DNA from: Sulfuricurvum sp.
GTDB lineage: Bacteria; Campylobacterota; Campylobacteria; Campylobacterales; Sulfurimonadaceae
NCBI GenBank assembly: GCA_024637295.1
Contig: JAGXFL010000002.1
Span: forward strand, 124,001-188,000
Direction of reading: 5' to 3'
Length of the DNA stretch: 64,000 nucleotides
The position numbers were made by a program, and so were the translations under genes. The notes beneath the pieces are model-generated. The model was not told where the DNA came from, searched no databases, and worked only from the letters and a program-made list of their open reading frames with translations. Numbering within the stretch: position 1 is the first letter of the stretch; the number at the start of each line of letters is the position of its first letter. Below are positions 1-64,000 of this stretch, piece by piece.

Positions 1-696
1 GACGAATTTACCGGTTGGATTGATATGATAAATAATGTTTGGGCTCATGAGATCACGAGGTATGACCTGTTCAATGACTTCTTTGATGACATCGGCATGT
101 AATTTTTCTTGAGATACTTCAGGAGCATGCTGTGTTGAGATGACAACGGTTTCTACGGATACCGGCTTATCATCTACATAACGGACACTTACTTGGGTTT
201 TTCCATCAGGTCGAAGATACGGAATGATCCCTTCTTTGCGTACTTGTGCCAAGCGTTCAGCAAGTCGGTGTGAGAGATAGATTGGCAATGGCATCAAGAC
301 ATTTGTTTCACGGCAAGCATATCCAAACATAAGTCCCTGATCGCCGGCTCCAATTTCTCCGTCTGCTTGATCAACGCCTTGATTGATGTCGGGAGATTGT
401 TCGCCGATTCCGTTAAGTACTGCTGCAGCACGGTAATCAAATCCGTAGGTTGCATCCGTATAGCCGATCTCACGGATGACTTGGCGTGCGATTTCTTGCA
501 TTGGGGCATAAGCGGTTGTTTTAAGCTCACCCGCAATGACACAAAAGCCATTGGAGACAAGGGTTTCACATGCCACGCGTGCTTTTGGATCATGCTCAAT
601 AATGTAATCCAAAATGGCGTCGCTTATTTGATCGGCCATTTTGTCCGGGTGCCCTTCTGTGACGGATTCGGAGGTGAAAATATATTCTTTTGGCAT
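1..696 (-). CDS. metK: S-adenosylmethionine synthetase, 3' part cut by window edge
   Basis: Makes S-adenosylmethionine from methionine and ATP in the cytoplasm. The visible 232 N-terminal residues begin [20 protein letters not shown], the typical MetK start with the ATP-binding GHPDK motif, and include [12 protein letters not shown], a core motif of the active site; about 150 C-terminal residues lie beyond base 1. The ATG at 696 is preceded on the minus strand by AAGG, and a TATAAT box lies 50 bases upstream. It is transcribed in the same direction as the phosphoribosyltransferase behind it, but the -10 box suggests its own promoter. Identification is firm. Confidence 0.96.
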
Positions 697-746
697 AAGG
701 AACCTTTATTAAAATTGATTCTAGAAATAATATTTGAAGATAGGGG

Positions 747-752
747 ATTATA
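747..752 (-). promoter_or_regulatory. -10 box of metK promoter
   Basis: TATAAT on the minus strand, about 50 bases before the metK ATG. It overlaps the stop codon region of the upstream phosphoribosyltransferase. No clear -35, as is usual in this phylum. Confidence 0.5.
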
Positions 753-1203
753 GCGAATCGGTTTTTAAAAAATCTCTTTCCCAAAAAAAATCGATCCAAT
801 CAGTTGCTTCATGCAGTGAAAAATCAGGCTGTATGAGTGCAGTTTGTTTGGTGAAAATCGAAGCACTGGCAAAAGAAACATGAGGATGGCGTTGTTGTAA
901 TATCGGAATCAAGGCATTGAGTGTTTTACCGCTATCGACAATATCATCAACAATTAAGACTCTATTGGAGTATGTAAAATCGCATTCTCCAAAGATAGAT
1001 ACGGCTTCACGCTGTTGGGCATGATCGTAACTCTCACAACGCAAAGATTGAAGATTGCGGATATTTAACGCCATAGAGAGTGCATGTCCTACCGTCATCC
1101 CTCCACGTGCTATGGCAAGAAGGGTGTCAGGTTTAAATACGGTACATTTATCAGCAAGCTCTAAAATATCAATTTTAAAACGATTATAGTCATAGTAAAT
1201 CAT
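748..1203 (-). CDS. phosphoribosyltransferase-family protein
   Basis: A small type I phosphoribosyltransferase, about 151 residues from the ATG at 1203; an in-frame GTG at 1227 would add 8 residues. The PRPP-binding loop is clear as VLIVDDIVDSGKTL around residues 82-95, and an N-terminal LLAIARGGMTVGHAL segment fits the first nucleotide-contact loop. The overall pattern resembles the xanthine/guanine phosphoribosyltransferases (Gpt-like), which salvage purine bases to nucleotides, but the base specificity cannot be read from sequence. It sits between metK and der, the latter diverging from it across about 60 bases. Confidence 0.8.
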   Translation of the reverse strand: MIYYDYNRFKIDILELADKCTVFKPDTLLAIARGGMTVGHALSMALNIRNLQSLRCESYDHAQQREAVSIFGECDFTYSNRVLIVDDIVDSGKTLNALIPILQQRHPHVSFASASIFTKQTALIQPDFSLHEATDWIDFFWERDFLKTDSL

Positions 1204-1233
1204 ATAACAATCATAACATAAGCCCACCTATGA

Positions 1234-1239
1234 TATAAT
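1234..1239 (+). promoter_or_regulatory. -10 box of der promoter
   Basis: TATAAT 28 bases before the TTG start of der, in the short divergent spacer with the phosphoribosyltransferase gene. Confidence 0.5.
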
Positions 1240-1266
1240 AAAAAACTTATTAACAAAAGGGTTTAA

Positions 1267-2805
1267 TTGAAAAAATTAGCCATAATCGGCCGTCCTAATG
1301 TCGGCAAAAGTTCTCTTTTTAATCGTCTATTAAAGCAGCGCGATGCAATCACCTCTGAATTTGCCGGTACTACGCGTGATGTCAAAAAACGGGTTGCTGT
1401 TGTTGTGGACAAAGAAGTTGAAATCCTAGATACCGGTGGATTGGATGAAGGGTGTGAACTTTTTGATCGCATCAAAGAAAAATCACTGGAAGCTGCTCAT
1501 AAAGCAGATCTTATTTTGTTTATGGTTGACGGGAAAAGTCTGCCGGAAGAAGATGATAAAAAACTTTTTTATGAGCTTGAAGCGATGGGAAAATCCATAG
1601 CATTGGTTGTCAATAAAATCGATAACGATAAAATGCAAGAAAAGCTTTGGGAATATTATGAGTTTGGAACCAATCGTATTTTTGGCATTTCGGTTGCTCA
1701 TAATCGTTCATTATTACCGTTGCTCAACTGGATTGCTTCGGAACTTCCTGAATCGTCAATTGTAAAGCCTGTTGAAGAGATTGAGCAAGACGATGATGAT
1801 ATGGATGGATTTGATGCTGTTATCAGCGGGTACAGTGATGAGAACGAAGAATTCGACGATGAAGATGACGATGAGTTAGACGATGACGACAGCGATGTGT
1901 CTGACGATGATATTGACGATATCGCAGCCATGGAGGAAGCGTATCGTGGAATCGTCAAAGAGTACGCTCCCGCAGATACCCAGAAGATGAAAGTAGCGAT
2001 CATCGGTCGTGTTAACGTCGGGAAAAGTTCATTGCTCAATGCACTTCTCAAAGAAGACCGTTCAGTAGTCAGCTCGGTTGCAGGGACGACGATTGATCCA
2101 ATTGACGAAACCATTCAGTATGAAGATAAAGAGATTACTTTTATTGATACGGCCGGGATTCGTAAGCGCGGGAAGATTTTGGGGATTGAAAAATATGCCC
2201 TAATGCGTACTGAAGAGATGCTGGAAACGGCTGACATTGCTTTACTGGTTTTGGACGCATCGGTTCCGTTTATGGATTTAGATGAAAAGATCGCAGGATT
2301 TGTCGATAAAAATCGTATGGCATGTTTGATTGTCCTTAACAAATGGGATATGGCACCGAAAGAGGATTATGAGAAGATCATTGCCGACGTGAGAGATCGA
2401 TTTAAATTTTTGAGTTACGCTCCTATCGTGACTATTTCAGCGCAAAGTAAACAGCGTGTCCATAAGATTTTTGATATGCTACTTAAAATCAATGAGAACT
2501 ATTCTCAGCGTATCTCAACAGGTAAACTCAATGAAGTGATCCAAGCAGCGATGCGAAGACATATTCTCCCAAGTGTCAATGGTCAAAATATTCGTCTTTA
2601 TTTTGCAACACAGTATGATATTCGTCCTCCGCGTATTGCATTGGTTATGAATAAACCTCAAGGACTGCATTTTAGTTATCGCCGTTATTTGACCAATCGC
2701 CTTCGCGATGAGTTTAATTTTGAAGGGACACCGATCCTTTTCAAAGCTAAAAGCAGAAGCGGGAATAAAAAACCGCAGGCGCACAAAAAAAGATCTTTGT
2801 GGTAA
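1267..2805 (+). CDS. der: ribosome-associated GTPase Der (EngA) with acidic linker
   Basis: Double-GTPase needed for 50S ribosome assembly. Domain 1 shows GRPNVGKS (8-15), DTGG (55-58) and NKID (116-119). Domain 2 repeats the set with GRVNVGKS (247-254), DTAGI and NKWD, and a KH-like C-terminal domain ends in a basic tail suited to rRNA. The TTG start at 1267 follows AAAAGG. Between the two G domains lies a linker (about 171-220) composed largely of Asp and Glu, much more acidic than usual in Escherichia coli Der. The gene converges on hemJ, whose stop codon abuts its own. At 512 residues it is slightly longer than most Der proteins, the excess being the linker. Confidence 0.96.
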   Translation: MKKLAIIGRPNVGKSSLFNRLLKQRDAITSEFAGTTRDVKKRVAVVVDKEVEILDTGGLDEGCELFDRIKEKSLEAAHKADLILFMVDGKSLPEEDDKKLFYELEAMGKSIALVVNKIDNDKMQEKLWEYYEFGTNRIFGISVAHNRSLLPLLNWIASELPESSIVKPVEEIEQDDDDMDGFDAVISGYSDENEEFDDEDDDELDDDDSDVSDDDIDDIAAMEEAYRGIVKEYAPADTQKMKVAIIGRVNVGKSSLLNALLKEDRSVVSSVAGTTIDPIDETIQYEDKEITFIDTAGIRKRGKILGIEKYALMRTEEMLETADIALLVLDASVPFMDLDEKIAGFVDKNRMACLIVLNKWDMAPKEDYEKIIADVRDRFKFLSYAPIVTISAQSKQRVHKIFDMLLKINENYSQRISTGKLNEVIQAAMRRHILPSVNGQNIRLYFATQYDIRPPRIALVMNKPQGLHFSYRRYLTNRLRDEFNFEGTPILFKAKSRSGNKKPQAHKKRSLW

Positions 2806-3249
2806 TCAAAACGGTTTGACTATGACAAGTGCGACAATTGCCATAAGCAATAGTGTCGGCACTTCGTTGTAGAGACGAAAAAACTTACCGGTTGTATAGG
2901 TAACATTTTTTTTGAGTTTTAGGCGATAATGTCCTAGTGAAAAGAAATAGGCGACCAAGATAGCCACAAAAGTGAGTTTGGCGTGTAGCCATCCTCCTGT
3001 TTGAAACACGTTGACCCCGTAATGTGCTGTAGATAAAAAAATCAGAGCAATGCCTGATATCAGTGTTGCCCAAAATGCCGGGACGCCGATGTATTTATAA
3101 ATCTTCATCTCCATCACTTCAATAACTTCTAAAAACCCCTTGTTCTCAGCGTTCTCTACATGATAGACAAAAAGTCGTGGCAGATAAAAAAGTACCGCAA
3201 ACCACGATACCATTGAAATGATATGAAACCAAACTATCCAGTTGTACAT
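2806..3249 (-). CDS. hemJ: protoporphyrinogen IX oxidase, HemJ family membrane protein
   Basis: Four-helix membrane protein of 147 residues of the HemJ (formerly UPF0093) family, which carries out the oxidation of protoporphyrinogen IX to protoporphyrin IX in bacteria lacking HemG/HemY. Hydrophobic segments are seen near residues 3-25, 52-72, 85-105 and 128-145, with a conserved early His (WFHIISMVSWFA) and a later HAKL motif, both typical of the family. The stop codon lies directly against the end of the convergent der gene. hemE, another haem gene, is found elsewhere in the window. Family assignment is good; activity is by analogy. Confidence 0.88.
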   Translation of the reverse strand: MYNWIVWFHIISMVSWFAVLFYLPRLFVYHVENAENKGFLEVIEVMEMKIYKYIGVPAFWATLISGIALIFLSTAHYGVNVFQTGGWLHAKLTFVAILVAYFFSLGHYRLKLKKNVTYTTGKFFRLYNEVPTLLLMAIVALVIVKPF

Positions 3250-3300
3250 GCTGTTTTCCTGATGATGAATTAGGGAAGGGTAGCCAAAAGAAGCTAAAAA

Positions 3301-3732
3301 TCAGAGGTGTTTTTTTACCCATGCGATAATTTGAGCAGCTGGAAGGGCTCCGCTGATCTGATCGATACTGCGGTTATTTTTAAATGCAATGATGGTAGGT
3401 ATTGAGCGTATGGAAAATCGACCTGCGACTGTTTGTTGCTCTTCGGTATTAATCTTGACAAACTGTGCTTTGAGAGGGAAAGATCTGGCTGCTTCTTCAA
3501 AAGCAGGGGCCATAGAACGACAAGGCCCACACCAGGGAGCCCAAAAATCAGCAATAATTAGCCGTTCATCGTTGAGCATTAACTTATCAAAAGTTTCGCT
3601 GTTGAGGGCAAGGGGTTTGGTATCCAGAAGAGAGGCTTTACAGTGGCCACAGGAGGCCTTTGTATACGAGTCTTTCAGAGGAATGGCATTTACACCCCCG
3701 CAATGGGGGCATACTGTATTGATTTTACTCAT
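3301..3732 (-). CDS. trxC: thioredoxin 2 (TrxC type, zinc-ribbon N-terminus)
   Basis: Cytoplasmic thiol-disulphide reductase. The N-terminus carries two CxxC pairs (CPHC at 8-11, CGHC at 28-31) that form the zinc ribbon distinguishing TrxC from TrxA, followed by the thioredoxin fold with WCGPC (67-71) and the cis-proline stretch RSIPTIIAF. Length 143 matches Escherichia coli TrxC. It lies just downstream of hpf on the same strand, 12 bases apart, so the two are probably cotranscribed; both fit a stress role. No signal peptide. Confidence 0.94.
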   Translation of the reverse strand: MSKINTVCPHCGGVNAIPLKDSYTKASCGHCKASLLDTKPLALNSETFDKLMLNDERLIIADFWAPWCGPCRSMAPAFEEAARSFPLKAQFVKINTEEQQTVAGRFSIRSIPTIIAFKNNRSIDQISGALPAAQIIAWVKKHL

Positions 3733-3744
3733 ATGAAGGCCTTT

Positions 3745-4077
3745 TTATTCTGCTTCGGCTACTTCAATATCACGGATAGAGGAAGTATGGTGATCTTTGG
3801 TCTTATCGTGTAATCTTCTAAGCGCTTTATTAGCACGTTCGATCGCTAGATCGATAGCGGTATCGAGATCTTCGTCCGAATGACTGATGACGACAGGTTG
3901 TGCGTGTGCAATGTGCATGTCAAATTCAACATTGACGCTTTGTTTCTCTTTGGTAATCATGACATTGACCGTAGTCATATCAAGATGGTAACGTTTAAAG
4001 TTTTCAATAGCTGTTGCAATGTGATCATTAAGATGTTGAGTGAGGGTAATATCTTTGGCGCGAATTTTAACGTTCAT
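3745..4077 (-). CDS. hpf: ribosome hibernation promoting factor (short HPF/RaiA family)
   Basis: 110-residue protein of the sigma-54 modulation/HPF family that binds the 30S decoding region and promotes inactive ribosomes in slow growth. The beta-alpha-beta pattern (MNVKIRAKDITLTQHL... SVNVEFDMHIAH... ALRRLHDK) is that of the short form, lacking the C-terminal dimerisation domain of long HPF. I chose the ATG at 4077 because AAAAGGA lies 7 bases before it; an upstream in-frame start would add 13 residues of no family similarity. It ends in an acidic tail. A TATATT element lies 30 bases upstream. Confidence 0.88.
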   Translation of the reverse strand: MNVKIRAKDITLTQHLNDHIATAIENFKRYHLDMTTVNVMITKEKQSVNVEFDMHIAHAQPVVISHSDEDLDTAIDLAIERANKALRRLHDKTKDHHTSSIRDIEVAEAE

Positions 4078-4106
4078 AATGAATCCTTTTTGTTGAACTA
4101 TAGAAA

Positions 4107-4112
4107 AATATA
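4107..4112 (-). promoter_or_regulatory. possible -10 box of hpf-trxC
   Basis: TATATT on the minus strand 30 bases before the hpf ATG; a one-base departure from TATAAT. Confidence 0.3.
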
Positions 4113-4167
4113 GCACATTCTCTCTTAAAACGAAGCTTAACTGTGATGCAGTTAATGGAGCGTTTGA

Positions 4168-4173
4168 TATAAT
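4168..4173 (+). promoter_or_regulatory. -10 box of trpS promoter
   Basis: TATAAT 29 bases before the trpS TTG start and within the divergent spacer with hpf. Confidence 0.5.
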
Positions 4174-4201
4174 AATAGTAATATTGAATTAGGAGCATTT
4201 T

Positions 4202-5167
4202 TTGAGAGTCCTGACCGGAATACAGCCTTCGGGTGATTTACATATCGGGAACTATTTTGGTTCTATTCTTCCGATGATCGAATCGCAAGACGACCATGAA
4301 GTCTTTGCGTTTATTGCTAATTACCATGCTATGACATCTCTGGGTGATGGCGAACGTCTGCGACAGCTAACACTACAAGCGGCAACCGATTTTTTGGCAT
4401 TGGGTATGGATCCTGTCAAAAGTACTTTTTGGGTGCAATCGGATGTCAAAGAGGTGTTGGAGCTGTATTGGATTCTCTCTGGGTTTACCCCAATGGGATT
4501 GTTAGAGCGGGCGCACAGCTATAAAGATAAGACGGCTCGCGGAATTGCCTCTAATCACAGTCTTTTTTCGTATCCGGTACTCATGGCAGCGGATATCTTA
4601 CTTTTTGGTTCACAAGTGGTTCCTGTTGGAAAAGATCAAATACAGCATGTCGAGATCGCGCGAGATATCGCGACTAAATTTAACAATCAATACGGTGACA
4701 TCTTTACGATGCCGGAATTTCGTGTTGATGAGAATGTAGCAACAGTCCCCGGTACGGATGGGCAAAAAATGTCCAAAAGTTACGGTAATACCATTACGAT
4801 TTTTGGTGAAGAGAAAAGTCAGCTCAAAACCGTCAAAAAAATTGTGACTGAAGTTGTCGGGATGGAAGAACCTAAAGAGTTTGAAAACTGTAATGTTTAT
4901 AATATCGTTAAACTCTTTTTGAATGATAATGAACGCATCGCATTGCAAGATAGATATACCAAAGGTGGAGAGGGACACGGGCATTTCAAGCTGTATTTGG
5001 CGGATGTGCTGTGGGAATATTTTCGCCCCTTTAGAGAGCGACGTGCTTATTATGAAGATCATCAGGATGATGTACGTGATATTTTAAAAGCGGGATCAGA
5101 AAAAGCAACTTCTGTTGCAATGCCGCTTATTGAGAAAATACGATCCGTTACCGGAATCCAATACTAA
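4202..5167 (+). CDS. trpS: tryptophanyl-tRNA synthetase
   Basis: Class I aminoacyl-tRNA synthetase charging tRNA-Trp. The HIGH-type motif reads HIGN (14-17) and KMSKS is present near residues 189-193 (GTDGQKMSKSYGN); the N-terminal MRVLTGIQPSGDLHIGNYFG is diagnostic for TrpRS. At 321 residues it has the usual bacterial length. The start is TTG at 4202, preceded by TTAGGAG. gmhA follows after 10 bases, so trpS probably heads a transcript that includes the gmhA-gmhB pair. Confidence 0.96.
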   Translation: MRVLTGIQPSGDLHIGNYFGSILPMIESQDDHEVFAFIANYHAMTSLGDGERLRQLTLQAATDFLALGMDPVKSTFWVQSDVKEVLELYWILSGFTPMGLLERAHSYKDKTARGIASNHSLFSYPVLMAADILLFGSQVVPVGKDQIQHVEIARDIATKFNNQYGDIFTMPEFRVDENVATVPGTDGQKMSKSYGNTITIFGEEKSQLKTVKKIVTEVVGMEEPKEFENCNVYNIVKLFLNDNERIALQDRYTKGGEGHGHFKLYLADVLWEYFRPFRERRAYYEDHQDDVRDILKAGSEKATSVAMPLIEKIRSVTGIQY

Positions 5168-5177
5168 AAGGACGAAC

Positions 5178-5765
5178 ATGAAACAATATATTTATCATCA
5201 GATTGCCGATTCAGCGGCTACAAAACAAGCTATTTTAGAGAGTGAACCGCTATTAGATGTCATTGAATCGGTTGCAAAAGCATGTGTAGAGGTTTATCGT
5301 AACGGTAAAAAAACAATGTTAGCCGGTAATGGTGGATCTGCGGCGGATGCACAGCACATTGCTGCGGAACTTGTAGGTCGTTATGGATTTGATCGCCCTT
5401 CTATCCCTTCGTTGGCATTGACGACGGATACGTCGAATTTGACAGCAATCGGGAACGATTACGGATACGACAAAGTTTTTTCGCGTCAGCTTGAGGGTAT
5501 GTCACAAGAGGGGGATTTGTTTATCGGTATCTCCACATCCGGGAACTCTCAAAACATCATCAATGCCTTTGAATCAGCAAAAGAGCGCGGTGTTACGACA
5601 GTGGCACTTGTAGGCCGTGATGGTGGTAAGATGGCGGCTATGGCCGATTATGCGATCATTATCCCCTCCAATGCTACACCGCGTATCCAAGAATCGCATA
5701 TTTTGATAGGGCATATTTTGTGTGACATTATCGAAAAAGAGCTCTTCGGAGGAGGGGTTGCCTAA
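5178..5765 (+). CDS. gmhA: phosphoheptose isomerase GmhA
   Basis: First step of ADP-heptose synthesis for LPS inner core: isomerises sedoheptulose 7-phosphate to D-glycero-D-manno-heptose 7-phosphate. SIS-domain protein of 195 residues with NGGSAADAQH (51-60) and SRQLEGM/ISTSGNSQN, both sugar-phosphate-binding signatures, and a C-terminal ESHILIGH with the catalytic-region His. The start at 5178 is preceded by AAAGGA; a longer reading frame upstream runs into trpS and was rejected. gmhB overlaps its 3' end by 8 bases, pointing to coupled translation. hldD and hldE, the other genes of the pathway, lie 4 kb downstream. Confidence 0.96.
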   Translation: MKQYIYHQIADSAATKQAILESEPLLDVIESVAKACVEVYRNGKKTMLAGNGGSAADAQHIAAELVGRYGFDRPSIPSLALTTDTSNLTAIGNDYGYDKVFSRQLEGMSQEGDLFIGISTSGNSQNIINAFESAKERGVTTVALVGRDGGKMAAMADYAIIIPSNATPRIQESHILIGHILCDIIEKELFGGGVA

Positions 5766-6261
5766 GGCACTTTTTCTTGACCGTGACGGCGTCGTCAATG
5801 TGGAAAAAAACTATCTTTATAAGATTGAAGATTTTGAGTTCATTGATGGGATTATCGAAGTATGCCAGCACTATGCGGCGTTAGGCTATTTGATTATCAT
5901 TGTGACGAATCAATCGGGCATTTCGAGAGGGTATTACAGCGGTGAGGATTTTGAGCGTTTAAGCGCATGGATGATTGAGCACTTCAAATCACTGGGCGTT
6001 ACGATAACGCATATTTACCATTGTCCCCACCATGAGAGCATCGATGGTGAGTGTGATTGCCGTAAGCCCCAGCCTGGAATGTTTTTAGAAGCACAGAGGG
6101 ATTTTGATATCGATATGAAAAATTCCGTCATGATCGGTGATAATGAGCGAGACATAGAAGCGGCGATTCGTGCGGGAGTCACAACGAATATTCTTCTATC
6201 GGAAGTTGCAACGCACTCTAGAGCGGATAAAATTGTCCATTCATTAAAGGAACTTTTGTAA
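5758..6261 (+). CDS. gmhB: D-glycero-D-manno-heptose-1,7-bisphosphate 7-phosphatase GmhB
   Basis: HAD-superfamily phosphatase that removes the 7-phosphate between the two HldE reactions. The nucleophile motif LDRDGVVN has D8 and D10, the second motif is VTNQSG, and the zinc-binding loop typical of GmhB is seen as CPHH...CDCRKPQPG; the last motif is MIGDNERDIEAA. I chose the TTG at 5758 because GGAGGAGG stands just before it and because family proteins begin a few residues before LFLDRDG; a start at 5722 is also open. It overlaps gmhA by 8 bases and abuts the next gene at 6261. Confidence 0.93.
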   Translation: MPKALFLDRDGVVNVEKNYLYKIEDFEFIDGIIEVCQHYAALGYLIIIVTNQSGISRGYYSGEDFERLSAWMIEHFKSLGVTITHIYHCPHHESIDGECDCRKPQPGMFLEAQRDFDIDMKNSVMIGDNERDIEAAIRAGVTTNILLSEVATHSRADKIVHSLKELL

Positions 6262-6740
6262 TGCTTATACTCAATACAGGTGGAACGTTTAATAAACGTT
6301 ATGATCCAAAAAGCGGAGAACTTTTTGTTCCTAATGACAATGTGGCGGTTGATACTATCGTATCCGTTTTTACAGAAACGATGGCTGTTAAGGGGTTAAT
6401 TTACAAAGATTCATTGGACATGTTGCCTGATGATCGTGACGTTCTTGCAAAAAGAGTGAGTCAATCGGATGAAAAATTCATTATCATTGTTCACGGTACC
6501 GATACAATGGATTTGAGTGCACAGTATATTGCGAAGCTTGGTTTAAACAAAGTGATCATATTTACGGGAGCCATGGTCCCTTTTAGCATTGATTCTATCG
6601 AGGCTACGGCTAATTTAGCTATGGCAATCGCTTATGCACGCAATCTTACTAGTGGGGTGTATATCGTTATGCAAGGGGTATGCGGACCTTACGAAAGAGT
6701 AGTTAAAAACAGAGAATTAGGAAAATTTGAATATGCCTGA
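6261..6740 (+). CDS. half-length asparaginase-like protein (N-terminal domain only)
   Basis: Corresponds to the N-terminal domain of bacterial L-asparaginases: the first catalytic threonine motif TGGTF is at residues 6-10 and the second, HGTDTMD, near 80-86, followed by VIIFTGAMVPF. Full asparaginases are about 330 residues with a second domain; this one stops at 159, yet the frame is clean and coupled to its neighbours (it overlaps gmhB by one base and ccoI by 8). Whether it is active on asparagine, glutamine or another amide is not known; a short stand-alone family is the likelier reading than a truncation, because the end coincides with the next start codon. Confidence 0.75.
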   Translation: MLILNTGGTFNKRYDPKSGELFVPNDNVAVDTIVSVFTETMAVKGLIYKDSLDMLPDDRDVLAKRVSQSDEKFIIIVHGTDTMDLSAQYIAKLGLNKVIIFTGAMVPFSIDSIEATANLAMAIAYARNLTSGVYIVMQGVCGPYERVVKNRELGKFEYA

Positions 6741-9126
6741 CGTCAAATGCGATCATTGCCATCTTGTCTTTAGTGACTCGGTGATGATCCATGACGGGGA
6801 ATTGCATTTTTGCTGTAACGGATGCAAGGGAATCTATCATCTTCTAAAAGATGAAGGGTTGGAGAGTTTTTACACTAAAATGGGGGAAGCAACGCTTGTC
6901 CCTCCAACTAGGCAGTTAGAGCCGAGTGAAAACTTTGACAGCCCCTCATTTTATGATCGTTTTGTAACGGTGGTTTCGCAAGATCTCGCACAAGTGTCAC
7001 TGATCATTGAAGGAATCCATTGTGCGGCGTGTGTGTGGCTCAATGAAAAAGCACTGCATAAAATGCCCGGTATGATCGAAGCCCATATCAACTATACCAA
7101 CAACAAAGCACGGCTCATTTGGGATCCAAAGGTGCTGAAACTCTCGAGTATTATTGATATGATCCGAGCCATCGGCTACAACGCGTACCCTTATGATGCC
7201 TCTATGCAAGAGGTGCGTACGAACAAAGAACGTAAAGAATATTATTTACGTATGGCAGTAGCAGCTTTTGCATCTATGAACATGATGTGGATTGCGGTTG
7301 CTCAATACGCTGGCTATTTTACTGGAATGACGCAAGAGATCAAGACAATCCTCAATATTGCGGAATGGGTACTGGCGACACCGGCACTTTTTTACAGCGG
7401 ATGGGTCTTTTACCGTGGAGCCTATTATGGTCTTCGAAATGGCGCTGTTACGATGGATATGTTGGTAGTAACGGGATCAACGCTTGCGTATTGTTATTCG
7501 ATCTATATCACTGTTTTGGAAAAAGGAGAAGCCTATTTCGATTCGGTTGCAATGATCATTACCTTTGTATTACTGGGGAAGTTTTTAGAAGTGTTGAGCC
7601 GAAAAAATGCTGCGGACACCTTGGATGTGATAGGAAAGTATATCCCCAGTGAAGTGAGTATTCTGGATGGCGATACGATTCGCAGCGTTCGTGTGTCTGA
7701 TGTGAATGTTGGAGATACCATTGTTATCCGTACCGGTGAACGGGCAGCCATCGATGGAGAAGTTATTTCGGGTGAGGGGAGTTTTGATGAGAGTAATCTT
7801 ACGGGAGAAGCAGATCCTATTTTTAAACGTACGGGAGATATGATCATCAGTGGTACAACAAGCATTGACGCATTATTGCACTATCGGGCACTCAAAGATT
7901 ATGCTCATTCGACACTCTCTCATCTTGTCAATCTGCTAGAAAATGCGATGAGCCAGAAGCCGCGTATTGAACAATTGGCCAATCGTCTTTCTGAGTATTT
8001 TTCGTCTACGATCTTATTTTTGGCGATTGCAACTTTTTGGGGATGGTATTTTTGGCCGCATAGTTTTGACAGGGCATTGATGGTGGGGATTTCTGTGATT
8101 ATTATTGCTTGTCCCTGTGCGTTGGCATTGGCCACACCGGTGGCAACTATCGTGGGTTTGGCTCTGGGGGCAAAGCGATCTATTTTGTTTAAATCAGCGG
8201 CACAGATCGAGACCATGGCAAAAGCTACCATGTTTGTTCTTGATAAGACCGGTACAATTACCCAAGGGCGCCCTGTAGTAGTATACGCAACCTATCATGC
8301 CTCTTTTGATCAAGGTACATTATCTGCCTTGGTGAGCTCTTCAAAACATCCTATTAGCTTGGGAATTGTCGAGTATTTAGAAAAAACAGAATCCGCTGTA
8401 CAAGCGGGAGGAATTTCTGAAGTTAACGAGATTCCGGCAAGGGGTCTTGTGGGTCGAAGCAATGGAGTCATGATTGCCGGAGGAAATGGACTGCTTATGC
8501 AGGATATGGGAATCGCGATAGAAACATCAAGTGATAAAAGTCTTTTTTATTATGCGGTGGATGGAGTATTGTGTGCAACCTTTGAGTTGCAAGATCTTCC
8601 TAAAGAAAATGCCTCTAAGGCGATCAAAACATTGCAAGCATTCGGATTGCGGGTAGTAATGTTGACGGGAGATCACGAGGCATCCGCAATGAGGATCGCA
8701 AGGGAAGTTGGGATCGATGAGGTATATGCTCACGTAACTGCCCAAGAAAAAGCAGATTTCATCGAAAAGGGACACAATGAAGGGCACGTTGTTGTGATGG
8801 CGGGTGATGGGGTCAATGATCTTTTGGCTTTAGCATGCGCGGATATCGGTATCGCAATGGGTAATGGAAGTGACATTGCTATCGAAGTCTCGGATATTGT
8901 ATTACTTAACGATTCACTCGTTTCACTGACAGAAGCGTATGCGATCAGCCGACGTACCTACGGATTGATCAAACAAAATTTGGGAATTTCACTAGTTTAC
9001 AATGCGATTACGATACCATTGGCTATGATGGGATATATTATTCCATTGATCGCGGCAATATCGATGTCGTTGAGTTCTCTTCTGGTCGTTGGTAACTCGA
9101 TGCGCAGTCGATGGATGTACAAATAG
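6733..9126 (+). CDS. ccoI: cation-translocating P-type ATPase CcoI (FixI) for cbb3 oxidase assembly
   Basis: Copper-transporting P1B-ATPase of the CcoI/FixI type, which supplies copper for cbb3 cytochrome c oxidase. The N-terminus has the Cys-rich domain special to this subfamily (CDHC near 6-9, CCNGC near 28-32), then an HMA domain with GIHCAACVWL, eight predicted membrane helices, the transport motif ACPCALA (C460, C462), the phosphorylation motif DKTGT (504-508) and GDGVND (691-696). Length is about 797. The ATG at 6733 is used here; a TTG two codons earlier is possible. ccoS follows after 9 bases, which confirms the subfamily. The oxidase genes ccoNOQP are not in this window. Confidence 0.93.
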   Translation: MPDVKCDHCHLVFSDSVMIHDGELHFCCNGCKGIYHLLKDEGLESFYTKMGEATLVPPTRQLEPSENFDSPSFYDRFVTVVSQDLAQVSLIIEGIHCAACVWLNEKALHKMPGMIEAHINYTNNKARLIWDPKVLKLSSIIDMIRAIGYNAYPYDASMQEVRTNKERKEYYLRMAVAAFASMNMMWIAVAQYAGYFTGMTQEIKTILNIAEWVLATPALFYSGWVFYRGAYYGLRNGAVTMDMLVVTGSTLAYCYSIYITVLEKGEAYFDSVAMIITFVLLGKFLEVLSRKNAADTLDVIGKYIPSEVSILDGDTIRSVRVSDVNVGDTIVIRTGERAAIDGEVISGEGSFDESNLTGEADPIFKRTGDMIISGTTSIDALLHYRALKDYAHSTLSHLVNLLENAMSQKPRIEQLANRLSEYFSSTILFLAIATFWGWYFWPHSFDRALMVGISVIIIACPCALALATPVATIVGLALGAKRSILFKSAAQIETMAKATMFVLDKTGTITQGRPVVVYATYHASFDQGTLSALVSSSKHPISLGIVEYLEKTESAVQAGGISEVNEIPARGLVGRSNGVMIAGGNGLLMQDMGIAIETSSDKSLFYYAVDGVLCATFELQDLPKENASKAIKTLQAFGLRVVMLTGDHEASAMRIAREVGIDEVYAHVTAQEKADFIEKGHNEGHVVVMAGDGVNDLLALACADIGIAMGNGSDIAIEVSDIVLLNDSLVSLTEAYAISRRTYGLIKQNLGISLVYNAITIPLAMMGYIIPLIAAISMSLSSLLVVGNSMRSRWMYK

Positions 9127-9135
9127 GAGGTTCAG

Positions 9136-9354
9136 ATGGACAGTTGGGTAGTAGCAATGATGCTAGGGGCGTCTCTGTTTTTAGGGGGGATTGCGTTGAT
9201 CGCATTTTTATGGGGTATTAAAACAGGGCAATTTGACGATGCTAAACGGATGATGAATCAAGTACAGTTTGATGATGAAAAAGAGTTGAACGATGCGGCA
9301 GATCAACAGAAAAAAAAAGAAGTGTTACGAAAAAAAGAGTATCGACCGGAATAA
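9136..9354 (+). CDS. ccoS: cbb3-type cytochrome oxidase assembly protein CcoS
   Basis: 72-residue single-pass membrane protein required for cofactor insertion in cbb3 oxidase. One hydrophobic helix (about residues 5-27, ending FLWGIKTGQFDD) followed by a charged tail with the family hallmark GIxxGQFDDxxxxxxRML-like stretch. AGGAGG stands 6 bases before the ATG. Immediately behind ccoI. The coding region ends with a run of nine adenines at 9310-9318 that encodes part of the Lys-rich tail; slippage there would alter only the last dozen residues. Confidence 0.92.
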   Translation: MDSWVVAMMLGASLFLGGIALIAFLWGIKTGQFDDAKRMMNQVQFDDEKELNDAADQQKKKEVLRKKEYRPE

Positions 9355-9369
9355 AGTTGAGTAGAAGGT

Positions 9370-9389
9370 CTCATCGCCTAGGCGACGAG
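9370..9389. terminator. near-perfect palindrome between convergent ccoS and cytochrome c genes
   Basis: CTCATCGCCTAGGCGACGAG, 20 bases with one mismatched pair, lying between two convergent stop codons. A hairpin from it could end transcription from both sides; there is no long T run, so the call is tentative. Confidence 0.4.
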
Positions 9390-9397
9390 AAGAGGAA

Positions 9398-9694
9398 TTA
9401 TTTGATTCCTGCTGTGTAAGTAGCAACTGCTTTGATATCAGCGTCAGACATAGTAGCAACTTGACCTTTCATCAATGCGCCCATACCAGCTTTGTTTAAT
9501 GTACCAGCTTTGTAGCCTTTCAAAGAAGCTTCGATAGCTGCCGCTGTTTGACCTTTAACGATTGCAGATTTACCAAGAGCCGCTTTTTCAAAGCTAGCAC
9601 CGTGACACGCTACACATTTAGCAGAAAGAGCTTTACCGTCAGCTGCCATCATTGATACACCAGCGAATAACATTGCAAGAGCAATTTTTTTCAT
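9398..9694 (-). CDS. small periplasmic cytochrome c (class I, c553-like)
   Basis: 98-residue precursor with an N-terminal signal peptide (MKKIALAMLFAGVSMMAADG, cleavage near residue 18) and a single haem c site CVACH (27-31). A downstream AGMGALMKG gives a candidate Met axial ligand, and the C-terminal helix is YTAGIK. Such small cytochromes carry electrons between the cytochrome bc1 complex and cbb3 oxidase, in keeping with ccoI-ccoS next door, although they are convergent rather than cotranscribed. A -10 box lies 29 bases upstream. Confidence 0.9.
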   Translation of the reverse strand: MKKIALAMLFAGVSMMAADGKALSAKCVACHGASFEKAALGKSAIVKGQTAAAIEASLKGYKAGTLNKAGMGALMKGQVATMSDADIKAVATYTAGIK

Positions 9695-9722
9695 TTTGTT
9701 TCTCCATAAAAAATTTGTCGCT

Positions 9723-9728
9723 ATTATA
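9723..9728 (-). promoter_or_regulatory. -10 box of cytochrome c promoter
   Basis: TATAAT on the minus strand, 29 bases before the cytochrome ATG. Confidence 0.5.
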
Positions 9729-9782
9729 TTCCCAACAATCTTAAAGTAGTCTAACTATTTTTGGTTTTAATAGAAGCTTTGT

Positions 9783-9788
9783 TACAAT
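9783..9788 (+). promoter_or_regulatory. possible -10 box of the hldD operon
   Basis: TACAAT 31 bases before the hldD ATG. Confidence 0.35.
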
Positions 9789-9819
9789 TAGTGTATTTAA
9801 GAAATTATAGGGATTCCCC

Positions 9820-10830
9820 ATGCGTTATAACGATATTGATTTAAACCATAAAACTATTTTCATTACGGGAGGAGCTGGATTTATCGGCTCTAATCTTGCC
9901 TTTTATTTTCAAGAGCATTATCCGCAAGCTAAGGTTGTTGTATTAGACCTTTTTCGCTCCAATCTAACGCTTTCAAATGGTAATCTCAAAAGTTTTGGCC
10001 ATTTCAAAAATCTCATCGGATTTAAGGGGGAAGTGATCAGTGGTGACATCAACGATCAAGTGCTTCTTACAAAACTGACTGCTGAGTATAAATTTGACTA
10101 CATTTTTCACGAAGCGGCGATCTCCGATACGACGGCACTGGAACAAGATCTTATGATTCAGACCAATGTCAATGCGTTTAAAGATCTATTGGACATGGCG
10201 GTAGCGCATGATGCCAATATGATCTATGCCTCTTCAGGTGCAACCTACGGTGATGCACCATCACCGCAAAGAGTGGGACGTGAAGCTCCTCAAAACGTGT
10301 ATGGTTTTTCAAAACTGATGATGGATCATTTAGCGCGTGACTATGCGCAAAAGTTTAAAAATATTTCGATTGTCGGATTGCGCTATTTTAACGTATACGG
10401 ACCGCATGAATTTTTCAAAAACAAAACAGCTTCTATGGTGGTACAGTTTGGTCACCAGCTACTAAGCGGTAAGAATCCTAAACTGTTTGAAAATTCGGAC
10501 AAAATCTTGCGAGACTTTATTTACATAGAGGACATTGTCCAAGCCAATGTTTTGGCGATGCACCCTAGAGAATCGGGAGTATTTAATGTCGGTACGGGAA
10601 AAGCACGATCCTTTCAATCGATGGTCGATATTTTGCAGCATGAGTTGGCAACATCCTATAAGTGTGAATACATCCCTAATCCGTACATCGGACGCTATCA
10701 GTTCCATACCGAAGCCGATATCCAAAGCACCCGTGATGTATTAGGCTATGTTCCTCGATTTGAATTTGAAGACGGAATAAAAGCATATGCTCCTGAAATA
10801 AAGAGACTCTTTGAAGAGGAACTCTCATGA
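9820..10830 (+). CDS. hldD: ADP-L-glycero-D-manno-heptose 6-epimerase
   Basis: Last step of ADP-heptose synthesis, converting the D,D to the L,D epimer. Extended SDR fold with the Rossmann motif GGAGFIG (17-23), [17 protein letters not shown] and the catalytic YGFSK, all as in HldD/RfaD; 336 residues is the expected length. The sequence [20 protein letters not shown] is a strong HldD signature. hldE starts within its stop codon (ATGA overlap). Confidence 0.96.
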
Positions 10831-12260
10831 ACCGCCTCAAAGAGACACAGCCTCATATCCTCGTTATCGGGGATTTGATGATTGACCATTATTTGTGGGG
10901 AGGATGCGAGCGTATCTCTCCTGAAGCTCCGGTTCAAGTGGTCGATATCGCTCGTGAAACGACCGTATTGGGCGGCGCGGGAAACGTTATCAATAATCTC
11001 GTGACTTTGGGTGCGCGCGTTAGTGTGGCGGGGGTAATCGGCGATGATGATAATGGGATTGAACTCAAAGAGATGCTTTTGTCTTTGGGTGCTTCATGCG
11101 AGGGGCTTATTGTTCAGACGGGGCGTAAAACATCCAAAAAGAGTCGTATTATTGCCTCTAATCAGCAAATACTGCGTTATGACAAAGAATCAAAAGAGCC
11201 TATCGGGCAGGTGAGCGTAGAGAGTTTGATCGATTACGTTGCAAAGGTCGTTGATCAATGTGATATGGTGATTCTCTCTGATTATGGCAAAGGAGTTATC
11301 ACTGAAGCGGTAGCGCAAGGCATTATAGTCTCTGCTAAAGCTAAAGGAAAAAAAGTACTGGTTGATCCAAAAGGGAAAGATTACTCCAAGTACAGTGGGG
11401 CTTATCTTTTGACGCCGAATAAAAAAGAGGCTTCTGAAGCGACAGGAATTATGATTAAAGACGATGCAACTTTACGTGAAGCATTGCTATCGCTTAAAGC
11501 CACATGTAATCTTCAGTGCTCGATGATTACCCTCTCAGAGGATGGAATCGCTATTTATGATGAGAGTATGCGTCGGTATCCAACAGTCGCTAAAGAAGTA
11601 TTTGATGTGACGGGTGCAGGGGATACGGTTATTGCGTCTCTATCATTTGCTCTTTCGTGTGGACTGTCAATCGATGAAGCGGCACCGTTTGCCAATCATG
11701 CGGCAGCAGTGGTCGTGGGTAAAATTGGATCGGCTACCGTAACGCTCGATGAGATCGAGACGTATGAATCAAGTCTACACCAAAGCACTTCGGATGCACA
11801 TATCAAATCACATGATGAGATCGTAGCGATTTCTAAACGTTTGAAGAGTGAAGGTAAGCGGGTTGTATTCACGAATGGCTGTTTTGATATTCTTCATGTA
11901 GGTCACGTAAAATATCTCCAAGAGGCGAAAAGTTATGGAGATGCATTGATTGTGGGATTGAATTCTGACAGTTCAGTGCGAGAGCTAAAAGGCCCTACAC
12001 GGCCTGTCAATCCTGAAGCGGATCGCGCATATATTTTAGCTGCGCTGGAATCGGTCGATTATGTCGTGATGTTTAGCGATGAAACTCCGTATGAGTTGAT
12101 TAAAAATATTGCTCCGGATATTTTGGTAAAGGGGGGTGATTATGAAGGAAAATCAGTTGTTGGAGCGGAATTTGCTGGGGAATTAAGACTCGTACAATTT
12201 GTAGATGGTAAAAGTACAACAGCAACAATATCACGTATTAACGAAGGGGTAACATGTTAA
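10827..12260 (+). CDS. hldE: bifunctional heptose 7-phosphate kinase / heptose 1-phosphate adenylyltransferase
   Basis: Fusion of a ribokinase-type kinase (about residues 1-320, with the anion-hole motif DVTGAGDTV) and a nucleotidyltransferase (about 340-477, [17 protein letters not shown] containing the HxGH motif). It acts before and after GmhB to make ADP-D,D-heptose. 477 residues, the full two-domain length. ATGA overlap with hldD and a 7-base overlap with the next gene show a tight operon. Confidence 0.96.
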
Positions 12261-12838
12261 AGAAATTGCTATTAACGGCTCTGATCAGCAGTACAGCGTT
12301 TGCGGCACATCAAGTGGAAGTCAATGTAAATGACAAAGAAGTAGAAGGGCAAATACGTTTGGACATGGGACGTATGGGGAGTCTTGAACATACCTACTTG
12401 GGTGCGCGTTTTTTAAACGGTGACAACAATAATAGTAAGACGATTTCCGATCCAAATGCATTAATGGAAGTATCGTTTATGGTACAAAACGATGTTAGAG
12501 GGGTTCGGGGATTAAAAGTAGGGCTTGGATTCAAGGGCGAGCATACTAAAATAGATGGTCAAGGATATGACGCTATTCCATTAGGAATCGAGGCAGAGCT
12601 TAAGTTGCCTCTGAACTCTCCTGTTGCCTTTTATCTAGGAGGCGCTTTGTATTATGCCCCTTCAGCGTTGTGCTTCAAAGATGCGGATGACTATTTTGAA
12701 ACTCGTATTCATCTTGATGCGGAGCCGATTGAAAATGCACGTGTTGAGGTTGGGTATCGTCAAATCGATACCAATTTAAAAGATCGCCGTGTCACTTATA
12801 ATGATGCCTTTTATTTCGGGCTTAGATTAGACTTTTAA
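12254..12838 (+). CDS. YfaZ-family outer membrane protein
   Basis: 194-residue precursor with a signal peptide ([17 protein letters not shown], cleavage after AFA) and alternating strands ending in a terminal aromatic (RLDF), as outer membrane beta-barrels do. The sequence [13 protein letters not shown]... [12 protein letters not shown] fits the YfaZ family, of unknown function. Its end overlaps the convergent waaF gene by 17 bases. Translational overlap with hldE suggests coexpression with heptose synthesis. Confidence 0.75.
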
Positions 12839-13781
12839 CTGCTTCTATTACCTCATTTGAAGTGATGCTTTTCATGCATTCGTGATGTCCCAGTGGGCAT
12901 TCACGCTTCATGCACGGTGCGCATTTCATGTCGTGTCGTACAATAACACTTTTCTCATTTTGCCATTGCGATGTTTCCAAATGGCGTGTCGGACCAAAAA
13001 TAGCGACTGTAGGTACTTGATATGCCGCCGCGACATGCATAGGACCGCTGTCGTTGGTGATGAAAATATCTAGCCCTCCGATCATCGAGCACAACTCTTG
13101 GACTGATGTCTTTCCTGCGATATTGTTGACAGTTATACCTTCTAATCGTGACTCAATATCATTGGCCATTTCGATTTCATTTGGACCTCCGAAAATGACA
13201 ATATCATGTGTTTGTGCAAATGCTCTGGCTACATCGGCAAATTTTTCAGGATACCATCGTTTGGCGCTGCCGTACGTTGCTCCGGGATTGATACCAAGAG
13301 TTGGATGATCATAGACATGGATTGGCAGATGAAGTTGAAGCTTGCCTAGTGTGAGAGGTTCATTGAATATGCTTTGCGCAATTTCACGATATTGTTCTAC
13401 TAAGTGCGAAGGATGTGTTGGCTTGATAGTATGGGTAAGAAATAGAGTTGAATGCCAGCTTTTTCGTCCGGCGGTTATAGGTGTGCCGCTGTAAAAGAGT
13501 AAAAGAGAAGAATGCAGTTGGTTTCGAAAGGTAATCGCCATATCATGTATTCCCAACTCTTTGGCAAAACGGTAGGTATTGAGAAAGCGGTTCCCCCCTT
13601 TTTTGGTTTCATCGACATAACTGCGAATACACAATGGATGATGTTTGAGTGCTTCAATGCTGACATAAGAACCCACCAGTGTGAGTTGTGCATTTGGATG
13701 CAGAGAACAAATTGCCTCGATAGCAGGAGTAGCCATCACGGCATCACCTAGCCAATTTGGAAGAATGATCAAGATTTTCAA
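12822..13781 (-). CDS. waaF: ADP-heptose:LPS heptosyltransferase II
   Basis: GT9 glycosyltransferase that adds the second heptose to the LPS inner core. N-terminal MKILIILPNWLGDAVMATPAI and C-terminal TNDSGPMHVAAAYQVPTVAIFGPT are classic WaaF motifs, with the ADP-heptose-contact segment NPGATYGSAKRW. The TTG at 13781 is chosen: it follows AAGGAT at the right distance and gives a canonical N-terminus, whereas a longer open frame would add 26 unrelated residues. This start overlaps the stop codon of the upstream gene. Two Cys-rich stretches near the C-terminus (KCAPCMKRECPLGHHECM) are common in the family. 319 residues. Confidence 0.93.
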   Translation of the reverse strand: MKILIILPNWLGDAVMATPAIEAICSLHPNAQLTLVGSYVSIEALKHHPLCIRSYVDETKKGGNRFLNTYRFAKELGIHDMAITFRNQLHSSLLLFYSGTPITAGRKSWHSTLFLTHTIKPTHPSHLVEQYREIAQSIFNEPLTLGKLQLHLPIHVYDHPTLGINPGATYGSAKRWYPEKFADVARAFAQTHDIVIFGGPNEIEMANDIESRLEGITVNNIAGKTSVQELCSMIGGLDIFITNDSGPMHVAAAYQVPTVAIFGPTRHLETSQWQNEKSVIVRHDMKCAPCMKRECPLGHHECMKSITSNEVIEAVKSLI

Positions 13782-14953
13782 TGCGTATCCTTGTAAGTAT
13801 AGCTTGGAATTGAGTTCAGATTCCATGCGATATGAAGCTCTCCTCTTGGAGTGGAACACACTAAGCAGTGTTCGTTTTCATTTTCGTGATAACTACAAAA
13901 ATGTGCATCGTTTAGATGAGAAAGCATTGTTTGATACGCATAAAAAGCATGCCGTTTGACAATAACACCCTCTCGATTATCGATAAGCCCGTATCCGGGA
14001 GCAATGAGTTGATGCCAATAGACGGTAGAGACTTTTTGGGTAGCAAACGCGAGTAAATGATAGCGAATCATATAATTGGTGTAATCGTCTTCGTTGACAC
14101 ATTCAAATTCGCTGGTGGGTGCATAGGGGGCTGTGTTTTTAATCGGCCAATTGGTCTCGGTGATGATGAGTTCATTGGCACTTTTAAAACTAAGCCGCAT
14201 CAATGCATCAATAAGGTTGATTTTACCCATGAGATTAAACCCCATTTGGCGGTTTTCAGGAGCACCGCGTCGATCGACATACAGTAGTGTTCCCAATGCG
14301 TCAAAATAAATATCTTTGAGATTAAAAAGTGTATGGGTGGTAAAGTGCAGTTCAAAGTCGATGACGTTGGAACCGATAAATTTGAGATTAGGGAAGGACT
14401 CTTTTTTCAAGGCATGGGCAACGGCATAAAATTTTAGATATTCGTTGACGCTAAAAAATCCCCATTTGGCACGGTTGATGGTAGAACCGATAACGTAAGT
14501 ATTGCAACTGTTTTCAAGAGCCGTAAAAATTTGGGTTAAATGTTTTTTAGTGAGAGCGTGATTCGTGATATGTTGACGGTCTTGTAAAATGGCAACGGTG
14601 ATGTGGTGCTCTTTGAACGATCGGATAAACGCGATGTATTCATCTAAACGATCCATTTCCCAAAGAGGAATACGAATAAGCAGTTTTTTGACCCCAAGCT
14701 CGTGGATCATTTCAGGAGCGATGGAGGGGCTGTTATTGAGGTTGACTCCCATACCGAAAAATTTTTCACCGCTTATTTTTTTACGGGGAAGAAAAAGAGT
14801 GATGATGAAAGCGATGGGTAAAACAAATAGAGCAATTAAAAAAGTTTTGATGAGGGAGGGCAGAGCACTACGGCGCATCTTACGCTTGAGCGATTTGTCA
14901 CGGATGATGGCAGGTTGGTCGGAATAGTGATCCCAAGAAAACGGTTCTTTCAT
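13778..14953 (-). CDS. membrane-anchored glycosidase-like (TIM-barrel) protein of unknown function
   Basis: 391 residues with one membrane helix near 36-54 and a large domain outside. The repeated strand-helix pattern, an ITETNWPI strand and a terminal beta-rich part resemble clan-A glycoside hydrolases. In those enzymes the acid/base is usually within an N-E pair; the corresponding strand here reads IGSTINRAKWG, with no Glu, so it may be catalytically altered. It is cotranscribed with waaF (stop and start codons overlap) and has its own -10 box, so a role in LPS or surface glycan metabolism is likely. I do not recognise the family. Confidence 0.55.
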   Translation of the reverse strand: MKEPFSWDHYSDQPAIIRDKSLKRKMRRSALPSLIKTFLIALFVLPIAFIITLFLPRKKISGEKFFGMGVNLNNSPSIAPEMIHELGVKKLLIRIPLWEMDRLDEYIAFIRSFKEHHITVAILQDRQHITNHALTKKHLTQIFTALENSCNTYVIGSTINRAKWGFFSVNEYLKFYAVAHALKKESFPNLKFIGSNVIDFELHFTTHTLFNLKDIYFDALGTLLYVDRRGAPENRQMGFNLMGKINLIDALMRLSFKSANELIITETNWPIKNTAPYAPTSEFECVNEDDYTNYMIRYHLLAFATQKVSTVYWHQLIAPGYGLIDNREGVIVKRHAFYAYQTMLSHLNDAHFCSYHENENEHCLVCSTPRGELHIAWNLNSIPSYTYKDTH

Positions 14954-14959
14954 GGTGAG

Positions 14960-14965
14960 ATTATA
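14960..14965 (-). promoter_or_regulatory. -10 box upstream of glycosidase-like gene and waaF
   Basis: TATAAT on the minus strand only 7 bases before the ATG at 14953. That spacing is short, so either the message is nearly leaderless or the true start is further in. Confidence 0.3.
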
Positions 14966-15008
14966 GCGTTATTGGGTAAAATAACCTTATTAGAGTAAGG
15001 ATGCATAA

Positions 15009-15059
15009 TGAATATATTGGTAGTACGCAACGATAAGCTAGGCGATTTTATCACAGCAT
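15009..15059 (+). repeat. 51-bp direct repeat, left copy
   Basis: Bases 15009-15059 are identical to 16013-16063, without a single mismatch. The repeat lies over the first codons of the glycosyltransferase and bounds a 953-bp segment. Confidence 0.95.
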
Positions 15060-15065
15060 CCCTCG

Positions 15066-15086
15066 TTCCCACTTTTCAAGTGGGAA
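15066..15086. repeat. REP-like hairpin at left edge of the insert
   Basis: TTCCCACTT-TTC-AAGTGGGAA, a perfect 9-bp stem with a 3-base loop. Together with its flanks (CTCG before, TGCAGAC after) it resembles a palindromic family scattered in many proteobacterial genomes, as far as I can recall. No second copy was noticed in this window. Confidence 0.6.
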
Positions 15087-15157
15087 TGCAGACAATTAAA
15101 GACGACTATTCACTCTCACTTGCGGATAATGGGAGCAAGAGAAGGAATGCGGTATAA

Positions 15158-15799
15158 ATGAACTTTTTAAAATGGCTAATAGATATTTTGTTTGGGTGGA
15201 TATTCAAAGCTGAAAATTCATACCTAAAAGTACTAAAAGAGCGGTATCTATCGCTTATTGTTGTTCCGGTATTAATTATATCTGTTCCCCTCTATTATGT
15301 GAAAACATTCTATGCCGTGATAGTTGATGTACCAATCGCAATATTTATCTTTGTTTTAATAATAAAGCTACTAATACGCGTACTTAAAAGAGATTTTCTA
15401 GAAGTCTTTGTGCAGTCTATCCGATTAGTTGTAATTGCTATCACTATTATGATGTGGTGGCATTATCTGAGTACCAGTGTTGATAAGACAATTGAACGTT
15501 TTGAGGCAAAACGGGATTATTATATCCGTAAAGCCGCTGAACGATCTGTAAATATAAAAAAAGGGGAGTATCCATTAGTTATGTTTAACTTAAAAATGGA
15601 CAATCCAACCATAAAACGTAGCATTATTTATGACAAGACTGATAGTTATTTTAATCCTAAAATAATTGTTAGTCCTTCATCTAAACGTGCTGACAATGAT
15701 TTGTGTAATGTAGTTGTCAAAATCGAGCCGCATTTTTATTATAGTCGTATTTGCTACGATCATGAAATCTCGAACGAATTTGATTATATTGAAGAATAG
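15158..15799 (+). CDS. membrane protein of unknown function carried by the insert
   Basis: 213 residues. Three hydrophobic stretches (roughly 33-50, 52-72 and 88-105) are followed by a soluble domain of about 100 residues rich in charged and aromatic residues (ending FYYSRICYDHEISNEFDYIEE). No known motif is seen. The frame starts one base after the stop of the chimeric peptide, so it could be translated by reinitiation from the native ribosome-binding site of the interrupted gene. Its more AT-rich codon choice differs from the flanking LPS genes, in keeping with acquisition. Confidence 0.6.
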   Translation: MNFLKWLIDILFGWIFKAENSYLKVLKERYLSLIVVPVLIISVPLYYVKTFYAVIVDVPIAIFIFVLIIKLLIRVLKRDFLEVFVQSIRLVVIAITIMMWWHYLSTSVDKTIERFEAKRDYYIRKAAERSVNIKKGEYPLVMFNLKMDNPTIKRSIIYDKTDSYFNPKIIVSPSSKRADNDLCNVVVKIEPHFYYSRICYDHEISNEFDYIEE

Positions 15800-15947
15800 A
15801 TATAGGGATCAGGTGATACCGAATAACTCCAAAAGTACGAATGAATTTTCCATTAAGGACGAAAAAATAATTGAAGAGATAGTGGATAAATTATATACTT
15901 TTTAGTGATTTTTACGTTGCTACGCCTGCGCAAACACTTTTTAAAGT
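15800..15947. other. right part of the insert, no convincing gene
   Basis: Contains a short frame ending at 15905 whose last 30 codons (from IPNNSKSTNEF to KLYTF) look protein-like, perhaps the tail of a decayed gene, but there is no start or ribosome-binding site of its own. Otherwise no structure seen. Confidence 0.4.
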
Positions 15948-15953
15948 TATAAT
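15948..15953 (+). promoter_or_regulatory. -10 box supplied by the insert to the intact GT9 gene
   Basis: TATAAT 59 bases before the GTG start of the intact glycosyltransferase, inside the inserted segment. Confidence 0.4.
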
Positions 15954-16011
15954 GCCTGAAGCAAAAGAAGCGTATACGGTTGGCACAAGTAAAATTAAAC
16001 AAGGTGGTCTA

Positions 16012-16983
16012 GTGAATATATTGGTAGTACGCAACGATAAGCTAGGCGATTTTATCACAGCATTGCCCACGCTTTATGTACTCAAACATTATAATCCTGC
16101 TAATCGTATTATTGCTCTCGTCGCACCGCTGAATCGTAAGTTGGCCCAATCGTGTGATTTTATTGATGAGGTGATTGTGGATGATAGCCCAGATATTTTG
16201 GAGCTGACGTTTAAAATCAAAAGAGCCAATATCGATGCTTCCCTCACGCTGTTTTCAAACACTCGCGTCGCCATCGCTCAATTTTTGGCGCGTATTCCCA
16301 TTCGTATCGCTCCCGCTACTAAAATGGCTCAAATCTTTTACAATCGGCGTATCAAGCAACGTCGCAGTAGGGTGGAGATGGCGGAGTTTGAATACAATCT
16401 TGAGCTTTCCCGGGCACTTTTTAGTGATATTTCACTTGATTTCCCTAAGCCACTTTTGCACTTTTCACAGGATAACTTTCAAAAGTTTTGTGCTGAATAT
16501 GGAATCACAAAGCCGGTCGTGGCTTTTCATCCGGGATTCGGAGGATCATCCGATGCGAACTGGACGTTGGAAGAATACATAACATTGGTATCGATTGTGA
16601 CAGAACATGAGGCTATCGATGTTGTGATGACTTTTGGACCTGATGAAGAAACGCTTTACACTGAGGCCAAGAGTCTATTAGGTGAGAGCAGGGTGGTTCT
16701 ATATCGCTCACAGGGGAGTGTTGTAGACTTCGCATCATTATTAAGTCGATTCAAGCTCTTTGTCAGTACATCAACAGGAACCTATCATTTAGCCAGTGCC
16801 AGCGGATGTGAGACGTTTACCTTTTTTGGCGATTCAAAATTCGCATCTGCGGCACGTTGGAAAAGCATTGGGGAAGAGAGCCGCCAGCACCATTTTATGA
16901 TTCCTTTGGATACAATAGGACGTGCAGAGATGTTTGAAAAAGTCAAACGGGAGTTGAAAAGTTTCCTTTTAAAAGGTTTTTGA
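16012..16983 (+). CDS. GT9-family (heptosyltransferase-like) LPS glycosyltransferase, intact copy
   Basis: 323 residues with the GT9 pattern: N-terminal NILVVRNDKLGDFITALPTL, mid-protein FHPGFGGSSDANW (nucleotide-sugar contact) and C-terminal STSTGTYHLASASGCETFTFFG in place of the NDSG-x2-H motif. Donor is probably an ADP-heptose or similar sugar. The GTG at 16012 is chosen since it aligns with the ATG of the severed copy and follows AAGGTGG; a frame open from 15952 would add 20 residues from inserted DNA. The last 41 bases overlap the convergent kinase-like gene. See the 51-bp repeats. Confidence 0.85.
   Translation: MNILVVRNDKLGDFITALPTLYVLKHYNPANRIIALVAPLNRKLAQSCDFIDEVIVDDSPDILELTFKIKRANIDASLTLFSNTRVAIAQFLARIPIRIAPATKMAQIFYNRRIKQRRSRVEMAEFEYNLELSRALFSDISLDFPKPLLHFSQDNFQKFCAEYGITKPVVAFHPGFGGSSDANWTLEEYITLVSIVTEHEAIDVVMTFGPDEETLYTEAKSLLGESRVVLYRSQGSVVDFASLLSRFKLFVSTSTGTYHLASASGCETFTFFGDSKFASAARWKSIGEESRQHHFMIPLDTIGRAEMFEKVKRELKSFLLKGF
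16013..16063 (+). repeat. 51-bp direct repeat, right copy
   Basis: Identical to 15009-15059. It forms the 5' end of the intact glycosyltransferase gene. Confidence 0.95.
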
Positions 16984-17710
16984 GCCTCTTTTTAAAGTTT
17001 TTGATCCGTTTATTGGCATCATTATGTTTTTTCATCTCGGCAATGGTTACTGCCACATTAAATCCGCTTAGACGCGCATATTCACGCCCCATAATCTCAA
17101 GTTCCTCATCGCTTGCCCAAAGCTTATTAAAATTTTCACATCCCTCAAAAGGCGTAATAGGGCGAAACTCCATACGGTTGATATCGACAATACTGAACTG
17201 ATACCCTTTCTCCATGCGTTTGATGAGAATATTGCCAGGAGAGTAATCCAGATGCCATACCCCTTTTTGGTGCAGATCATAGGTATAGGCGGCGAAGGCT
17301 TTGAAAATAGCTTCTCTGTCTTCTAGGGGTTCTAGTAGTGGTGTGCGAATAGTAAAGTCGTATTCAAAATACTCGGCGATAAAAAAACTTTCCCCTAAAA
17401 GTCCAGCCTCAAAAAATTCGATGAGGGCAATGGGCTTAGGGGTCGAAACTTCAAGCTCCTCAAGATGCAGCGCATTGTGATAGGACTTATACGCTTTGCT
17501 TTTACGAAAATAGGTATAAACAATACGATTGAGTAAATGAGGTACTTTGAACGACTTAACAACGGTTTTAATGCCACCTAGCTCTATGATCTTAAGTTCA
17601 TTTCGAGCTTTATGGATACTATGATCATCTCCTGTAAAAACCTCACGTATGGATTCGAATGAGTGAATAAGAGATTGATAATTGGATGGGTACTCGCATT
17701 GAACGCACAT
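16943..17710 (-). CDS. lipopolysaccharide-kinase-family (WaaP/Kdo kinase-like) protein
   Basis: 255 residues with a protein-kinase-like core: catalytic loop VWHLDYSPGNILI (H-x-D-x4-N pattern) and IVDINRMEF in the DFG position, preceded by a Lys region VVKSFKV. This matches the LPS kinase family (InaA/WaaP/KdkA) that phosphorylates heptose or Kdo in the inner core. The ATG at 17710 is preceded by AAAAGG; a longer frame reaching 17809 overlaps the divergent deacetylase promoter and was rejected. The C-terminal tail is strongly basic. It overlaps the convergent glycosyltransferase by 41 bases. Confidence 0.78.
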   Translation of the reverse strand: MCVQCEYPSNYQSLIHSFESIREVFTGDDHSIHKARNELKIIELGGIKTVVKSFKVPHLLNRIVYTYFRKSKAYKSYHNALHLEELEVSTPKPIALIEFFEAGLLGESFFIAEYFEYDFTIRTPLLEPLEDREAIFKAFAAYTYDLHQKGVWHLDYSPGNILIKRMEKGYQFSIVDINRMEFRPITPFEGCENFNKLWASDEELEIMGREYARLSGFNVAVTIAEMKKHNDANKRIKNFKKRLKNLLKGNFSTPV

Positions 17711-17749
17711 GGTGACCTTTTGCCTAAGTGAGGGTATGGTATGATACTT

Positions 17750-17755
17750 TATAAT
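17750..17755 (+). promoter_or_regulatory. -10 box of the deacetylase-ugd glycosyltransferase operon
   Basis: TATAAT 28 bases before the ATG at 17783. Confidence 0.5.
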
Positions 17756-17782
17756 TCCTGAAAGGCGAGAGAGGGTTGTAGT

Positions 17783-18514
17783 ATGCTTCCAGTGGTAATG
17801 TACCATCATGTCAACAGTGATGATCTTCCTCTTTCGAACTCAGATGTAATGATGGGTGCGCATCTGGAACTTATCAGTGAGCGCTATATCACTATTTTCC
17901 CAGGTGATCCTATCACAAACCGTTCGATTTGTTTGACGTTTGATGACGCTTATTATGATTTTTACTATTATGTTTTTCCCCTGCTCAAAAAGTACAATTT
18001 AAAAGCGCTTTTGGCGGTTCCTTCTGCTTTTATTCTCGATGAAACCGATATTGAATCCGAAAAACGCCTCTCTTTAAAACATCAAGATATTTACGAGAGC
18101 TATCAAACTTTTGCCCCTTTTTGTACTTACGTTGAGCTTCGAGAAATGCTTCAAAGTGGACATGTTCAAATTGCTTCCCACTCGATGAATCATGTGAATT
18201 TGACCGATAGTGAGATTGATTTGGAGAAAGAAATTTTTGGATCAAAAGTGATACTGGAAGATAAACTTGGATGTCGTATTGATTCATTTGTCCTCCCTTT
18301 TGGAAAATACAATGAGGCTGCAGTTGCATTGGCGAGAGAACATTATTCATATGTATTTCGAATCGGTAATGCCCTCAACCCCTCATGGGATGGAATCGGC
18401 GGACTCATCTATCGGATCAAGGGGGACGGCCTTAAGCGACCATGCTCCCTTTTTAATCCCTTTAGCCAATTTGCGTTTTGGTGCAAAACTCTCGTTAAAT
18501 GGATCAAGAATTGA
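17783..18514 (+). CDS. polysaccharide deacetylase (NodB-homology, CE4-like)
   Basis: 243 residues. The NodB motifs are visible: YHHV at the start, LTFDDAYYDFY with the catalytic/metal Asp pair, and SHSMNHVNL supplying two His metal ligands. No signal peptide, so it probably acts on a lipid-linked or nucleotide sugar in the cytoplasm. It heads a five-gene plus-strand operon; the next gene starts at its stop codon. Confidence 0.8.
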   Translation: MLPVVMYHHVNSDDLPLSNSDVMMGAHLELISERYITIFPGDPITNRSICLTFDDAYYDFYYYVFPLLKKYNLKALLAVPSAFILDETDIESEKRLSLKHQDIYESYQTFAPFCTYVELREMLQSGHVQIASHSMNHVNLTDSEIDLEKEIFGSKVILEDKLGCRIDSFVLPFGKYNEAAVALAREHYSYVFRIGNALNPSWDGIGGLIYRIKGDGLKRPCSLFNPFSQFAFWCKTLVKWIKN

Positions 18515-19278
18515 TGATGAACGTCTCTGCTGTAATGATCGTTAAAAATGGAGCACGAACCATTCGCCGTAGCTTGGAAAGCCTCAAAGAATTTGAGGAT
18601 GTGGTTGTTTATGATAACGGATCGACAGATGAAACATTGCAAATCGCACGAGAATATCCGAATGTCCATTTGATAGAAGGAAGCTTCGATGGTTTCGGAA
18701 CAACGAAAAACCGTGCGGCAAGTTTTGCCAAACACGATTGGATCTTGATTATTGATAGTGATGAGGTCGTGGATGAAGAACTCTTGTATGCGCTGAAAAC
18801 AAAACCGCTTGATCCTAAGACGATCTATATTGTTAATTTTTTAGCCTATTACAAAGAGATCCAGATCAAGCACTGCGGTTGGAACAATCAAAAGATCCGC
18901 CGTTTGTATAATAAAACCGTGACACGGTTCAATGACAATGCTGTGCATGAGAACATCATTGATGAGGGTATGAACAAAGAGGCTATTGAGGGGAATATGA
19001 AGCATTACAGCTACATGAGTATCTCTGATTTTATTATTAAACTCGACCGTTATTCCACACTGTTTGCTAAAGATAATGCCGGTAAAAAGTCCTCGTCGCC
19101 ACTTAAAGCTTTTTTCAATGGAGTGTATTCTTTTTTTAGAACATACATACTCAAGCGGGGATTTTTGGATGGTTATTCAGGACTTATCATCGCCTTTTCG
19201 CATATGGCAACCAATTTTTATAAATATATCAAATTATATGAGATGAATCAAGAATGTCAAAAGGATAGATTGAAGTGA
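18514..19278 (+). CDS. family 2 glycosyltransferase, WaaE-like
   Basis: GT2 (GT-A fold) enzyme of about 255 residues. The nucleotide-binding DNGSTDET and metal-binding DSDE motifs are present, and the HEN segment near the middle matches the LPS-core beta-1,4-glucosyltransferase (WaaE/KdtX) group. The ATG at 18514 overlaps the stop of the deacetylase; an in-frame ATG at 18499 is an alternative. The C-terminus has an amphipathic stretch likely to touch the membrane. ugd begins inside its last codons. Confidence 0.82.
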   Translation: MMNVSAVMIVKNGARTIRRSLESLKEFEDVVVYDNGSTDETLQIAREYPNVHLIEGSFDGFGTTKNRAASFAKHDWILIIDSDEVVDEELLYALKTKPLDPKTIYIVNFLAYYKEIQIKHCGWNNQKIRRLYNKTVTRFNDNAVHENIIDEGMNKEAIEGNMKHYSYMSISDFIIKLDRYSTLFAKDNAGKKSSSPLKAFFNGVYSFFRTYILKRGFLDGYSGLIIAFSHMATNFYKYIKLYEMNQECQKDRLK

Positions 19279-20597
19279 AAATATCGGTAATTGGAACAGG
19301 ATATGTTGGGTTAGTGAGTGGAACTTGTTTTGCACAAATGGGTAACAGTGTAACGTGTGTTGATATTGATCAAAAAAAGATTGATAGTCTAACCCAAGGG
19401 ATTATACCAATATATGAGCCTGGCCTTGAGGAGATGGTTCATGAGAACTATAAAAAAGGTACACTTAAATTTTCAACAGATATTCAAAACTCAATTGCTT
19501 CTACAGCTATTGCATTCATCGCCGTGGGAACACCGATGGGAGAAGATGGAAGTGCTGATTTACAATACGTACTTGCTGTTGCTAAAAGCATTGGACAACA
19601 TATGCAAGCGTATATGGTTATCGTTGATAAATCAACCGTTCCCGTTGGAACAGCAGAAAAAGTTCGTGCAATGATTCAATCACAATTAGATGAACGCGGA
19701 AGCAATCTTGTTTTTGATGTGGTCTCTAATCCTGAGTTTTTGAAAGAGGGAGCTGCAATCAAAGATTTTATGCATCCTGATCGTGTTGTAATAGGGGCTG
19801 ATAGCCAAAAAGCGATGCAAGTCATGCAAGATCTTTATGCGCCATTTATGAAGCAGCATGATCGTTTTATTGGTATGGATATCAAAAGTGCCGAGATGAC
19901 GAAATATGCAGCAAATGCAATGTTGGCGACGAAAATTTCTTTTATGAATGAAATAGCGAATATCTGTGAACGAGTAGGGGCTGATATCAATAAAGTACGT
20001 AATGGCATTGGAAGTGACAGCCGAATTGGCTACAGCTTTATCTATCCAGGATGCGGCTATGGTGGTAGTTGTTTTCCTAAAGATGTTCAAGCCCTTGCAA
20101 AAACGGCTAAAGATTTTGGATATACACCTCGTATCCTTGATGCAGTAGAAGCGGTAAATTATGATCAAAAACATGTGATGTCTCAAAAAGTCTTTAATCG
20201 ATTTGGAAAAAATTTGCATGGAAAAAAATTTGCAGTGTGGGGGTTGGCGTTTAAGCCCGAAACGGATGATATGCGTGAAGCCAGTTCGATCACTATCATT
20301 AACGACCTTACAGCACAAGGAGCTACTATAGTAGCCTATGATCCAAAATCTCGTGATGAAGCAGAGCAACATTATTTAAAAGGCAATAGCAGTGTTAGTT
20401 ATGCAAATAGCAAATACGATGCTGTCAAAGATGCTGATGCTGTGATATTGGTGACAGAATGGCAAGAATTCCGTAGCCCTGATTTTGATGAACTGAAAAA
20501 GTGGTTAAAGAATCCTATATTTTTTGATGGTCGTAATCAGTTTAACAAAGATCGAATGGTTGAAATGGGATTTGAGTATATTCAAATTGGGGTCTGA
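19275..20597 (+). CDS. ugd: UDP-glucose 6-dehydrogenase
   Basis: Oxidises UDP-glucose to UDP-glucuronate with NAD. N-terminal GTGYVGLVSG Rossmann motif, the catalytic Cys in PGCGYGGSCFPKD, and AFKPETDDMREA of the UDP-binding domain are all typical; 440 residues is the standard length. Starts at GTG 19275, overlapping the previous gene by 4 bases. Its product is the substrate of the UDP-glucuronate decarboxylase encoded at 23529-24470. Confidence 0.96.
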   Translation: MKISVIGTGYVGLVSGTCFAQMGNSVTCVDIDQKKIDSLTQGIIPIYEPGLEEMVHENYKKGTLKFSTDIQNSIASTAIAFIAVGTPMGEDGSADLQYVLAVAKSIGQHMQAYMVIVDKSTVPVGTAEKVRAMIQSQLDERGSNLVFDVVSNPEFLKEGAAIKDFMHPDRVVIGADSQKAMQVMQDLYAPFMKQHDRFIGMDIKSAEMTKYAANAMLATKISFMNEIANICERVGADINKVRNGIGSDSRIGYSFIYPGCGYGGSCFPKDVQALAKTAKDFGYTPRILDAVEAVNYDQKHVMSQKVFNRFGKNLHGKKFAVWGLAFKPETDDMREASSITIINDLTAQGATIVAYDPKSRDEAEQHYLKGNSSVSYANSKYDAVKDADAVILVTEWQEFRSPDFDELKKWLKNPIFFDGRNQFNKDRMVEMGFEYIQIGV

Positions 20598-20600
20598 TCA

Positions 20601-21701
20601 GTGAACCAAAAAAAGATACTAGAACTATGTCTCTCTCCTGATCTTGGTGGACTTGAATTGTATATGATGCGTGTTTCACATTATCTAGAAGATGTATGTG
20701 TCAGCGTTATCAATGAAAATGGAAAGCTGAAAAGCTATTATGAGAATACGGAATATCGTCATTTCACCCTTAAGCGACGGAATGTATTTTTTTCATGGCT
20801 TACCGCGCGTAACTTAGCACGTATCATTGATTCTGAAGCTATAGATGTTCTGCATCTGCATTGGACAAAAGATCTTCCAACAGCCATAATCGCGAAGTTG
20901 TTATCTAAGCGTAAACCAAAAGTTGTACAGTCACGCCACATGACGATGACACGTTTTAAAGATGACATGTATCATCGATTTTTATATCGTAATTTGGACA
21001 TGATGCTTGCTGTAACGCAACAAGTCAAATCACAGATCGAAAGGTTTGTCCCAAGTTCTATATGCCCAAGAATAGAAGTACTGTATATTGGAGCACAACA
21101 GCCAAATGTGATTAGTGACCAAGATAAAATAAATCGCCGTGAACAATTAGGATTAGCTAAGTCTTTTACAGTAGGTATAGTTGGGCGAATTGAACCACAA
21201 AAAGGGCAATGGCTCGTAGTAGATGCAATTGAAAAATTGATTCATCAGGGAGTCGATGCAAGGGCTTTGATCGTTGGGCATACTATGAGTGAGGATTATC
21301 TGGTTGCTCTTCAAAAAGATCTTATTATGCGTGGGTTAAGTGATCGTATTATATTTACCGGATTTACAAGCGAAGCACAAGAGATAATGCAGATCTGTGA
21401 TGTGATGGTACTAGCAACTGAAAATGAGACGTTTGGATTGGTGTTGATCGAAGCGATGATGTGTGGTATTTGTGTGGTGGGAAGCGACAGCGGTGGACCA
21501 TTAGAAATTATTGATGATGCGATAAATGGTTTACTTTTTAAAACATTCGATGCAGTCGATTTGGCCTCAAAGCTGACAGTATTGCAAGAAAACAGTGAAT
21601 TGCGTGAACAATATGCACATGCTGGAAAAGTCAAAGCGATGGAAATCTTTGAAAGTAATAAACAATTTGCCGCATTGGCAAATGTATTGGATGGGATCTA
21701 A
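20601..21701 (+). CDS. family 4 glycosyltransferase
   Basis: GT-B enzyme of 366 residues. Donor-binding domain shows GIVGRIEPQKGQ, the E-x7-E motif (ENETFGLVLIEAM) and GGPLEII, as in GT4 retaining transferases. Start is GTG. Sugar and acceptor cannot be told; probably an LPS or capsule hexosyl transferase. It sits tightly between ugd and another glycosyltransferase. Confidence 0.85.
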   Translation: MNQKKILELCLSPDLGGLELYMMRVSHYLEDVCVSVINENGKLKSYYENTEYRHFTLKRRNVFFSWLTARNLARIIDSEAIDVLHLHWTKDLPTAIIAKLLSKRKPKVVQSRHMTMTRFKDDMYHRFLYRNLDMMLAVTQQVKSQIERFVPSSICPRIEVLYIGAQQPNVISDQDKINRREQLGLAKSFTVGIVGRIEPQKGQWLVVDAIEKLIHQGVDARALIVGHTMSEDYLVALQKDLIMRGLSDRIIFTGFTSEAQEIMQICDVMVLATENETFGLVLIEAMMCGICVVGSDSGGPLEIIDDAINGLLFKTFDAVDLASKLTVLQENSELREQYAHAGKVKAMEIFESNKQFAALANVLDGI

Positions 21702-22691
21702 ATGAAAATTCTTTATATCAATCGAGCCAAGTTTGATTATATGCAAGATTTCATCTACTCTGGTTTGGTGAAGTTAATTGGGATAGAAAATATCATAGAA
21801 TCACCATGGAATCTGAATTTTCACTGGAACTATCGACAATATCCTAAGAATATAGGTGAAAACAAAGGGACACTCTTAAAATCGCTGTATGGTCAAATGC
21901 ATCAAGATGATTATGATGTTGTGATTGTGGCCTCTTGCCATCCTGATGCAATTAGTCACTATTTAAAAGTACTTCCTAAAATTCCAGATCATGTTGTTAC
22001 AGTTTTTTTAGACGGAGGAGACAGACCTGAAGTTGGCGGAGATTTTGATCGCCTTGGAGGAAAAGAAGATTATGAAGAGGTAATCAAAAGACGACCATTT
22101 GACCTTGTTTTCAAGCGTGAATACATTATTGGTCGAGAATACCCGAAGAATATTTATGCACTTCCTATGTGTTTTGATTTTAACAATATACCTATGCTGG
22201 ATGGAAAGTTTATGTATGATGTTGCTTTTTGGGCGGTTGAGTCTCACCCGATACGTACGGAAGCTTTATCGCTTTTAGAAACAAAATTTGATTGTGCACA
22301 AAATGGTACTATCAAAAATCAAGTGATGAAAAAATATAAGCGGAAAGGTGCTTTTTATCTGCAAGAGCTTGCACGATGTAAAATAGGTTTGAATTTTAGA
22401 GGGGCAGGTTGGGATACCCTTCGCTATTGGGAAATACCTGCTTTAGGTGGATTCATGATCTCTCAGCGTCCTCAGATCATGATCGAAAATAATTATATTG
22501 ATGGTGAAGAGATTGTTTTTTGTAAAGACGATTTGAGTGATTTAATCAAATTATGTGAATATTATTTAGAACATGAAGATGAGCGTAAAATAATTGCACA
22601 CAATGCTAGGAAGAAAACAGAAATGTATCATTCAGATACGCAGCGCGCACGCTACGTCATTGATACGATTAAAAAAAATACCGCTTATTAA
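21702..22691 (+). CDS. CgeB-like glycosyltransferase
   Basis: 329 residues. The C-terminal third (LNFRGAGWDTLRYWEIPALGGFMISQR ... LIKLCEYYLEHEDERKIIAHNARKKTEMYHS) matches the glycosyltransferase group that includes Bacillus CgeB; the N-terminal half is less familiar. It begins at the base after the previous stop codon and overlaps the convergent GT2 gene by 4 bases. Last gene of the plus-strand operon. Confidence 0.65.
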   Translation: MKILYINRAKFDYMQDFIYSGLVKLIGIENIIESPWNLNFHWNYRQYPKNIGENKGTLLKSLYGQMHQDDYDVVIVASCHPDAISHYLKVLPKIPDHVVTVFLDGGDRPEVGGDFDRLGGKEDYEEVIKRRPFDLVFKREYIIGREYPKNIYALPMCFDFNNIPMLDGKFMYDVAFWAVESHPIRTEALSLLETKFDCAQNGTIKNQVMKKYKRKGAFYLQELARCKIGLNFRGAGWDTLRYWEIPALGGFMISQRPQIMIENNYIDGEEIVFCKDDLSDLIKLCEYYLEHEDERKIIAHNARKKTEMYHSDTQRARYVIDTIKKNTAY

Positions 22692-23536
22692 GAGATTGTT
22701 TCTGAGTGTAAGTGATTAGATAAGCCATTTTGACAGATATAGATACCCTTTTTTGTTTCCATTAAAGCTTCTGTCTGCTGTGATATATCTTGATTAAAAT
22801 TCTTTTTATGATAGAGATGTACCATGATTGCAGCATTGCGGCATGATTTCATTTGAACACCAAAATGTTTTAGACGACGCTCGACATCTGTGTCTTCCCC
22901 TGTTGTAGGTAGAGTAAAGTCTTCATCAAATCCATTGATTTTTAGAAGATCATTTTTATAGCCTGACCAGTTGCATCCGACCATATGACTTTCTTTTCGG
23001 GATAACTTATGAATAAGTTGAAAGATAAGAGATGTTGGCGGAAAAAATAGCCCTTCTTCATAATGTCGTACACCATCTTTTTTGAGTGCAAAAAAGTTGG
23101 TTACATAATGGGTAAAAAATTCTTTTACACTCATTTCTTGATTTCGCAGTTTTGTACTGAATTTTAATCCAGGTTCGCTGCGTCGACCACATAATGCGTT
23201 CTGTTGTCGGCGTAAGGTGAAATGAAACTCTACGAAGGAAGAGTGTGGAACACAGTCCCCATCGATAAAGATTAGATAATCACTTTTCGCAGCGGCAATT
23301 GCACGGTTAAGAGCTCTATTTTTGCGCCATCCAATGTCCTCTTGTGTCAAATGGATGATGCGTTTGTCGTTGTAGATTTCAAGACATTGAGCGATGGGAG
23401 CGTATTGTCCATCTTCTGTAATGATGATTTCATCGGGTTCATAGGTTTGATCTAAGAGTGAATCGATGATAAGTTTCAGAGCATCTACGTCTTTGTAAAC
23501 AGCTACAATGACGGCTACACGTTCATTATTATCCAT
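22688..23536 (-). CDS. family 2 glycosyltransferase with C-terminal galactosyltransferase-like region
   Basis: 282 residues. [16 protein letters not shown] and FIDGDCVPH form the GT-A nucleotide/metal sites, and [21 protein letters not shown] plus [15 protein letters not shown] are the C-terminal signature shared with chondroitin-synthase-type transferases. The ATG overlaps the stop of the UXS gene by 8 bases, so it is cotranscribed with it. Confidence 0.83.
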
Positions 23537-24470
23537 TAATAATACCTTTAAAGTATTGAATCGTTTTTTTCAGACCTTCATCAAGATTGATTGTCGGTTC
23601 CCAGTGAAGCTCTTGTTTTGCTAATGTAATATCTGGTTGTCGCTGAAGTGGATCGTCTTGGGGTAATGGTTTGAAAGTAATTTGTGATGCTGAACCGGTT
23701 AGTTCTATGACTTTACGCGCCAATTCTAACATCGTGAATTCCCCAGGATTTCCAATATTGACAGGGCCGGTAAAATCATCACGGCTCGACATAAGTCGTA
23801 TCATTCCTTCTACCAAATCATCTACATATTGAAAGCTTCGTGTTTGGGTTCCGTCTCCGTACATCGTAATGTCTTCATTTCTCAGTGCTTGTACTATAAA
23901 ATTGCTCACGACTCGTCCATCATTAGGATTCATATACGATCCGTAGGTATTAAAGATCCGTATTACTTTTATTTTTACACCATATTGTCGATGATAATCA
24001 AAAAATAATGTTTCGGCACATCGCTTTCCCTCATCATAGCAGGCACGAATGCCAGTGGTACTTACGCTTCCCCTATAGCTTTCTGGTTGAGGGTGTACTT
24101 CTGGGTCACCATACACTTCACTGGTACTTGCTTGTAAGATTTTTGCTTTACATTTTTTAGCCAAATCAAGCATGTTTATTGCGCCAAGTACTGAGGTGCG
24201 GGTTGTTGCAACAGGATCAAATTGATAATGCGGGGGAGATGCGGGGCAAGCAAGGTTGTAAATTTCATCGACTTCGAGTAAAATTGGTTTTTGTACATCA
24301 TGTCGGATAAGTTCAAAGTAGGGATGAGGAAGTAAATCGATGATATTTTCTTTATTACCCGTAAAAAAATTATCCAAACAAATGACTTCATTACCCTCGT
24401 TAAGCAGTCTCCTACATAGATGACTTCCTACAAATCCGGCACCGCCAGTTACAAGTATTCTTTTTTTCAT
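23529..24470 (-). CDS. uxs: UDP-glucuronate decarboxylase (UDP-xylose synthase)
   Basis: Extended SDR of 313 residues that converts UDP-glucuronate to UDP-xylose. GGAGFVG Rossmann motif, the substrate-binding segment [24 protein letters not shown], and catalytic YDEGK are diagnostic of UXS rather than of RmlB or GalE. Together with ugd this gives a complete route from UDP-glucose to UDP-xylose in one locus. A 48-base gap separates it from the O-antigen ligase gene upstream. Confidence 0.88.
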
Positions 24471-24518
24471 AGTTTACCCTATTTATTATGTTTAGAATTT
24501 TACACTATGTTCGCTGAG

Positions 24519-25745
24519 TTACTTTGAATGAATAGTTTGAACTTTTGATGCAGCCAGTGATACCGAAACAATAAATACGAATAAGATAATAGGGAACTGG
24601 GAAATCCAAAGAGATTCACTAAAGGCACTTATAAAAAAGATGGTTAAGGAAAGAATACTCAACTCTTTAAGCTCTTTATCTTCTATGGTAAGTCGATAAA
24701 GAGTGGTAATAAACCAAATCATTAAACCAAAGCCAATGAAACCTAATTGGATAAGTATCATTAAGTGTTGATTATGGTAATCGCTTATAGTGAAAAAATC
24801 TATAGCAGGCTTGTCAAAATTATGATTATTTTTTGATAATACATCTTGAGTCGCAAGTTTATAATCTCCAATACCGGCACCGATTAATGGATTTTCTTGT
24901 ATAGCGTCCAAGGCAATTATCCAAAATCCGTTACGTAACCCTACGGAAGTATTATATGTCCCTTTTTGTTGTAATTCGATATCAGAAACAACTTGTTGTA
25001 TACGTACTTTAAAGGTAGGAAGTAAGGTATACGCACCAATAGAGAGTGCCGAACTGATCATAAAAAAGATAATAAAAGATTTAATGGTGATTCGATAGCG
25101 GATTATTACACATAGTGCTATAACAAGTAAAAAGGCAACTTGGCCTGTGCGCCCTCCCGATATAAACAAATTAGTTGTTGTTGTTAAAAAAAAGATGAAA
25201 ATTGCTAATTTGTCTCTGGATGTATATCGTGTGGAAAGTAGACGATTTAACAAAATTATGGCAGTAGTTGCTAATAAAACGCTGTATTGAATATGGTTCA
25301 TAAAAGGACTTGGATCGGTATATGTATGACCATTAATCTGCCAAAAATTAAAAAAGATTCCGTACACTAAAATTTCATTGACAAACATACCAAGTAAAAA
25401 GAAAGTGATCATATCCGGAAGCCATTCTTTTTTAAGTGATACTGCCAGTATGGGTATAATAATCCAATATCCATACAGTCGTATTTGATTAATGGCTTCG
25501 TGCAAGTCACTTGACCAAAAGATGGATATAAATATAAAAGCAATAAAAACCCCTATTGCCCGAAGTGCTGGATTTGTTTTGATAACTGCCCATGTATTCT
25601 TGAAATCATTTTTTAGTATAAAAAGAAAAATAAACCAAAGGAGAAAAAAACTGATTCCTGCTCGAGAGAAAGAGAGTATAAAGGCAAAGGATAATGCTGA
25701 ATAGTAAAAAATTTGATCGATTTCTAAAGAACGTATTTTAGTCAT
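24519..25745 (-). CDS. O-antigen ligase family membrane protein
   Basis: 408 residues with about 11 predicted helices and one long periplasmic loop containing GAGIGDYK, the sort of motif seen in the Wzy_C/O-antigen ligase family (WaaL). It would join lipid-linked O-chains to lipid A-core in the periplasm; a Wzy polymerase cannot be excluded from sequence alone. Start overlaps the stop of the preceding glycosyltransferase (ATGA). Confidence 0.8.
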   Translation of the reverse strand: MTKIRSLEIDQIFYYSALSFAFILSFSRAGISFFLLWFIFLFILKNDFKNTWAVIKTNPALRAIGVFIAFIFISIFWSSDLHEAINQIRLYGYWIIIPILAVSLKKEWLPDMITFFLLGMFVNEILVYGIFFNFWQINGHTYTDPSPFMNHIQYSVLLATTAIILLNRLLSTRYTSRDKLAIFIFFLTTTTNLFISGGRTGQVAFLLVIALCVIIRYRITIKSFIIFFMISSALSIGAYTLLPTFKVRIQQVVSDIELQQKGTYNTSVGLRNGFWIIALDAIQENPLIGAGIGDYKLATQDVLSKNNHNFDKPAIDFFTISDYHNQHLMILIQLGFIGFGLMIWFITTLYRLTIEDKELKELSILSLTIFFISAFSESLWISQFPIILFVFIVSVSLAASKVQTIHSK

Positions 25746-26779
25746 TTTGTTTCTTTGATAATATGATTCGCGTATAATGATTGTAACATCATTTCTGGAC
25801 TAATTTGACTCATGCAGATGTTGTCCTGACATTGCTTCATCGCTTCTGTTTTATAGCAAGGTGAGCAGGAGAGTTCTAATGATAGTGGATAAACGGAATT
25901 GGTGTCACTTTGGTATGGGCTATCGGTAATGGGGTTGTTTGGTCCCATCAAGACAAACGTTGGAGTATCAACAGCAGCTGCGATATGACCGGTTGCTGAA
26001 TCGGTACAGATAAGGGCTTTTGCATTTTGCACGACGGTGATAAGCTCACCAATGGAGAGTTGGCCGACTAAATCGATGATGTTATGCTGGGGATAAGGTT
26101 TTAGAGTATCAAAAAAAGCATCTTCGCCGCGAGCACCGACAATAATTACAGTAGTTTGTTCGCAAAGAGTTTGCATAAGTGAACGCCAGTGTTTATTGGG
26201 CCATGCGCGATAGTTGATTCCTTGTTTTTGATTATGGGAATTGCTAGGAGCAATAACGATAGCATTTAAAGGTAATGTCATTTTTTTTGTTAAAGCACTA
26301 AGAGACACCCCAATAAGGGAAGGTTTGGAAGTGGCTAATATTACTTCATCAATAATGTCGCCATAGTATGTTTTGGTTACTTCCGCACGATTTGAAGCAT
26401 GATCAATATTTGTTGGTTCTAATAACCCCATCCCTGTTTTATGAGTTGCATGAATATTTTTGATTAAACTTTTAAACTGTTTTCCAAACTCTAGTGAGAT
26501 CAGTAAATCATAAGGGTGTTTTTTTGAATGACGAATGATCTCGCGTTTTTGAGCGCTCAGTAAAATCGGAATTTTTTTGTGTTTGAGCTCAAATACACGG
26601 TTCACTCTAAAATCGTATTCAAATAATTTTGCAGTACCTGGAGTCGTTATGAAATCGATGATGATATCTTCGCCGTATTGCGTTCTTAATGCATCGATAA
26701 CGCTTGTTGCATAGACAAGATCACCCAATGCTCCGCATCGCAATATTAGTACCCGTTTTACATTACTGAGTATTGGCAT
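25742..26779 (-). CDS. GT9-family heptosyltransferase-like glycosyltransferase
   Basis: 345 residues; RVLILRCGALGDLVYATSVIDAL, APSNSHNQKQGINYRAWP and CTDSATGHIAAAVDTPTFVLMGP are GT9 motifs. A C-terminal group of Cys (CSPCYKTEAMKQCQDNIC) is common in WaaF/WaaQ-like proteins. Third GT9 gene in this locus. It starts just after rfbB and is cotranscribed with the ligase gene. Confidence 0.85.
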   Translation of the reverse strand: MPILSNVKRVLILRCGALGDLVYATSVIDALRTQYGEDIIIDFITTPGTAKLFEYDFRVNRVFELKHKKIPILLSAQKREIIRHSKKHPYDLLISLEFGKQFKSLIKNIHATHKTGMGLLEPTNIDHASNRAEVTKTYYGDIIDEVILATSKPSLIGVSLSALTKKMTLPLNAIVIAPSNSHNQKQGINYRAWPNKHWRSLMQTLCEQTTVIIVGARGEDAFFDTLKPYPQHNIIDLVGQLSIGELITVVQNAKALICTDSATGHIAAAVDTPTFVLMGPNNPITDSPYQSDTNSVYPLSLELSCSPCYKTEAMKQCQDNICMSQISPEMMLQSLYANHIIKETK

Positions 26780-26781
26780 GA

Positions 26782-27807
26782 TTATTTTATATCTTTAGTG
26801 TATTTTTTCAAATACCATTCAACGGTTTTAACAATTCCGGATTCAAAGTGTTCATCTGCTTTCCAGCCCAATTCACTTTCTATTTTAGTTGCATCAATGG
26901 CGTAACGTCGGTCATGACCTGCACGGTCTTCGATATAGGTAATGAGAGTTTTATAACTCTTACCATCTTCTTTGGGCTTTATATTGTCTAAAAGATTGCA
27001 GATACTTTGAGCTATTTGGTTATTATTGCGCTCGTTACGTCCACCAATGTTATAGACTTCCCCCGAACGTCCTATATGATAGACAAGATCAATTCCTTTG
27101 CAGTGATCGAGGACATAAAGCCAGTCGCGGATATTTTTACCATCGCCGTAGATAGGGATACTTTCACCGTATAATGCTTTACGGATTATGGTTGGGATCA
27201 GTTTTTCATCATGCTGTTTTGGACCATAATTATTGGAGCAATTGGTGATGACGGTATTCATACCGTAGGTGTGATGATATGAACGGACAATCATATCGCT
27301 TCCGGCTTTGGAAGCGCTGTAGGGACTATTGGGAGCATAAGAAGTCTCTTCGGTGAATAATCCAGTTTCACCCAGTGTTCCATACACTTCATCGGTACTG
27401 ATATGGTGAAATCGACATTCCTCATATCCTGCTTTATAGATGAATGGTTTTTCCATCCATGTCTTATATGCAACATCGATGAGTGTAAAAGTTCCATTGA
27501 CATTTGTCTGTACGAATATACCTGGATTTTTGATGGAGTTGTCAACATGGCTTTCGGCTGCGAAGTGAATCACCCCACGAATGTCGTATTGAGTAAAGAG
27601 TGATTCGATAAGGGAACGATCACAAATATCTCCTTGGACAAAGATGTGACGTTCATTTTGTGGTGCATCGGATAGGTTTTCCATATCTCCGGCATACGTA
27701 AGCAAGTCAAGGTTTATGAGACGAATGTTAGGGTATTTCATTAAAAAATAGGGAACAAAATTACTTCCAATAAATCCGGCACATCCGGTAACTAAAATAG
27801 TTTTCAT
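26782..27807 (-). CDS. rfbB: dTDP-glucose 4,6-dehydratase
   Basis: Second enzyme of dTDP-L-rhamnose synthesis. GCAGFIGSN Rossmann motif, HFAAESHVDNSI, ISTDEVYG and catalytic YSASK are all present; about 341 residues. The ATG at 27807 overlaps the stop of rfbD and is preceded by AGGAGAA; a longer open frame upstream adds unrelated residues. Known alternative symbol rmlB. Confidence 0.95.
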   Translation of the reverse strand: MKTILVTGCAGFIGSNFVPYFLMKYPNIRLINLDLLTYAGDMENLSDAPQNERHIFVQGDICDRSLIESLFTQYDIRGVIHFAAESHVDNSIKNPGIFVQTNVNGTFTLIDVAYKTWMEKPFIYKAGYEECRFHHISTDEVYGTLGETGLFTEETSYAPNSPYSASKAGSDMIVRSYHHTYGMNTVITNCSNNYGPKQHDEKLIPTIIRKALYGESIPIYGDGKNIRDWLYVLDHCKGIDLVYHIGRSGEVYNIGGRNERNNNQIAQSICNLLDNIKPKEDGKSYKTLITYIEDRAGHDRRYAIDATKIESELGWKADEHFESGIVKTVEWYLKKYTKDIK

Positions 27808-28673
27808 GATTGTTCTCCTAGCAACTGGGTACACTTTTGAAGGCTTGTTTTCCAATAAGGAATCGAAAGTCCGAAATTTGTTTTGATTTTACGTTTATTG
27901 AGTAAACTGTAATGAGGTCTTGTAGCAGGCAAGGGATACTCATCTGTAGTGATAGGATTAATATCACAAGTAACTCCAGTGAGTTCAAGGATGTTTTTTG
28001 CAAAGTCATACCAGCTGGCAACCCCTTCATTACTGTAATGATAGATTTCAGGTATTTTATTTTTTATTTTAGGAAGAATATCTAAGATGGCTTTTGCCAG
28101 ATCATGCGCATAGGTTGGTGTCCCTATTTGATCATAAATAATATTTAAACTGTCACGTTCTTTACTAAGACGTAGTATGGTTTTAACAAAATTACTTCCA
28201 AAGGTAGAATAGAGCCATGATGTACGGATAATAAGAGTGTTTTTGGGTGCAATGCTTAAAATGGCACTTTCACCATCACGTTTGGTGCGTCCGTATACTC
28301 CCTGTGGGTCTGTTGGGTCCGTTTCGATATAAGGGCGATAATTTTGACCGTTAAAGACATAATCCGTTGATATATGGATGAATGTCATGTCTGTTTTTTT
28401 GGCGATTTTGGCTAAGAGAGAGACTGCTCGATGATTGATGGTATCTGAAAGATCTTCGTCACTTTGAGCCTTGTCGACAGCGGTATACGCCGCACAGTTG
28501 ATGAGGACATCAAATGTCTTATCATTGAAGTAGTCTTCCATTTTGCAGAGATTACTAAGATCTAAGATTTCTCGGTCAACAAATGTAAAATTGTATTGAG
28601 GATACGAGGAACTTATCGCTTTGAGCTCACATCCTAATTGTCCGTTCTCACCAGTAACTAAAATTTTAAACAT
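27804..28673 (-). CDS. rfbD: dTDP-4-dehydrorhamnose reductase
   Basis: Final step of dTDP-L-rhamnose synthesis. SDR with GENGQLGCEL at the N-terminus, INCAAYTAVDKAQSD, STDYVFNG and the catalytic YGRTK; about 289 residues. The ATG at 28673 lies inside the end of rfbC, so the two are coupled; ATGs up to 13 codons earlier are open but outside the family N-terminus. Confidence 0.94.
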   Translation of the reverse strand: MFKILVTGENGQLGCELKAISSSYPQYNFTFVDREILDLSNLCKMEDYFNDKTFDVLINCAAYTAVDKAQSDEDLSDTINHRAVSLLAKIAKKTDMTFIHISTDYVFNGQNYRPYIETDPTDPQGVYGRTKRDGESAILSIAPKNTLIIRTSWLYSTFGSNFVKTILRLSKERDSLNIIYDQIGTPTYAHDLAKAILDILPKIKNKIPEIYHYSNEGVASWYDFAKNILELTGVTCDINPITTDEYPLPATRPHYSLLNKRKIKTNFGLSIPYWKTSLQKCTQLLGEQS

Positions 28674-29238
28674 AGAAATTTTCATGATAGTTAAAGTGAT
28701 CGGCATCTGCAAATAAAGGTAGCTTAGTGTCTTTATCTGAAAGTTGAAGTTTAGCTGTTTCGATTATCCAGTCAATATTTAATGCAGGATCATCGAATGC
28801 AATACCACGGTCATTTTCAAAAGAATAATAATTATCAACCTTATAAGCGAATGTACACACTTCGCTTAGGACAATAAAGCCGTGAGCAAAGCCTCTTGGC
28901 ATAAATACTTGGCGCTTATTTTCACCACTTAAATGTACAGCAACGTGTTGACCAAAAGTAGGAGACCCTTTTCGAATATCAACAGCCACATCAAGTACTT
29001 CTCCTTCTATGATGCGGACAAGTTTGCTTTGTGCATATGGAGGAAGTTGATAGTGTAGACCTCGTAGGACACCATAATTTGATTTACTTTCATTGTCTTG
29101 GCAAAAAGATACTTTAAATCCTAAAAACTCTTCTAACATATCTGTACGAAAGGTTTCAACGAAATAGCCTCGCGCATCTCCATGAACTTTTGGGTCAATG
29201 AGTATGACATCAGGTATGGCTGTCCGGGTAAATATCAT
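28666..29238 (-). CDS. rfbC: dTDP-4-dehydrorhamnose 3,5-epimerase
   Basis: Cupin-fold epimerase of 190 residues acting between RfbB and RfbD. The catalytic His is in [15 protein letters not shown] and the active-site strand [15 protein letters not shown] is present. Its start overlaps the end of rfbA by 4 bases. Confidence 0.95.
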
Positions 29239-30125
29239 ACGAATATCCTTCCCTCATTGGCACGGCGGATTAGATATTGGCCATATTGATTTTTTGACAG
29301 CGGTTTGGCGAGATTTAGTAGTTGTTCTTTAGTTATGTACCCCATCTCGAAGGCTATTTCTTCGAGACATGCAACTTTAAGACCTTGCCGATTTTCAATA
29401 GTTTGAATAAACATGCTGGCTTCCAGCAGGCTTTCGTGTGTACCTGTGTCAAGCCAAGCATAACCACGTCCCATAAGTTCGACTTTGAGAGCATTTTGTG
29501 CCAGGTACTCTTGATTAACAGTAGTGATTTCTAATTCACCTCGATGAGAAGGTTTGATGGTTTTTGCGATTTCTACAACATTGTTAGGATAAAAATAAAG
29601 CCCAATAACGGCATATGAACTTTTGGGTTTTAGAGGTTTCTCTTCGATGGAGAGCACATTTCCTTTTTTGTCAAATTCGGCTACACCATAGCGTTCAGGA
29701 TCTTTGACCCAATAGCCAAAGACAGTTGCTTTTTTATCTTCTGTAACATTACGTACGGATTGAGCTAACATATTAGTGAGCCCTTGACCGTAAAAAATAT
29801 TATCTCCTAATACGAGACATACGTCATCGTTTCCGATAAATTCAGCACCCAATATAAATGCCTGAGCAAGTCCATCTGGGCTAGGCTGTTCGCAGTATTC
29901 AAATCGCATTCCAATATCATTGCCATCGCCTAAGAGTCCTTCAAAACGTGGAAGATCGGTAGGGGTAGAGATGATCAATACCTCTGTAATCCCTGCGAGC
30001 ATCAGAACGGAAAGGGGATAGTAGATCATCGGCTTGTCATAAATCGGCATCAACTGTTTGCTTACCCCTCTTGTAAGAGGGTAAAGTCGCGTACCGCTTC
30101 CACCGGCTAATATAATACCTTTCAT
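29235..30125 (-). CDS. rfbA: glucose-1-phosphate thymidylyltransferase
   Basis: First step of dTDP-L-rhamnose synthesis, joining glucose 1-phosphate and d[16 protein letters not shown] with catalytic Arg, [16 protein letters not shown] and the LGDNIFYG metal site are canonical; 296 residues. First gene of a minus-strand operon rfbA-rfbC-rfbD-rfbB-GT9-ligase driven by a -10 box at 30155-30160. Confidence 0.96.
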
Positions 30126-30154
30126 GAAACTCCTGCAACTGTCTGTATTAAGGC

Positions 30155-30160
30155 ATTATA
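30155..30160 (-). promoter_or_regulatory. -10 box of the rfb operon
   Basis: TATAAT on the minus strand 30 bases before the rfbA ATG. Confidence 0.5.
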
Positions 30161-30258
30161 GTGAAATATTACTTAGATAATTACGTAATAAATATAAGAG
30201 AAGAGAGTGAAAATAACAGATAATGTTTAAAGGTTTTTTTGTGATTGATTTAAAAGGG

Positions 30259-30333
30259 TGGCTCCGGATACTGGATTCGAACCAGTGACCAAGTGATTAA
30301 CAGTCACCTACTCTACCGCTGAGCTAATCCGGA
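30259..30333 (-). tRNA. tRNA-Asn (GTT)
   Basis: 75-base cloverleaf with CCA encoded. Acceptor stem TCCGGAT/ATCCGGA is perfect, the anticodon loop is CTGTTAA with GTT, and the T loop is TTCGAAT. A TATAAT box lies 18 bases upstream. Confidence 0.96.
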
Positions 30334-30350
30334 ATGTTTAAGAGGTCGTA

Positions 30351-30356
30351 ATTATA
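30351..30356 (-). promoter_or_regulatory. -10 box of tRNA-Asn
   Basis: TATAAT on the minus strand, 18 bases before the tRNA 5' end, downstream of the radical SAM gene. Confidence 0.5.
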
Positions 30357-30375
30357 GTGAGCTTTATCTTAATTG

Positions 30376-31329
30376 TCAAGATTTTTTAGGTGTTTTTGGC
30401 CGTTTTCGCTCACTATTTGTGGAAGGGAGATAAAAAATGATATTTGAACGTTCAATTGCAGTGATTTTATGGTCATCGAGTAGAGTTTGGAACCGTTTTT
30501 TGGATTCTTCATCAAAAAGTGCATCGATATCATCTTTGGTCAAGGGGCGTTTATCGAGGGTAGTGAGTATCTCATCATCATCATAGTTTGAAGGGTGTGC
30601 CGTTGCATGGGTACGGGAAACAATATGAATGGGTAATGTGGAGTCGAAATAGTGTGATAGTTTAAATAGGTCACTAAAATTAAGACCTTCTACGGGGTAA
30701 GCAGGGGGTCGATCAATGGTACCGATGTCAATACGTTCACAATGAATCTCTTGCAATGCCTTGTTGAGTGCTATCACTTCTTTTTCAGTGTCATTGACTC
30801 CGCGAACGAAAAGAATTTCAATAAAAAGCTTGCCAGTGTAGGTATGGGAAAAGTGCTGGATGGCATGGATGATTTCATTGATTTCTATGCCCTCAGCAGG
30901 ACGGTCTATTTTTTTAAAAGCTTCTTGAGTTGCCGCATCCAGTGAGAGCTTTACTTGATCAAGTTTTAAGAGGGCATGGAAAATAGATTCATCACTTAAA
31001 GAAGCGCTGTTAGAGAGGATAAGAGTCTGAATGTCTCCCTTAATCGCGTTGATGCGAGTTATAAGCTCACCAAGGTACGGATACATAGTCGGTTCACCGT
31101 TAGCGGTGAGGGTGATGACATCAACATGAGGATGAGATTTAAGGGCAATGAGAAGATCGTCTAAAATTATTTCAACGGGAGTGATGGTGTGTTGATGGGA
31201 GATAGCCGGCAGTGGGGCTAATTCACAATAGAGACAGTCAAAATTACATTGTTTGCCTGTAGAAGAGAGATCAATCCCAAGCGACACACCAAAACGGCGT
31301 GAATACACAGGCCCGAATATGGTGTTCAT
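30376..31329 (-). CDS. radical SAM protein, function not assigned
   Basis: 317 residues. The [4Fe-4S]-SAM motif is CNFDCLYCE (C-x3-C-x2-C pattern) near residues 28-35, followed by the GEP motif (TANGEPTMYPY), so it belongs to the COG0731-like radical SAM group, whose tRNA wybutosine relatives are well known but whose bacterial members are mostly uncharacterised. The C-terminal 70 residues resemble a small helical domain ending in a basic tail. Directly downstream of hemE (one base apart), an arrangement I recall from Campylobacter. Confidence 0.8.
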   Translation of the reverse strand: MNTIFGPVYSRRFGVSLGIDLSSTGKQCNFDCLYCELAPLPAISHQHTITPVEIILDDLLIALKSHPHVDVITLTANGEPTMYPYLGELITRINAIKGDIQTLILSNSASLSDESIFHALLKLDQVKLSLDAATQEAFKKIDRPAEGIEINEIIHAIQHFSHTYTGKLFIEILFVRGVNDTEKEVIALNKALQEIHCERIDIGTIDRPPAYPVEGLNFSDLFKLSHYFDSTLPIHIVSRTHATAHPSNYDDDEILTTLDKRPLTKDDIDALFDEESKKRFQTLLDDHKITAIERSNIIFYLPSTNSERKRPKTPKKS

Positions 31330-31330
31330 A

Positions 31331-32374
31331 TTAGGAGTTTTTACTTACTCTTTGACATTCACGGACAAAGTGTTGCGCGTGTTCGACGGGAACATCCGGC
31401 AAAATTCCATGACCCAAGTTAAAGATATGGCGTTTGCCACCCATAATAGCTTGAATTTCTTCTACAGATGAAGTAGTTGCTTCTTTTGAATACAAACGGC
31501 ATGGTTCCATGTTTCCTTGGAGGACATAACGATCACCTAATTTTTCTTTGGCAAGAGCCATTGGTGTACTCCAGTCGACGCCAAAGACGTCAAAGTTTCC
31601 ATATACATGGTCTAAAAATGCGGGGATCCCTTTTGGGAACATGATGACAGGGATATGTGGGTACTTTTCTTTTAAATACTCGGCAATCTCAACCATATAA
31701 CTCCATGAAAACTCATCGTATTTAGAGGGTTCGATTGCTGCCGCCCAACTGTCAAAGATTTGAACGACATCGATACCGGATTGGATCTGCTTTTCCATGT
31801 AAAGTTTCACAACATCGGTCACTTTACGCAGTATCTTATGAAGAAGTTCAGGATTTGAATACATCATTTTTTTACAAACGTTATAGGTTTTAGTTCCATG
31901 TCCCTCAATCATATAGGTAGCAAGAGTCCATGGGGCACCTGTAAAACCGATCAAGGCTTTGTTATCACTACGCGCATCAAGCTGTGAGCGTAGAATTTTG
32001 ATGGTTTCATAAACGTAGGTTAGTTTTGAAGCGGCTTCATCTCCACCGATAAGAGAATTCAAGTCTTCCTCATTTTTTACAGGGCTTTCAAAAACAGGTC
32101 CTTCGCCATTAACAAAGTCAAGTTTCATACCCATTTCATTAGGAACGACTAAAATATCACTAAAGAGAATTGCTGCGTCAACGCCTACAATATCCAAGGG
32201 TTGAATGGTAACTTCAGCGGCCATATCCGGAGCGTGGCAAAGGTTCAAAAAGTTTCCGGCACGACGGCGTACTGTCATGTACTCAGGAAGATAACGTCCC
32301 GCTTGGCGCATCATCCAAACAGGGGTATAGGGTGTCTCTTTACCAAAACAAGCATCGACAAATATTTTACTCAT
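31331..32374 (-). CDS. hemE: uroporphyrinogen decarboxylase
   Basis: Cytoplasmic enzyme that decarboxylates uroporphyrinogen III to coproporphyrinogen III in haem synthesis. The N-terminal [15 protein letters not shown] motif with both substrate-binding Arg, the LFSDI Asp, and [16 protein letters not shown] are diagnostic; 347 residues. Overlaps the preceding UPF0114 gene by 8 bases; part of an asd-UPF0114-hemE-radical SAM transcript. Confidence 0.96.
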
Positions 32375-32891
32375 GGTGACCCACTTTACTTAAAAAATAA
32401 AGACCAACAGCAACCGCTGTGATCGAGAGGGCGAGGTATAGAAGTTCGAGTGCTCCGGTAAAAACAGTATGCCCAACTTTTTGGAAAAAGCCGACGACAA
32501 GAACCATTACGATCACTTTAGATATCTTGTCTTTGAGCTGATCGAGTGAATGAACGGCTAAAAGCTGATTCTCTTTTCCATTCTCATCTTTTGCCGGATC
32601 AATATCGGAGATAAACAGCTCATACAATCCAAATGAGAAGATGATCATAACAACACCGATAAGATATAAGTCAACGGCACCGATAATACCACCGACGACT
32701 TCTTCATGAAAATGCTCTGGATGGATACCATTGGTATAAACGCTCAGTACGTAAAGCATTGTGTGATATATATCAAAGCTGGCAATAGCAAAGAGTAAAA
32801 CAGCGCCAAGCAAACCAAAGATTACCGCTAGGATAATCATAAAACGTGTGCTCCAAAGACCTTTTTCAAATACTGTTTCAATAAAATTCAT
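32367..32891 (-). CDS. UPF0114 (YqhA) family membrane protein
   Basis: 174 residues with about four helices (near 18-42, 68-90, 125-142 and 148-168). The N-terminal [23 protein letters not shown] and the [25 protein letters not shown] segment are typical of the UPF0114/YqhA family. Function unknown. Lies between asd and hemE in one transcript. Confidence 0.82.
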
Positions 32892-32892
32892 C

Positions 32893-33921
32893 TTATTCTC
32901 CCTGCATCTCTACCCATTTTTGGGCAATGCGCACCGCATTAGTAGCGGCACCTACGCGAAGATTATCGGCTACTACCCATAAATGCAGTACATTGTCGCG
33001 ATAAAGATCACTGCGTATGCGTCCGACAAAAGTTTCATTTTGATCCATGCATGAAGATGGCATTGGATAAAGACTTTCATTAGGCTCATCAAGAACGATA
33101 ATATTGGGAGCTTTACGTAACAGTTCACGTGCTTCATTCGCATCAACCGCACCGTCAAAAGTAAGCGTAAGTGTTTCTGCATGACCTCGTAATGTCGGGA
33201 TACGGACACATGTAGCACTTACTTCAATCTCTTTATGCATGATCTTTTGAGTTTCATTGACCATTTTGAGTTCTTCTTTGGTGTATCCGCTGTCGGTAAA
33301 TGAGTCGATTTGTGGAATGGCATTGAGAGCAATTCGGTGAGGGAATTTTTTTGGTTCTACGTCATCAAGCGTAAATGCAAAGAATGCCTGCATTTGCTCA
33401 ACAAGTTCTTCCATAGCTGATTTTCCGGCACCTGAGGTCGCTTGATAGGTACTGACATCGATGCGTACAAGATCATAAGCCGTATCGAGTGGTTTAAGGG
33501 CTTGTACCATTTGGATAGTCGAACAATTCGGATTAGCGATAATACCGCGATTAGTCCATTGCGCTATGTCTTCAGGATTCACTTCAGGAACAACGAGTGG
33601 AACATCATCATACATACGAAAATGACTGGTGTTATCAATAACAACAGCACCCGCTTTTGCAGCATGAGGAGCAAATTCTGCAGAAATGCTTCCACCGGCA
33701 CTAAATAGGGCAATATCAATTTTTTCTTCGGTAAATATAGTTGAAGTTAGCTCTTGAATGACAAGTTCTTGATCATTGAAGCTAACGGTATTACCAGCAC
33801 TTCGTGCGCTTGCTAGGGGAATAAGTTTGGCAAGAGGGAAATCGATCTCTTCGAGCACACGTAAAATCTCTTCACCTACGGCACCGCTTGCACCAACAAT
33901 AGCAACATTATAAAGTTTCAT
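32893..33921 (-). CDS. asd: aspartate-semialdehyde dehydrogenase
   Basis: Reduces aspartyl phosphate to aspartate semialdehyde for lysine, threonine and methionine synthesis. N-terminal GASGAVGEEIL NADP motif, catalytic C133 in NPNCSTIQ, and the later ATCVRIPTLRGHAE with the active-site His; 342 residues. A -10 box precedes it by 32 bases. In Campylobacter the asd gene also lies beside flgR. Confidence 0.95.
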   Translation of the reverse strand: MKLYNVAIVGASGAVGEEILRVLEEIDFPLAKLIPLASARSAGNTVSFNDQELVIQELTSTIFTEEKIDIALFSAGGSISAEFAPHAAKAGAVVIDNTSHFRMYDDVPLVVPEVNPEDIAQWTNRGIIANPNCSTIQMVQALKPLDTAYDLVRIDVSTYQATSGAGKSAMEELVEQMQAFFAFTLDDVEPKKFPHRIALNAIPQIDSFTDSGYTKEELKMVNETQKIMHKEIEVSATCVRIPTLRGHAETLTLTFDGAVDANEARELLRKAPNIIVLDEPNESLYPMPSSCMDQNETFVGRIRSDLYRDNVLHLWVVADNLRVGAATNAVRIAQKWVEMQGE

Positions 33922-33952
33922 GAAAAATTCCTCAATTTATTATAGAAATGCG

Positions 33953-33958
33953 ATTATA
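33953..33958 (-). promoter_or_regulatory. -10 box of asd operon
   Basis: TATAAT on the minus strand 32 bases before the asd ATG. Confidence 0.5.
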
Positions 33959-33980
33959 TCGAATGAGGACTTTGAACTTT

Positions 33981-35135
33981 TTAAACTCTTCCAAACCCTC
34001 TGGCTTCTAAGAATAGATCTTCTACTCCAATGACGTCCGTATCGCTTAAAATAGCGGAGCGTTCAACCACTGAGATAAGTTCTCGGATATTGCCTGGCCA
34101 TGGGTATTGCGTCAATGCTTCTATAGCATCAGTATCAAATTTTTTGGAGCTAAACCCGTATTGATTGCAATTTTGCTCTAAGATTGCGGTGGCTATGGAC
34201 ATTATCTCTTCAGATCGTTCACGAAGCGGTGGAATGCTTAGAGGAATCGTATTAAGACGGTAATAGAGGTCTTCTCTAAACTTAGCATCTTTAATATTTT
34301 GCTGTAAATTGGCATTGGTAGCAGTGATGATGCGCACATCAATTTTGGTACTTTTAGTAGAACCTAGGCGTCTTATCTCGCGTTCTTGCAAGACGCGTAG
34401 TAGTTTGGCTTGCAGAGCATAGGGCATTTCTGCAATTTCATCTAAAAAGAGTGTTCCACCGTTTGCCAGTTCAAACTGACCTATTTTACCCTCTGTTGCA
34501 TCGGTAAAGGAGCCTTTCTCAAATCCAAACAGTTCACTTTCAATCAAGTTTTCAGGGATGGCAGCCATGTTAATAGCGATAAAGGGTTTATCACTGCGTA
34601 GAGATTTTTCATGGACATGACACGCAAAGACTTCCTTTCCAACACCACTTTCACCTAAAAGCATAATATTGGCATCCGTTTTAGCCGCTTTATCAATGTA
34701 GGTGAGCAGTTTTTCTAAGGCAGGGGATGTCCCTAAAAAGCTACCCGTTTTTAGCGTGCATTTAGGACCGTTTTTTTTCACTTTTTGTTGAATACTGGCA
34801 CTACGCTTTATCGCGGCAATGAGCGTTTCTATTTCAAAGGGTTTGAGCAAAAAGTCTTTGACCCCTAGTTGTATGGATTCGATAGCGCGGGCAAGAGTTG
34901 CATTCCCGGTGATAAAGATGACTTCAAACTGTCCGTTAAGACTTTTGACAAACTCTATTCCATCCATTCCCGGCATATTGATATCACTGATGATGAGATC
35001 GAAGGTATCGTCAAGTTTTTTGAGAGCATCTTTAGGGCTTTTGAAGGTATGAACGTCGTATTCGCTGTAATCACTCATGGCGATTTCAAGCGATTTACGC
35101 ATGTTGATATCATCTTCGACTATTGCAATTTTCAT
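33981..35135 (-). CDS. flgR: sigma-54 activator FlgR-type response regulator without DNA-binding domain
   Basis: Response regulator plus AAA+ sigma-54 activation domain, about 384 residues. The receiver has the Asp in LIISDINMPGMDG; the ATPase has GESGVGKE (Walker A), GGTLFLDEIAEM (Walker B) and R-finger region FREDLYYRLN. The protein ends soon after the AAA+ domain with no Fis-type helix-turn-helix, as in the flagellar regulator FlgR of Campylobacter and Helicobacter. The sigma-54 contact loop is GSFTDA (about 208-213) instead of GAFTGA. The ATG at 35135 follows AAGGG. It would be phosphorylated by an FlgS-type kinase, not seen here. Confidence 0.88.
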   Translation of the reverse strand: MKIAIVEDDINMRKSLEIAMSDYSEYDVHTFKSPKDALKKLDDTFDLIISDINMPGMDGIEFVKSLNGQFEVIFITGNATLARAIESIQLGVKDFLLKPFEIETLIAAIKRSASIQQKVKKNGPKCTLKTGSFLGTSPALEKLLTYIDKAAKTDANIMLLGESGVGKEVFACHVHEKSLRSDKPFIAINMAAIPENLIESELFGFEKGSFTDATEGKIGQFELANGGTLFLDEIAEMPYALQAKLLRVLQEREIRRLGSTKSTKIDVRIITATNANLQQNIKDAKFREDLYYRLNTIPLSIPPLRERSEEIMSIATAILEQNCNQYGFSSKKFDTDAIEALTQYPWPGNIRELISVVERSAILSDTDVIGVEDLFLEARGFGRV

Positions 35136-35148
35136 TTGCACCCTTGAG

Positions 35149-35556
35149 CTATTTTAATAGCGAAATTGTAACAGAATCATCATTAAAATCGACACTATAA
35201 CATCGTGTTGGCAGTGTGACACTATCACGTGAATCGTGTCCGTAATTAGAAGTGTTTTGACGACTTTGAAGCGAAAGAGTTTGCTGTGTCACAAATTCAA
35301 TAAATTCATCTTCATGGCTATTAAGAAGTACTTGAAGCGTTTGTGTTGTTGAGTGACGTATCAGAAATAAAGATTCTTGTTTTTTTCCAAGACAAGGTGT
35401 CATTGATTTTGAAACGGTAATTTGATCAGAGATTAATGTTGAATTATGGGTTGTAAGACGATATCCGATTAGATATTCATCGCCCAATAGGGCAGATGTT
35501 GTGATTAGCGTGAAAACTGTGAGAAAGAAAGAACGATTTCGAGTTCGACTTCGCAT
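35149..35556 (-). CDS. flgQ: FlgQ-position exported protein, probable flagellar factor
   Basis: 135 residues with an N-terminal signal sequence (FFLTVFTLITTSALLGDE). No catalytic motif is visible. The name rests on position only: it lies between the flgP-like gene and flgR exactly as flgQ does in Campylobacter jejuni, as I remember that locus. It overlaps flgP by 52 bases, an unusually long overlap, so the exact start is uncertain. Confidence 0.6.
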   Translation of the reverse strand: MRSRTRNRSFFLTVFTLITTSALLGDEYLIGYRLTTHNSTLISDQITVSKSMTPCLGKKQESLFLIRHSTTQTLQVLLNSHEDEFIEFVTQQTLSLQSRQNTSNYGHDSRDSVTLPTRCYSVDFNDDSVTISLLK

Positions 35557-35957
35557 AGACCATCTTTGAATGTCGTATCCATGACGTTCGCACCGCGTAC
35601 CATAGCATCAACAGATGTGCGTACGGTTGAGCGCTGAAGCATCATATTTTTGACGGAGTCTTGTCCTTCAATATGAACCCCTTTGATCCGCTCTGCAATT
35701 TGACGGTAACCATCAGCAAGTGCTGCACGTTTTGCAAGTGCATATGCTTGTGCCGGGGAAGCCGTTACAGTTGGAGCAACTCCTTGACCAAAAACAGTAA
35801 CAATAAGTTGATGATCAGAATCAAGTGACGGCTCTACACAATTTCCATCTGTCCCACTATAGACACATCGAACTTTTCCTGTTTCATCAGGGCTTAAAAT
35901 ACCTGCTTGAAGAGTAGAGATACTTAAAAGCAAGGCTAGAGCTGCTGCGTACTTCAT
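35505..35957 (-). CDS. flgP: FlgP-like LPP20-family outer membrane protein
   Basis: 150 residues. The LPP20 domain is seen in AYALAKRAALADGYRQIAERIKGVHIEGQDSVKN, as in FlgP, which is needed for flagellar motor function in Campylobacter (it forms the basal disk). N-terminal signal peptide MKYAAALALLLSISTLQAG; no lipobox Cys is present at the cleavage site, unlike the lipoprotein FlgP of Campylobacter. Flanked by gyrA and flgQ as in that genus. Confidence 0.75.
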   Translation of the reverse strand: MKYAAALALLLSISTLQAGILSPDETGKVRCVYSGTDGNCVEPSLDSDHQLIVTVFGQGVAPTVTASPAQAYALAKRAALADGYRQIAERIKGVHIEGQDSVKNMMLQRSTVRTSVDAMVRGANVMDTTFKDGLCEVELEIVLSFSQFSR

Positions 35958-36005
35958 GGTTTATTTCCTTAATAGGCTAAAATAGTATTTATCCTAAAGC
36001 AAATA

Positions 36006-38498
36006 CTATTCCAGATTTAAAGTTCCATCATTTTCTTCGGTTGATTCACTCTCTTCGTCTTCTTCTACTTCTGTTTTTGGACAACGGGAAATACTTTTAA
36101 CATCATCACCTTTGATGATATAGACACCACTCGTATTACGTCCCGATTTTGCGATTGTCTGCATATCTACACGGATCATTTTACCGGCTACAGTGAGTGC
36201 CATCATATCCATGGTTTCATCTACCATGAGACATCCTACGACGGTTGTCCCTGTCTTGGCATTGAGTTTCATTGCGATGACACCCGATCCCGCACGGTTT
36301 GTCAGACGATATTCTTCTGCAGTTGTACGCTTTCCGATCCCTTTTTCACTCACCATAAGGATCTCTTGCTCATCGTTTTTGATGATGTTGGCATCAACGA
36401 CAACGTCGCCTTCAACTTTGAATTTGATACCGCGTACACCACGGGTACTTCGACCTTGGTCACGTGTTTTTTCGATTTCAAATTTGATACATTGTGCGAA
36501 CTTGGTAACGATAAAGAGGTATTTGGTCTCTTCATTTGCAATGTGTGCCGTAATAAGTGCATCATCATCATCTAGAACGATCGCACGAACACCATTACTG
36601 CGAACATTGGAGAATTCACTTAATGCCGTTCGTTTTACAATACCGTTTTGGGTAAAGAATACGAGGGATTTGTTATCATCAAAATCAGTAGTAGGGATGA
36701 TAGAACGAATTTTTTCATCTGCTTCAAGATTGATGAGATTAACGACTGCTTTGCCCTTAGCCGTACGAGAGCCTTCTGGGATTTTGTACACTTTTAACCA
36801 GTGTAGCTGTCCGCGATCGGTGACGAACATTAATGTGTCATGGGTATTACAAGTATAGAATTTCTCAATGAAGTCATCATCATACGTAGTAACGGCAACT
36901 TTGCCTTTTCCGCCGCGACGCTGCTTTTCATACGATGCGAGAGGAACACGTTTGATGTAACCGCGATGGCTGATAGTAACAACCATCGGTTCATTAGGGA
37001 TTAAGTCTTCGATATTAATATCATCGTAATTGTCTTCGATGTCTGTTACACGAGGGATGTTGAATTGCTCTACGAGTTCTAAGAATTCGTCTTTAATAAT
37101 CCCTTTGAGAACCTCTTCACTGCGAAGTATGGATTCAAGGTATTCAACATGAGCCAAAATCTCTTTGAGTTCATTCTCGATTTTATCGCGCTCTAAGCCC
37201 GTAAGACGCTGAAGGCGCATATCCAAAATAGCTTGTGCTTGGATAGGGGAGAAGCCGAACTCGCTGATAAGTCCTTCTTTTGCGCTTTCACCGTCTTTAC
37301 TCGCACGGATGAGTTTGATGATAGCTTCGATATGGTCAAGTGCTTTTTTCAAACCTTCCAAGATATGAGCACGTGCTTTTGCTTTTTCAAGATCAAAAAT
37401 CGTACGTCGAATAATAACGGTCTTACGATGATTAATAAAGTGACCTAACATTTCCAAAAGGGTAAAGATACGAGGCTCTTGGTTAAAGACCGAAAGCATG
37501 ATGATCCCGAAAGTGGTTTCCATATTCGTAGATTTATAAAGGTTGTTGAGGACGATTTCACTCATCGCATCGCGCTTTAGCTCGATCACGACACGAATCC
37601 CTTCACGGTCGGATTCATCACGGATCTCGCTGATACCTTCGATAAACTTGTCTTTTACCAAATCGGCGATTGTTTCGATCAAACGTGCTTTGTTAACTTG
37701 ATATGGGAGCTCATCGATAACGATAACGTCTTTGTTCGCTTTTTTCTCGATGTGTGTTTTAGCGCGGACACGAATACGACCACGGCCGGTCTCGTAAGCG
37801 TCTAAAATCCCTTTTTTACCGTAGATAGTCCCTCCTGTTGGAAAATCAGGCGCTTTGATAAACTGCATGATTTCAATAAGAGAAGCATCTGGATTATCCA
37901 TAAGATGGACAAGTGCGCTGAGGATTTCATTAGGGTTGTGCGGAGGGATATTAGTTGCCATACCAACAGCGATACCGCTTGAACCATTAATAAGAAGATT
38001 CGGAACACGCGTAGGAAGAACAACGGGTTCTTGAGTTGTACCATCATAGTTATCCACCATGTTGACGGTATCTTTTTCAAGATCTTTGAGCAATTCTCCT
38101 GCGTAGCGGGTCATACGTGCTTCGGTATAACGCATTGCTGCCGCATTGTCTCCATCGACGGAACCAAAGTTTCCCTGACCGTCTACAAGCGGCACACGCA
38201 TTGCAAAAGGTTGCGCCATACGAACCAACGCATCATAAACCGATGTATCACCGTGCGGGTGATACTGTCCAATAACGTCCCCGATGATACGGGCTGATTT
38301 TTTATATTTTGCGCCGGCAGAGAGATTGAGTTTATCCATCGCATAAAGAATACGACGATGAACCGGTTTGAGTCCATCACGTACGTCAGGAAGTGCTCGT
38401 CCTATGATGACACTCATGGAATAGTCAAGATAACTGCTCTTGAGAGTGTCTTCTATATTTATATCGTGAATTTCGCTGTTGTCTAGCAGATCGTTCAT
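36006..38498 (-). CDS. gyrA: DNA gyrase subunit A
   Basis: Breakage-reunion subunit of gyrase. Catalytic Tyr is Y124 in [10 protein letters not shown], and the quinolone-resistance region [11 protein letters not shown] has Thr85 and Asp89 (the wild-type Campylobacter pattern). The C-terminal beta-pinwheel carries the GyrA-box-like QRRGGKGK. 830 residues with a Glu/Asp-rich C-terminal tail, normal for the phylum. -10 box 33 bases upstream. Confidence 0.97.
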
Positions 38499-38530
38499 TT
38501 CGGCCCCGGAAAGTGAAGATAAAGTCGCCG

Positions 38531-38536
38531 ATTATA
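38531..38536 (-). promoter_or_regulatory. -10 box of gyrA
   Basis: TATAAT on the minus strand 33 bases before the gyrA ATG. Confidence 0.5.
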
Positions 38537-38579
38537 ACTTAATGAGGCTTAAGTGATGATTTGAGATAAAAAATGAAGG

Positions 38580-38596
38580 TGATTAAATTTTAATCA
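38580..38596. promoter_or_regulatory. palindrome TGATTAA-N3-TTAATCA upstream of amtB
   Basis: Perfect 7-bp arms with a 3-base centre (ATT), 76 bases before the amtB ATG and in the divergent spacer with gyrA. The same arms and spacing recur at 40360-40376 before the second ammonium transporter. Candidate operator; the binding protein is not identified. Confidence 0.5.
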
Positions 38597-38671
38597 TATT
38601 ATTGCAACAAATCTGTTTATTGCTCATGTAGAATGGTGAACGAGTTTTATAACACACTTAAAGGAGTAGAG

Positions 38672-40350
<1,679 letters not shown>

Positions 40351-40355
40351 ATGTC

Positions 40356-40380
40356 AAGCTGATTAATTTTTAATCAGCTT
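40356..40380. terminator. 11-bp perfect hairpin after glnK, containing TGATTAA-N3-TTAATCA
   Basis: AAGCTGATTAA / TTAATCAGCTT with loop TTT, 5 bases after the glnK stop codon. The stem can act as a terminator for amtB-glnK, although only a modest T-rich stretch follows. Its core (40360-40376) is the same palindrome as 38580-38596, so it may instead or also be an operator for the second amt gene. Confidence 0.55.
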
Positions 40381-40385
40381 TCTTT

Positions 40386-40406
40386 CTCCAATTTTTAAAA
40401 TTGGAG
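40386..40406. repeat. second perfect palindrome upstream of amt2
   Basis: CTCCAATTTT-T-AAAATTGGAG, 10-bp arms with a single central base, immediately before the TATAAT box. Different sequence from the previous palindrome; could be an operator or the other half of a bidirectional terminator. Confidence 0.5.
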
Positions 40407-40407
40407 C

Positions 40408-40413
40408 TATAAT
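40408..40413 (+). promoter_or_regulatory. -10 box of second ammonium transporter
   Basis: TATAAT 34 bases before the ATG at 40447, one base after a perfect 21-bp palindrome. Confidence 0.5.
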
Positions 40414-40446
40414 GCACGCCTTTATCTCAAAATTAAGGTGATGCTT

Positions 40447-41625
40447 ATGGATACTTCCTACGTTATCGATACCCTCTTTACTCTTTTTTCTATTACACTG
40501 ATTATTTTAATGGTTCCCGGTTTTGCGATGCTGGAAGCAGGACTCGTACGAACAAAAAATGTCTCAAGTGTACTGACAGTCAATGTGATGATTTATGCTG
40601 TTGCATCGATGGCATTTATTTTAATCGGATATACGCTGGCTTTCGGTGAGTTACAAAGTGTAACGATGAGTAAATGGGCATTTTTTATGTTTCAAATGGC
40701 GTTTGTCGGTAAAGCGATTAATATCATGAGCGGTGGTGTTGGTGAGCGTGCAAAGCTTTTTCCGTTAACTATTTTTACCATTATAATGGGTGCATTTATT
40801 TATCCGACAGCAGTCAATATCAGTTGGGGGAGTGATTGGCTAAAGGGGACGATGTTAGATTTGAACATGATTGATTTAGCAGGTTCTACAGTGATTCACT
40901 CCACGGGTGGATGGGCTTTACTTGCGGCAATATTGATAATCGGTTCACGAAAAGGACGATACGTACACGATCAAATGCGTGTTATCCCTGCTTCTAATAT
41001 CCCTTTAGTTGTTTTGGGAGCGATGTTGTTGTGGATTGGATGGTTTGGATTTAATGGCGGTTCGGTTGGTGGTATATCAACGAAAGAATTGGCAGACAGT
41101 GTAGCATTGACAATTTTTAATACTAATATTGCAGGTCTTGCTGGGGCGATTTCAGCAGGAATATTGATTTATGTACGGTACAAACTTTTTGATATTACGA
41201 TGATTCTTAATGGCGCTCTTGGCGGATTGGTGGCGGTTACGGCAGGGGCACATTTGTTTACCCTATATGATGCGTTGGCCGTTGGTTTTATCGGTGGGCT
41301 TTTGGTCGTTGTCGCGATTCCTCTATTTGATAAAGTACGTATTGACGATCCAGTTGGAGCGTTATCGGTGCATTTGGTAAACGGTATTTGGGGAACGCTT
41401 GCTGTGGGAATTTTTGCAAGCGATGCGGCAAAAAATATTACCTTTTTTAATCAGCTAAAAGGGGTAGTGGAAATCGCTGTTTTTGTTTTTAGTATTTCCT
41501 ATATTGTTATCTATCTTATTAATAAAGTATTTCCATTCCGTGCAACTGATGAAGAACAGGTTCAAGGTCTTGATGTTAGCGAATGCGGGCTTGAAGCCTA
41601 TCCAGAGTTCAAAAGGGCTATTTAG
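40447..41625 (+). CDS. second ammonium transporter
   Basis: Amt-family channel, about 392 residues, 11 helices, no signal peptide. Twin-His regions (STVIHSTGGW, SVHLVNGIWG) and FNGGSVGG are recognisable. Only distantly alike to AmtB at 38672, so a paralogue of a different subgroup rather than a recent duplicate. The ATG at 40447 follows AAGGTG; two in-frame starts lie up to 9 bases upstream. It has its own promoter. Confidence 0.9.
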   Translation: MDTSYVIDTLFTLFSITLIILMVPGFAMLEAGLVRTKNVSSVLTVNVMIYAVASMAFILIGYTLAFGELQSVTMSKWAFFMFQMAFVGKAINIMSGGVGERAKLFPLTIFTIIMGAFIYPTAVNISWGSDWLKGTMLDLNMIDLAGSTVIHSTGGWALLAAILIIGSRKGRYVHDQMRVIPASNIPLVVLGAMLLWIGWFGFNGGSVGGISTKELADSVALTIFNTNIAGLAGAISAGILIYVRYKLFDITMILNGALGGLVAVTAGAHLFTLYDALAVGFIGGLLVVVAIPLFDKVRIDDPVGALSVHLVNGIWGTLAVGIFASDAAKNITFFNQLKGVVEIAVFVFSISYIVIYLINKVFPFRATDEEQVQGLDVSECGLEAYPEFKRAI

Positions 41626-41636
41626 CAATCTCACGC
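41626..41636. other. short spacer after amt2, nothing seen
   Basis: Only the sequence leading to the next promoter; no hairpin was noticed. Confidence 0.3.
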
Positions 41637-41642
41637 TATAAT
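41637..41642 (+). promoter_or_regulatory. -10 box of phosphohexomutase gene
   Basis: TATAAT 27 bases before the ATG at 41670. Confidence 0.5.
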
Positions 41643-41669
41643 TTTCTGAAGTTTAGCAAAAGGGAAATT

Positions 41670-43040
41670 ATGAGCATCTACCGCGAGTACGACATCCGTG
41701 GGATTTTTGAAAAAGAGCTTAATGAAGCGACCATCACCCGATTAGGTGAAGCGTTAGCACATGAAATGAAGCCTTTTGGAAATGTCGTAGCCGTAGGATA
41801 CGATGCCCGAAGCCACTCTCCGATTTTATTTGAATATTTAAGTGCTGGTTTGAATGCCGGTGGTATGACGGTTTTGGGCATGGGGATGGTTCTCACCCCT
41901 GTCAACTATTTTTGCAATTATCAATCTTTTGACGGTATTACTCCCTGTGCCTCGGTTATGATTACGGGCTCTCACAATCCTAGTGAATACAACGGTTTTA
42001 AAATCACAATTAATAAATCTCCTTTTTTCGGCGAATCTATCTACGCTCTTGGGCGAAAAATTGAGTCGATGCCATTTCCTCCAAAAGCAAAACGTGATGT
42101 GATTGAAATAGATGCTCTCAGTCGCTACAAAGAATATATGGTTAGCGCCTTTTCTCATTTAAAAGGGATGAAGGAACGTATTGTTTATGACTGTGGTAAT
42201 GGGGTTGCGGGTTTGGCAATCGAAGAGATCTTTCGCGAGTTAGGACTGAATGCAAAAGGGATTTATATCGATCCAGACGGAACTTTTCCTAATCATCACC
42301 CAGATCCTAGCGAAGAACACAATCTCGAAGATATTAAAAAGCTTTTGGAAAAAGAGGGTGATATTGCATTTGCGTATGATGGAGATGCAGACCGTATTGC
42401 CGTCCTTACGCGTAAGAACAATATCAAAGGGGATATTATGGCCCTTTTGTATGCGCTCAAAATGGATAAACCGACCGTTATCGGTGAAGTGAAATGTTCG
42501 CAAGTGATGTATGACACTTTACGTGAACGCGGTGCCACAGCGATCATGTACAAAACAGGTCACTCAAACCTCAAAGTCAAGATGAAAGAGCTGAATGCGG
42601 ATTTAGCGTGCGAAGTAAGCGGACATGTCTTTTTTGCGGATCGTTATTTTGGATACGATGATGCGATCTATGCGACGTTGCGTATGTTAGAACTTATTTG
42701 GCAGGGTGTGGATTTAGACGCGGAGATTGCCAAATTACCACATGTCTTTTCAACCGAAGAGATTAAGGTGGCTACGACCGAGCAAGAGAAGTTTTTATTG
42801 ATGGACAGACTTAAAGAGTTACTGAAAAACCCACCTAGCGATTTCCCTACTATTCGTGAAATTATTCAAGTAGACGGTGTTCGGGTTATCTTTGAGAAAG
42901 GGTGGGGATTGGTGCGTGCGAGCAATACGACACCGGTTTTGGTCACCCGTTTTGAATCAACAGATAAAAATGAGGCATTACGGTATGAAGAGGCGTTAAA
43001 TGCGTTGATACTCAAAGCTCAAAATCAACTAAAGGATTAA
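41670..43040 (+). CDS. phosphomannomutase / phosphoglucomutase
   Basis: Alpha-D-phosphohexomutase of 456 residues that interconverts hexose 1- and 6-phosphates, feeding nucleotide-sugar pools for LPS. The phosphoserine loop ITGSHNPSEYNG (Ser101), metal loop DGDADR (about 234-239), sugar-binding CEVSGHVFF and phosphate-binding RASNTTP are present. Of the AlgC/ManB type; substrate range is inferred. pyrC follows after 3 bases. Confidence 0.92.
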   Translation: MSIYREYDIRGIFEKELNEATITRLGEALAHEMKPFGNVVAVGYDARSHSPILFEYLSAGLNAGGMTVLGMGMVLTPVNYFCNYQSFDGITPCASVMITGSHNPSEYNGFKITINKSPFFGESIYALGRKIESMPFPPKAKRDVIEIDALSRYKEYMVSAFSHLKGMKERIVYDCGNGVAGLAIEEIFRELGLNAKGIYIDPDGTFPNHHPDPSEEHNLEDIKKLLEKEGDIAFAYDGDADRIAVLTRKNNIKGDIMALLYALKMDKPTVIGEVKCSQVMYDTLRERGATAIMYKTGHSNLKVKMKELNADLACEVSGHVFFADRYFGYDDAIYATLRMLELIWQGVDLDAEIAKLPHVFSTEEIKVATTEQEKFLLMDRLKELLKNPPSDFPTIREIIQVDGVRVIFEKGWGLVRASNTTPVLVTRFESTDKNEALRYEEALNALILKAQNQLKD

Positions 43041-43043
43041 GCC

Positions 43044-44051
43044 GTGAATACAATTTCATTAATGATGCCATTGGATATGCATCTCCATCTGCGAGATGAC
43101 GATATGCTCAAAGTCGTAGCACCATTGACATCGTATACGTTTAGCGGTGCTTTAGTGATGCCAAATCTTGTCCCTCCTGTGACGACCAAAGAGATGGTAA
43201 AAAGCTATCGTCACCGTATTATAGAGGCTATGGAGTCCGACGATTTTGAACCCTATATGACACTTTTTTATCAACACTATAGTCGTGAGTTTTTGGAAAG
43301 TGTCCAAGACGATATTACCGCTATTAAGATCTATCCAAGCGGAGCTACCACGAACTCTGAGGGTGGCGTGGTAAGTTTTGACATTGAGCCTATGCGAGAA
43401 ACACTTGAGGCGATGAGTGATCTAGGGATCATTTTATCGGTACATGGTGAAACCAATGGATTTGTCATGGACCGTGAAGCGGAATTTATGAGTGTTTATG
43501 AAATGCTTGCGTCGAATTTTCCAAAGCTCAAAATCATTATGGAGCATATAACGACGCGTGAAGCTGTAGAGATGCTTGATCGTTATGAGAACTTGTATGC
43601 AACGGTTACGGTGCACCATCTTATGATTACACTGGATGATGTAGCAGGGGGGATGTTACGTCCTCATCTGTTTTGCAAACCCATCGCCAAGCGCCCTCAT
43701 GATCGGGAGGCACTTTTGAAGATTGCTCTTGCAGCGCATCCAAAAGTGATGTTCGGATCCGATTCCGCTCCTCATCCAAAGGATAAAAAGGAATCATGCG
43801 GATGCGGTGCAGGGGTATTTACAGCACCGATTGCATTGCAACTGCTATGTGAAATCTTCGAGGAATATAATGCTCTGGATAATCTTCAAGCCTTTGTGAG
43901 TGACAATGCGCAGCGCATATACGGTATCTGCCCTGACTATAAAGAGGTTGTTTTAATAAAGCATGATTTTGTGGTTCCTCAGATGTACGGTGAGGTGGTT
44001 CCCATGAGAGCAGGTGAAACTCTAAGATGGTCTATTGAGCGTGTCGATTAA
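43044..44051 (+). CDS. pyrC: dihydroorotase
   Basis: Type II dihydroorotase (335 residues) of pyrimidine synthesis. Metal ligands in [10 protein letters not shown], the carboxylated Lys in [15 protein letters not shown], His in [11 protein letters not shown] and Asp in FGSDSAPH are seen. GTG start at 43044. The response regulator overlaps its end by about 17 bases. Confidence 0.95.
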
Positions 44052-44700
44052 ACTTTTATTGTTGGAAGATGACCTTCTTTTTGGAGAATCGATTCAAGAT
44101 GTTCTTGAGGAAGAAGGGTACAGTGTAACTTTGTGCCGTAATGGAAACGAAGCATTGGAAGCCACTTTTTCACAAAAATTTGATGGGTATCTTTTGGATA
44201 TCAATGTCCCTTTGCTTGATGGATTATCGTTACTTGGTTCTTTACGCGGTGCTGCTGATCAAACACCGGCGATGTTTTTGACGTCATACAGTGATATGGA
44301 AACACTCTCGCGTGCATATGAAAACGGAGCAGATGATTATCTCAAAAAGCCATTTAATACGCAAGAATTGATTATGAGGCTGGGGGTTCTTTTACGTAAA
44401 GGTAAGCCAAAAGGTCAATTGCAGTCCCTGGGTTCCTTGGTTCTCGATGAAGTACATAAACGTATTTTACTAGATGACAATGAAATAACTCTCAGTCCAA
44501 AAGAGTATCAGCTCATGGCGTTGTTGATACGTAACTGTGGTGAAGTAGTGACAAAAGAGATGATAATAGAGGAGTTGTGGAGCGCGTCTGAGATGATAAG
44601 TGAAGGATCAATTCGTGTGTACATCAATCGTCTCAAAAATTTAATCGGAAGTGCTCAGATACACAATGTACGCGGGTTTGGGTATCGTCTTGTTTCGTAG
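44035..44700 (+). CDS. OmpR-family response regulator
   Basis: 221 residues: receiver domain (acidic pair EDD at 11-13, phosphoacceptor D55 in [13 protein letters not shown], Lys in DDYLKKPFN) and a winged-helix domain ([17 protein letters not shown] ... [16 protein letters not shown]). Starts at TTG 44035 or GTG 44041; neither has a strong ribosome-binding site, suggesting coupling to pyrC. The kinase gene overlaps its end. Target unknown; the genes that follow (exbB, exbD, dioxygenase) may be regulated by it. Confidence 0.9.
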
Positions 44701-45532
44701 TGTAGAGATCGCACTATTCGTCTTGTACATGATGAGTGTCACTATGATCGTCGGTGGTATTTACATCATGCATGAGATATTACAGATACATCGATGGGAC
44801 ATGATCGCCATTGTATCGTTGATTGGTGCATTGGGAATGGGAAAGATCGTTACTCGAGTTGCTATGGAACCATTGAGAGAGTATTTTAACCATTTAGAAC
44901 ATTTTTCAAAAGAGACCTTGCATGAACTTAATTTGCCAATTAATACGATTACGGCCAATTTATCGATGCTTCGTAAAACAAATGAAGATGAAAAAAGCAT
45001 TAAGCGTCTCGAGCGTATTGAGATGGCTACCGTGATGCTAAAAGAACGGTATAATGAGCTTGATTATTTGATTAAAAAACAAATGGAACGAGAGAATATC
45101 GAAACGTTTGATCTGAGGGAATTGATTCAGGAGCGTCTGGTATTCTTACGACCTTTGTATCCTAACGCCCGGTGGGAGGTTACGGATGAGGCATGTCTGG
45201 TCATGCTTGATCGAATAGGTTTCGCAAAAGTCATTGATAACCTTATCGATAATGGAATCAAATATTCATCATCTTCAGCTTTTATTCATATCGTATTAGA
45301 GGGCAATAAATTGTCTATACGTGACGAAGGGCGGGGAATGGATGAGATGACGTTGGTCCGTATTTTTGACCAATATTATCAAAGCGATGCTACTATGGCA
45401 GGTTATGGAATAGGACTTGGGCTTGTTAAACGGTATTGTGACCGTTACAAAATTGGATTGCATGTTCACTCACGACCAGATGAGGGGACGTGCGTTACAC
45501 TTGAACTAAACAGAGGAACATATGGAAAATAA
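44651..45532 (+). CDS. sensor histidine kinase with short N-terminal membrane region
   Basis: About 280-293 residues. Two helices near the N-terminus (18-35 and 47-63) without a sizeable periplasmic loop, then the H box HELNLPIN (His about 91), N box DNLIDNGIKYSS, G1 DEGRGMDE and G2 GYGIGLGLVK. With so little outside the membrane, it may sense something in the membrane or the cytoplasm. The true start is uncertain because the frame overlaps the response regulator; TTG at 44690 is an alternative to 44651. Confidence 0.87.
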   Translation: MLRYTMYAGLGIVLFRSVEIALFVLYMMSVTMIVGGIYIMHEILQIHRWDMIAIVSLIGALGMGKIVTRVAMEPLREYFNHLEHFSKETLHELNLPINTITANLSMLRKTNEDEKSIKRLERIEMATVMLKERYNELDYLIKKQMERENIETFDLRELIQERLVFLRPLYPNARWEVTDEACLVMLDRIGFAKVIDNLIDNGIKYSSSSAFIHIVLEGNKLSIRDEGRGMDEMTLVRIFDQYYQSDATMAGYGIGLGLVKRYCDRYKIGLHVHSRPDEGTCVTLELNRGTYGK

Positions 45533-45974
45533 CAGTTGGTTGGTATTGGCAGAACAGACACTCAATTACGGAGTGATGGGGATATTGGTTTTGATGAGCA
45601 TAGTATCGTTATGGCTTTTTATTGAGCGAATGATGTATTTTGGTAATGTGCGTGTGAATGACTATGAGACCAAAGATGAGTTAGAACTCGATCTTGGTGA
45701 TAATGTCTCCACCATTGCAACAATTGGTTCAAATGCTCCATATGTGGGGCTATTAGGGACTGTATTGGGGATTATGATCACTTTTTACTCTTTGGGTGAT
45801 ATGGGTGCAGTCGATCCTAAAAAGATCATGACAGGTCTTGCTTTGGCACTCAAAGCAACGGCGCTTGGTCTTGTTGTCGCTATTCCGTCAATCGTCTTTT
45901 ACAATATCTTGCTACGGAAGATGGAACGCATTTTGACACACTGGGAACTTAATGCCCATAAAAACAGAGGCTAA
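45522..45974 (+). CDS. exbB: ExbB/TolQ-type proton channel subunit
   Basis: 150 residues, MotA/TolQ/ExbB family: helix 1 near 15-34, then ATIGSNAPYVGLLGTVLGIMITFYSLG and LALKATALGLVVAIPSIVFYNIL, which form the proton-channel helices. Shorter than Escherichia coli ExbB (244), as usual in this phylum. ATG follows GAGGAA and overlaps the kinase gene by 11 bases. Works with ExbD to energise a TonB-like or Tol-like protein. Confidence 0.88.
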   Translation: MENNSWLVLAEQTLNYGVMGILVLMSIVSLWLFIERMMYFGNVRVNDYETKDELELDLGDNVSTIATIGSNAPYVGLLGTVLGIMITFYSLGDMGAVDPKKIMTGLALALKATALGLVVAIPSIVFYNILLRKMERILTHWELNAHKNRG

Positions 45975-45977
45975 GTC

Positions 45978-46361
45978 ATGAGAATGAAACGGATCGATTC
46001 GATCAACGTTATTCCGTTTATTGACATCATGCTGGTTTTATTGGTCATGGTACTGACGACAGCGACCTTTGTCAAAACGGGTCTTATCCCTGTGGATTTA
46101 CCGGAAGCCAAAGGGACGGCTGAAGAACATAAGCCCAGTGAACTCAAGCTAACTATCAAAAAAGACGGTACGCTATGGCTAGGGGACAAAGAACAGGTGA
46201 GTTTGGAGCAGTTTGAACAAAAAGTCGTTGCAGGAGGACAAAAGATGACCGTTGTCCTTTACAGTGATAAAGAAGCGGCATTTCAAAACTTTGTAGGGGT
46301 AATGGATGTCCTCAAACGTTTGGGACATGAACAGCTTTACATTGTGACGGACAAGCAATAA
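45978..46361 (+). CDS. exbD: ExbD-type biopolymer transport protein
   Basis: 127 residues; short cytoplasmic N-terminus, a single helix with the essential Asp (NVIPFIDIMLVLLVMVL, Asp16), and a periplasmic domain of the ExbD/TolR fold. Three bases after exbB. No tonB or tolA gene is seen in the following sequence. Confidence 0.9.
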   Translation: MRMKRIDSINVIPFIDIMLVLLVMVLTTATFVKTGLIPVDLPEAKGTAEEHKPSELKLTIKKDGTLWLGDKEQVSLEQFEQKVVAGGQKMTVVLYSDKEAAFQNFVGVMDVLKRLGHEQLYIVTDKQ

Positions 46362-46367
46362 CCGTTA

Positions 46368-47036
46368 ATGCATCAAATCAGTAACTACGTTTACGCACAT
46401 GATGATCTACTAGGGTGGGATATCCCCACCAAACGACTTCCTAACCCCTATCATGACTTTCCCTACATGCTTATCAAAGGTGTATTATCTGCTGATGAGT
46501 GTCATAGTATTACTTCTTCGGTTTTGGATACTCAAAACAGTACAGCCGCCTCTTTGCGAGGGGGTAACGTAAACTCGGATATACGAAAAACGGCTATTTA
46601 CACATTAAGTTTAGAACAGCAAGTTTTGTATCAAAGCCGATTTGACGCTTTGCGAAGTGACATAGAACATTTCTTTTCGCTTATTTTGACTCACTCAACT
46701 GATGTTCAAGTACTGGGATATGAGGAAGGGGCATTTTATGTCAAGCATTCCGATGACTCTAGTGAGTTACGCAGCCGTGATGGGGATACCATCGGATACG
46801 TCAGCGTAGCTCCCGAACGTAAGCTCTCTACCGTCCTATTTGCCAATGATTCTTATGAGGGGGGAGAACTTATATTCAACTACTTATACGACGAAAATAA
46901 AGAGATGATACGCTTAAAACCCAAAGCCGGTGATATGATTGTTTTTTTGAGTAACCCCTATTTTGCGCATGAGGTGCTTCCGGTCATAAAAGGATTTCGC
47001 TTATCTCTCGTTGCTTGGCATGATGCCCTGATTTAA
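46368..47036 (+). CDS. 2-oxoglutarate/Fe(II) oxygenase, prolyl-4-hydroxylase-like
   Basis: 222 residues with the iron facial triad His127-x-Asp129 (YVKHSDDS) and His201 (YFAHEVLP), and Arg211 (GFRLSLVAWHD) for the 2-oxoglutarate carboxylate. This is the P4H/PKHD-type arrangement. It lies 6 bases after exbD and is probably cotranscribed. PKHD-type hydroxylases are often near TonB-dependent siderophore genes, so a role in iron or another uptake system is possible, but no receptor is next to it. Confidence 0.75.
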   Translation: MHQISNYVYAHDDLLGWDIPTKRLPNPYHDFPYMLIKGVLSADECHSITSSVLDTQNSTAASLRGGNVNSDIRKTAIYTLSLEQQVLYQSRFDALRSDIEHFFSLILTHSTDVQVLGYEEGAFYVKHSDDSSELRSRDGDTIGYVSVAPERKLSTVLFANDSYEGGELIFNYLYDENKEMIRLKPKAGDMIVFLSNPYFAHEVLPVIKGFRLSLVAWHDALI

Positions 47037-47094
47037 CCCCTCTTTTCCCCCTTTATCCCCCTTTATCCTTCTTTTTTTTCTTCCTTAGTCAAAG
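47036..47094 (+). repeat. polypyrimidine tract with tandem 10-bp repeats
   Basis: About 55 of 59 bases are C or T on the plus strand. Contains two tandem copies of CCCCCTTTAT (47047-47056, 47057-47066). The opposite strand has three runs of four or five G and one GG. It directly follows the oxygenase stop codon and may be a transcription end or pause. Confidence 0.6.
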
Positions 47095-47114
47095 CAGTCT
47101 ATTTTTTACTTAAT

Positions 47115-47136
47115 AATATACGTTATATCGTATATT
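47115..47136. promoter_or_regulatory. inverted repeat AATATACG-N6-CGTATATT in AT-rich spacer
   Basis: Perfect 8-bp arms with a 6-base centre, 154 bases before the XRE regulator. The arm core CGTAT is shared with the direct repeats nearer the gene, suggesting a family of binding sites. Confidence 0.4.
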
Positions 47137-47240
47137 ATATACATTTTAATAATTTAAAAAAGAATATTAACGTTTTATATATGAAGTATATATGATTATA
47201 TATACACAAAAGAATATATTATATGAATCATAAATAACAT

Positions 47241-47280
47241 ATAAACGTATTTAATAGTCATTTTATGTTAATAAACGTAT
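47241..47280. promoter_or_regulatory. two ATAAACGTAT direct repeats before the XRE gene
   Basis: ATAAACGTAT at 47241-47250 and again at 47271-47280, their starts exactly 30 bases apart (about three helical turns), ending 9 bases before the ATG of the XRE regulator. Candidate self-repression operator. The whole spacer 47095-47289 is extremely AT-rich and holds no gene. Confidence 0.45.
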
Positions 47281-47289
47281 AATATTTCA

Positions 47290-47529
47290 ATGGAAACAAA
47301 TGATCTTTTCAATCTCTTGCACAATGCTCTAGAAGCACAACGAAATGGGAAAAAGATTTCTCAAAAAGAGATGGCGGATCAGCTTGGACTCTCCATGCGA
47401 ACGTATCAGGACTGGAGATTGGGAAACACCAAACCCCAATCGGCAAAAGCAGTTCTTGAGATGCTTGGAATGCTTGATGATGAAGAGATCATTCGAGTCG
47501 TACGAAAAATAAATAAATTGAAGGGGTAA
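47290..47529 (+). CDS. small XRE-family helix-turn-helix protein
   Basis: 79 residues. The HTH is ISQKEMADQLGLSMRTYQDWRLGNTKPQ (about 23-50), Cro/CI type. No partner domain. It sits alone after an AT-rich spacer with repeat sites and is followed 4 bases later by a small gene of unknown function; the pair looks like an islet rather than part of the surrounding operons. Confidence 0.75.
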   Translation: METNDLFNLLHNALEAQRNGKKISQKEMADQLGLSMRTYQDWRLGNTKPQSAKAVLEMLGMLDDEEIIRVVRKINKLKG

Positions 47530-47533
47530 AAGT

Positions 47534-47788
47534 ATGAGTTGCTTAACACAAGAAGAGAGAATGGGTTTGGACGAAATCTTTTTATCAATGGGCGTTACGC
47601 CATCGCCGTTTGAGAAATGCAAAAACTTTTATGCGCATTACACCCCTCTATTTCGAGCAAGAGCGAAAGCATTGAGTTCGTATGCACCATCACGTAAACA
47701 TCTAAAAACCTATGCGCAAGCAAAGCTTTTTTTACGTATAAAAAAAGAAAAATTAGGAAAACAACTCCGCTTCTCTCGTCATAAGTAA
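47534..47788 (+). CDS. 84-residue basic protein of unknown function
   Basis: Follows the XRE gene by 4 bases and so probably shares its message. Sequence is basic (Lys/Arg rich C-terminus KLFLRIKKEKLGKQLRFSRHK) with no motif I recognise. A toxin-antitoxin arrangement was considered: there is no sequence support for it. Confidence 0.5.
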   Translation: MSCLTQEERMGLDEIFLSMGVTPSPFEKCKNFYAHYTPLFRARAKALSSYAPSRKHLKTYAQAKLFLRIKKEKLGKQLRFSRHK

Positions 47789-47812
47789 ATATTTTTAATA
47801 GGCTAGATTGTC

Positions 47813-47818
47813 TATAAT
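47813..47818 (+). promoter_or_regulatory. -10 box of DUF475 gene
   Basis: TATAAT 28 bases before the ATG at 47847. Confidence 0.5.
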
Positions 47819-47846
47819 ACCACATCTTGTTTGCATAAGGTGTTGA

Positions 47847-48827
47847 ATGCGCTATTTCTACTCTTCTTTCGTGATTATGGCACTGGGTCTGATCGCTTCT
47901 TTTTACCTCGGCGGACTCGCCGCTATCTACATTACTTTTCTTTTGATTGTTCTTGAAATTTCACTCTCTTTTGACAATGCGGTGGTCAATGCCAAAGTGT
48001 TGGAGACGATGGACCCGATTTGGCAGAAACGCTTTATTGTATTCGGTATTCCGATTGCCGTATTTGGGATGCGTTTGGTATTTCCTCTTGCCATCGTTTC
48101 GATTGTGACCGGTATGGGATTGATGGAAACGCTTCAAGTGGCGATGAATCAGCCTGCAGAATACGAAAAAGTGCTTAAAGCCACCGAATCGACGATTTTC
48201 GCGTTCGGGGGAGCTTTTTTGCTGATGGTCTTTTTGGACTTTTTCTTTAAAGAGCGGGATATTAAATGGGTGACCTTTGTAGAGGGTTCCAAAATGATGG
48301 AAACTTTCTCAGGCGTTGCTAACATCGAGTTAATTACCGCGATTATGATTGGAATTGGGTTAGGACACATTACTCAAGATTTTGGTGTTGTTTTGGCATT
48401 TATGTATGGTGTTTTACTTCACTCATTGTTGGGGATGCTGGATCATTTTCTCTCTTCCGATACGGTCAAAAGTGGAATCGCCGGATTTATCTATCTTGAG
48501 GTGCTTGATGCGAGCTTCAGTTTTGACGGTGTCATCGGAGCGTTCGCCCTTACCAGCAATATCTTTATCATCATGATAGGGCTTGGTGTGGGAGCGATGT
48601 TTGTTCGGAGTATCACCCTCTATTTTGTTGAGCATAAAACGCTTTCTGAGTTCCGTTATCTTGAACACGGTGCTCACTATGCGATTGGGATTTTGGCGAT
48701 TATCATGTTGATGAAAATTACTATGCATATCAGTGAAATGGTGACAGGAACCATCGGTATCGGTCTTATCGCTATTGCGTTTGGCCACTCACTCTGGGAA
48801 AATAAAAAAGCGAATGAAATCGCTTAA
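47847..48827 (+). CDS. DUF475/TerC-like integral membrane protein
   Basis: 326 residues with about nine helices. LEISLSFDNAVVNAKVL and GVIGAFALTSNIFIIMIGLGVGA carry the acidic residues within helices that mark the TerC/DUF475 superfamily, members of which handle metal ions or tellurite resistance. Function in this organism unknown. Converges with the next gene by a 4-base overlap. Confidence 0.82.
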   Translation: MRYFYSSFVIMALGLIASFYLGGLAAIYITFLLIVLEISLSFDNAVVNAKVLETMDPIWQKRFIVFGIPIAVFGMRLVFPLAIVSIVTGMGLMETLQVAMNQPAEYEKVLKATESTIFAFGGAFLLMVFLDFFFKERDIKWVTFVEGSKMMETFSGVANIELITAIMIGIGLGHITQDFGVVLAFMYGVLLHSLLGMLDHFLSSDTVKSGIAGFIYLEVLDASFSFDGVIGAFALTSNIFIIMIGLGVGAMFVRSITLYFVEHKTLSEFRYLEHGAHYAIGILAIIMLMKITMHISEMVTGTIGIGLIAIAFGHSLWENKKANEIA

Positions 48828-49111
48828 TCTTCTTCGCCGTCATCTATGACGGCATTGTCTTCTCTCTTTTTCAGTTTATAATATTTGAGTATCCCATACA
48901 GACTGATCAACATCCAAATCGCTTCCATCAAAAATGACGCAAGATTCCAATCATAGAGGAGTGAAATGATGATCAGTAATGCTCCCAGAGTATTTAAAGC
49001 GGAGAAGCTTAAATCTTTCGCAGCCATTTTTTCAAGTTGTAAAAGCATATAGGCAACAATGGTGACAAAGACGCCGATAATTCCGATGAGGTCACTGAGA
49101 GCTAATTCCAT
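48824..49111 (-). CDS. small membrane protein, CBU_0592-like
   Basis: 95 residues, three helices (near 7-25, 38-52 and 58-76), ending in an acidic tail. GIIGVFVTIVAYMLLQL...NTLGALLIIISLLYDWNLASFLMEAIWMLISLYGI matches the CBU_0592-like family, of unknown function. Confidence 0.65.
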   Translation of the reverse strand: MELALSDLIGIIGVFVTIVAYMLLQLEKMAAKDLSFSALNTLGALLIIISLLYDWNLASFLMEAIWMLISLYGILKYYKLKKREDNAVIDDGEED

Positions 49112-49182
49112 GTGGTTGATTCCATTGTAGGTTTAGTTACGAAGTGTATCGAAGAAGGATTAAAAAGAGGGGGATAGCTCGC

Positions 49183-49208
49183 AGAAATGTCAAATGATTG
49201 ACATTTCT
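49183..49208 (-). terminator. hairpin after groEL
   Basis: Perfect 11-bp stem AGAAATGTCAA / TTGACATTTCT with a 4-base loop, starting 9 bases past the groEL stop. No long T run; a probable terminator of the groES-groEL transcript. Confidence 0.6.
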
Positions 49209-49216
49209 TAGGCGAA

Positions 49217-50845
49217 TTACATCATGCCGGGCATTCCGCCCATTCCGCCCATGTCCGGCATTGCCGGTTTGTCTTCTTTGATTTCATGGATTGTAGCTTC
49301 CGTTGTTAAAAGCATACTTGAAACCGATGTGGCATTGGTAAGTGCAACACGCTCAACTTTGAGAGGATCGATGATCCCTGCTTCGTACATGTCGACGTAT
49401 TCGCCGGTCGCTGCATTGAATCCTAGGTTTTCATTGGTCGAAGAGACGATCGTGTTGACAACGACACCTGAATCATAACCTGCATTTTCCGCGATTTGTT
49501 TGACAGGAGCCGTGATAGCACGAAGGATGATCTCCCATCCGATTTTTTGATCTCCCGTGAGGTCATGTTTTACTTTTGCTGCTGCACGGATAAGTGCCGC
49601 ACCGCCACCGATAACGATTCCCTCTTCAACAGCTGCTTTGGTTGCAGAAAGCGCATCATCAACACGGTCTTTTTTCTCTTTCATCTCAGTTTCCGTCGCA
49701 GCTCCGACTTTGATGACGGCAACACCGCCGGAGAGTTTTGCAAGACGCTCTTGGAGTTTCTCTTTGTCATACTCGCTGGTTGTAGCATCGATTTGTGTAC
49801 GGATCTCTTTGATACGAGAGTTGACCGCTTCTTTCTCACCAGCACCATCAACGATGGTGGTGTTGTCTTTGCTGATGACAACACGTGATGCTTGACCGAG
49901 GTCTGCTACGGTTGCGCTCTCGAGTGTACGACCGATCTCTTCACTGATAAGTTGTGCACGAGTAAGTACCGCGATGTCTTGGAGCATTGCTTTGCGACGA
50001 TCCCCAAATCCCGGTGCTTTTACCGCAGTGATGTTCAATACGCCGCGCAGTTTGTTGACAACCAGTGTTGCTAACGCTTCACCATCAACATCTTCTGCGA
50101 TGATGAGAAGAGGGCGTGAGCTCTTTTGTACTTGCTCAAGTACCGGTAAAAGGTCTTTGAGATTAGAGATCTTTTGGTCGAAAAGAAGGATAAATGGGTG
50201 ATCCAATTCAACGATCATCTTTTCACTGTTAGTGATGAAGTAGGGGCTAAGATATCCGCGGTCAAACTGCATACCCTCAACAACATCAAGCTCGTCATTG
50301 ATCCCTTTTGCTTCTTCAACGGTGATAACACCGTCACGACCTACTTTATCCATAGCTTCCGCGATCATTGCACCGATGCGCTCATCTGAGTTTGCAGAGA
50401 TAGTCGCTACTTGTGCGATCTCTTTTTTATCGTTGATGATACGTGAAGCCGCTTTGAGCTCTGCCAAAATCGCTTCAGTTGCTTTATCCATACCGCGTTT
50501 TACTTCAATCGGATTGGCACCCGCTGTGATATTGCGAAGACCCTCTTTGAAAATCGAGTTAGCAAGAATAGTCGCAGTCGTTGTACCGTCACCCGCTTCA
50601 TCCGCTGTATTGGATGCGACTTCTTTAACCAATTGTGCACCCATGTTCTCAAGAACGTCCTTAAGCTCTACTTCTTTTGCAACCGTTACACCGTCTTTGG
50701 TGATCAAAGGTGCACCGTAGCTGCGTTGAATAAGAACATTACGACCGCGTGGTCCCATAGTTACTTTGACTGCATCGGTGAGTTTTTGGACACCGGCAGC
50801 TAATTTGTTACGTGCGTCGTCTGAATAATGTATCTCTTTTGCCAT
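49217..50845 (-). CDS. groL: 60-kDa chaperonin GroEL
   Basis: 542 residues, with the ATP site motif [27 protein letters not shown], and the C-terminal GGM-rich tail ([10 protein letters not shown]). Forms the protein-folding double ring with GroES. Single copy in this window, 11 bases after groES. Confidence 0.98.
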
Positions 50846-50856
50846 TGTCTAGTCCT

Positions 50857-51120
50857 TTATTTTTTTAATATTCCGAATAGATCATCGGTTTCGATGACTA
50901 AATAGCTTTTGCCATCAATAGTTAGTTCGTTTCCTGCATATTTTCCAAAAACAACGACGTCTCCCGTTGCAACATTCTCTACTTCAGTGCTGACAGAAAT
51001 GACAGTACCCTGTGAAGGTTTCTCTTTTGCATTGTCAGGGATGATAATTCCTGATGCGGTTGTGGTTGCCTCTTCGAGACGTTGAACCAATACACGTTTT
51101 CCAAGCGGTTGAAAGATCAT
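50857..51120 (-). CDS. groS: 10-kDa chaperonin GroES
   Basis: 87 residues starting [17 protein letters not shown], with the mobile-loop region [17 protein letters not shown] and the roof segment [12 protein letters not shown]. The ATG at 51120 follows AAAGGA. First gene of groES-groEL. I saw no CIRCE element (the HrcA operator) before it. Confidence 0.96.
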
Positions 51121-51153
51121 AGCATTTCCTTTATTGTTAAATTTATATTCGCG

Positions 51154-51159
51154 ATTGTA
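51154..51159 (-). promoter_or_regulatory. possible -10 box of groES-groEL
   Basis: TACAAT on the minus strand 34 bases before the groES ATG. Confidence 0.35.
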
Positions 51160-51333
51160 CACGAGAACAGATTAATTGTCAATAACTTTAGTCATAATGA
51201 CTCAATGTATATGAGTTTAAATAATGCAGTCTTTTTGAACTTAAACAGTATTTTAAAAAAAGTTTTATCTTTTAGCTAATAATAAGTTATCAGTCATTAT
51301 AATTCCAGCCTCGTTCAACTATACAAAATAGAT

Positions 51334-51410
51334 GGCTAGGTAGCTCAGCTGGTTAGAGCGCTGGTCTCATAAGCCGGAGGTCGAGGGTTCGAGTCCCTCT
51401 CTCGCCACCA
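51334..51410 (+). tRNA. tRNA-Met (CAT)
   Basis: 77 bases with encoded CCA. Anticodon loop CTCATAA (CAT), T loop TTCGAGT. The acceptor stem GGCTAGG/TCTCGCC has one T-C mismatch at its fourth pair. Elongator type, since D-arm and acceptor resemble elongator tRNA-Met; an isoleucine (modified C) tRNA cannot be excluded. Confidence 0.9.
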
Positions 51411-51509
51411 TCTACACTTTCTTCATAAAAGTTTTTTCACTTGCCTTGCTTATGTCGATTTCTAGATGTTTTTGGCTAAAATTTTTGTTCTTTACTGATT
51501 ATAATTAAC

Positions 51510-51586
51510 GCGTTTTTAGCTCAGCTGGATAGAGCAACGGCTTCCTAAGCTGTAGGTCGCAGGTTCAAATCCTGCATGGCGCACCA
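51510..51586 (+). tRNA. tRNA-Arg (CCT)
   Basis: 77 bases with encoded CCA. Anticodon loop TTCCTAA (CCT, reads AGG). Acceptor GCGTTTT/ATGGCGC has two G-T pairs and one T-T mismatch. Lies 99 bases after tRNA-Met. Confidence 0.93.
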
Positions 51587-51611
51587 TTCCTAAACCTCTT
51601 GATAATATCCC

Positions 51612-53469
51612 CTAACTGTTCATCAACTCTTCCAGTTGTTCTATGGGTAATGGGCGGCTAAATAAATACCCTTGGTATGTCGTGCATCCATGCTTTAGTA
51701 GAAAATCTTTTTGTATCTGTGTCTCTACACCTTCTGCAATGACATTCATCTCTAATTCGATACCCATTGTGATGATTGTTCGAGTGATCATTTCATCACT
51801 TCTCGCTCCCGGGACATTATCTACAAAAGATTTGTCAATTTTTAGCTGATCGAGTGGTAATTTCGCGAGATACGCCAGAGATGAATATCCTGTACCAAAG
51901 TCGTCCATGGAAAATGTTATTCCCAATCTCTTAAGCTCATGCATCTTTTGAATGGTATCAACTATGTTATCCAGTATAAGGCTCTCTGTGAGCTCAAGTT
52001 TCAGCAGGCTTGGATTGATTTGGTAGTGATCGATGGTAGTTTTGACGAGTGATACATAGTCTGGCTGTCTAAATTGTTTAGCGCTGACATTGACTGCCAC
52101 GTAAAAATTGCATGCAGTAGGGTGTTGTTCCCATTTTTTGAGTTGTACGCATGCGGTATGTAATACCCAATTCCCAATAGGCAAAATCATCCCGTTAATC
52201 TCACAAAATGGGATAAAGTCATTGGGTACCACAATCCCACGTTGTGGGTGCTGCCATCGGATAAGTGCTTCGACACCTATTATTTTTCCCTCGACATTCA
52301 CTTGAGGCTGATAATAGAGTCGCAGTTCATCGTGTTTGAGAGCATCGCTTAGCTCGGACTCTAAAGTGACTTGGAGATTTAAGGCTTCTTGCATGGCAGG
52401 GTCAAAAAATCGCAGTGTATTGCGTCCTGCCTCTTTGGCTTGATACAAAGCGATATCCGCGTGCTGCAGCAGTTCATCAACATTGGCACCGTTTTCAATT
52501 AATGCAATACCCATGCTGATCTTGCAATGATATTCTAATCCATTCAGATCAAAGGGTACAGCCATCTCTGTCTGCAGTTTTTCGCTCAAATGTAGAGCCA
52601 TGATTGCAGCTTCACTGATGTCGGGGCTGAGATTGTTTAAAAGGAGGATAAACTCATCGCCTCCTTGTCGTCCAACGGTATCTGACTCACGTATATTGGC
52701 GCGCAGACGTAGTGCTATCTCAACGAGTAGTACATCGCCAAAGCTGTGACCATGTATGTCGTTGAGCGTTTTGAAATGATCGATATCAACAAAAATAATC
52801 GCTCCAAATATCTTACTGCGCGTTGATGCTGTGATAGCCTGCTTTATTCTATCTTTGAGCAAATGGCGATTTGCCAGTCCAGTGAGGGTGTCATAATCGG
52901 CTAAATACTGAATCGTATCTCGTGATTTTCGCTCTTGTGTGATGTCGGTGATCGTAAAAAACAAAAGCTTCTCATCATTAGATGAAACGGATACATTGGA
53001 GTCTAAATGGACCCAAAAAACAGTTCCGTCACCATGTACCATTCGTAATTCACACGAGTCTTTGTCTGAGGTAGCAATGAGTTTTTGATAGTTTTTGATA
53101 GTGTTTGTAAAAGATATCCTGATCATCAAAAAAGATCAATGATGTGAGGGGATGGTTGAGCAGTTGTGATTTTGGTATATTGCATAGTTTTGAGAATGTG
53201 ATGTTTGTTTTGAGGATATTTCCCTTTGAATCTAAAGTCACATAGCCAATAGGTGCGAACTCATAGAGATCAAAATAGAGATTGTTTGCTTCTTCAAGTG
53301 CATCATGCTCACGTCGCAACTCCTCATTTTGCATCTCAAGCTCGATCTGATGTACCTGTAGCTCGTGCAGTAGGATCTGCTCTTGTTCAGAGAAGATTAC
53401 CGCTGGTTGAGTGGACTTATTTGCCTCAACGATACTTTCAGCTTTTTTACGGAGTACTGTATGATTCAT
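51612..53469 (-). pseudogene. PAS-GGDEF-EAL cyclic-di-GMP gene frameshifted by a 10-bp duplication
   Basis: Two frames, 53050-53469 and 51612-53129, together encode one protein. The first supplies a coiled-coil region and PAS domain (FAPIGYVTLDSKGNILKTN), the second the PAS end, GGDEF (GRQGGDEFILLL) and EAL (GVEALIRW, DDFGTGYSS), both domains with intact catalytic motifs. They part at a tandem copy of TTTTTGATAG (53082-53101). Dropping one copy gives exactly 616 codons (615 residues plus stop) and an uninterrupted PAS (KHYQKLIATSDKD). The 3' part alone could be translated as GGDEF-EAL. Overlaps the CheB-CheR gene by 4 bases. Confidence 0.85.
53082..53101 (+). repeat. 10-bp tandem duplication inside the PAS domain
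   Basis: TTTTTGATAG twice in succession. A 10-base unit shifts the frame; loss of one copy would restore the long reading frame. Confidence 0.95.
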
Positions 53470-56417
53470 ACTGAATCCTTGGATACAGTATCATTGAGCC
53501 GTTCTGTCGTTGCAATCGCATAGTTTTGTCCGTTGTCATTTATCAAGACGGTTGCGGTTATCCATACCTCTTTGATCGAGCCGTCTTTGCACAATCGCTG
53601 GGTGAGATAGGGTACTAAAATCTTATTTTGACTCAGGTCTATAATCGTTTTCAGGGCATTGGCTTTATTGGCATCGGGTATTCGGTCTTGAACGTTCATC
53701 GCCTGAGCTTCTGTTTCACTCCAACCATACAGTCGTGTCGCACTAGGGTTCCATGCCACTATTTTTCCGTTCATATCTTGAACCGTAATAGCATCATAGG
53801 CATCATGAATTACCACCGCAAAGTGACGTAGTTCTTGGGCATCCACGATCTCTGTAATATCTACAAACGTGATGACTGCTCCTTCTATGACGTTGTTGAG
53901 TGTACGGTAAGGCATGATGCGCATCATAAACCATTTGCCCATCGTGGTGTAGAGTTTGATCTCTTTGGGAATCAGGGTGTTTAATACATTTTGGATATCG
54001 GATTGCAGCGAGTGATAATCCACGAGGTTGGAGACAATGTGTCCAACCGGACGGCCGATGTCGCTGTTAATGAGATTGATCAGCGTACTCGCTGTGGGGG
54101 TAAATCGTAAAATATTGAGCTGATGGTCCACAAACAGTGTCGCGATACCCGTACCTGAAAGTAAATTGTTCATATCGTTGTTGGATTGAGATAAATCGAT
54201 CACTTTGGTCTGCAGTTCTGCATTGACCGTTGAAAGTTCCTCGTTGAGGGATTGCATCTCTTCTTTTGAGGTTTCGAGTTCTTCATTGGTGGATTGTAGT
54301 TCTTCGTTTATCGACTGCATCTCTTCGTTAGTGGATTTGAGTTCTTCATTACTGGATTGAAGTTGCTGATGGGTCGCTTTGATATAGTCGTCTTTGGCGA
54401 TTAACTCTTGTTGGAGTTCTACAATATGTGCATTCGTGTTTTTATCTACTGGAATCGTATTATTTGTAGACGAATCTGCAGTTGCACTCACGGGGAGCAA
54501 TGTCTCTTCCAGTATGATAAGATACAACTTGTTTTGTACCGAAGCGTCTTGTGATTCGACGGGGCGAACGGTCATTGAGGCGGTCATGTAGTGACCGTTA
54601 GTTGTGATATGCAATGTCGGAACGTGTATGATTTCCCCAGTTGTTGACACTTTGTGCAATGCAACGGTCACTTCACGTTTCAATCCCTCACATGCCATTT
54701 GCAAAATATTACTCACCCCCGGTTCGCCATTGGGTATTTCGAGATACATCCCTGCATGCCCATACACATAGAGAATATCGCCCAGAGAATCAACCAGTAC
54801 CCCCGTTGGGGAGAGATGTTCCAGAAGTGTTTGTTCGGTTAGCTCACGTAAAGGTATTTTTACCGATGCAGGTGCATTAATAGTAAGGGGTTCATAATGT
54901 GGATGTTGAGGAGAAGATAGCGGGATAAAGTTGCTCATCAATCTGCGCTTTGTTGCATCAATATCCTCTGTACGTTGGTAAAGTTTTGCTTTTCGATCGA
55001 TATCTGAAAAAAGATTTTCAAACTCACCGATCCCCTCGGAAGTCCCTAAAAACAGTATCCCTTTGGGATTAAGTGCGTAGTGAAAAAGAGGGATGATCTT
55101 CTTTTGTATCTGTGAACCCATATAGATCAAAAGGTTGCGGCAACTGATGAGGTCGAGTCTTGAAAATGGGGGATCTTTTATCAGATTTTGTTCGGAGAAT
55201 ATGATCATGTCCCGTATATTTTTATGGATACGGTAGCGCCCATCCGATTCAAGGTTAAAAAAGCGTTTGAAGCGTTGGGGAGATATATCTGAGGCTATGG
55301 TCGAGGGATAAATACCTGCACGGGCAAGACTGATCGCTTGCGGGTCTATATCTGTCGCAAATATTTGCACATGAAACGGGGTCTTTAGCGACTCGATGTA
55401 TTCTTGGATAAGGATCCCAATGGAATAGGGCTCTGCCCCGTTAGAACATCCGCATGACCAAACTCGTACACTATCTCCTGCCACTTTCCCCTCAAAGAGT
55501 TGCGGGATGATTTTTTCTTCTAATACAGCAAAAACGTCAGGATCACGAAAAAAGTTGGTGACCCCTATGAGAAGATCACCAAATAATGCTTCTACTTCCT
55601 CCGGTGATTGCTGTAAATATTGAACATAATTGTCCATGTCCTCGATTTGATGGACGCTCATGCGTCTCTCAATACGGCGATGGATGGTGCTGGGTTTGTA
55701 TTGTGAAAAATCATGACTTGTTTGGGCACGTAGGAGGATGAAAATCTTTTGGAGGCTGTTTTCGTTCTTTTTATCTGAGTTTACTGCAGGTGTATTGACC
55801 AGATGGTTAAGGGTATGGGTAATGTAATCAACGATAACAGGCCCCATCTCTTCGGGGGATAGCTCATAATCGACCAATCCTGTGGCTATAGCACTGCTTG
55901 GCATCCCATCGTATTGTGCAGAACTTGTTTTCTGAGCCATTACTATCCCACCATTTTGATGTATAGGAACTAACCCCTCTGTCCCATCACTACCGGTTCC
56001 TGAGAGGATGACACCAATCGCATGGTTGCCCTGATCTTGTGCCAATGAGTTGAAAAAGAAGTCGATGGGCAGGCGCTGCCCGTGAGGCTTGAGCGGAGTC
56101 AATAGCTGTAACGATCCATTGATAAGTGCCATATCATAATTGGGAGGGATGATGTATACATGGCTGGGCTGAACCTTCATACCATCCTCGACCTGTACGG
56201 TGGGCATGGTAGTATAGCGTCCGATTATATCGGAGAGGATGCTTGTATGATCAGGAGCAAGATGCTGTACGAGAACAAATGCACAGTCGGGGTGAGTAGT
56301 GGGAAAATTGGAGAAAAAAGATTCAAATGCGGCCAGTCCACCTGCAGATGCACCGATGCCGATGATGGGAAATAAAGATTCTGGCACAGCCTTAGATTTA
56401 TTTTTCTTTGATGGCAT
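53466..56417 (-). CDS. CheB-CheR-PAS fusion chemotaxis-type signalling protein
   Basis: 983 residues. CheB methylesterase-like domain (GIGASAGGLAAFESFF with the catalytic Ser at about 24; VILSGTGSDGTEG), then a CheR methyltransferase-like domain (about 210-480; SCGCSNGAEPYSIGI SAM site), a coiled coil with repeated STNEELQS-type units (about 640-720), and two PAS domains. Combines adding and removing methyl groups in one protein; targets unknown. It shares a transcript with the broken PAS-GGDEF-EAL gene. No CheA, CheW or receptor gene is next to it. A -10 box lies 50 bases upstream. Confidence 0.9.
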   Translation of the reverse strand: MPSKKNKSKAVPESLFPIIGIGASAGGLAAFESFFSNFPTTHPDCAFVLVQHLAPDHTSILSDIIGRYTTMPTVQVEDGMKVQPSHVYIIPPNYDMALINGSLQLLTPLKPHGQRLPIDFFFNSLAQDQGNHAIGVILSGTGSDGTEGLVPIHQNGGIVMAQKTSSAQYDGMPSSAIATGLVDYELSPEEMGPVIVDYITHTLNHLVNTPAVNSDKKNENSLQKIFILLRAQTSHDFSQYKPSTIHRRIERRMSVHQIEDMDNYVQYLQQSPEEVEALFGDLLIGVTNFFRDPDVFAVLEEKIIPQLFEGKVAGDSVRVWSCGCSNGAEPYSIGILIQEYIESLKTPFHVQIFATDIDPQAISLARAGIYPSTIASDISPQRFKRFFNLESDGRYRIHKNIRDMIIFSEQNLIKDPPFSRLDLISCRNLLIYMGSQIQKKIIPLFHYALNPKGILFLGTSEGIGEFENLFSDIDRKAKLYQRTEDIDATKRRLMSNFIPLSSPQHPHYEPLTINAPASVKIPLRELTEQTLLEHLSPTGVLVDSLGDILYVYGHAGMYLEIPNGEPGVSNILQMACEGLKREVTVALHKVSTTGEIIHVPTLHITTNGHYMTASMTVRPVESQDASVQNKLYLIILEETLLPVSATADSSTNNTIPVDKNTNAHIVELQQELIAKDDYIKATHQQLQSSNEELKSTNEEMQSINEELQSTNEELETSKEEMQSLNEELSTVNAELQTKVIDLSQSNNDMNNLLSGTGIATLFVDHQLNILRFTPTASTLINLINSDIGRPVGHIVSNLVDYHSLQSDIQNVLNTLIPKEIKLYTTMGKWFMMRIMPYRTLNNVIEGAVITFVDITEIVDAQELRHFAVVIHDAYDAITVQDMNGKIVAWNPSATRLYGWSETEAQAMNVQDRIPDANKANALKTIIDLSQNKILVPYLTQRLCKDGSIKEVWITATVLINDNGQNYAIATTERLNDTVSKDSV

Positions 56418-56467
56418 TTTTAGATCCCTACTGGTACTTGTTTAGTTAAGACATTAATTATCTGATA

Positions 56468-56473
56468 ATTATA
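56468..56473 (-). promoter_or_regulatory. -10 box of CheB-CheR operon
   Basis: TATAAT on the minus strand 50 bases before the ATG at 56417. Confidence 0.4.
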
Positions 56474-56501
56474 CTTAGACTATAGGGTGTTGGCTATTTT
56501 T

Positions 56502-57689
56502 TTAGGTTAATTGATCGACAGTCACTCCGTATGGTTTCAGCAGTAAAGCAGCTGTATCGGGCTCACCTTCTTCAAGCTTTAATACGGCGGCATAGATTCT
56601 TCCAATCAACCCTGTCTGTATCATCAGAGCATCTTTGACAGCTTCTGAGGGATTTAAATCCTGCAGCGAATTTTCTAACGGAATCTTCATGAGTTTTTCC
56701 AATATGGAAAACAGTGCAACGAGTCTTGTCTCTTCGATGAGTTGTTCGCTTGGATTTGGAGAAGCTAAATGGAGTAATCTAAGCATGGATACGACTCGTT
56801 CTTGCGCGTATGCGGAGTATTGATTGGCTGTGTCTGAGGAGCTGATACCTGATTTGGAATAGATGATGAGCAAGAGCCATTGGGTGAGGGCGTTTTTGCC
56901 CATACGCTCTATCATCTCTTTCACGGATACCGCGGAATGAATATATTCGGGATGAGTAGAGATCAAAAACTGAATGAGTTGCAGCGAAAGGGCACTTTCG
57001 CGTTTAAACATATCATAGATCTCCGTGATGGAAACATCGGTTTGCAAGAGTGAGAACAACGAGAGGACATCCATGTATCTTGGATCAATGCGGCTATGGG
57101 TTATGAGATGGGATTTGGCGAAATAGTACCCTTGAAAATAGTCAAATCCAAGTTGGGTATAGGCTTCTAATATCTCTACAAATTCAACTTTATAGGCAAT
57201 AAGGGTCATGTTCTCATACGGATTTACAATAGCGTCAAACTGTTCGATATCGGTTTGTGTGACATCAAATTTAGCAAATTCCATATAGGGGAATATGGGG
57301 CCAAAGTCTTTAAGATATTGGGGATTAAGTGAAGCATCATCGAGTGCGAATCGATAGCCTATTGAGTGATAATAGCGAATTGCTTCATGTATTTGTGCAG
57401 TATGGCGTATGGAAGATGAGAGTTCAAAAATGATTTTTTCTTTGGGTAGTGTTCGGATGATGTCGGTGAGAAGCAGCGGTCCATCGGTATTGATAAAGGC
57501 GAGAGTGTCTCCAAAGCTGGATGCGGTACCGATTTGGTTGAGTAAATTGACCAATACAGAACTTGTAGCATGACGCGGGTCATCAATACTGCATTTTCCT
57601 TCGTGATCTCGATAAAAAAATTCGTAGCCTAGAACCGTATCTTGACGATTCATGATAGGCTGACGCGCGACATTAAGGCGGGTTAGCAT
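56502..57689 (-). CDS. EAL-HDOD (YuxH-type) signal transduction protein
   Basis: 395 residues. N-terminal EAL-like domain with a divergent signature (ARQPIMNRQDTVLGYEFFYRD instead of E-A/V-L; FALDDASLN), so phosphodiesterase activity is doubtful; C-terminal HDOD domain (about 190-395, KRESALSLQLIQFL), which probably binds other proteins. Such proteins are common in c-di-GMP networks of this phylum. Separately transcribed from the CheB-CheR gene. Confidence 0.85.
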   Translation of the reverse strand: MLTRLNVARQPIMNRQDTVLGYEFFYRDHEGKCSIDDPRHATSSVLVNLLNQIGTASSFGDTLAFINTDGPLLLTDIIRTLPKEKIIFELSSSIRHTAQIHEAIRYYHSIGYRFALDDASLNPQYLKDFGPIFPYMEFAKFDVTQTDIEQFDAIVNPYENMTLIAYKVEFVEILEAYTQLGFDYFQGYYFAKSHLITHSRIDPRYMDVLSLFSLLQTDVSITEIYDMFKRESALSLQLIQFLISTHPEYIHSAVSVKEMIERMGKNALTQWLLLIIYSKSGISSSDTANQYSAYAQERVVSMLRLLHLASPNPSEQLIEETRLVALFSILEKLMKIPLENSLQDLNPSEAVKDALMIQTGLIGRIYAAVLKLEEGEPDTAALLLKPYGVTVDQLT

Positions 57690-57807
57690 TGTGATGTGAC
57701 TTCTTGTTATATTGATTAATGGTGCGAAGTGTATCGTATTTTCGTCTTTATTTCAAAAATATAATAAGTTTTTAAAATAATGATTCAAGCTTTATTATGA
57801 GGTTCGA

Positions 57808-57813
57808 TATAAT
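57808..57813 (+). promoter_or_regulatory. -10 box of TetR-hydrogenase operon
   Basis: TATAAT 41 bases before the GTG at 57855. Confidence 0.5.
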
Positions 57814-57854
57814 ACAGCCAAAGATAACTTTTTTTAGATTTTTAAGGAACAATA

Positions 57855-58448
57855 GTGGCACGTCCTACAAAAGAAGAGCGAAAAATTTCTATTATGACTA
57901 CCGCCTTGAAACTTTTTTCAAAAGAGGGTTTTTATCAAACAACAATGCCTTTGATTGCCCTTAATATTGGAATGAGTGTGGGTAATCTTTATAATTATTT
58001 TACCTCAAAAGAGTTCTTGGCCAAAGAATTGATTATGTATATTGCTAATATTCTAGGGGAAGAAATCCGCCGTATTAATGAGAGCTTGATCAGTACTGAA
58101 GAGAAAATAGCTGCGGTTGTTCATATGTATTTTAAGATTGCGCAGGAGCGTCCTGAAACGATTGAGTATTTTTTACGCGTATATCTTTCCAATCGTGAAG
58201 TATTTCGTGATGGATGCGAAGGGATGATCTGCGTATCTCCGTTTGTGACTGAAATGATGATTTTATTCGAGGAGGGAGTTCGTATTGGAGATCTGAGAGA
58301 TCAAGATTTTTTCAGTGCATTCGGCCTTTTTATGGGATATTTAGGGGGAATGGTATTTATACATGGGGAAAAAATACTCCCTAAACCGTTAGAGAGTTAT
58401 GAAGCCTCTATCTCTGAAAATATCTATTATGCCCTCAAAACCCGCTAA
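57855..58448 (+). CDS. TetR-family transcriptional regulator
   Basis: 197 residues. N-terminal helix-turn-helix is seen as ALKLFSKEGFYQTTMPLIALNIGMSVGNLYNYFTSKE (about 18-54). C-terminal ligand domain of unknown specificity. GTG start follows AAGGA. Its stop lies 20 bases inside the next gene, so it is coupled to the sensor-like hydrogenase, an unusual partner. Confidence 0.88.
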   Translation: MARPTKEERKISIMTTALKLFSKEGFYQTTMPLIALNIGMSVGNLYNYFTSKEFLAKELIMYIANILGEEIRRINESLISTEEKIAAVVHMYFKIAQERPETIEYFLRVYLSNREVFRDGCEGMICVSPFVTEMMILFEEGVRIGDLRDQDFFSAFGLFMGYLGGMVFIHGEKILPKPLESYEASISENIYYALKTR

Positions 58449-59316
58449 ACTCAAGATTATTTGGTTGCAGGGGATAACCTGTAACGGCAATACACACTCT
58501 TTTTTAAATGATCCTTCTTTAGGGGTGCTTTTGGATTCGGTGGAATTTATTTATCATCCGCTTCTCCCATGTAACCTTACCTTGCAGCAATTGGTCAGTA
58601 AGGTTCCAAAGTCGGATATTCTCATTTTTGAGGGGGCATACAAGGGTGATTTTGAACGTGCCGGTAGCGAGATGGAAGAACTTCTAATAGCGCTTGCTTC
58701 TAAAACAAAACATATTATTTCGATGGGGAGCTGCGCGAGTTTCGGCGGTATATTTAAAGAAGCGGACCCTGAACATATAAGCGGAATTTTATTCGACAAA
58801 GAAAACGAGAGAGGTCCTTTGAAAAAGATGAGGGAGAAAATCATCACCCTTAGCGGCTGTCCTGTTCATCCTAAATGGTTGAGTTTTGTACTCGATATGA
58901 TTCGGTTTGGCAAGACGATCGCAGTAGATGAGTTTCGCCGTCCGACAGAGCTGTATGCCTATTTGGTTCATAACGGATGTTTACGAAATGAGTATTTTGA
59001 ATGGAAAGTGGATAGTGAGGCATTCGGAACCAAAGAGGGTTGTCTATTTTACGATCAAGGGTGTCAGGGTCCCTATACGCATGGCAGTTGTAATAAAATA
59101 CTGTGGAATGAGATAAGTTCTAAAACCCGTGCAGGAACACCGTGTTTGGGTTGTACGGAACCTTCTTTTCCAAAACGTGAGCTTTTTGCGACCAAAACTT
59201 ATATGTCTATCCCTGCTGAAATGCCGCTAGGAATCCCGAAACGCAGCTATCTCGCCCTCGCGGGTGCGGCAAAATCGTTTCATATTAAACGCTTGGAAGA
59301 GAGACTGCTTAAATGA
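58429..59316 (+). CDS. [NiFe] hydrogenase small subunit, cytoplasmic sensor/uptake type (HupU-like)
   Basis: About 295 residues without Tat signal or C-terminal anchor, as in group 2 sensory or cytoplasmic uptake hydrogenases. Cluster ligands: proximal C18 with Asn21 instead of Cys (CNGN), GSCASFGG and SGCPVHP; distal and medial groups in NGCLRNE, GCLFYDQGCQGPYTHGSCN and TPCLGC. The CxxN motif matches what I recall of the cyanobacterial HupS proximal cluster (3 Cys and 1 Asn). The ATG at 58429 is preferred; ATG 58399 is possible. Overlaps the large-subunit gene by 4 bases. Confidence 0.8.
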   Translation: MPSKPAKLKIIWLQGITCNGNTHSFLNDPSLGVLLDSVEFIYHPLLPCNLTLQQLVSKVPKSDILIFEGAYKGDFERAGSEMEELLIALASKTKHIISMGSCASFGGIFKEADPEHISGILFDKENERGPLKKMREKIITLSGCPVHPKWLSFVLDMIRFGKTIAVDEFRRPTELYAYLVHNGCLRNEYFEWKVDSEAFGTKEGCLFYDQGCQGPYTHGSCNKILWNEISSKTRAGTPCLGCTEPSFPKRELFATKTYMSIPAEMPLGIPKRSYLALAGAAKSFHIKRLEERLLK

Positions 59317-60608
59317 TTACCCATCAGCTGATCGAACGCATAGAGGGAGAAGCGGTACTTGATTTTCGTTGTGATAAGAGCGGTCGCATTGAAGAAGCCA
59401 ATATACGATTTTTGCATTTTCGAGGAATGGAAGCAATCTTGGAGGGACGAAGTGCTCTCGATGCTCTTGTTATTGCACCAAGAGTGTGCGGTATCTGTGG
59501 ACACTCCCATCTGATTGCAGCGGCTCGGATGATCGAAAATGCTTATACTAATGCGGGATTTACATTCACTATTTCTCCAAAAGCAAATGCAATTCGGGAA
59601 ATCACACTCTCATGTGAACTCATTCAAAACCATATCAAATGGCTGTATCTTGTTATGCTACATGAAAGTGGCAAACTTTTAGGAGAGGAACCCTCTGTCG
59701 CATTAAAAGCTCTTTATGTCTCTTCGCAAGTCAATCAACTCTGTGCACTTTTCAGCGGACAGTGGCCTCACAGTTCGTACGCTCTTCCCGGCGGTGTGAC
59801 ATGTGATCCAACCCATATCGAGGTGATGCAGGCTCTTAAGATCATCTCTGAAGTAGAGCGTTTTGTCGAAGATGAGGTTCTAGGGTGCAGTGCAAAAGCG
59901 TTTGAAGGTCATATCAGCAGTAATTCACTCCTCTCATTAGGGGGAGATTTCGGAAAACTATTGCGTCAAATGGAGCGTTTAGAACTGCTAGATGCAGGAA
60001 AAAGTCACGGTCGATTTTTAGTTTTGGGTGATAATGCTGGCTGTATAGCAAACGGTGTACGAGGTGCTGCCAATAGTGCTTTGGTGAGTGAAGACAGCTC
60101 GCAGACCTTTGCCGAGGGTGGAGATACGTATGCTAAAAATGCCCTCTACAATGGAGAATTTTACGAAACAGGACCGCTTTCACGTGCTCTCGTGACACAG
60201 CGTCTTGGTATCACGTCACTTTATCAACACTATGGTGACGGAGCAATAACACGACTAAGTGCCCGTGTCGATGAGATTGTGTATCTCATTAGCCATGTAC
60301 GTTTTCTATTGAGTTCTATCGATCTCTCACAAAGCTCATTTACCGCTCCATCGGCTATCGAGAGTATCAGTGGGACGGGTGTAGGGATTGTTGAAGCTCC
60401 ACGCGGATCGTTGATTCATAAAGCACGCATAGAAAAAGGGAAGATCGCAGAGTATTCTATCATCACCCCGACACAGTGGAATCTTGGGAATGGTACTTCG
60501 GATATGCTGGGAGTCGCTCAAAAAGCAATGATCGGGGCTGAATCGATAGCCAAAGCATCATTAATCTTCCGCACCTTTGATGTCTGTTCGGTTTGCACGA
60601 CACACTAA
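59313..60608 (+). CDS. [NiFe] hydrogenase large subunit, sensor-like (HupV-like)
   Basis: 431 residues. The N-terminal Ni ligand motif is RVCGICGHSH (C59, C62) and the C-terminal one FDVCSVCTTH (C425, C428), ending directly at His431. Lack of any C-terminal extension means no maturation protease step, as in HupV/HoxC sensory hydrogenases. The usual D-P-C is D-V-C here. It presumably pairs with the small subunit just before it. Whether it senses H2 or oxidises it is not decided. Confidence 0.82.
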   Translation: MITHQLIERIEGEAVLDFRCDKSGRIEEANIRFLHFRGMEAILEGRSALDALVIAPRVCGICGHSHLIAAARMIENAYTNAGFTFTISPKANAIREITLSCELIQNHIKWLYLVMLHESGKLLGEEPSVALKALYVSSQVNQLCALFSGQWPHSSYALPGGVTCDPTHIEVMQALKIISEVERFVEDEVLGCSAKAFEGHISSNSLLSLGGDFGKLLRQMERLELLDAGKSHGRFLVLGDNAGCIANGVRGAANSALVSEDSSQTFAEGGDTYAKNALYNGEFYETGPLSRALVTQRLGITSLYQHYGDGAITRLSARVDEIVYLISHVRFLLSSIDLSQSSFTAPSAIESISGTGVGIVEAPRGSLIHKARIEKGKIAEYSIITPTQWNLGNGTSDMLGVAQKAMIGAESIAKASLIFRTFDVCSVCTTH

Positions 60609-60773
60609 ATTAATTTTCTTATCTATCAAACTAAAGTCATAATACAGCTGCTTTTGTCCTAAAATTAAATAACAAATAATATATTTCAATAAATTTTATG
60701 TTTTAAATATTCGTTTAAGTTATCCAGACGTACAATAGTGAATGGTAATTCATTATAAATTGAGGAGGGGATC
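60609..60773. other. AT-rich spacer between sensor hydrogenase and hydA
   Basis: 165 bases, no gene. Probably holds the hydABC promoter; no clean TATAAT or sigma-54 element was seen. GAGGAGGGG stands just before the hydA ATG. Confidence 0.5.
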
Positions 60774-62012
60774 ATGTCCGATAAAATAGAAACAGTCAAA
60801 AAACTGTTTACTTCGAAAAGTTCGCGTGTTGAAACGAACAAGGGTGATACATACTATCAAGACTTGTTTGAAAAATGTGAAGCACGCTTAAATGAAATGC
60901 GTGCGCAAACGCCTGCCAACAGACTCGACTTTTCTGATCTTTTAGAAGAGAACGGAATTGATAGACGCGAGTTTATGAAATGGGCGAGTGCAACAACCGC
61001 GATGCTGATGCTCCCTCCGATGTTTACCCCACTGGTTGCTGATGCGGCAGTGATGATGAATCGTGCACCGGTAGTTTGGTTGGAACTCCAAGACTGTGCC
61101 GGTAACTCCGAGGCTCTTCTACGTGCAGACGGACCTAAAATTGATGAGATCGTTTTAGACATCATTTCTCTTGAATTTCATGAAACATTGATGGCACCTT
61201 CAGGTTTTCAAGCTGAAAAACAGCTCGATGAAGCGATGGAACATTTCAAAGGAAAATATCTTCTCTTTGTAGAAGGTTCTATTCCGATGGGTATGGACGG
61301 TCAGTATGGAACCATCGGTGCTGCTGGTGAGACGTTCCATGACCATCTTTTACGTTGTTCTGAAAATGCAGCGGCAGTTATCGCAGTAGGAGCTTGTGCA
61401 ACGTTTGGCGGTGTTCCTGCCGCTTCTCCAAATCCTACCGGTGCGGTTGGAGTCATGGATGTCGTTAAAAACAAACCGATTATCAACATTCCTGCATGTC
61501 CTGCAAATCCGGCCAATATGGTCGGTGTTGTTTTACATTATGTGCTGACAGGGCAAGTACCGGAACTTGATTCTCTTTTACGTCCTAAATTTGCATTTGG
61601 TTACCGTATCCATGACAACTGCGAACGTCGTGCACATTTCGATGCAGGTGAGTACGTCGAAGAGTGGGGCGATAAGGGAGCACAAAATAATTTCTGTCTC
61701 TACAAAATGGGCTGTAAAGGACCGATGACGTTTAATAACTGTTCGATTGTCCGTTATAACGAAGCGGTCAACTGGCCAATCGGAGTAGGACGTGGATGCA
61801 TCGGTTGTTCGGAACCCGATTTTTGGGACAAATATGCGTATGAGCGTCCGATGGCGGATGCAAAAATCAAAGCACCTACCGGCGGTGTCGAGAAAACCGT
61901 TGACGAATTCGGTTTGGGCATGTTGACCGCAGCCGGTATCGGTATTGCTATCCATGCAGCAGCAAGCGCCGTAGCCGGTAAACGAGAAAATTCAGGAGAA
62001 AGCCATGAGTAA
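60774..62012 (+). CDS. hydA: uptake [NiFe] hydrogenase small subunit HydA (group 1)
   Basis: 412 residues. A twin-arginine motif DRREFMKW (R64, R65) lies behind an unusually long N-terminal stretch; cleavage is near VADAA. Proximal motif LELQDCAGNSEAL has C108 and Asn111 in place of the second Cys. Other cluster ligands: GACATFGG, PACPANP, DNCERR, FCLYKMGCKGP, NNC and RGCIGCSEP. A hydrophobic helix near the C-terminus (about 375-395) anchors it to the periplasmic face of the membrane. Oxidises H2 with HydB and passes electrons to the cytochrome b HydC. ATG follows GAGGAGGGG. Confidence 0.93.
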   Translation: MSDKIETVKKLFTSKSSRVETNKGDTYYQDLFEKCEARLNEMRAQTPANRLDFSDLLEENGIDRREFMKWASATTAMLMLPPMFTPLVADAAVMMNRAPVVWLELQDCAGNSEALLRADGPKIDEIVLDIISLEFHETLMAPSGFQAEKQLDEAMEHFKGKYLLFVEGSIPMGMDGQYGTIGAAGETFHDHLLRCSENAAAVIAVGACATFGGVPAASPNPTGAVGVMDVVKNKPIINIPACPANPANMVGVVLHYVLTGQVPELDSLLRPKFAFGYRIHDNCERRAHFDAGEYVEEWGDKGAQNNFCLYKMGCKGPMTFNNCSIVRYNEAVNWPIGVGRGCIGCSEPDFWDKYAYERPMADAKIKAPTGGVEKTVDEFGLGMLTAAGIGIAIHAAASAVAGKRENSGESHE

Positions 62013-63780
62013 ACATATTGTAGTTGACCCTATTACACGTATCGAAGGGCATTTGCGTATCGAAGCGGTTATTGATGATAACAACACCATTGTAGATGCG
62101 TACAGTGCTTCGACAATGTTCCGTGGGATTGAGACGATTTTACAAGGACGTGATCCGCGTGACTGTGGTTTGTTGGCAATGCGTATTTGCGGTGTTTGTA
62201 CCGGTACTCACTATCAACGCTCGATTGAAGCGGTAGAAGATGCGTTTAATATTACGATTCCTAAAAATGCTCGTATTGTTCGTAATTTGATTCAGGGTGC
62301 TTTATATGTACATGACCATTTAGTTCATTTCTACCATCTTCATGCACTTGACTTTGTCGATGTTGTTTCAGCTCTTTCCGCGGATCCTGCAAAAACAGCG
62401 GCAGAAGCACGTAAATGGGCAGCCGTGGCAGGAGAATCTCCATTTATTGATGGGGAGAGTGAATTTAAAGCAATCCAGGATCGTGTTGCTAAATTCGTTA
62501 AGCAAGGTCGTTTAGGAATTTTTGGTAACGGATATTGGGGTAATGCTCATTATAAGTTGACGCCGGAACAAAACCTTATCGGGGTTGCTCACTATTTGCA
62601 AGCGTTGGACATTCAACGTGATTTGGCAAAAATGCAGGCAATTTTTGGGGGTAAAAATCCACATCCGCAATCCATTGTCGTCGGTGGTGTGACGTGTGTT
62701 CAGGATATTCAAAACCCTGCGCGTATCGCATTGTTTAAATCATTGCTCCTTGCAGGGCGTAAGTTTATCAAAGAAGCGTATTTGCCGGATGTTTACATGG
62801 CAGGAACAATGTACGCCGGAGAAGCTACCGATTCTAAAGCGACGTTTACGGAACTTATGGGTGGAAAAGGGGTCGGCGGAACCGGCGGCGGATTACTCAA
62901 CTATATGAGTTACGGTGATTTTCGTCTCGACGATACCGGTTTTTACAGTTCAGCGCTTCTGTTCCCTAAAGGTGTCGTAATAGGTGGAGACATCTCTAAA
63001 GTACTGCCGTTGGATGAAGAGAAGATTGCGGAAGATGTGACCCACTCATGGTATAAAGGGGATAAACCTCTCCATCCGTATGAAGGGCAAACAATTCCTG
63101 AATATACAGGGCTTGACAAGCGTGCCGACGGTATCGCGTATCTCAAAACCAAAGAGAAATACAGCTGGATCAAATCTCCGATCTATAACGATAGCCGTGT
63201 GGAAGTAGGACCGTTGGCACGTATGGTTATTGGTGTTGCAGCGAAAGATAAGCGTATTACCAAATATGTTACCGAGTTTTTAGAGCGGGGCAAGCTTCCT
63301 GTGACGGTATTGTTTAGTACTGTCGGGCGTACAGCGGCTCGTGCTATCGAAACGTCGCTGATGAGCGATGTGATGATGGAGTGGGTTGATGAGCTTGCGG
63401 CTAATGTCGTGGCAGGTGACAATAGCACATGGACAGAATTTGATTTCGATAAAGTCAGTGTGAGCGCAAAAGGTCGTGGTATGGCTGAAGCTCCTCGTGG
63501 AGCACTGGGTCATTGGGTTCGTATCGAAAATGGAAAAGTAGCTAATTATCAAGCTATCGTTCCATCGACCTGGAACGCGGCTCCCCGTGATTATAAAGGG
63601 CGTCTTGGTGCGTATGAAGCGAGTTTGATCGGTACTAAAGTTGCCAACCCTGAGCAACCCTTAGAGATCATCCGAACCATCCACAGTTTTGACCCTTGTA
63701 TCGCATGTGCGGTGCATGTTGTCGATACCAAAGGTAAAGAGCTTGCTGTTTACAAAGTAGATACTGTTTGCAGTATCTAA
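62005..63780 (+). CDS. hydB: uptake [NiFe] hydrogenase large subunit HydB
   Basis: 591 residues. Ni ligands are in RICGVCTGTH (C62, C65) and FDPCIACAVH (C565, C568), followed by a 20-residue extension that a HydD-type protease would remove after His571. Contains the usual RIEGHLRIE start. Exported with HydA's Tat signal. Overlaps hydA by 8 bases. Confidence 0.96.
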   Translation: MSKHIVVDPITRIEGHLRIEAVIDDNNTIVDAYSASTMFRGIETILQGRDPRDCGLLAMRICGVCTGTHYQRSIEAVEDAFNITIPKNARIVRNLIQGALYVHDHLVHFYHLHALDFVDVVSALSADPAKTAAEARKWAAVAGESPFIDGESEFKAIQDRVAKFVKQGRLGIFGNGYWGNAHYKLTPEQNLIGVAHYLQALDIQRDLAKMQAIFGGKNPHPQSIVVGGVTCVQDIQNPARIALFKSLLLAGRKFIKEAYLPDVYMAGTMYAGEATDSKATFTELMGGKGVGGTGGGLLNYMSYGDFRLDDTGFYSSALLFPKGVVIGGDISKVLPLDEEKIAEDVTHSWYKGDKPLHPYEGQTIPEYTGLDKRADGIAYLKTKEKYSWIKSPIYNDSRVEVGPLARMVIGVAAKDKRITKYVTEFLERGKLPVTVLFSTVGRTAARAIETSLMSDVMMEWVDELAANVVAGDNSTWTEFDFDKVSVSAKGRGMAEAPRGALGHWVRIENGKVANYQAIVPSTWNAAPRDYKGRLGAYEASLIGTKVANPEQPLEIIRTIHSFDPCIACAVHVVDTKGKELAVYKVDTVCSI

Positions 63781-63790
63781 GGAGATAATC

Positions 63791-64000
63791 ATGAAACAGG
63801 GTTATAAACAAGTCAAGCGTATGACGACGGCAATGCGCATTATGCATTGGGCAAATGCTATTGGTATGATCGGAGCAATTGCAACAGGTTTGTACATCGC
63901 TCATCCGTATTATCAGACGTTTATGGCGGATGATGCGGTTGATAAGTATGTTATGGCATGGAATCGTTACGGTCATTTTATGGTCGCAATTATCTTTGAC
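63791..64000 (+). CDS. hydC: Ni/Fe-hydrogenase b-type cytochrome HydC, 5' part
   Basis: First 70 residues, cut by the window end. MRIMHWANAIGMIGAIATGLYIAHP gives the first helix with a haem-ligand His in MHW, as in the HydC/HyaC cytochrome b that links hydrogenase to quinone. ATG 11 bases after hydB's stop, with AAGGAGA before it. Confidence 0.92.
   Translation, partial: MKQGYKQVKRMTTAMRIMHWANAIGMIGAIATGLYIAHPYYQTFMADDAVDKYVMAWNRYGHFMVAIIFD

What the first reader, a model, noticed from the sequence alone, without database searches (positions are those of the whole stretch)
15008..16063. A 51-bp perfect direct repeat brackets a 1-kb insertion that re-creates the gene start it interrupts
Bases 15009-15059 and 16013-16063 are identical. 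The left copy retains the native ribosome-binding site and the first 17 codons of a GT9 glycosyltransferase, then runs into unrelated DNA; the right copy begins the intact gene, now with a GTG start, a new ribosome-binding site and a TATAAT box supplied by the inserted DNA. Target duplications of transposons are normally 2-14 bp, so 51 bp points to site-specific integration into a gene 5' end, or to recombination, by something that has lost or never carried its enzyme. An element that preserves its target gene by giving it a replacement promoter and start is unusual.
Basis: seen in the sequence. Interest (0 to 1): 0.75.

Follow-up and report, generated by a model that had tools for sequence, protein, structure and literature searches.

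The report
REP-led islet with long target duplication
A 1-kb piece of DNA carrying an orphan membrane-protein gene has inserted into the start of a sugar-transferase gene and copied 51 bases of that gene; one end of the piece is a small palindromic repeat (REP), and the same arrangement recurs at eight other places in related Sulfuricurvum genomes, which may be a footprint of how these very common bacterial repeats spread.

Summary
A perfect 51-bp direct repeat brackets a 953-bp insert, and congeners with an intact locus lack it. The insert is not a 5'-end-specific integrating element. It starts exactly at the outer edge of a REP/BIME palindrome (15060), the kind recognised by RAYT transposases, and carries an orphan gene (ORF213). 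ORF213's start is shared with putative immunity genes next to type I-secreted effectors in congeners. The genome's single detected RAYT gene lies on another contig. In loci fetched because they hold REPs or the ORF213 leader, the same anatomy recurs: a target copy of 25-140 bp, then the REP edge, then cargo genes reading away from the REP, a short tail and the target again. REP edges abut direct repeats 6 times against 0.04 expected (maximum 2 in 2000 permutations), and once in 12 held-out REP ends. Cargos include RAYT genes themselves, orphan immunity-like genes, or only a BIME. Best reading: REP-led, probably RAYT-catalysed, one-ended insertion that leaves long target duplications. RAYT's role is inferred. 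How REPs spread is an open question, and the REP papers I read report no such duplications.

The parts
13778..14953 (-). Divergent neighbour gene (391 aa, unknown function); its start and the GT9 start are about 55-60 bp apart in most relatives (empty site)
15008..15157 (+). 49-codon fusion ORF: native GT9 ATG + 17 codons, then through the BIME, TAA abutting the ORF213 ATG
   Evidence: sequence
15009..15059 (+). Left (partial) copy of the target: 51 bp perfect, 54 bp with one mismatch from 15006
15060..15143 (+). BIME: REP palindrome CCCTCGTTCCCACTTTTCAAGTGGGAATGC plus a degenerate inverted REP; its outer edge is the left end of the insert
   Evidence: 80-89% copies elsewhere in own genome; REP-edge/duplication test
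15142..15157 (+). Stub (12/16 bases) of the conserved effector-gene tail AAGGAGAGTGGCATAA that precedes immunity-like genes in relatives
15158..15799 (+). ORF213, orphan membrane protein with leader MNFLKWLIDILFGWI, immunity-like
   Evidence: leader DNA 85-88% identical to genes beside type I secretion/RTX-type effectors; no body relatives
15801..15829 (+). Dispersed intergenic motif ATAGGGRTCAGGTGATAMC..., often near REPs in the genus
15830..16011 (+). Tail of the insert (182 bp, no relatives found), with TATAAT 15948-15953 and AAGG 16001-16004
16013..16063 (+). Right copy of the target, continuous with the intact gene
16012..16983 (+). Intact GT9-family glycosyltransferase gene, now with GTG start

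Best explanation
The insert is a REP-led islet. One end, the outer edge of a REP/BIME hairpin, was joined to the target after a T (...CACAGCAT|CCCTCGTTCCCAC). It brought an orphan immunity-like gene (ORF213) whose upstream effector gene is replaced by the BIME. The other end joined 51-54 bases back in the target, so the target is present partially on the left and intact on the right. Shown: the anatomy, the empty sites in relatives, and the recurrence of [25-140 bp target copy | REP edge - co-oriented cargo - tail | target] at eight other places in congeners. Inferred: the left joint is made by the RAYT/TnpA-REP (HUH, single-strand) enzyme encoded on contig C10; the far end is resolved by repair or replication on the complementary strand (for example within single-stranded DNA at a fork), which sets the length of the duplication. 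Consequence, inferred: the old GT9 promoter and RBS now feed a 49-codon leader coupled (TAAATG) to ORF213, and GT9 becomes a downstream gene with its own RBS.
For: REP cores tested: 11 of 90 have their outer flank repeated downstream, most ending 1-6 bp from the core. Of 22 non-REP direct repeats in 52 loci, 6 abut a REP edge, all with the REP inside the insert and none outside; chance 0.04, maximum 2 in 2000 permutations. Five of those six loci were fetched for REPs or for the ORF213 leader, not for repeats. Held-out loci: 1 of 12 REP ends, a RAYT-bearing islet with a 25-bp perfect duplication. Clear cases: islet inside a RAYT gene 5' end that restores the gene, and a BIME nested in a BIME with a 58-bp perfect duplication; RAYT islet after mnmG, 46 bp; orphan array at the trmA 3' end, 83 bp; orphan gene at a helicase 3' end, about 127-140 bp. 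Cargo genes read away from the REP edge in the cargo cases inspected. REP flank is T-rich (T 62% and 72% at -4 and -3 from the CTCG core). RAYT in own genome. Empty GT9 sites. In vitro, TnpA-REP fuses a 3'-OH to the 5' side of a cleaved REP (PMC8266576).
Against: Only about 10% of REP ends show a detectable duplication. IS200/IS605-type enzymes, the closest studied relatives, leave no large duplications (PMC2817692). E. coli TnpA-REP cleaves at C|T, which does not match the junctions seen here exactly. The right ends share no sequence, so nothing shows how they form. Most other direct repeats in these loci (16 of 22) do not touch a REP. Empty sites were aligned for GT9 and are evident for the RAYT and BIME targets, but sister genomes were not checked for trmA, helicase and mnmG. 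No reads or experiments.
Confidence: 0.6

Rival explanations
1. Template switching without a dedicated enzyme: a nascent strand left GT9 at a T, copied a REP-led segment elsewhere and came back 51 bases upstream; REP hairpins are simply favoured switch points.
For: Gives exactly this anatomy with any duplication length; right ends share no sequence; REPs form hairpins.
Against: Needs the switch to start precisely at the outer REP edge in every case and never on the outside of the repeat.
Confidence: 0.2
2. Homology-facilitated illegitimate recombination: incoming DNA [REP-ORF213-tail-GT9] recombined through GT9 on one side and joined illegitimately at the REP on the other, as proposed for orphan immunity arrays in Vibrio.
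For: Model in PMC5361080. Last 18 bases before the GTG match one congener's native GT9 upstream 14/18 (0 of 103 gene starts reach 14), a match noticed post hoc.
Against: The donor must already have had the islet next to the same gene, so the origin is not explained; a joint exactly at a REP edge at nine unrelated targets is not predicted; no inter-species mosaic across GT9; HFIR usually deletes target DNA (PMC3240628).
Confidence: 0.1
3. Site-specific integration by a tyrosine or serine recombinase acting in trans, the 51 bp being the att core, as in SXT/prfC or dusA elements.
For: Gene-restoring insertions at 5' ends are known (PMC8409611).
Against: No shared target among cases; duplications of 25-140 bp are copies of different genes; no integrase in the insert.
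Confidence: 0.04
4. Assembly artefact or chance.
For: No reads available; the repeat length is close to common k-mer sizes.
Against: Same structure in several separately assembled genomes with different repeat lengths; chance excluded.
Confidence: 0.03

Closest known systems
REP/BIME/REPIN elements and RAYT (TnpA-REP) transposases
   Same: Same kind of palindrome, inverted pairs, and a single RAYT gene flanked by REPs in the genome
   Different: Reported REPs/REPINs are short units; in the papers read I found no long target duplication and no passenger genes, and 'no evidence of tnpAREP mobility' (PMC8266576). Here REPs lead islets of 0.1-3.7 kb with 25-140 bp duplications, two of them carrying RAYT
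IS200/IS605 family (IS608-like single-strand transposition)
   Same: Related Y1 HUH enzyme; left end joined after a short target
   Different: No large target duplication in that family (PMC2817692); no recognisable right end here
Integrative elements that restore a gene 5' end (SXT in prfC, dusA elements)
   Same: Interrupted gene gets a new upstream region and remains whole (PMC8409611)
   Different: Those use an integrase and one fixed target; not here
Orphan immunity genes / acquired interbacterial defence
   Same: Immunity-like gene without its effector, probably horizontally acquired
   Different: Type I secretion/RTX-type context rather than T6SS; carried in a REP-led islet; immunity function untested

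Membership tests
REP/BIME element of the RAYT system | Short palindrome, multiple dispersed copies, inverted pairs | tested here: met
REP/BIME element of the RAYT system | RAYT (Y1_Tnp) gene in the genome flanked by the same REPs | tested here: met
   C10:63271-63801, over the Pfam cut-off, REPs on both sides
REP/BIME element of the RAYT system | RAYT cleaves or joins this REP | not testable with these tools
   needs biochemistry
IS200/IS605 insertion sequence | No large target duplication; both ends are defined hairpins | tested here: not met
   51-bp duplication; no hairpin or shared sequence seen at the right end
Tyrosine/serine-recombinase integrative element | Integrase gene and a fixed att site | tested here: not met
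   No such gene in the 953 bp; targets differ among related islets
DDE transposon | Terminal inverted repeats and 2-14 bp target duplication | tested here: not met
   No terminal inverted repeats at the insert ends, 51-bp duplication
Immunity protein of a type I-secreted polymorphic effector | Gene directly follows an effector gene with conserved tail and start | tested here: inconclusive
   Leader and 12/16 bases of the tail shared, effector absent here and not found elsewhere in the genome, body unrelated
Immunity protein of a type I-secreted polymorphic effector | Protects against a cognate toxin | not testable with these tools
   needs an assay

The most novel reading that the evidence does not exclude
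REP sequences and their RAYT enzyme drive a distinct one-ended, single-strand insertion pathway that leaves long (25-140 bp) target duplications and moves not only REPs but RAYT genes and passenger genes such as orphan immunity genes. The duplications would then be the first footprint of how REPs spread.
Probability: 0.45. Interest if true: 0.85.

Novelty: new variant of a known kind. Interest (0 to 1): 0.68.

Why it matters
REPs are among the commonest repeats in bacteria, RAYTs are found in about a quarter of bacterial species, and how they spread is stated to be unresolved (PMC8266576). A reproducible footprint (REP edge plus long target duplication, with cargo) makes the question directly testable by comparing strains, and points to a route by which small defence-type genes are moved while the gene they land in is kept whole.

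Tried and rejected
Integrase/att reading: rejected (no enzyme, no shared target). Donor locus for the insert: no match beyond REPs, the ORF213 leader and motifs in own genome, 41 congeners, plasmids, phages or viral contigs. Recombination between species at GT9: sliding identity shows no mosaic. Tail peptides (VATPAQTLFKV..., YRDQVIPNN...): no family. AlphaFold model of ORF213: mean pLDDT 55, not used. PADLOC, NCBIfam and PHROGs gave nothing useful for ORF213. Promoter scan: no site using the reported TATAAT reaches the consensus threshold, so the 'new promoter' is unproven. One 45-bp repeat near a weak REP match (L172) turned out to be a dispersed intergenic repeat, not a target duplication.

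Full report
Observation. The 51-bp direct repeat at 15009-15059 / 16013-16063 is exact and is the only perfect direct repeat of 24 bp or more in the window. With one mismatch, at the start codon, it is 54 bp. The 953 bp between the copies occur once in the genome apart from the first ~84 bp, which has 80-89% copies at four other places. The genome is probably a Sulfuricurvum: congener contigs found with the ORF213 leader are Sulfuricurvum MAGs.

Empty sites. GT9 orthologues exist in 35 of 41 genomes of the genus. In most the divergent upstream gene and GT9 are about 55-60 bp apart with a single GT9 start, and no relative has a second copy of that start. So the insertion is derived and lineage-specific. 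The same intergenic spot has gained other DNA elsewhere: a TnpB-type gene in G028 compared with its sister G036, and an acyltransferase gene in G003.

Anatomy. The insert starts with a BIME: CCCTCGTTCCCACTTTTCAAGTGGGAATGC and a degenerate inverted partner (15060-15143). A RAYT gene flanked by the same REPs lies on contig C10. Next come 16 bases resembling the conserved tail of effector genes (12/16) and ORF213. The first ~48 bp of ORF213 are shared, at 85-88% DNA identity, with small membrane-protein genes in congeners, several of which sit beside type I secretion genes and RTX-type effectors, while the bodies after the leader differ. Own-genome contig C10 also has an effector-tail fragment followed by an orphan gene right next to the RAYT islet. 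The effector linker itself was not found in this genome (that search had no positive control of its own, although the query comes from G005). The left 51-bp copy reads in frame through the BIME to a TAA that abuts the ORF213 ATG. After ORF213 come a dispersed motif and an unmatched 182-bp tail.

Recurrence. Loci fetched for REPs or for the ORF213 leader, not for repeats, showed long direct repeats whose left copy ends at the REP outer edge: G007:C8 (46 bp, RAYT plus two small genes, after mnmG); G012:C92 (83 bp, 95%, orphan gene array, trmA 3' end); G003:C98 (about 127-140 bp, orphan gene with the same leader, helicase 3' end); G003:C22 (about 94-142 bp, 88-98%, small gene, RAYT 5' end, full RAYT restored); G007:C18 (58 bp, perfect, BIME nested in a BIME); G009:C29 (37 bp, 89%, BIME only); G016:C24 (26 bp, 92%, small lipoprotein gene); G009:C13 (25 bp, perfect, RAYT plus a membrane protein; found in held-out loci). 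Of 22 non-REP direct repeats in 52 loci, six abut a REP edge on the inside and none on the outside; random placement gives 0.04, at most 2 in 2000 trials. Excluding the window leaves five. In 12 held-out REP ends there was one hit. Copies range from identical to 88% alike, so events have different ages.

Mechanism. Shown: a precise REP edge at one end, a variable other end, long target duplications, cargo reading away from the REP. Inferred: a RAYT (HUH) enzyme makes the left joint. E. coli TnpA-REP cuts single-stranded DNA beside REPs and fuses a 3'-OH to the REP-bearing 5' end (PMC8266576). The far end would be resolved by synthesis on the other strand, which sets the duplication length. Template switching without the enzyme is the main rival. 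HFIR and integrases explain less. For GT9 the outcome may be neutral: its start was duplicated, and its old promoter may now serve ORF213 as well. A new promoter is suggested by TATAAT only and is unproven.

Literature. IS200/IS605 enzymes do not leave large duplications (PMC2817692). REP dissemination is stated as unresolved and tnpAREP mobility as unseen (PMC8266576). In REPIN and REP surveys searched for 'duplication' and 'direct repeat' I found none described at REP insertions (PMC3116915, PMC3733652). Only openly licensed papers were searchable, so novelty is provisional.

Noticed in passing
L083, L084, L085, L082 and own C10 (L100:4358-4570): Conserved effector tail DNA (AACTTCAAAAATACAAGGAGAGTGGCATAA) directly precedes start codons of unrelated small genes, in intact type I secretion/RTX-type loci and as orphans: a polymorphic effector-immunity module in Sulfuricurvum.
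   Followed up: partly
window 15801-15829; L059, L067, L104, L105, L158: Dispersed motif ATAGGGRTCAGGTGATAMC, 20 matches in 41 genomes against 0 for the reversed control, often near REPs; nature unknown.
   Followed up: partly
L092 (G029:C2:2014000-2024000): GT9 is broken in this genome: the first half is on the - strand, the second half inverted, with the kinase-like gene between.
   Followed up: no
L090 (G028:C8) 3778-4947: TnpB-type gene inserted between the divergent gene and GT9; the near-identical sister G036 has the empty site.
   Followed up: yes
L111:613/2079 (39 bp), L141:1162/4666 (57 + 25 bp), L138:13/3399 (38 bp): Other long direct repeats bracketing one or a few genes, without a REP at the edge; there may be a second source of long duplications in this genus.
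   Followed up: no
L085:7707-7985: Effector gene fragment whose last codons are encoded by a REP, as if truncated by it.
   Followed up: no
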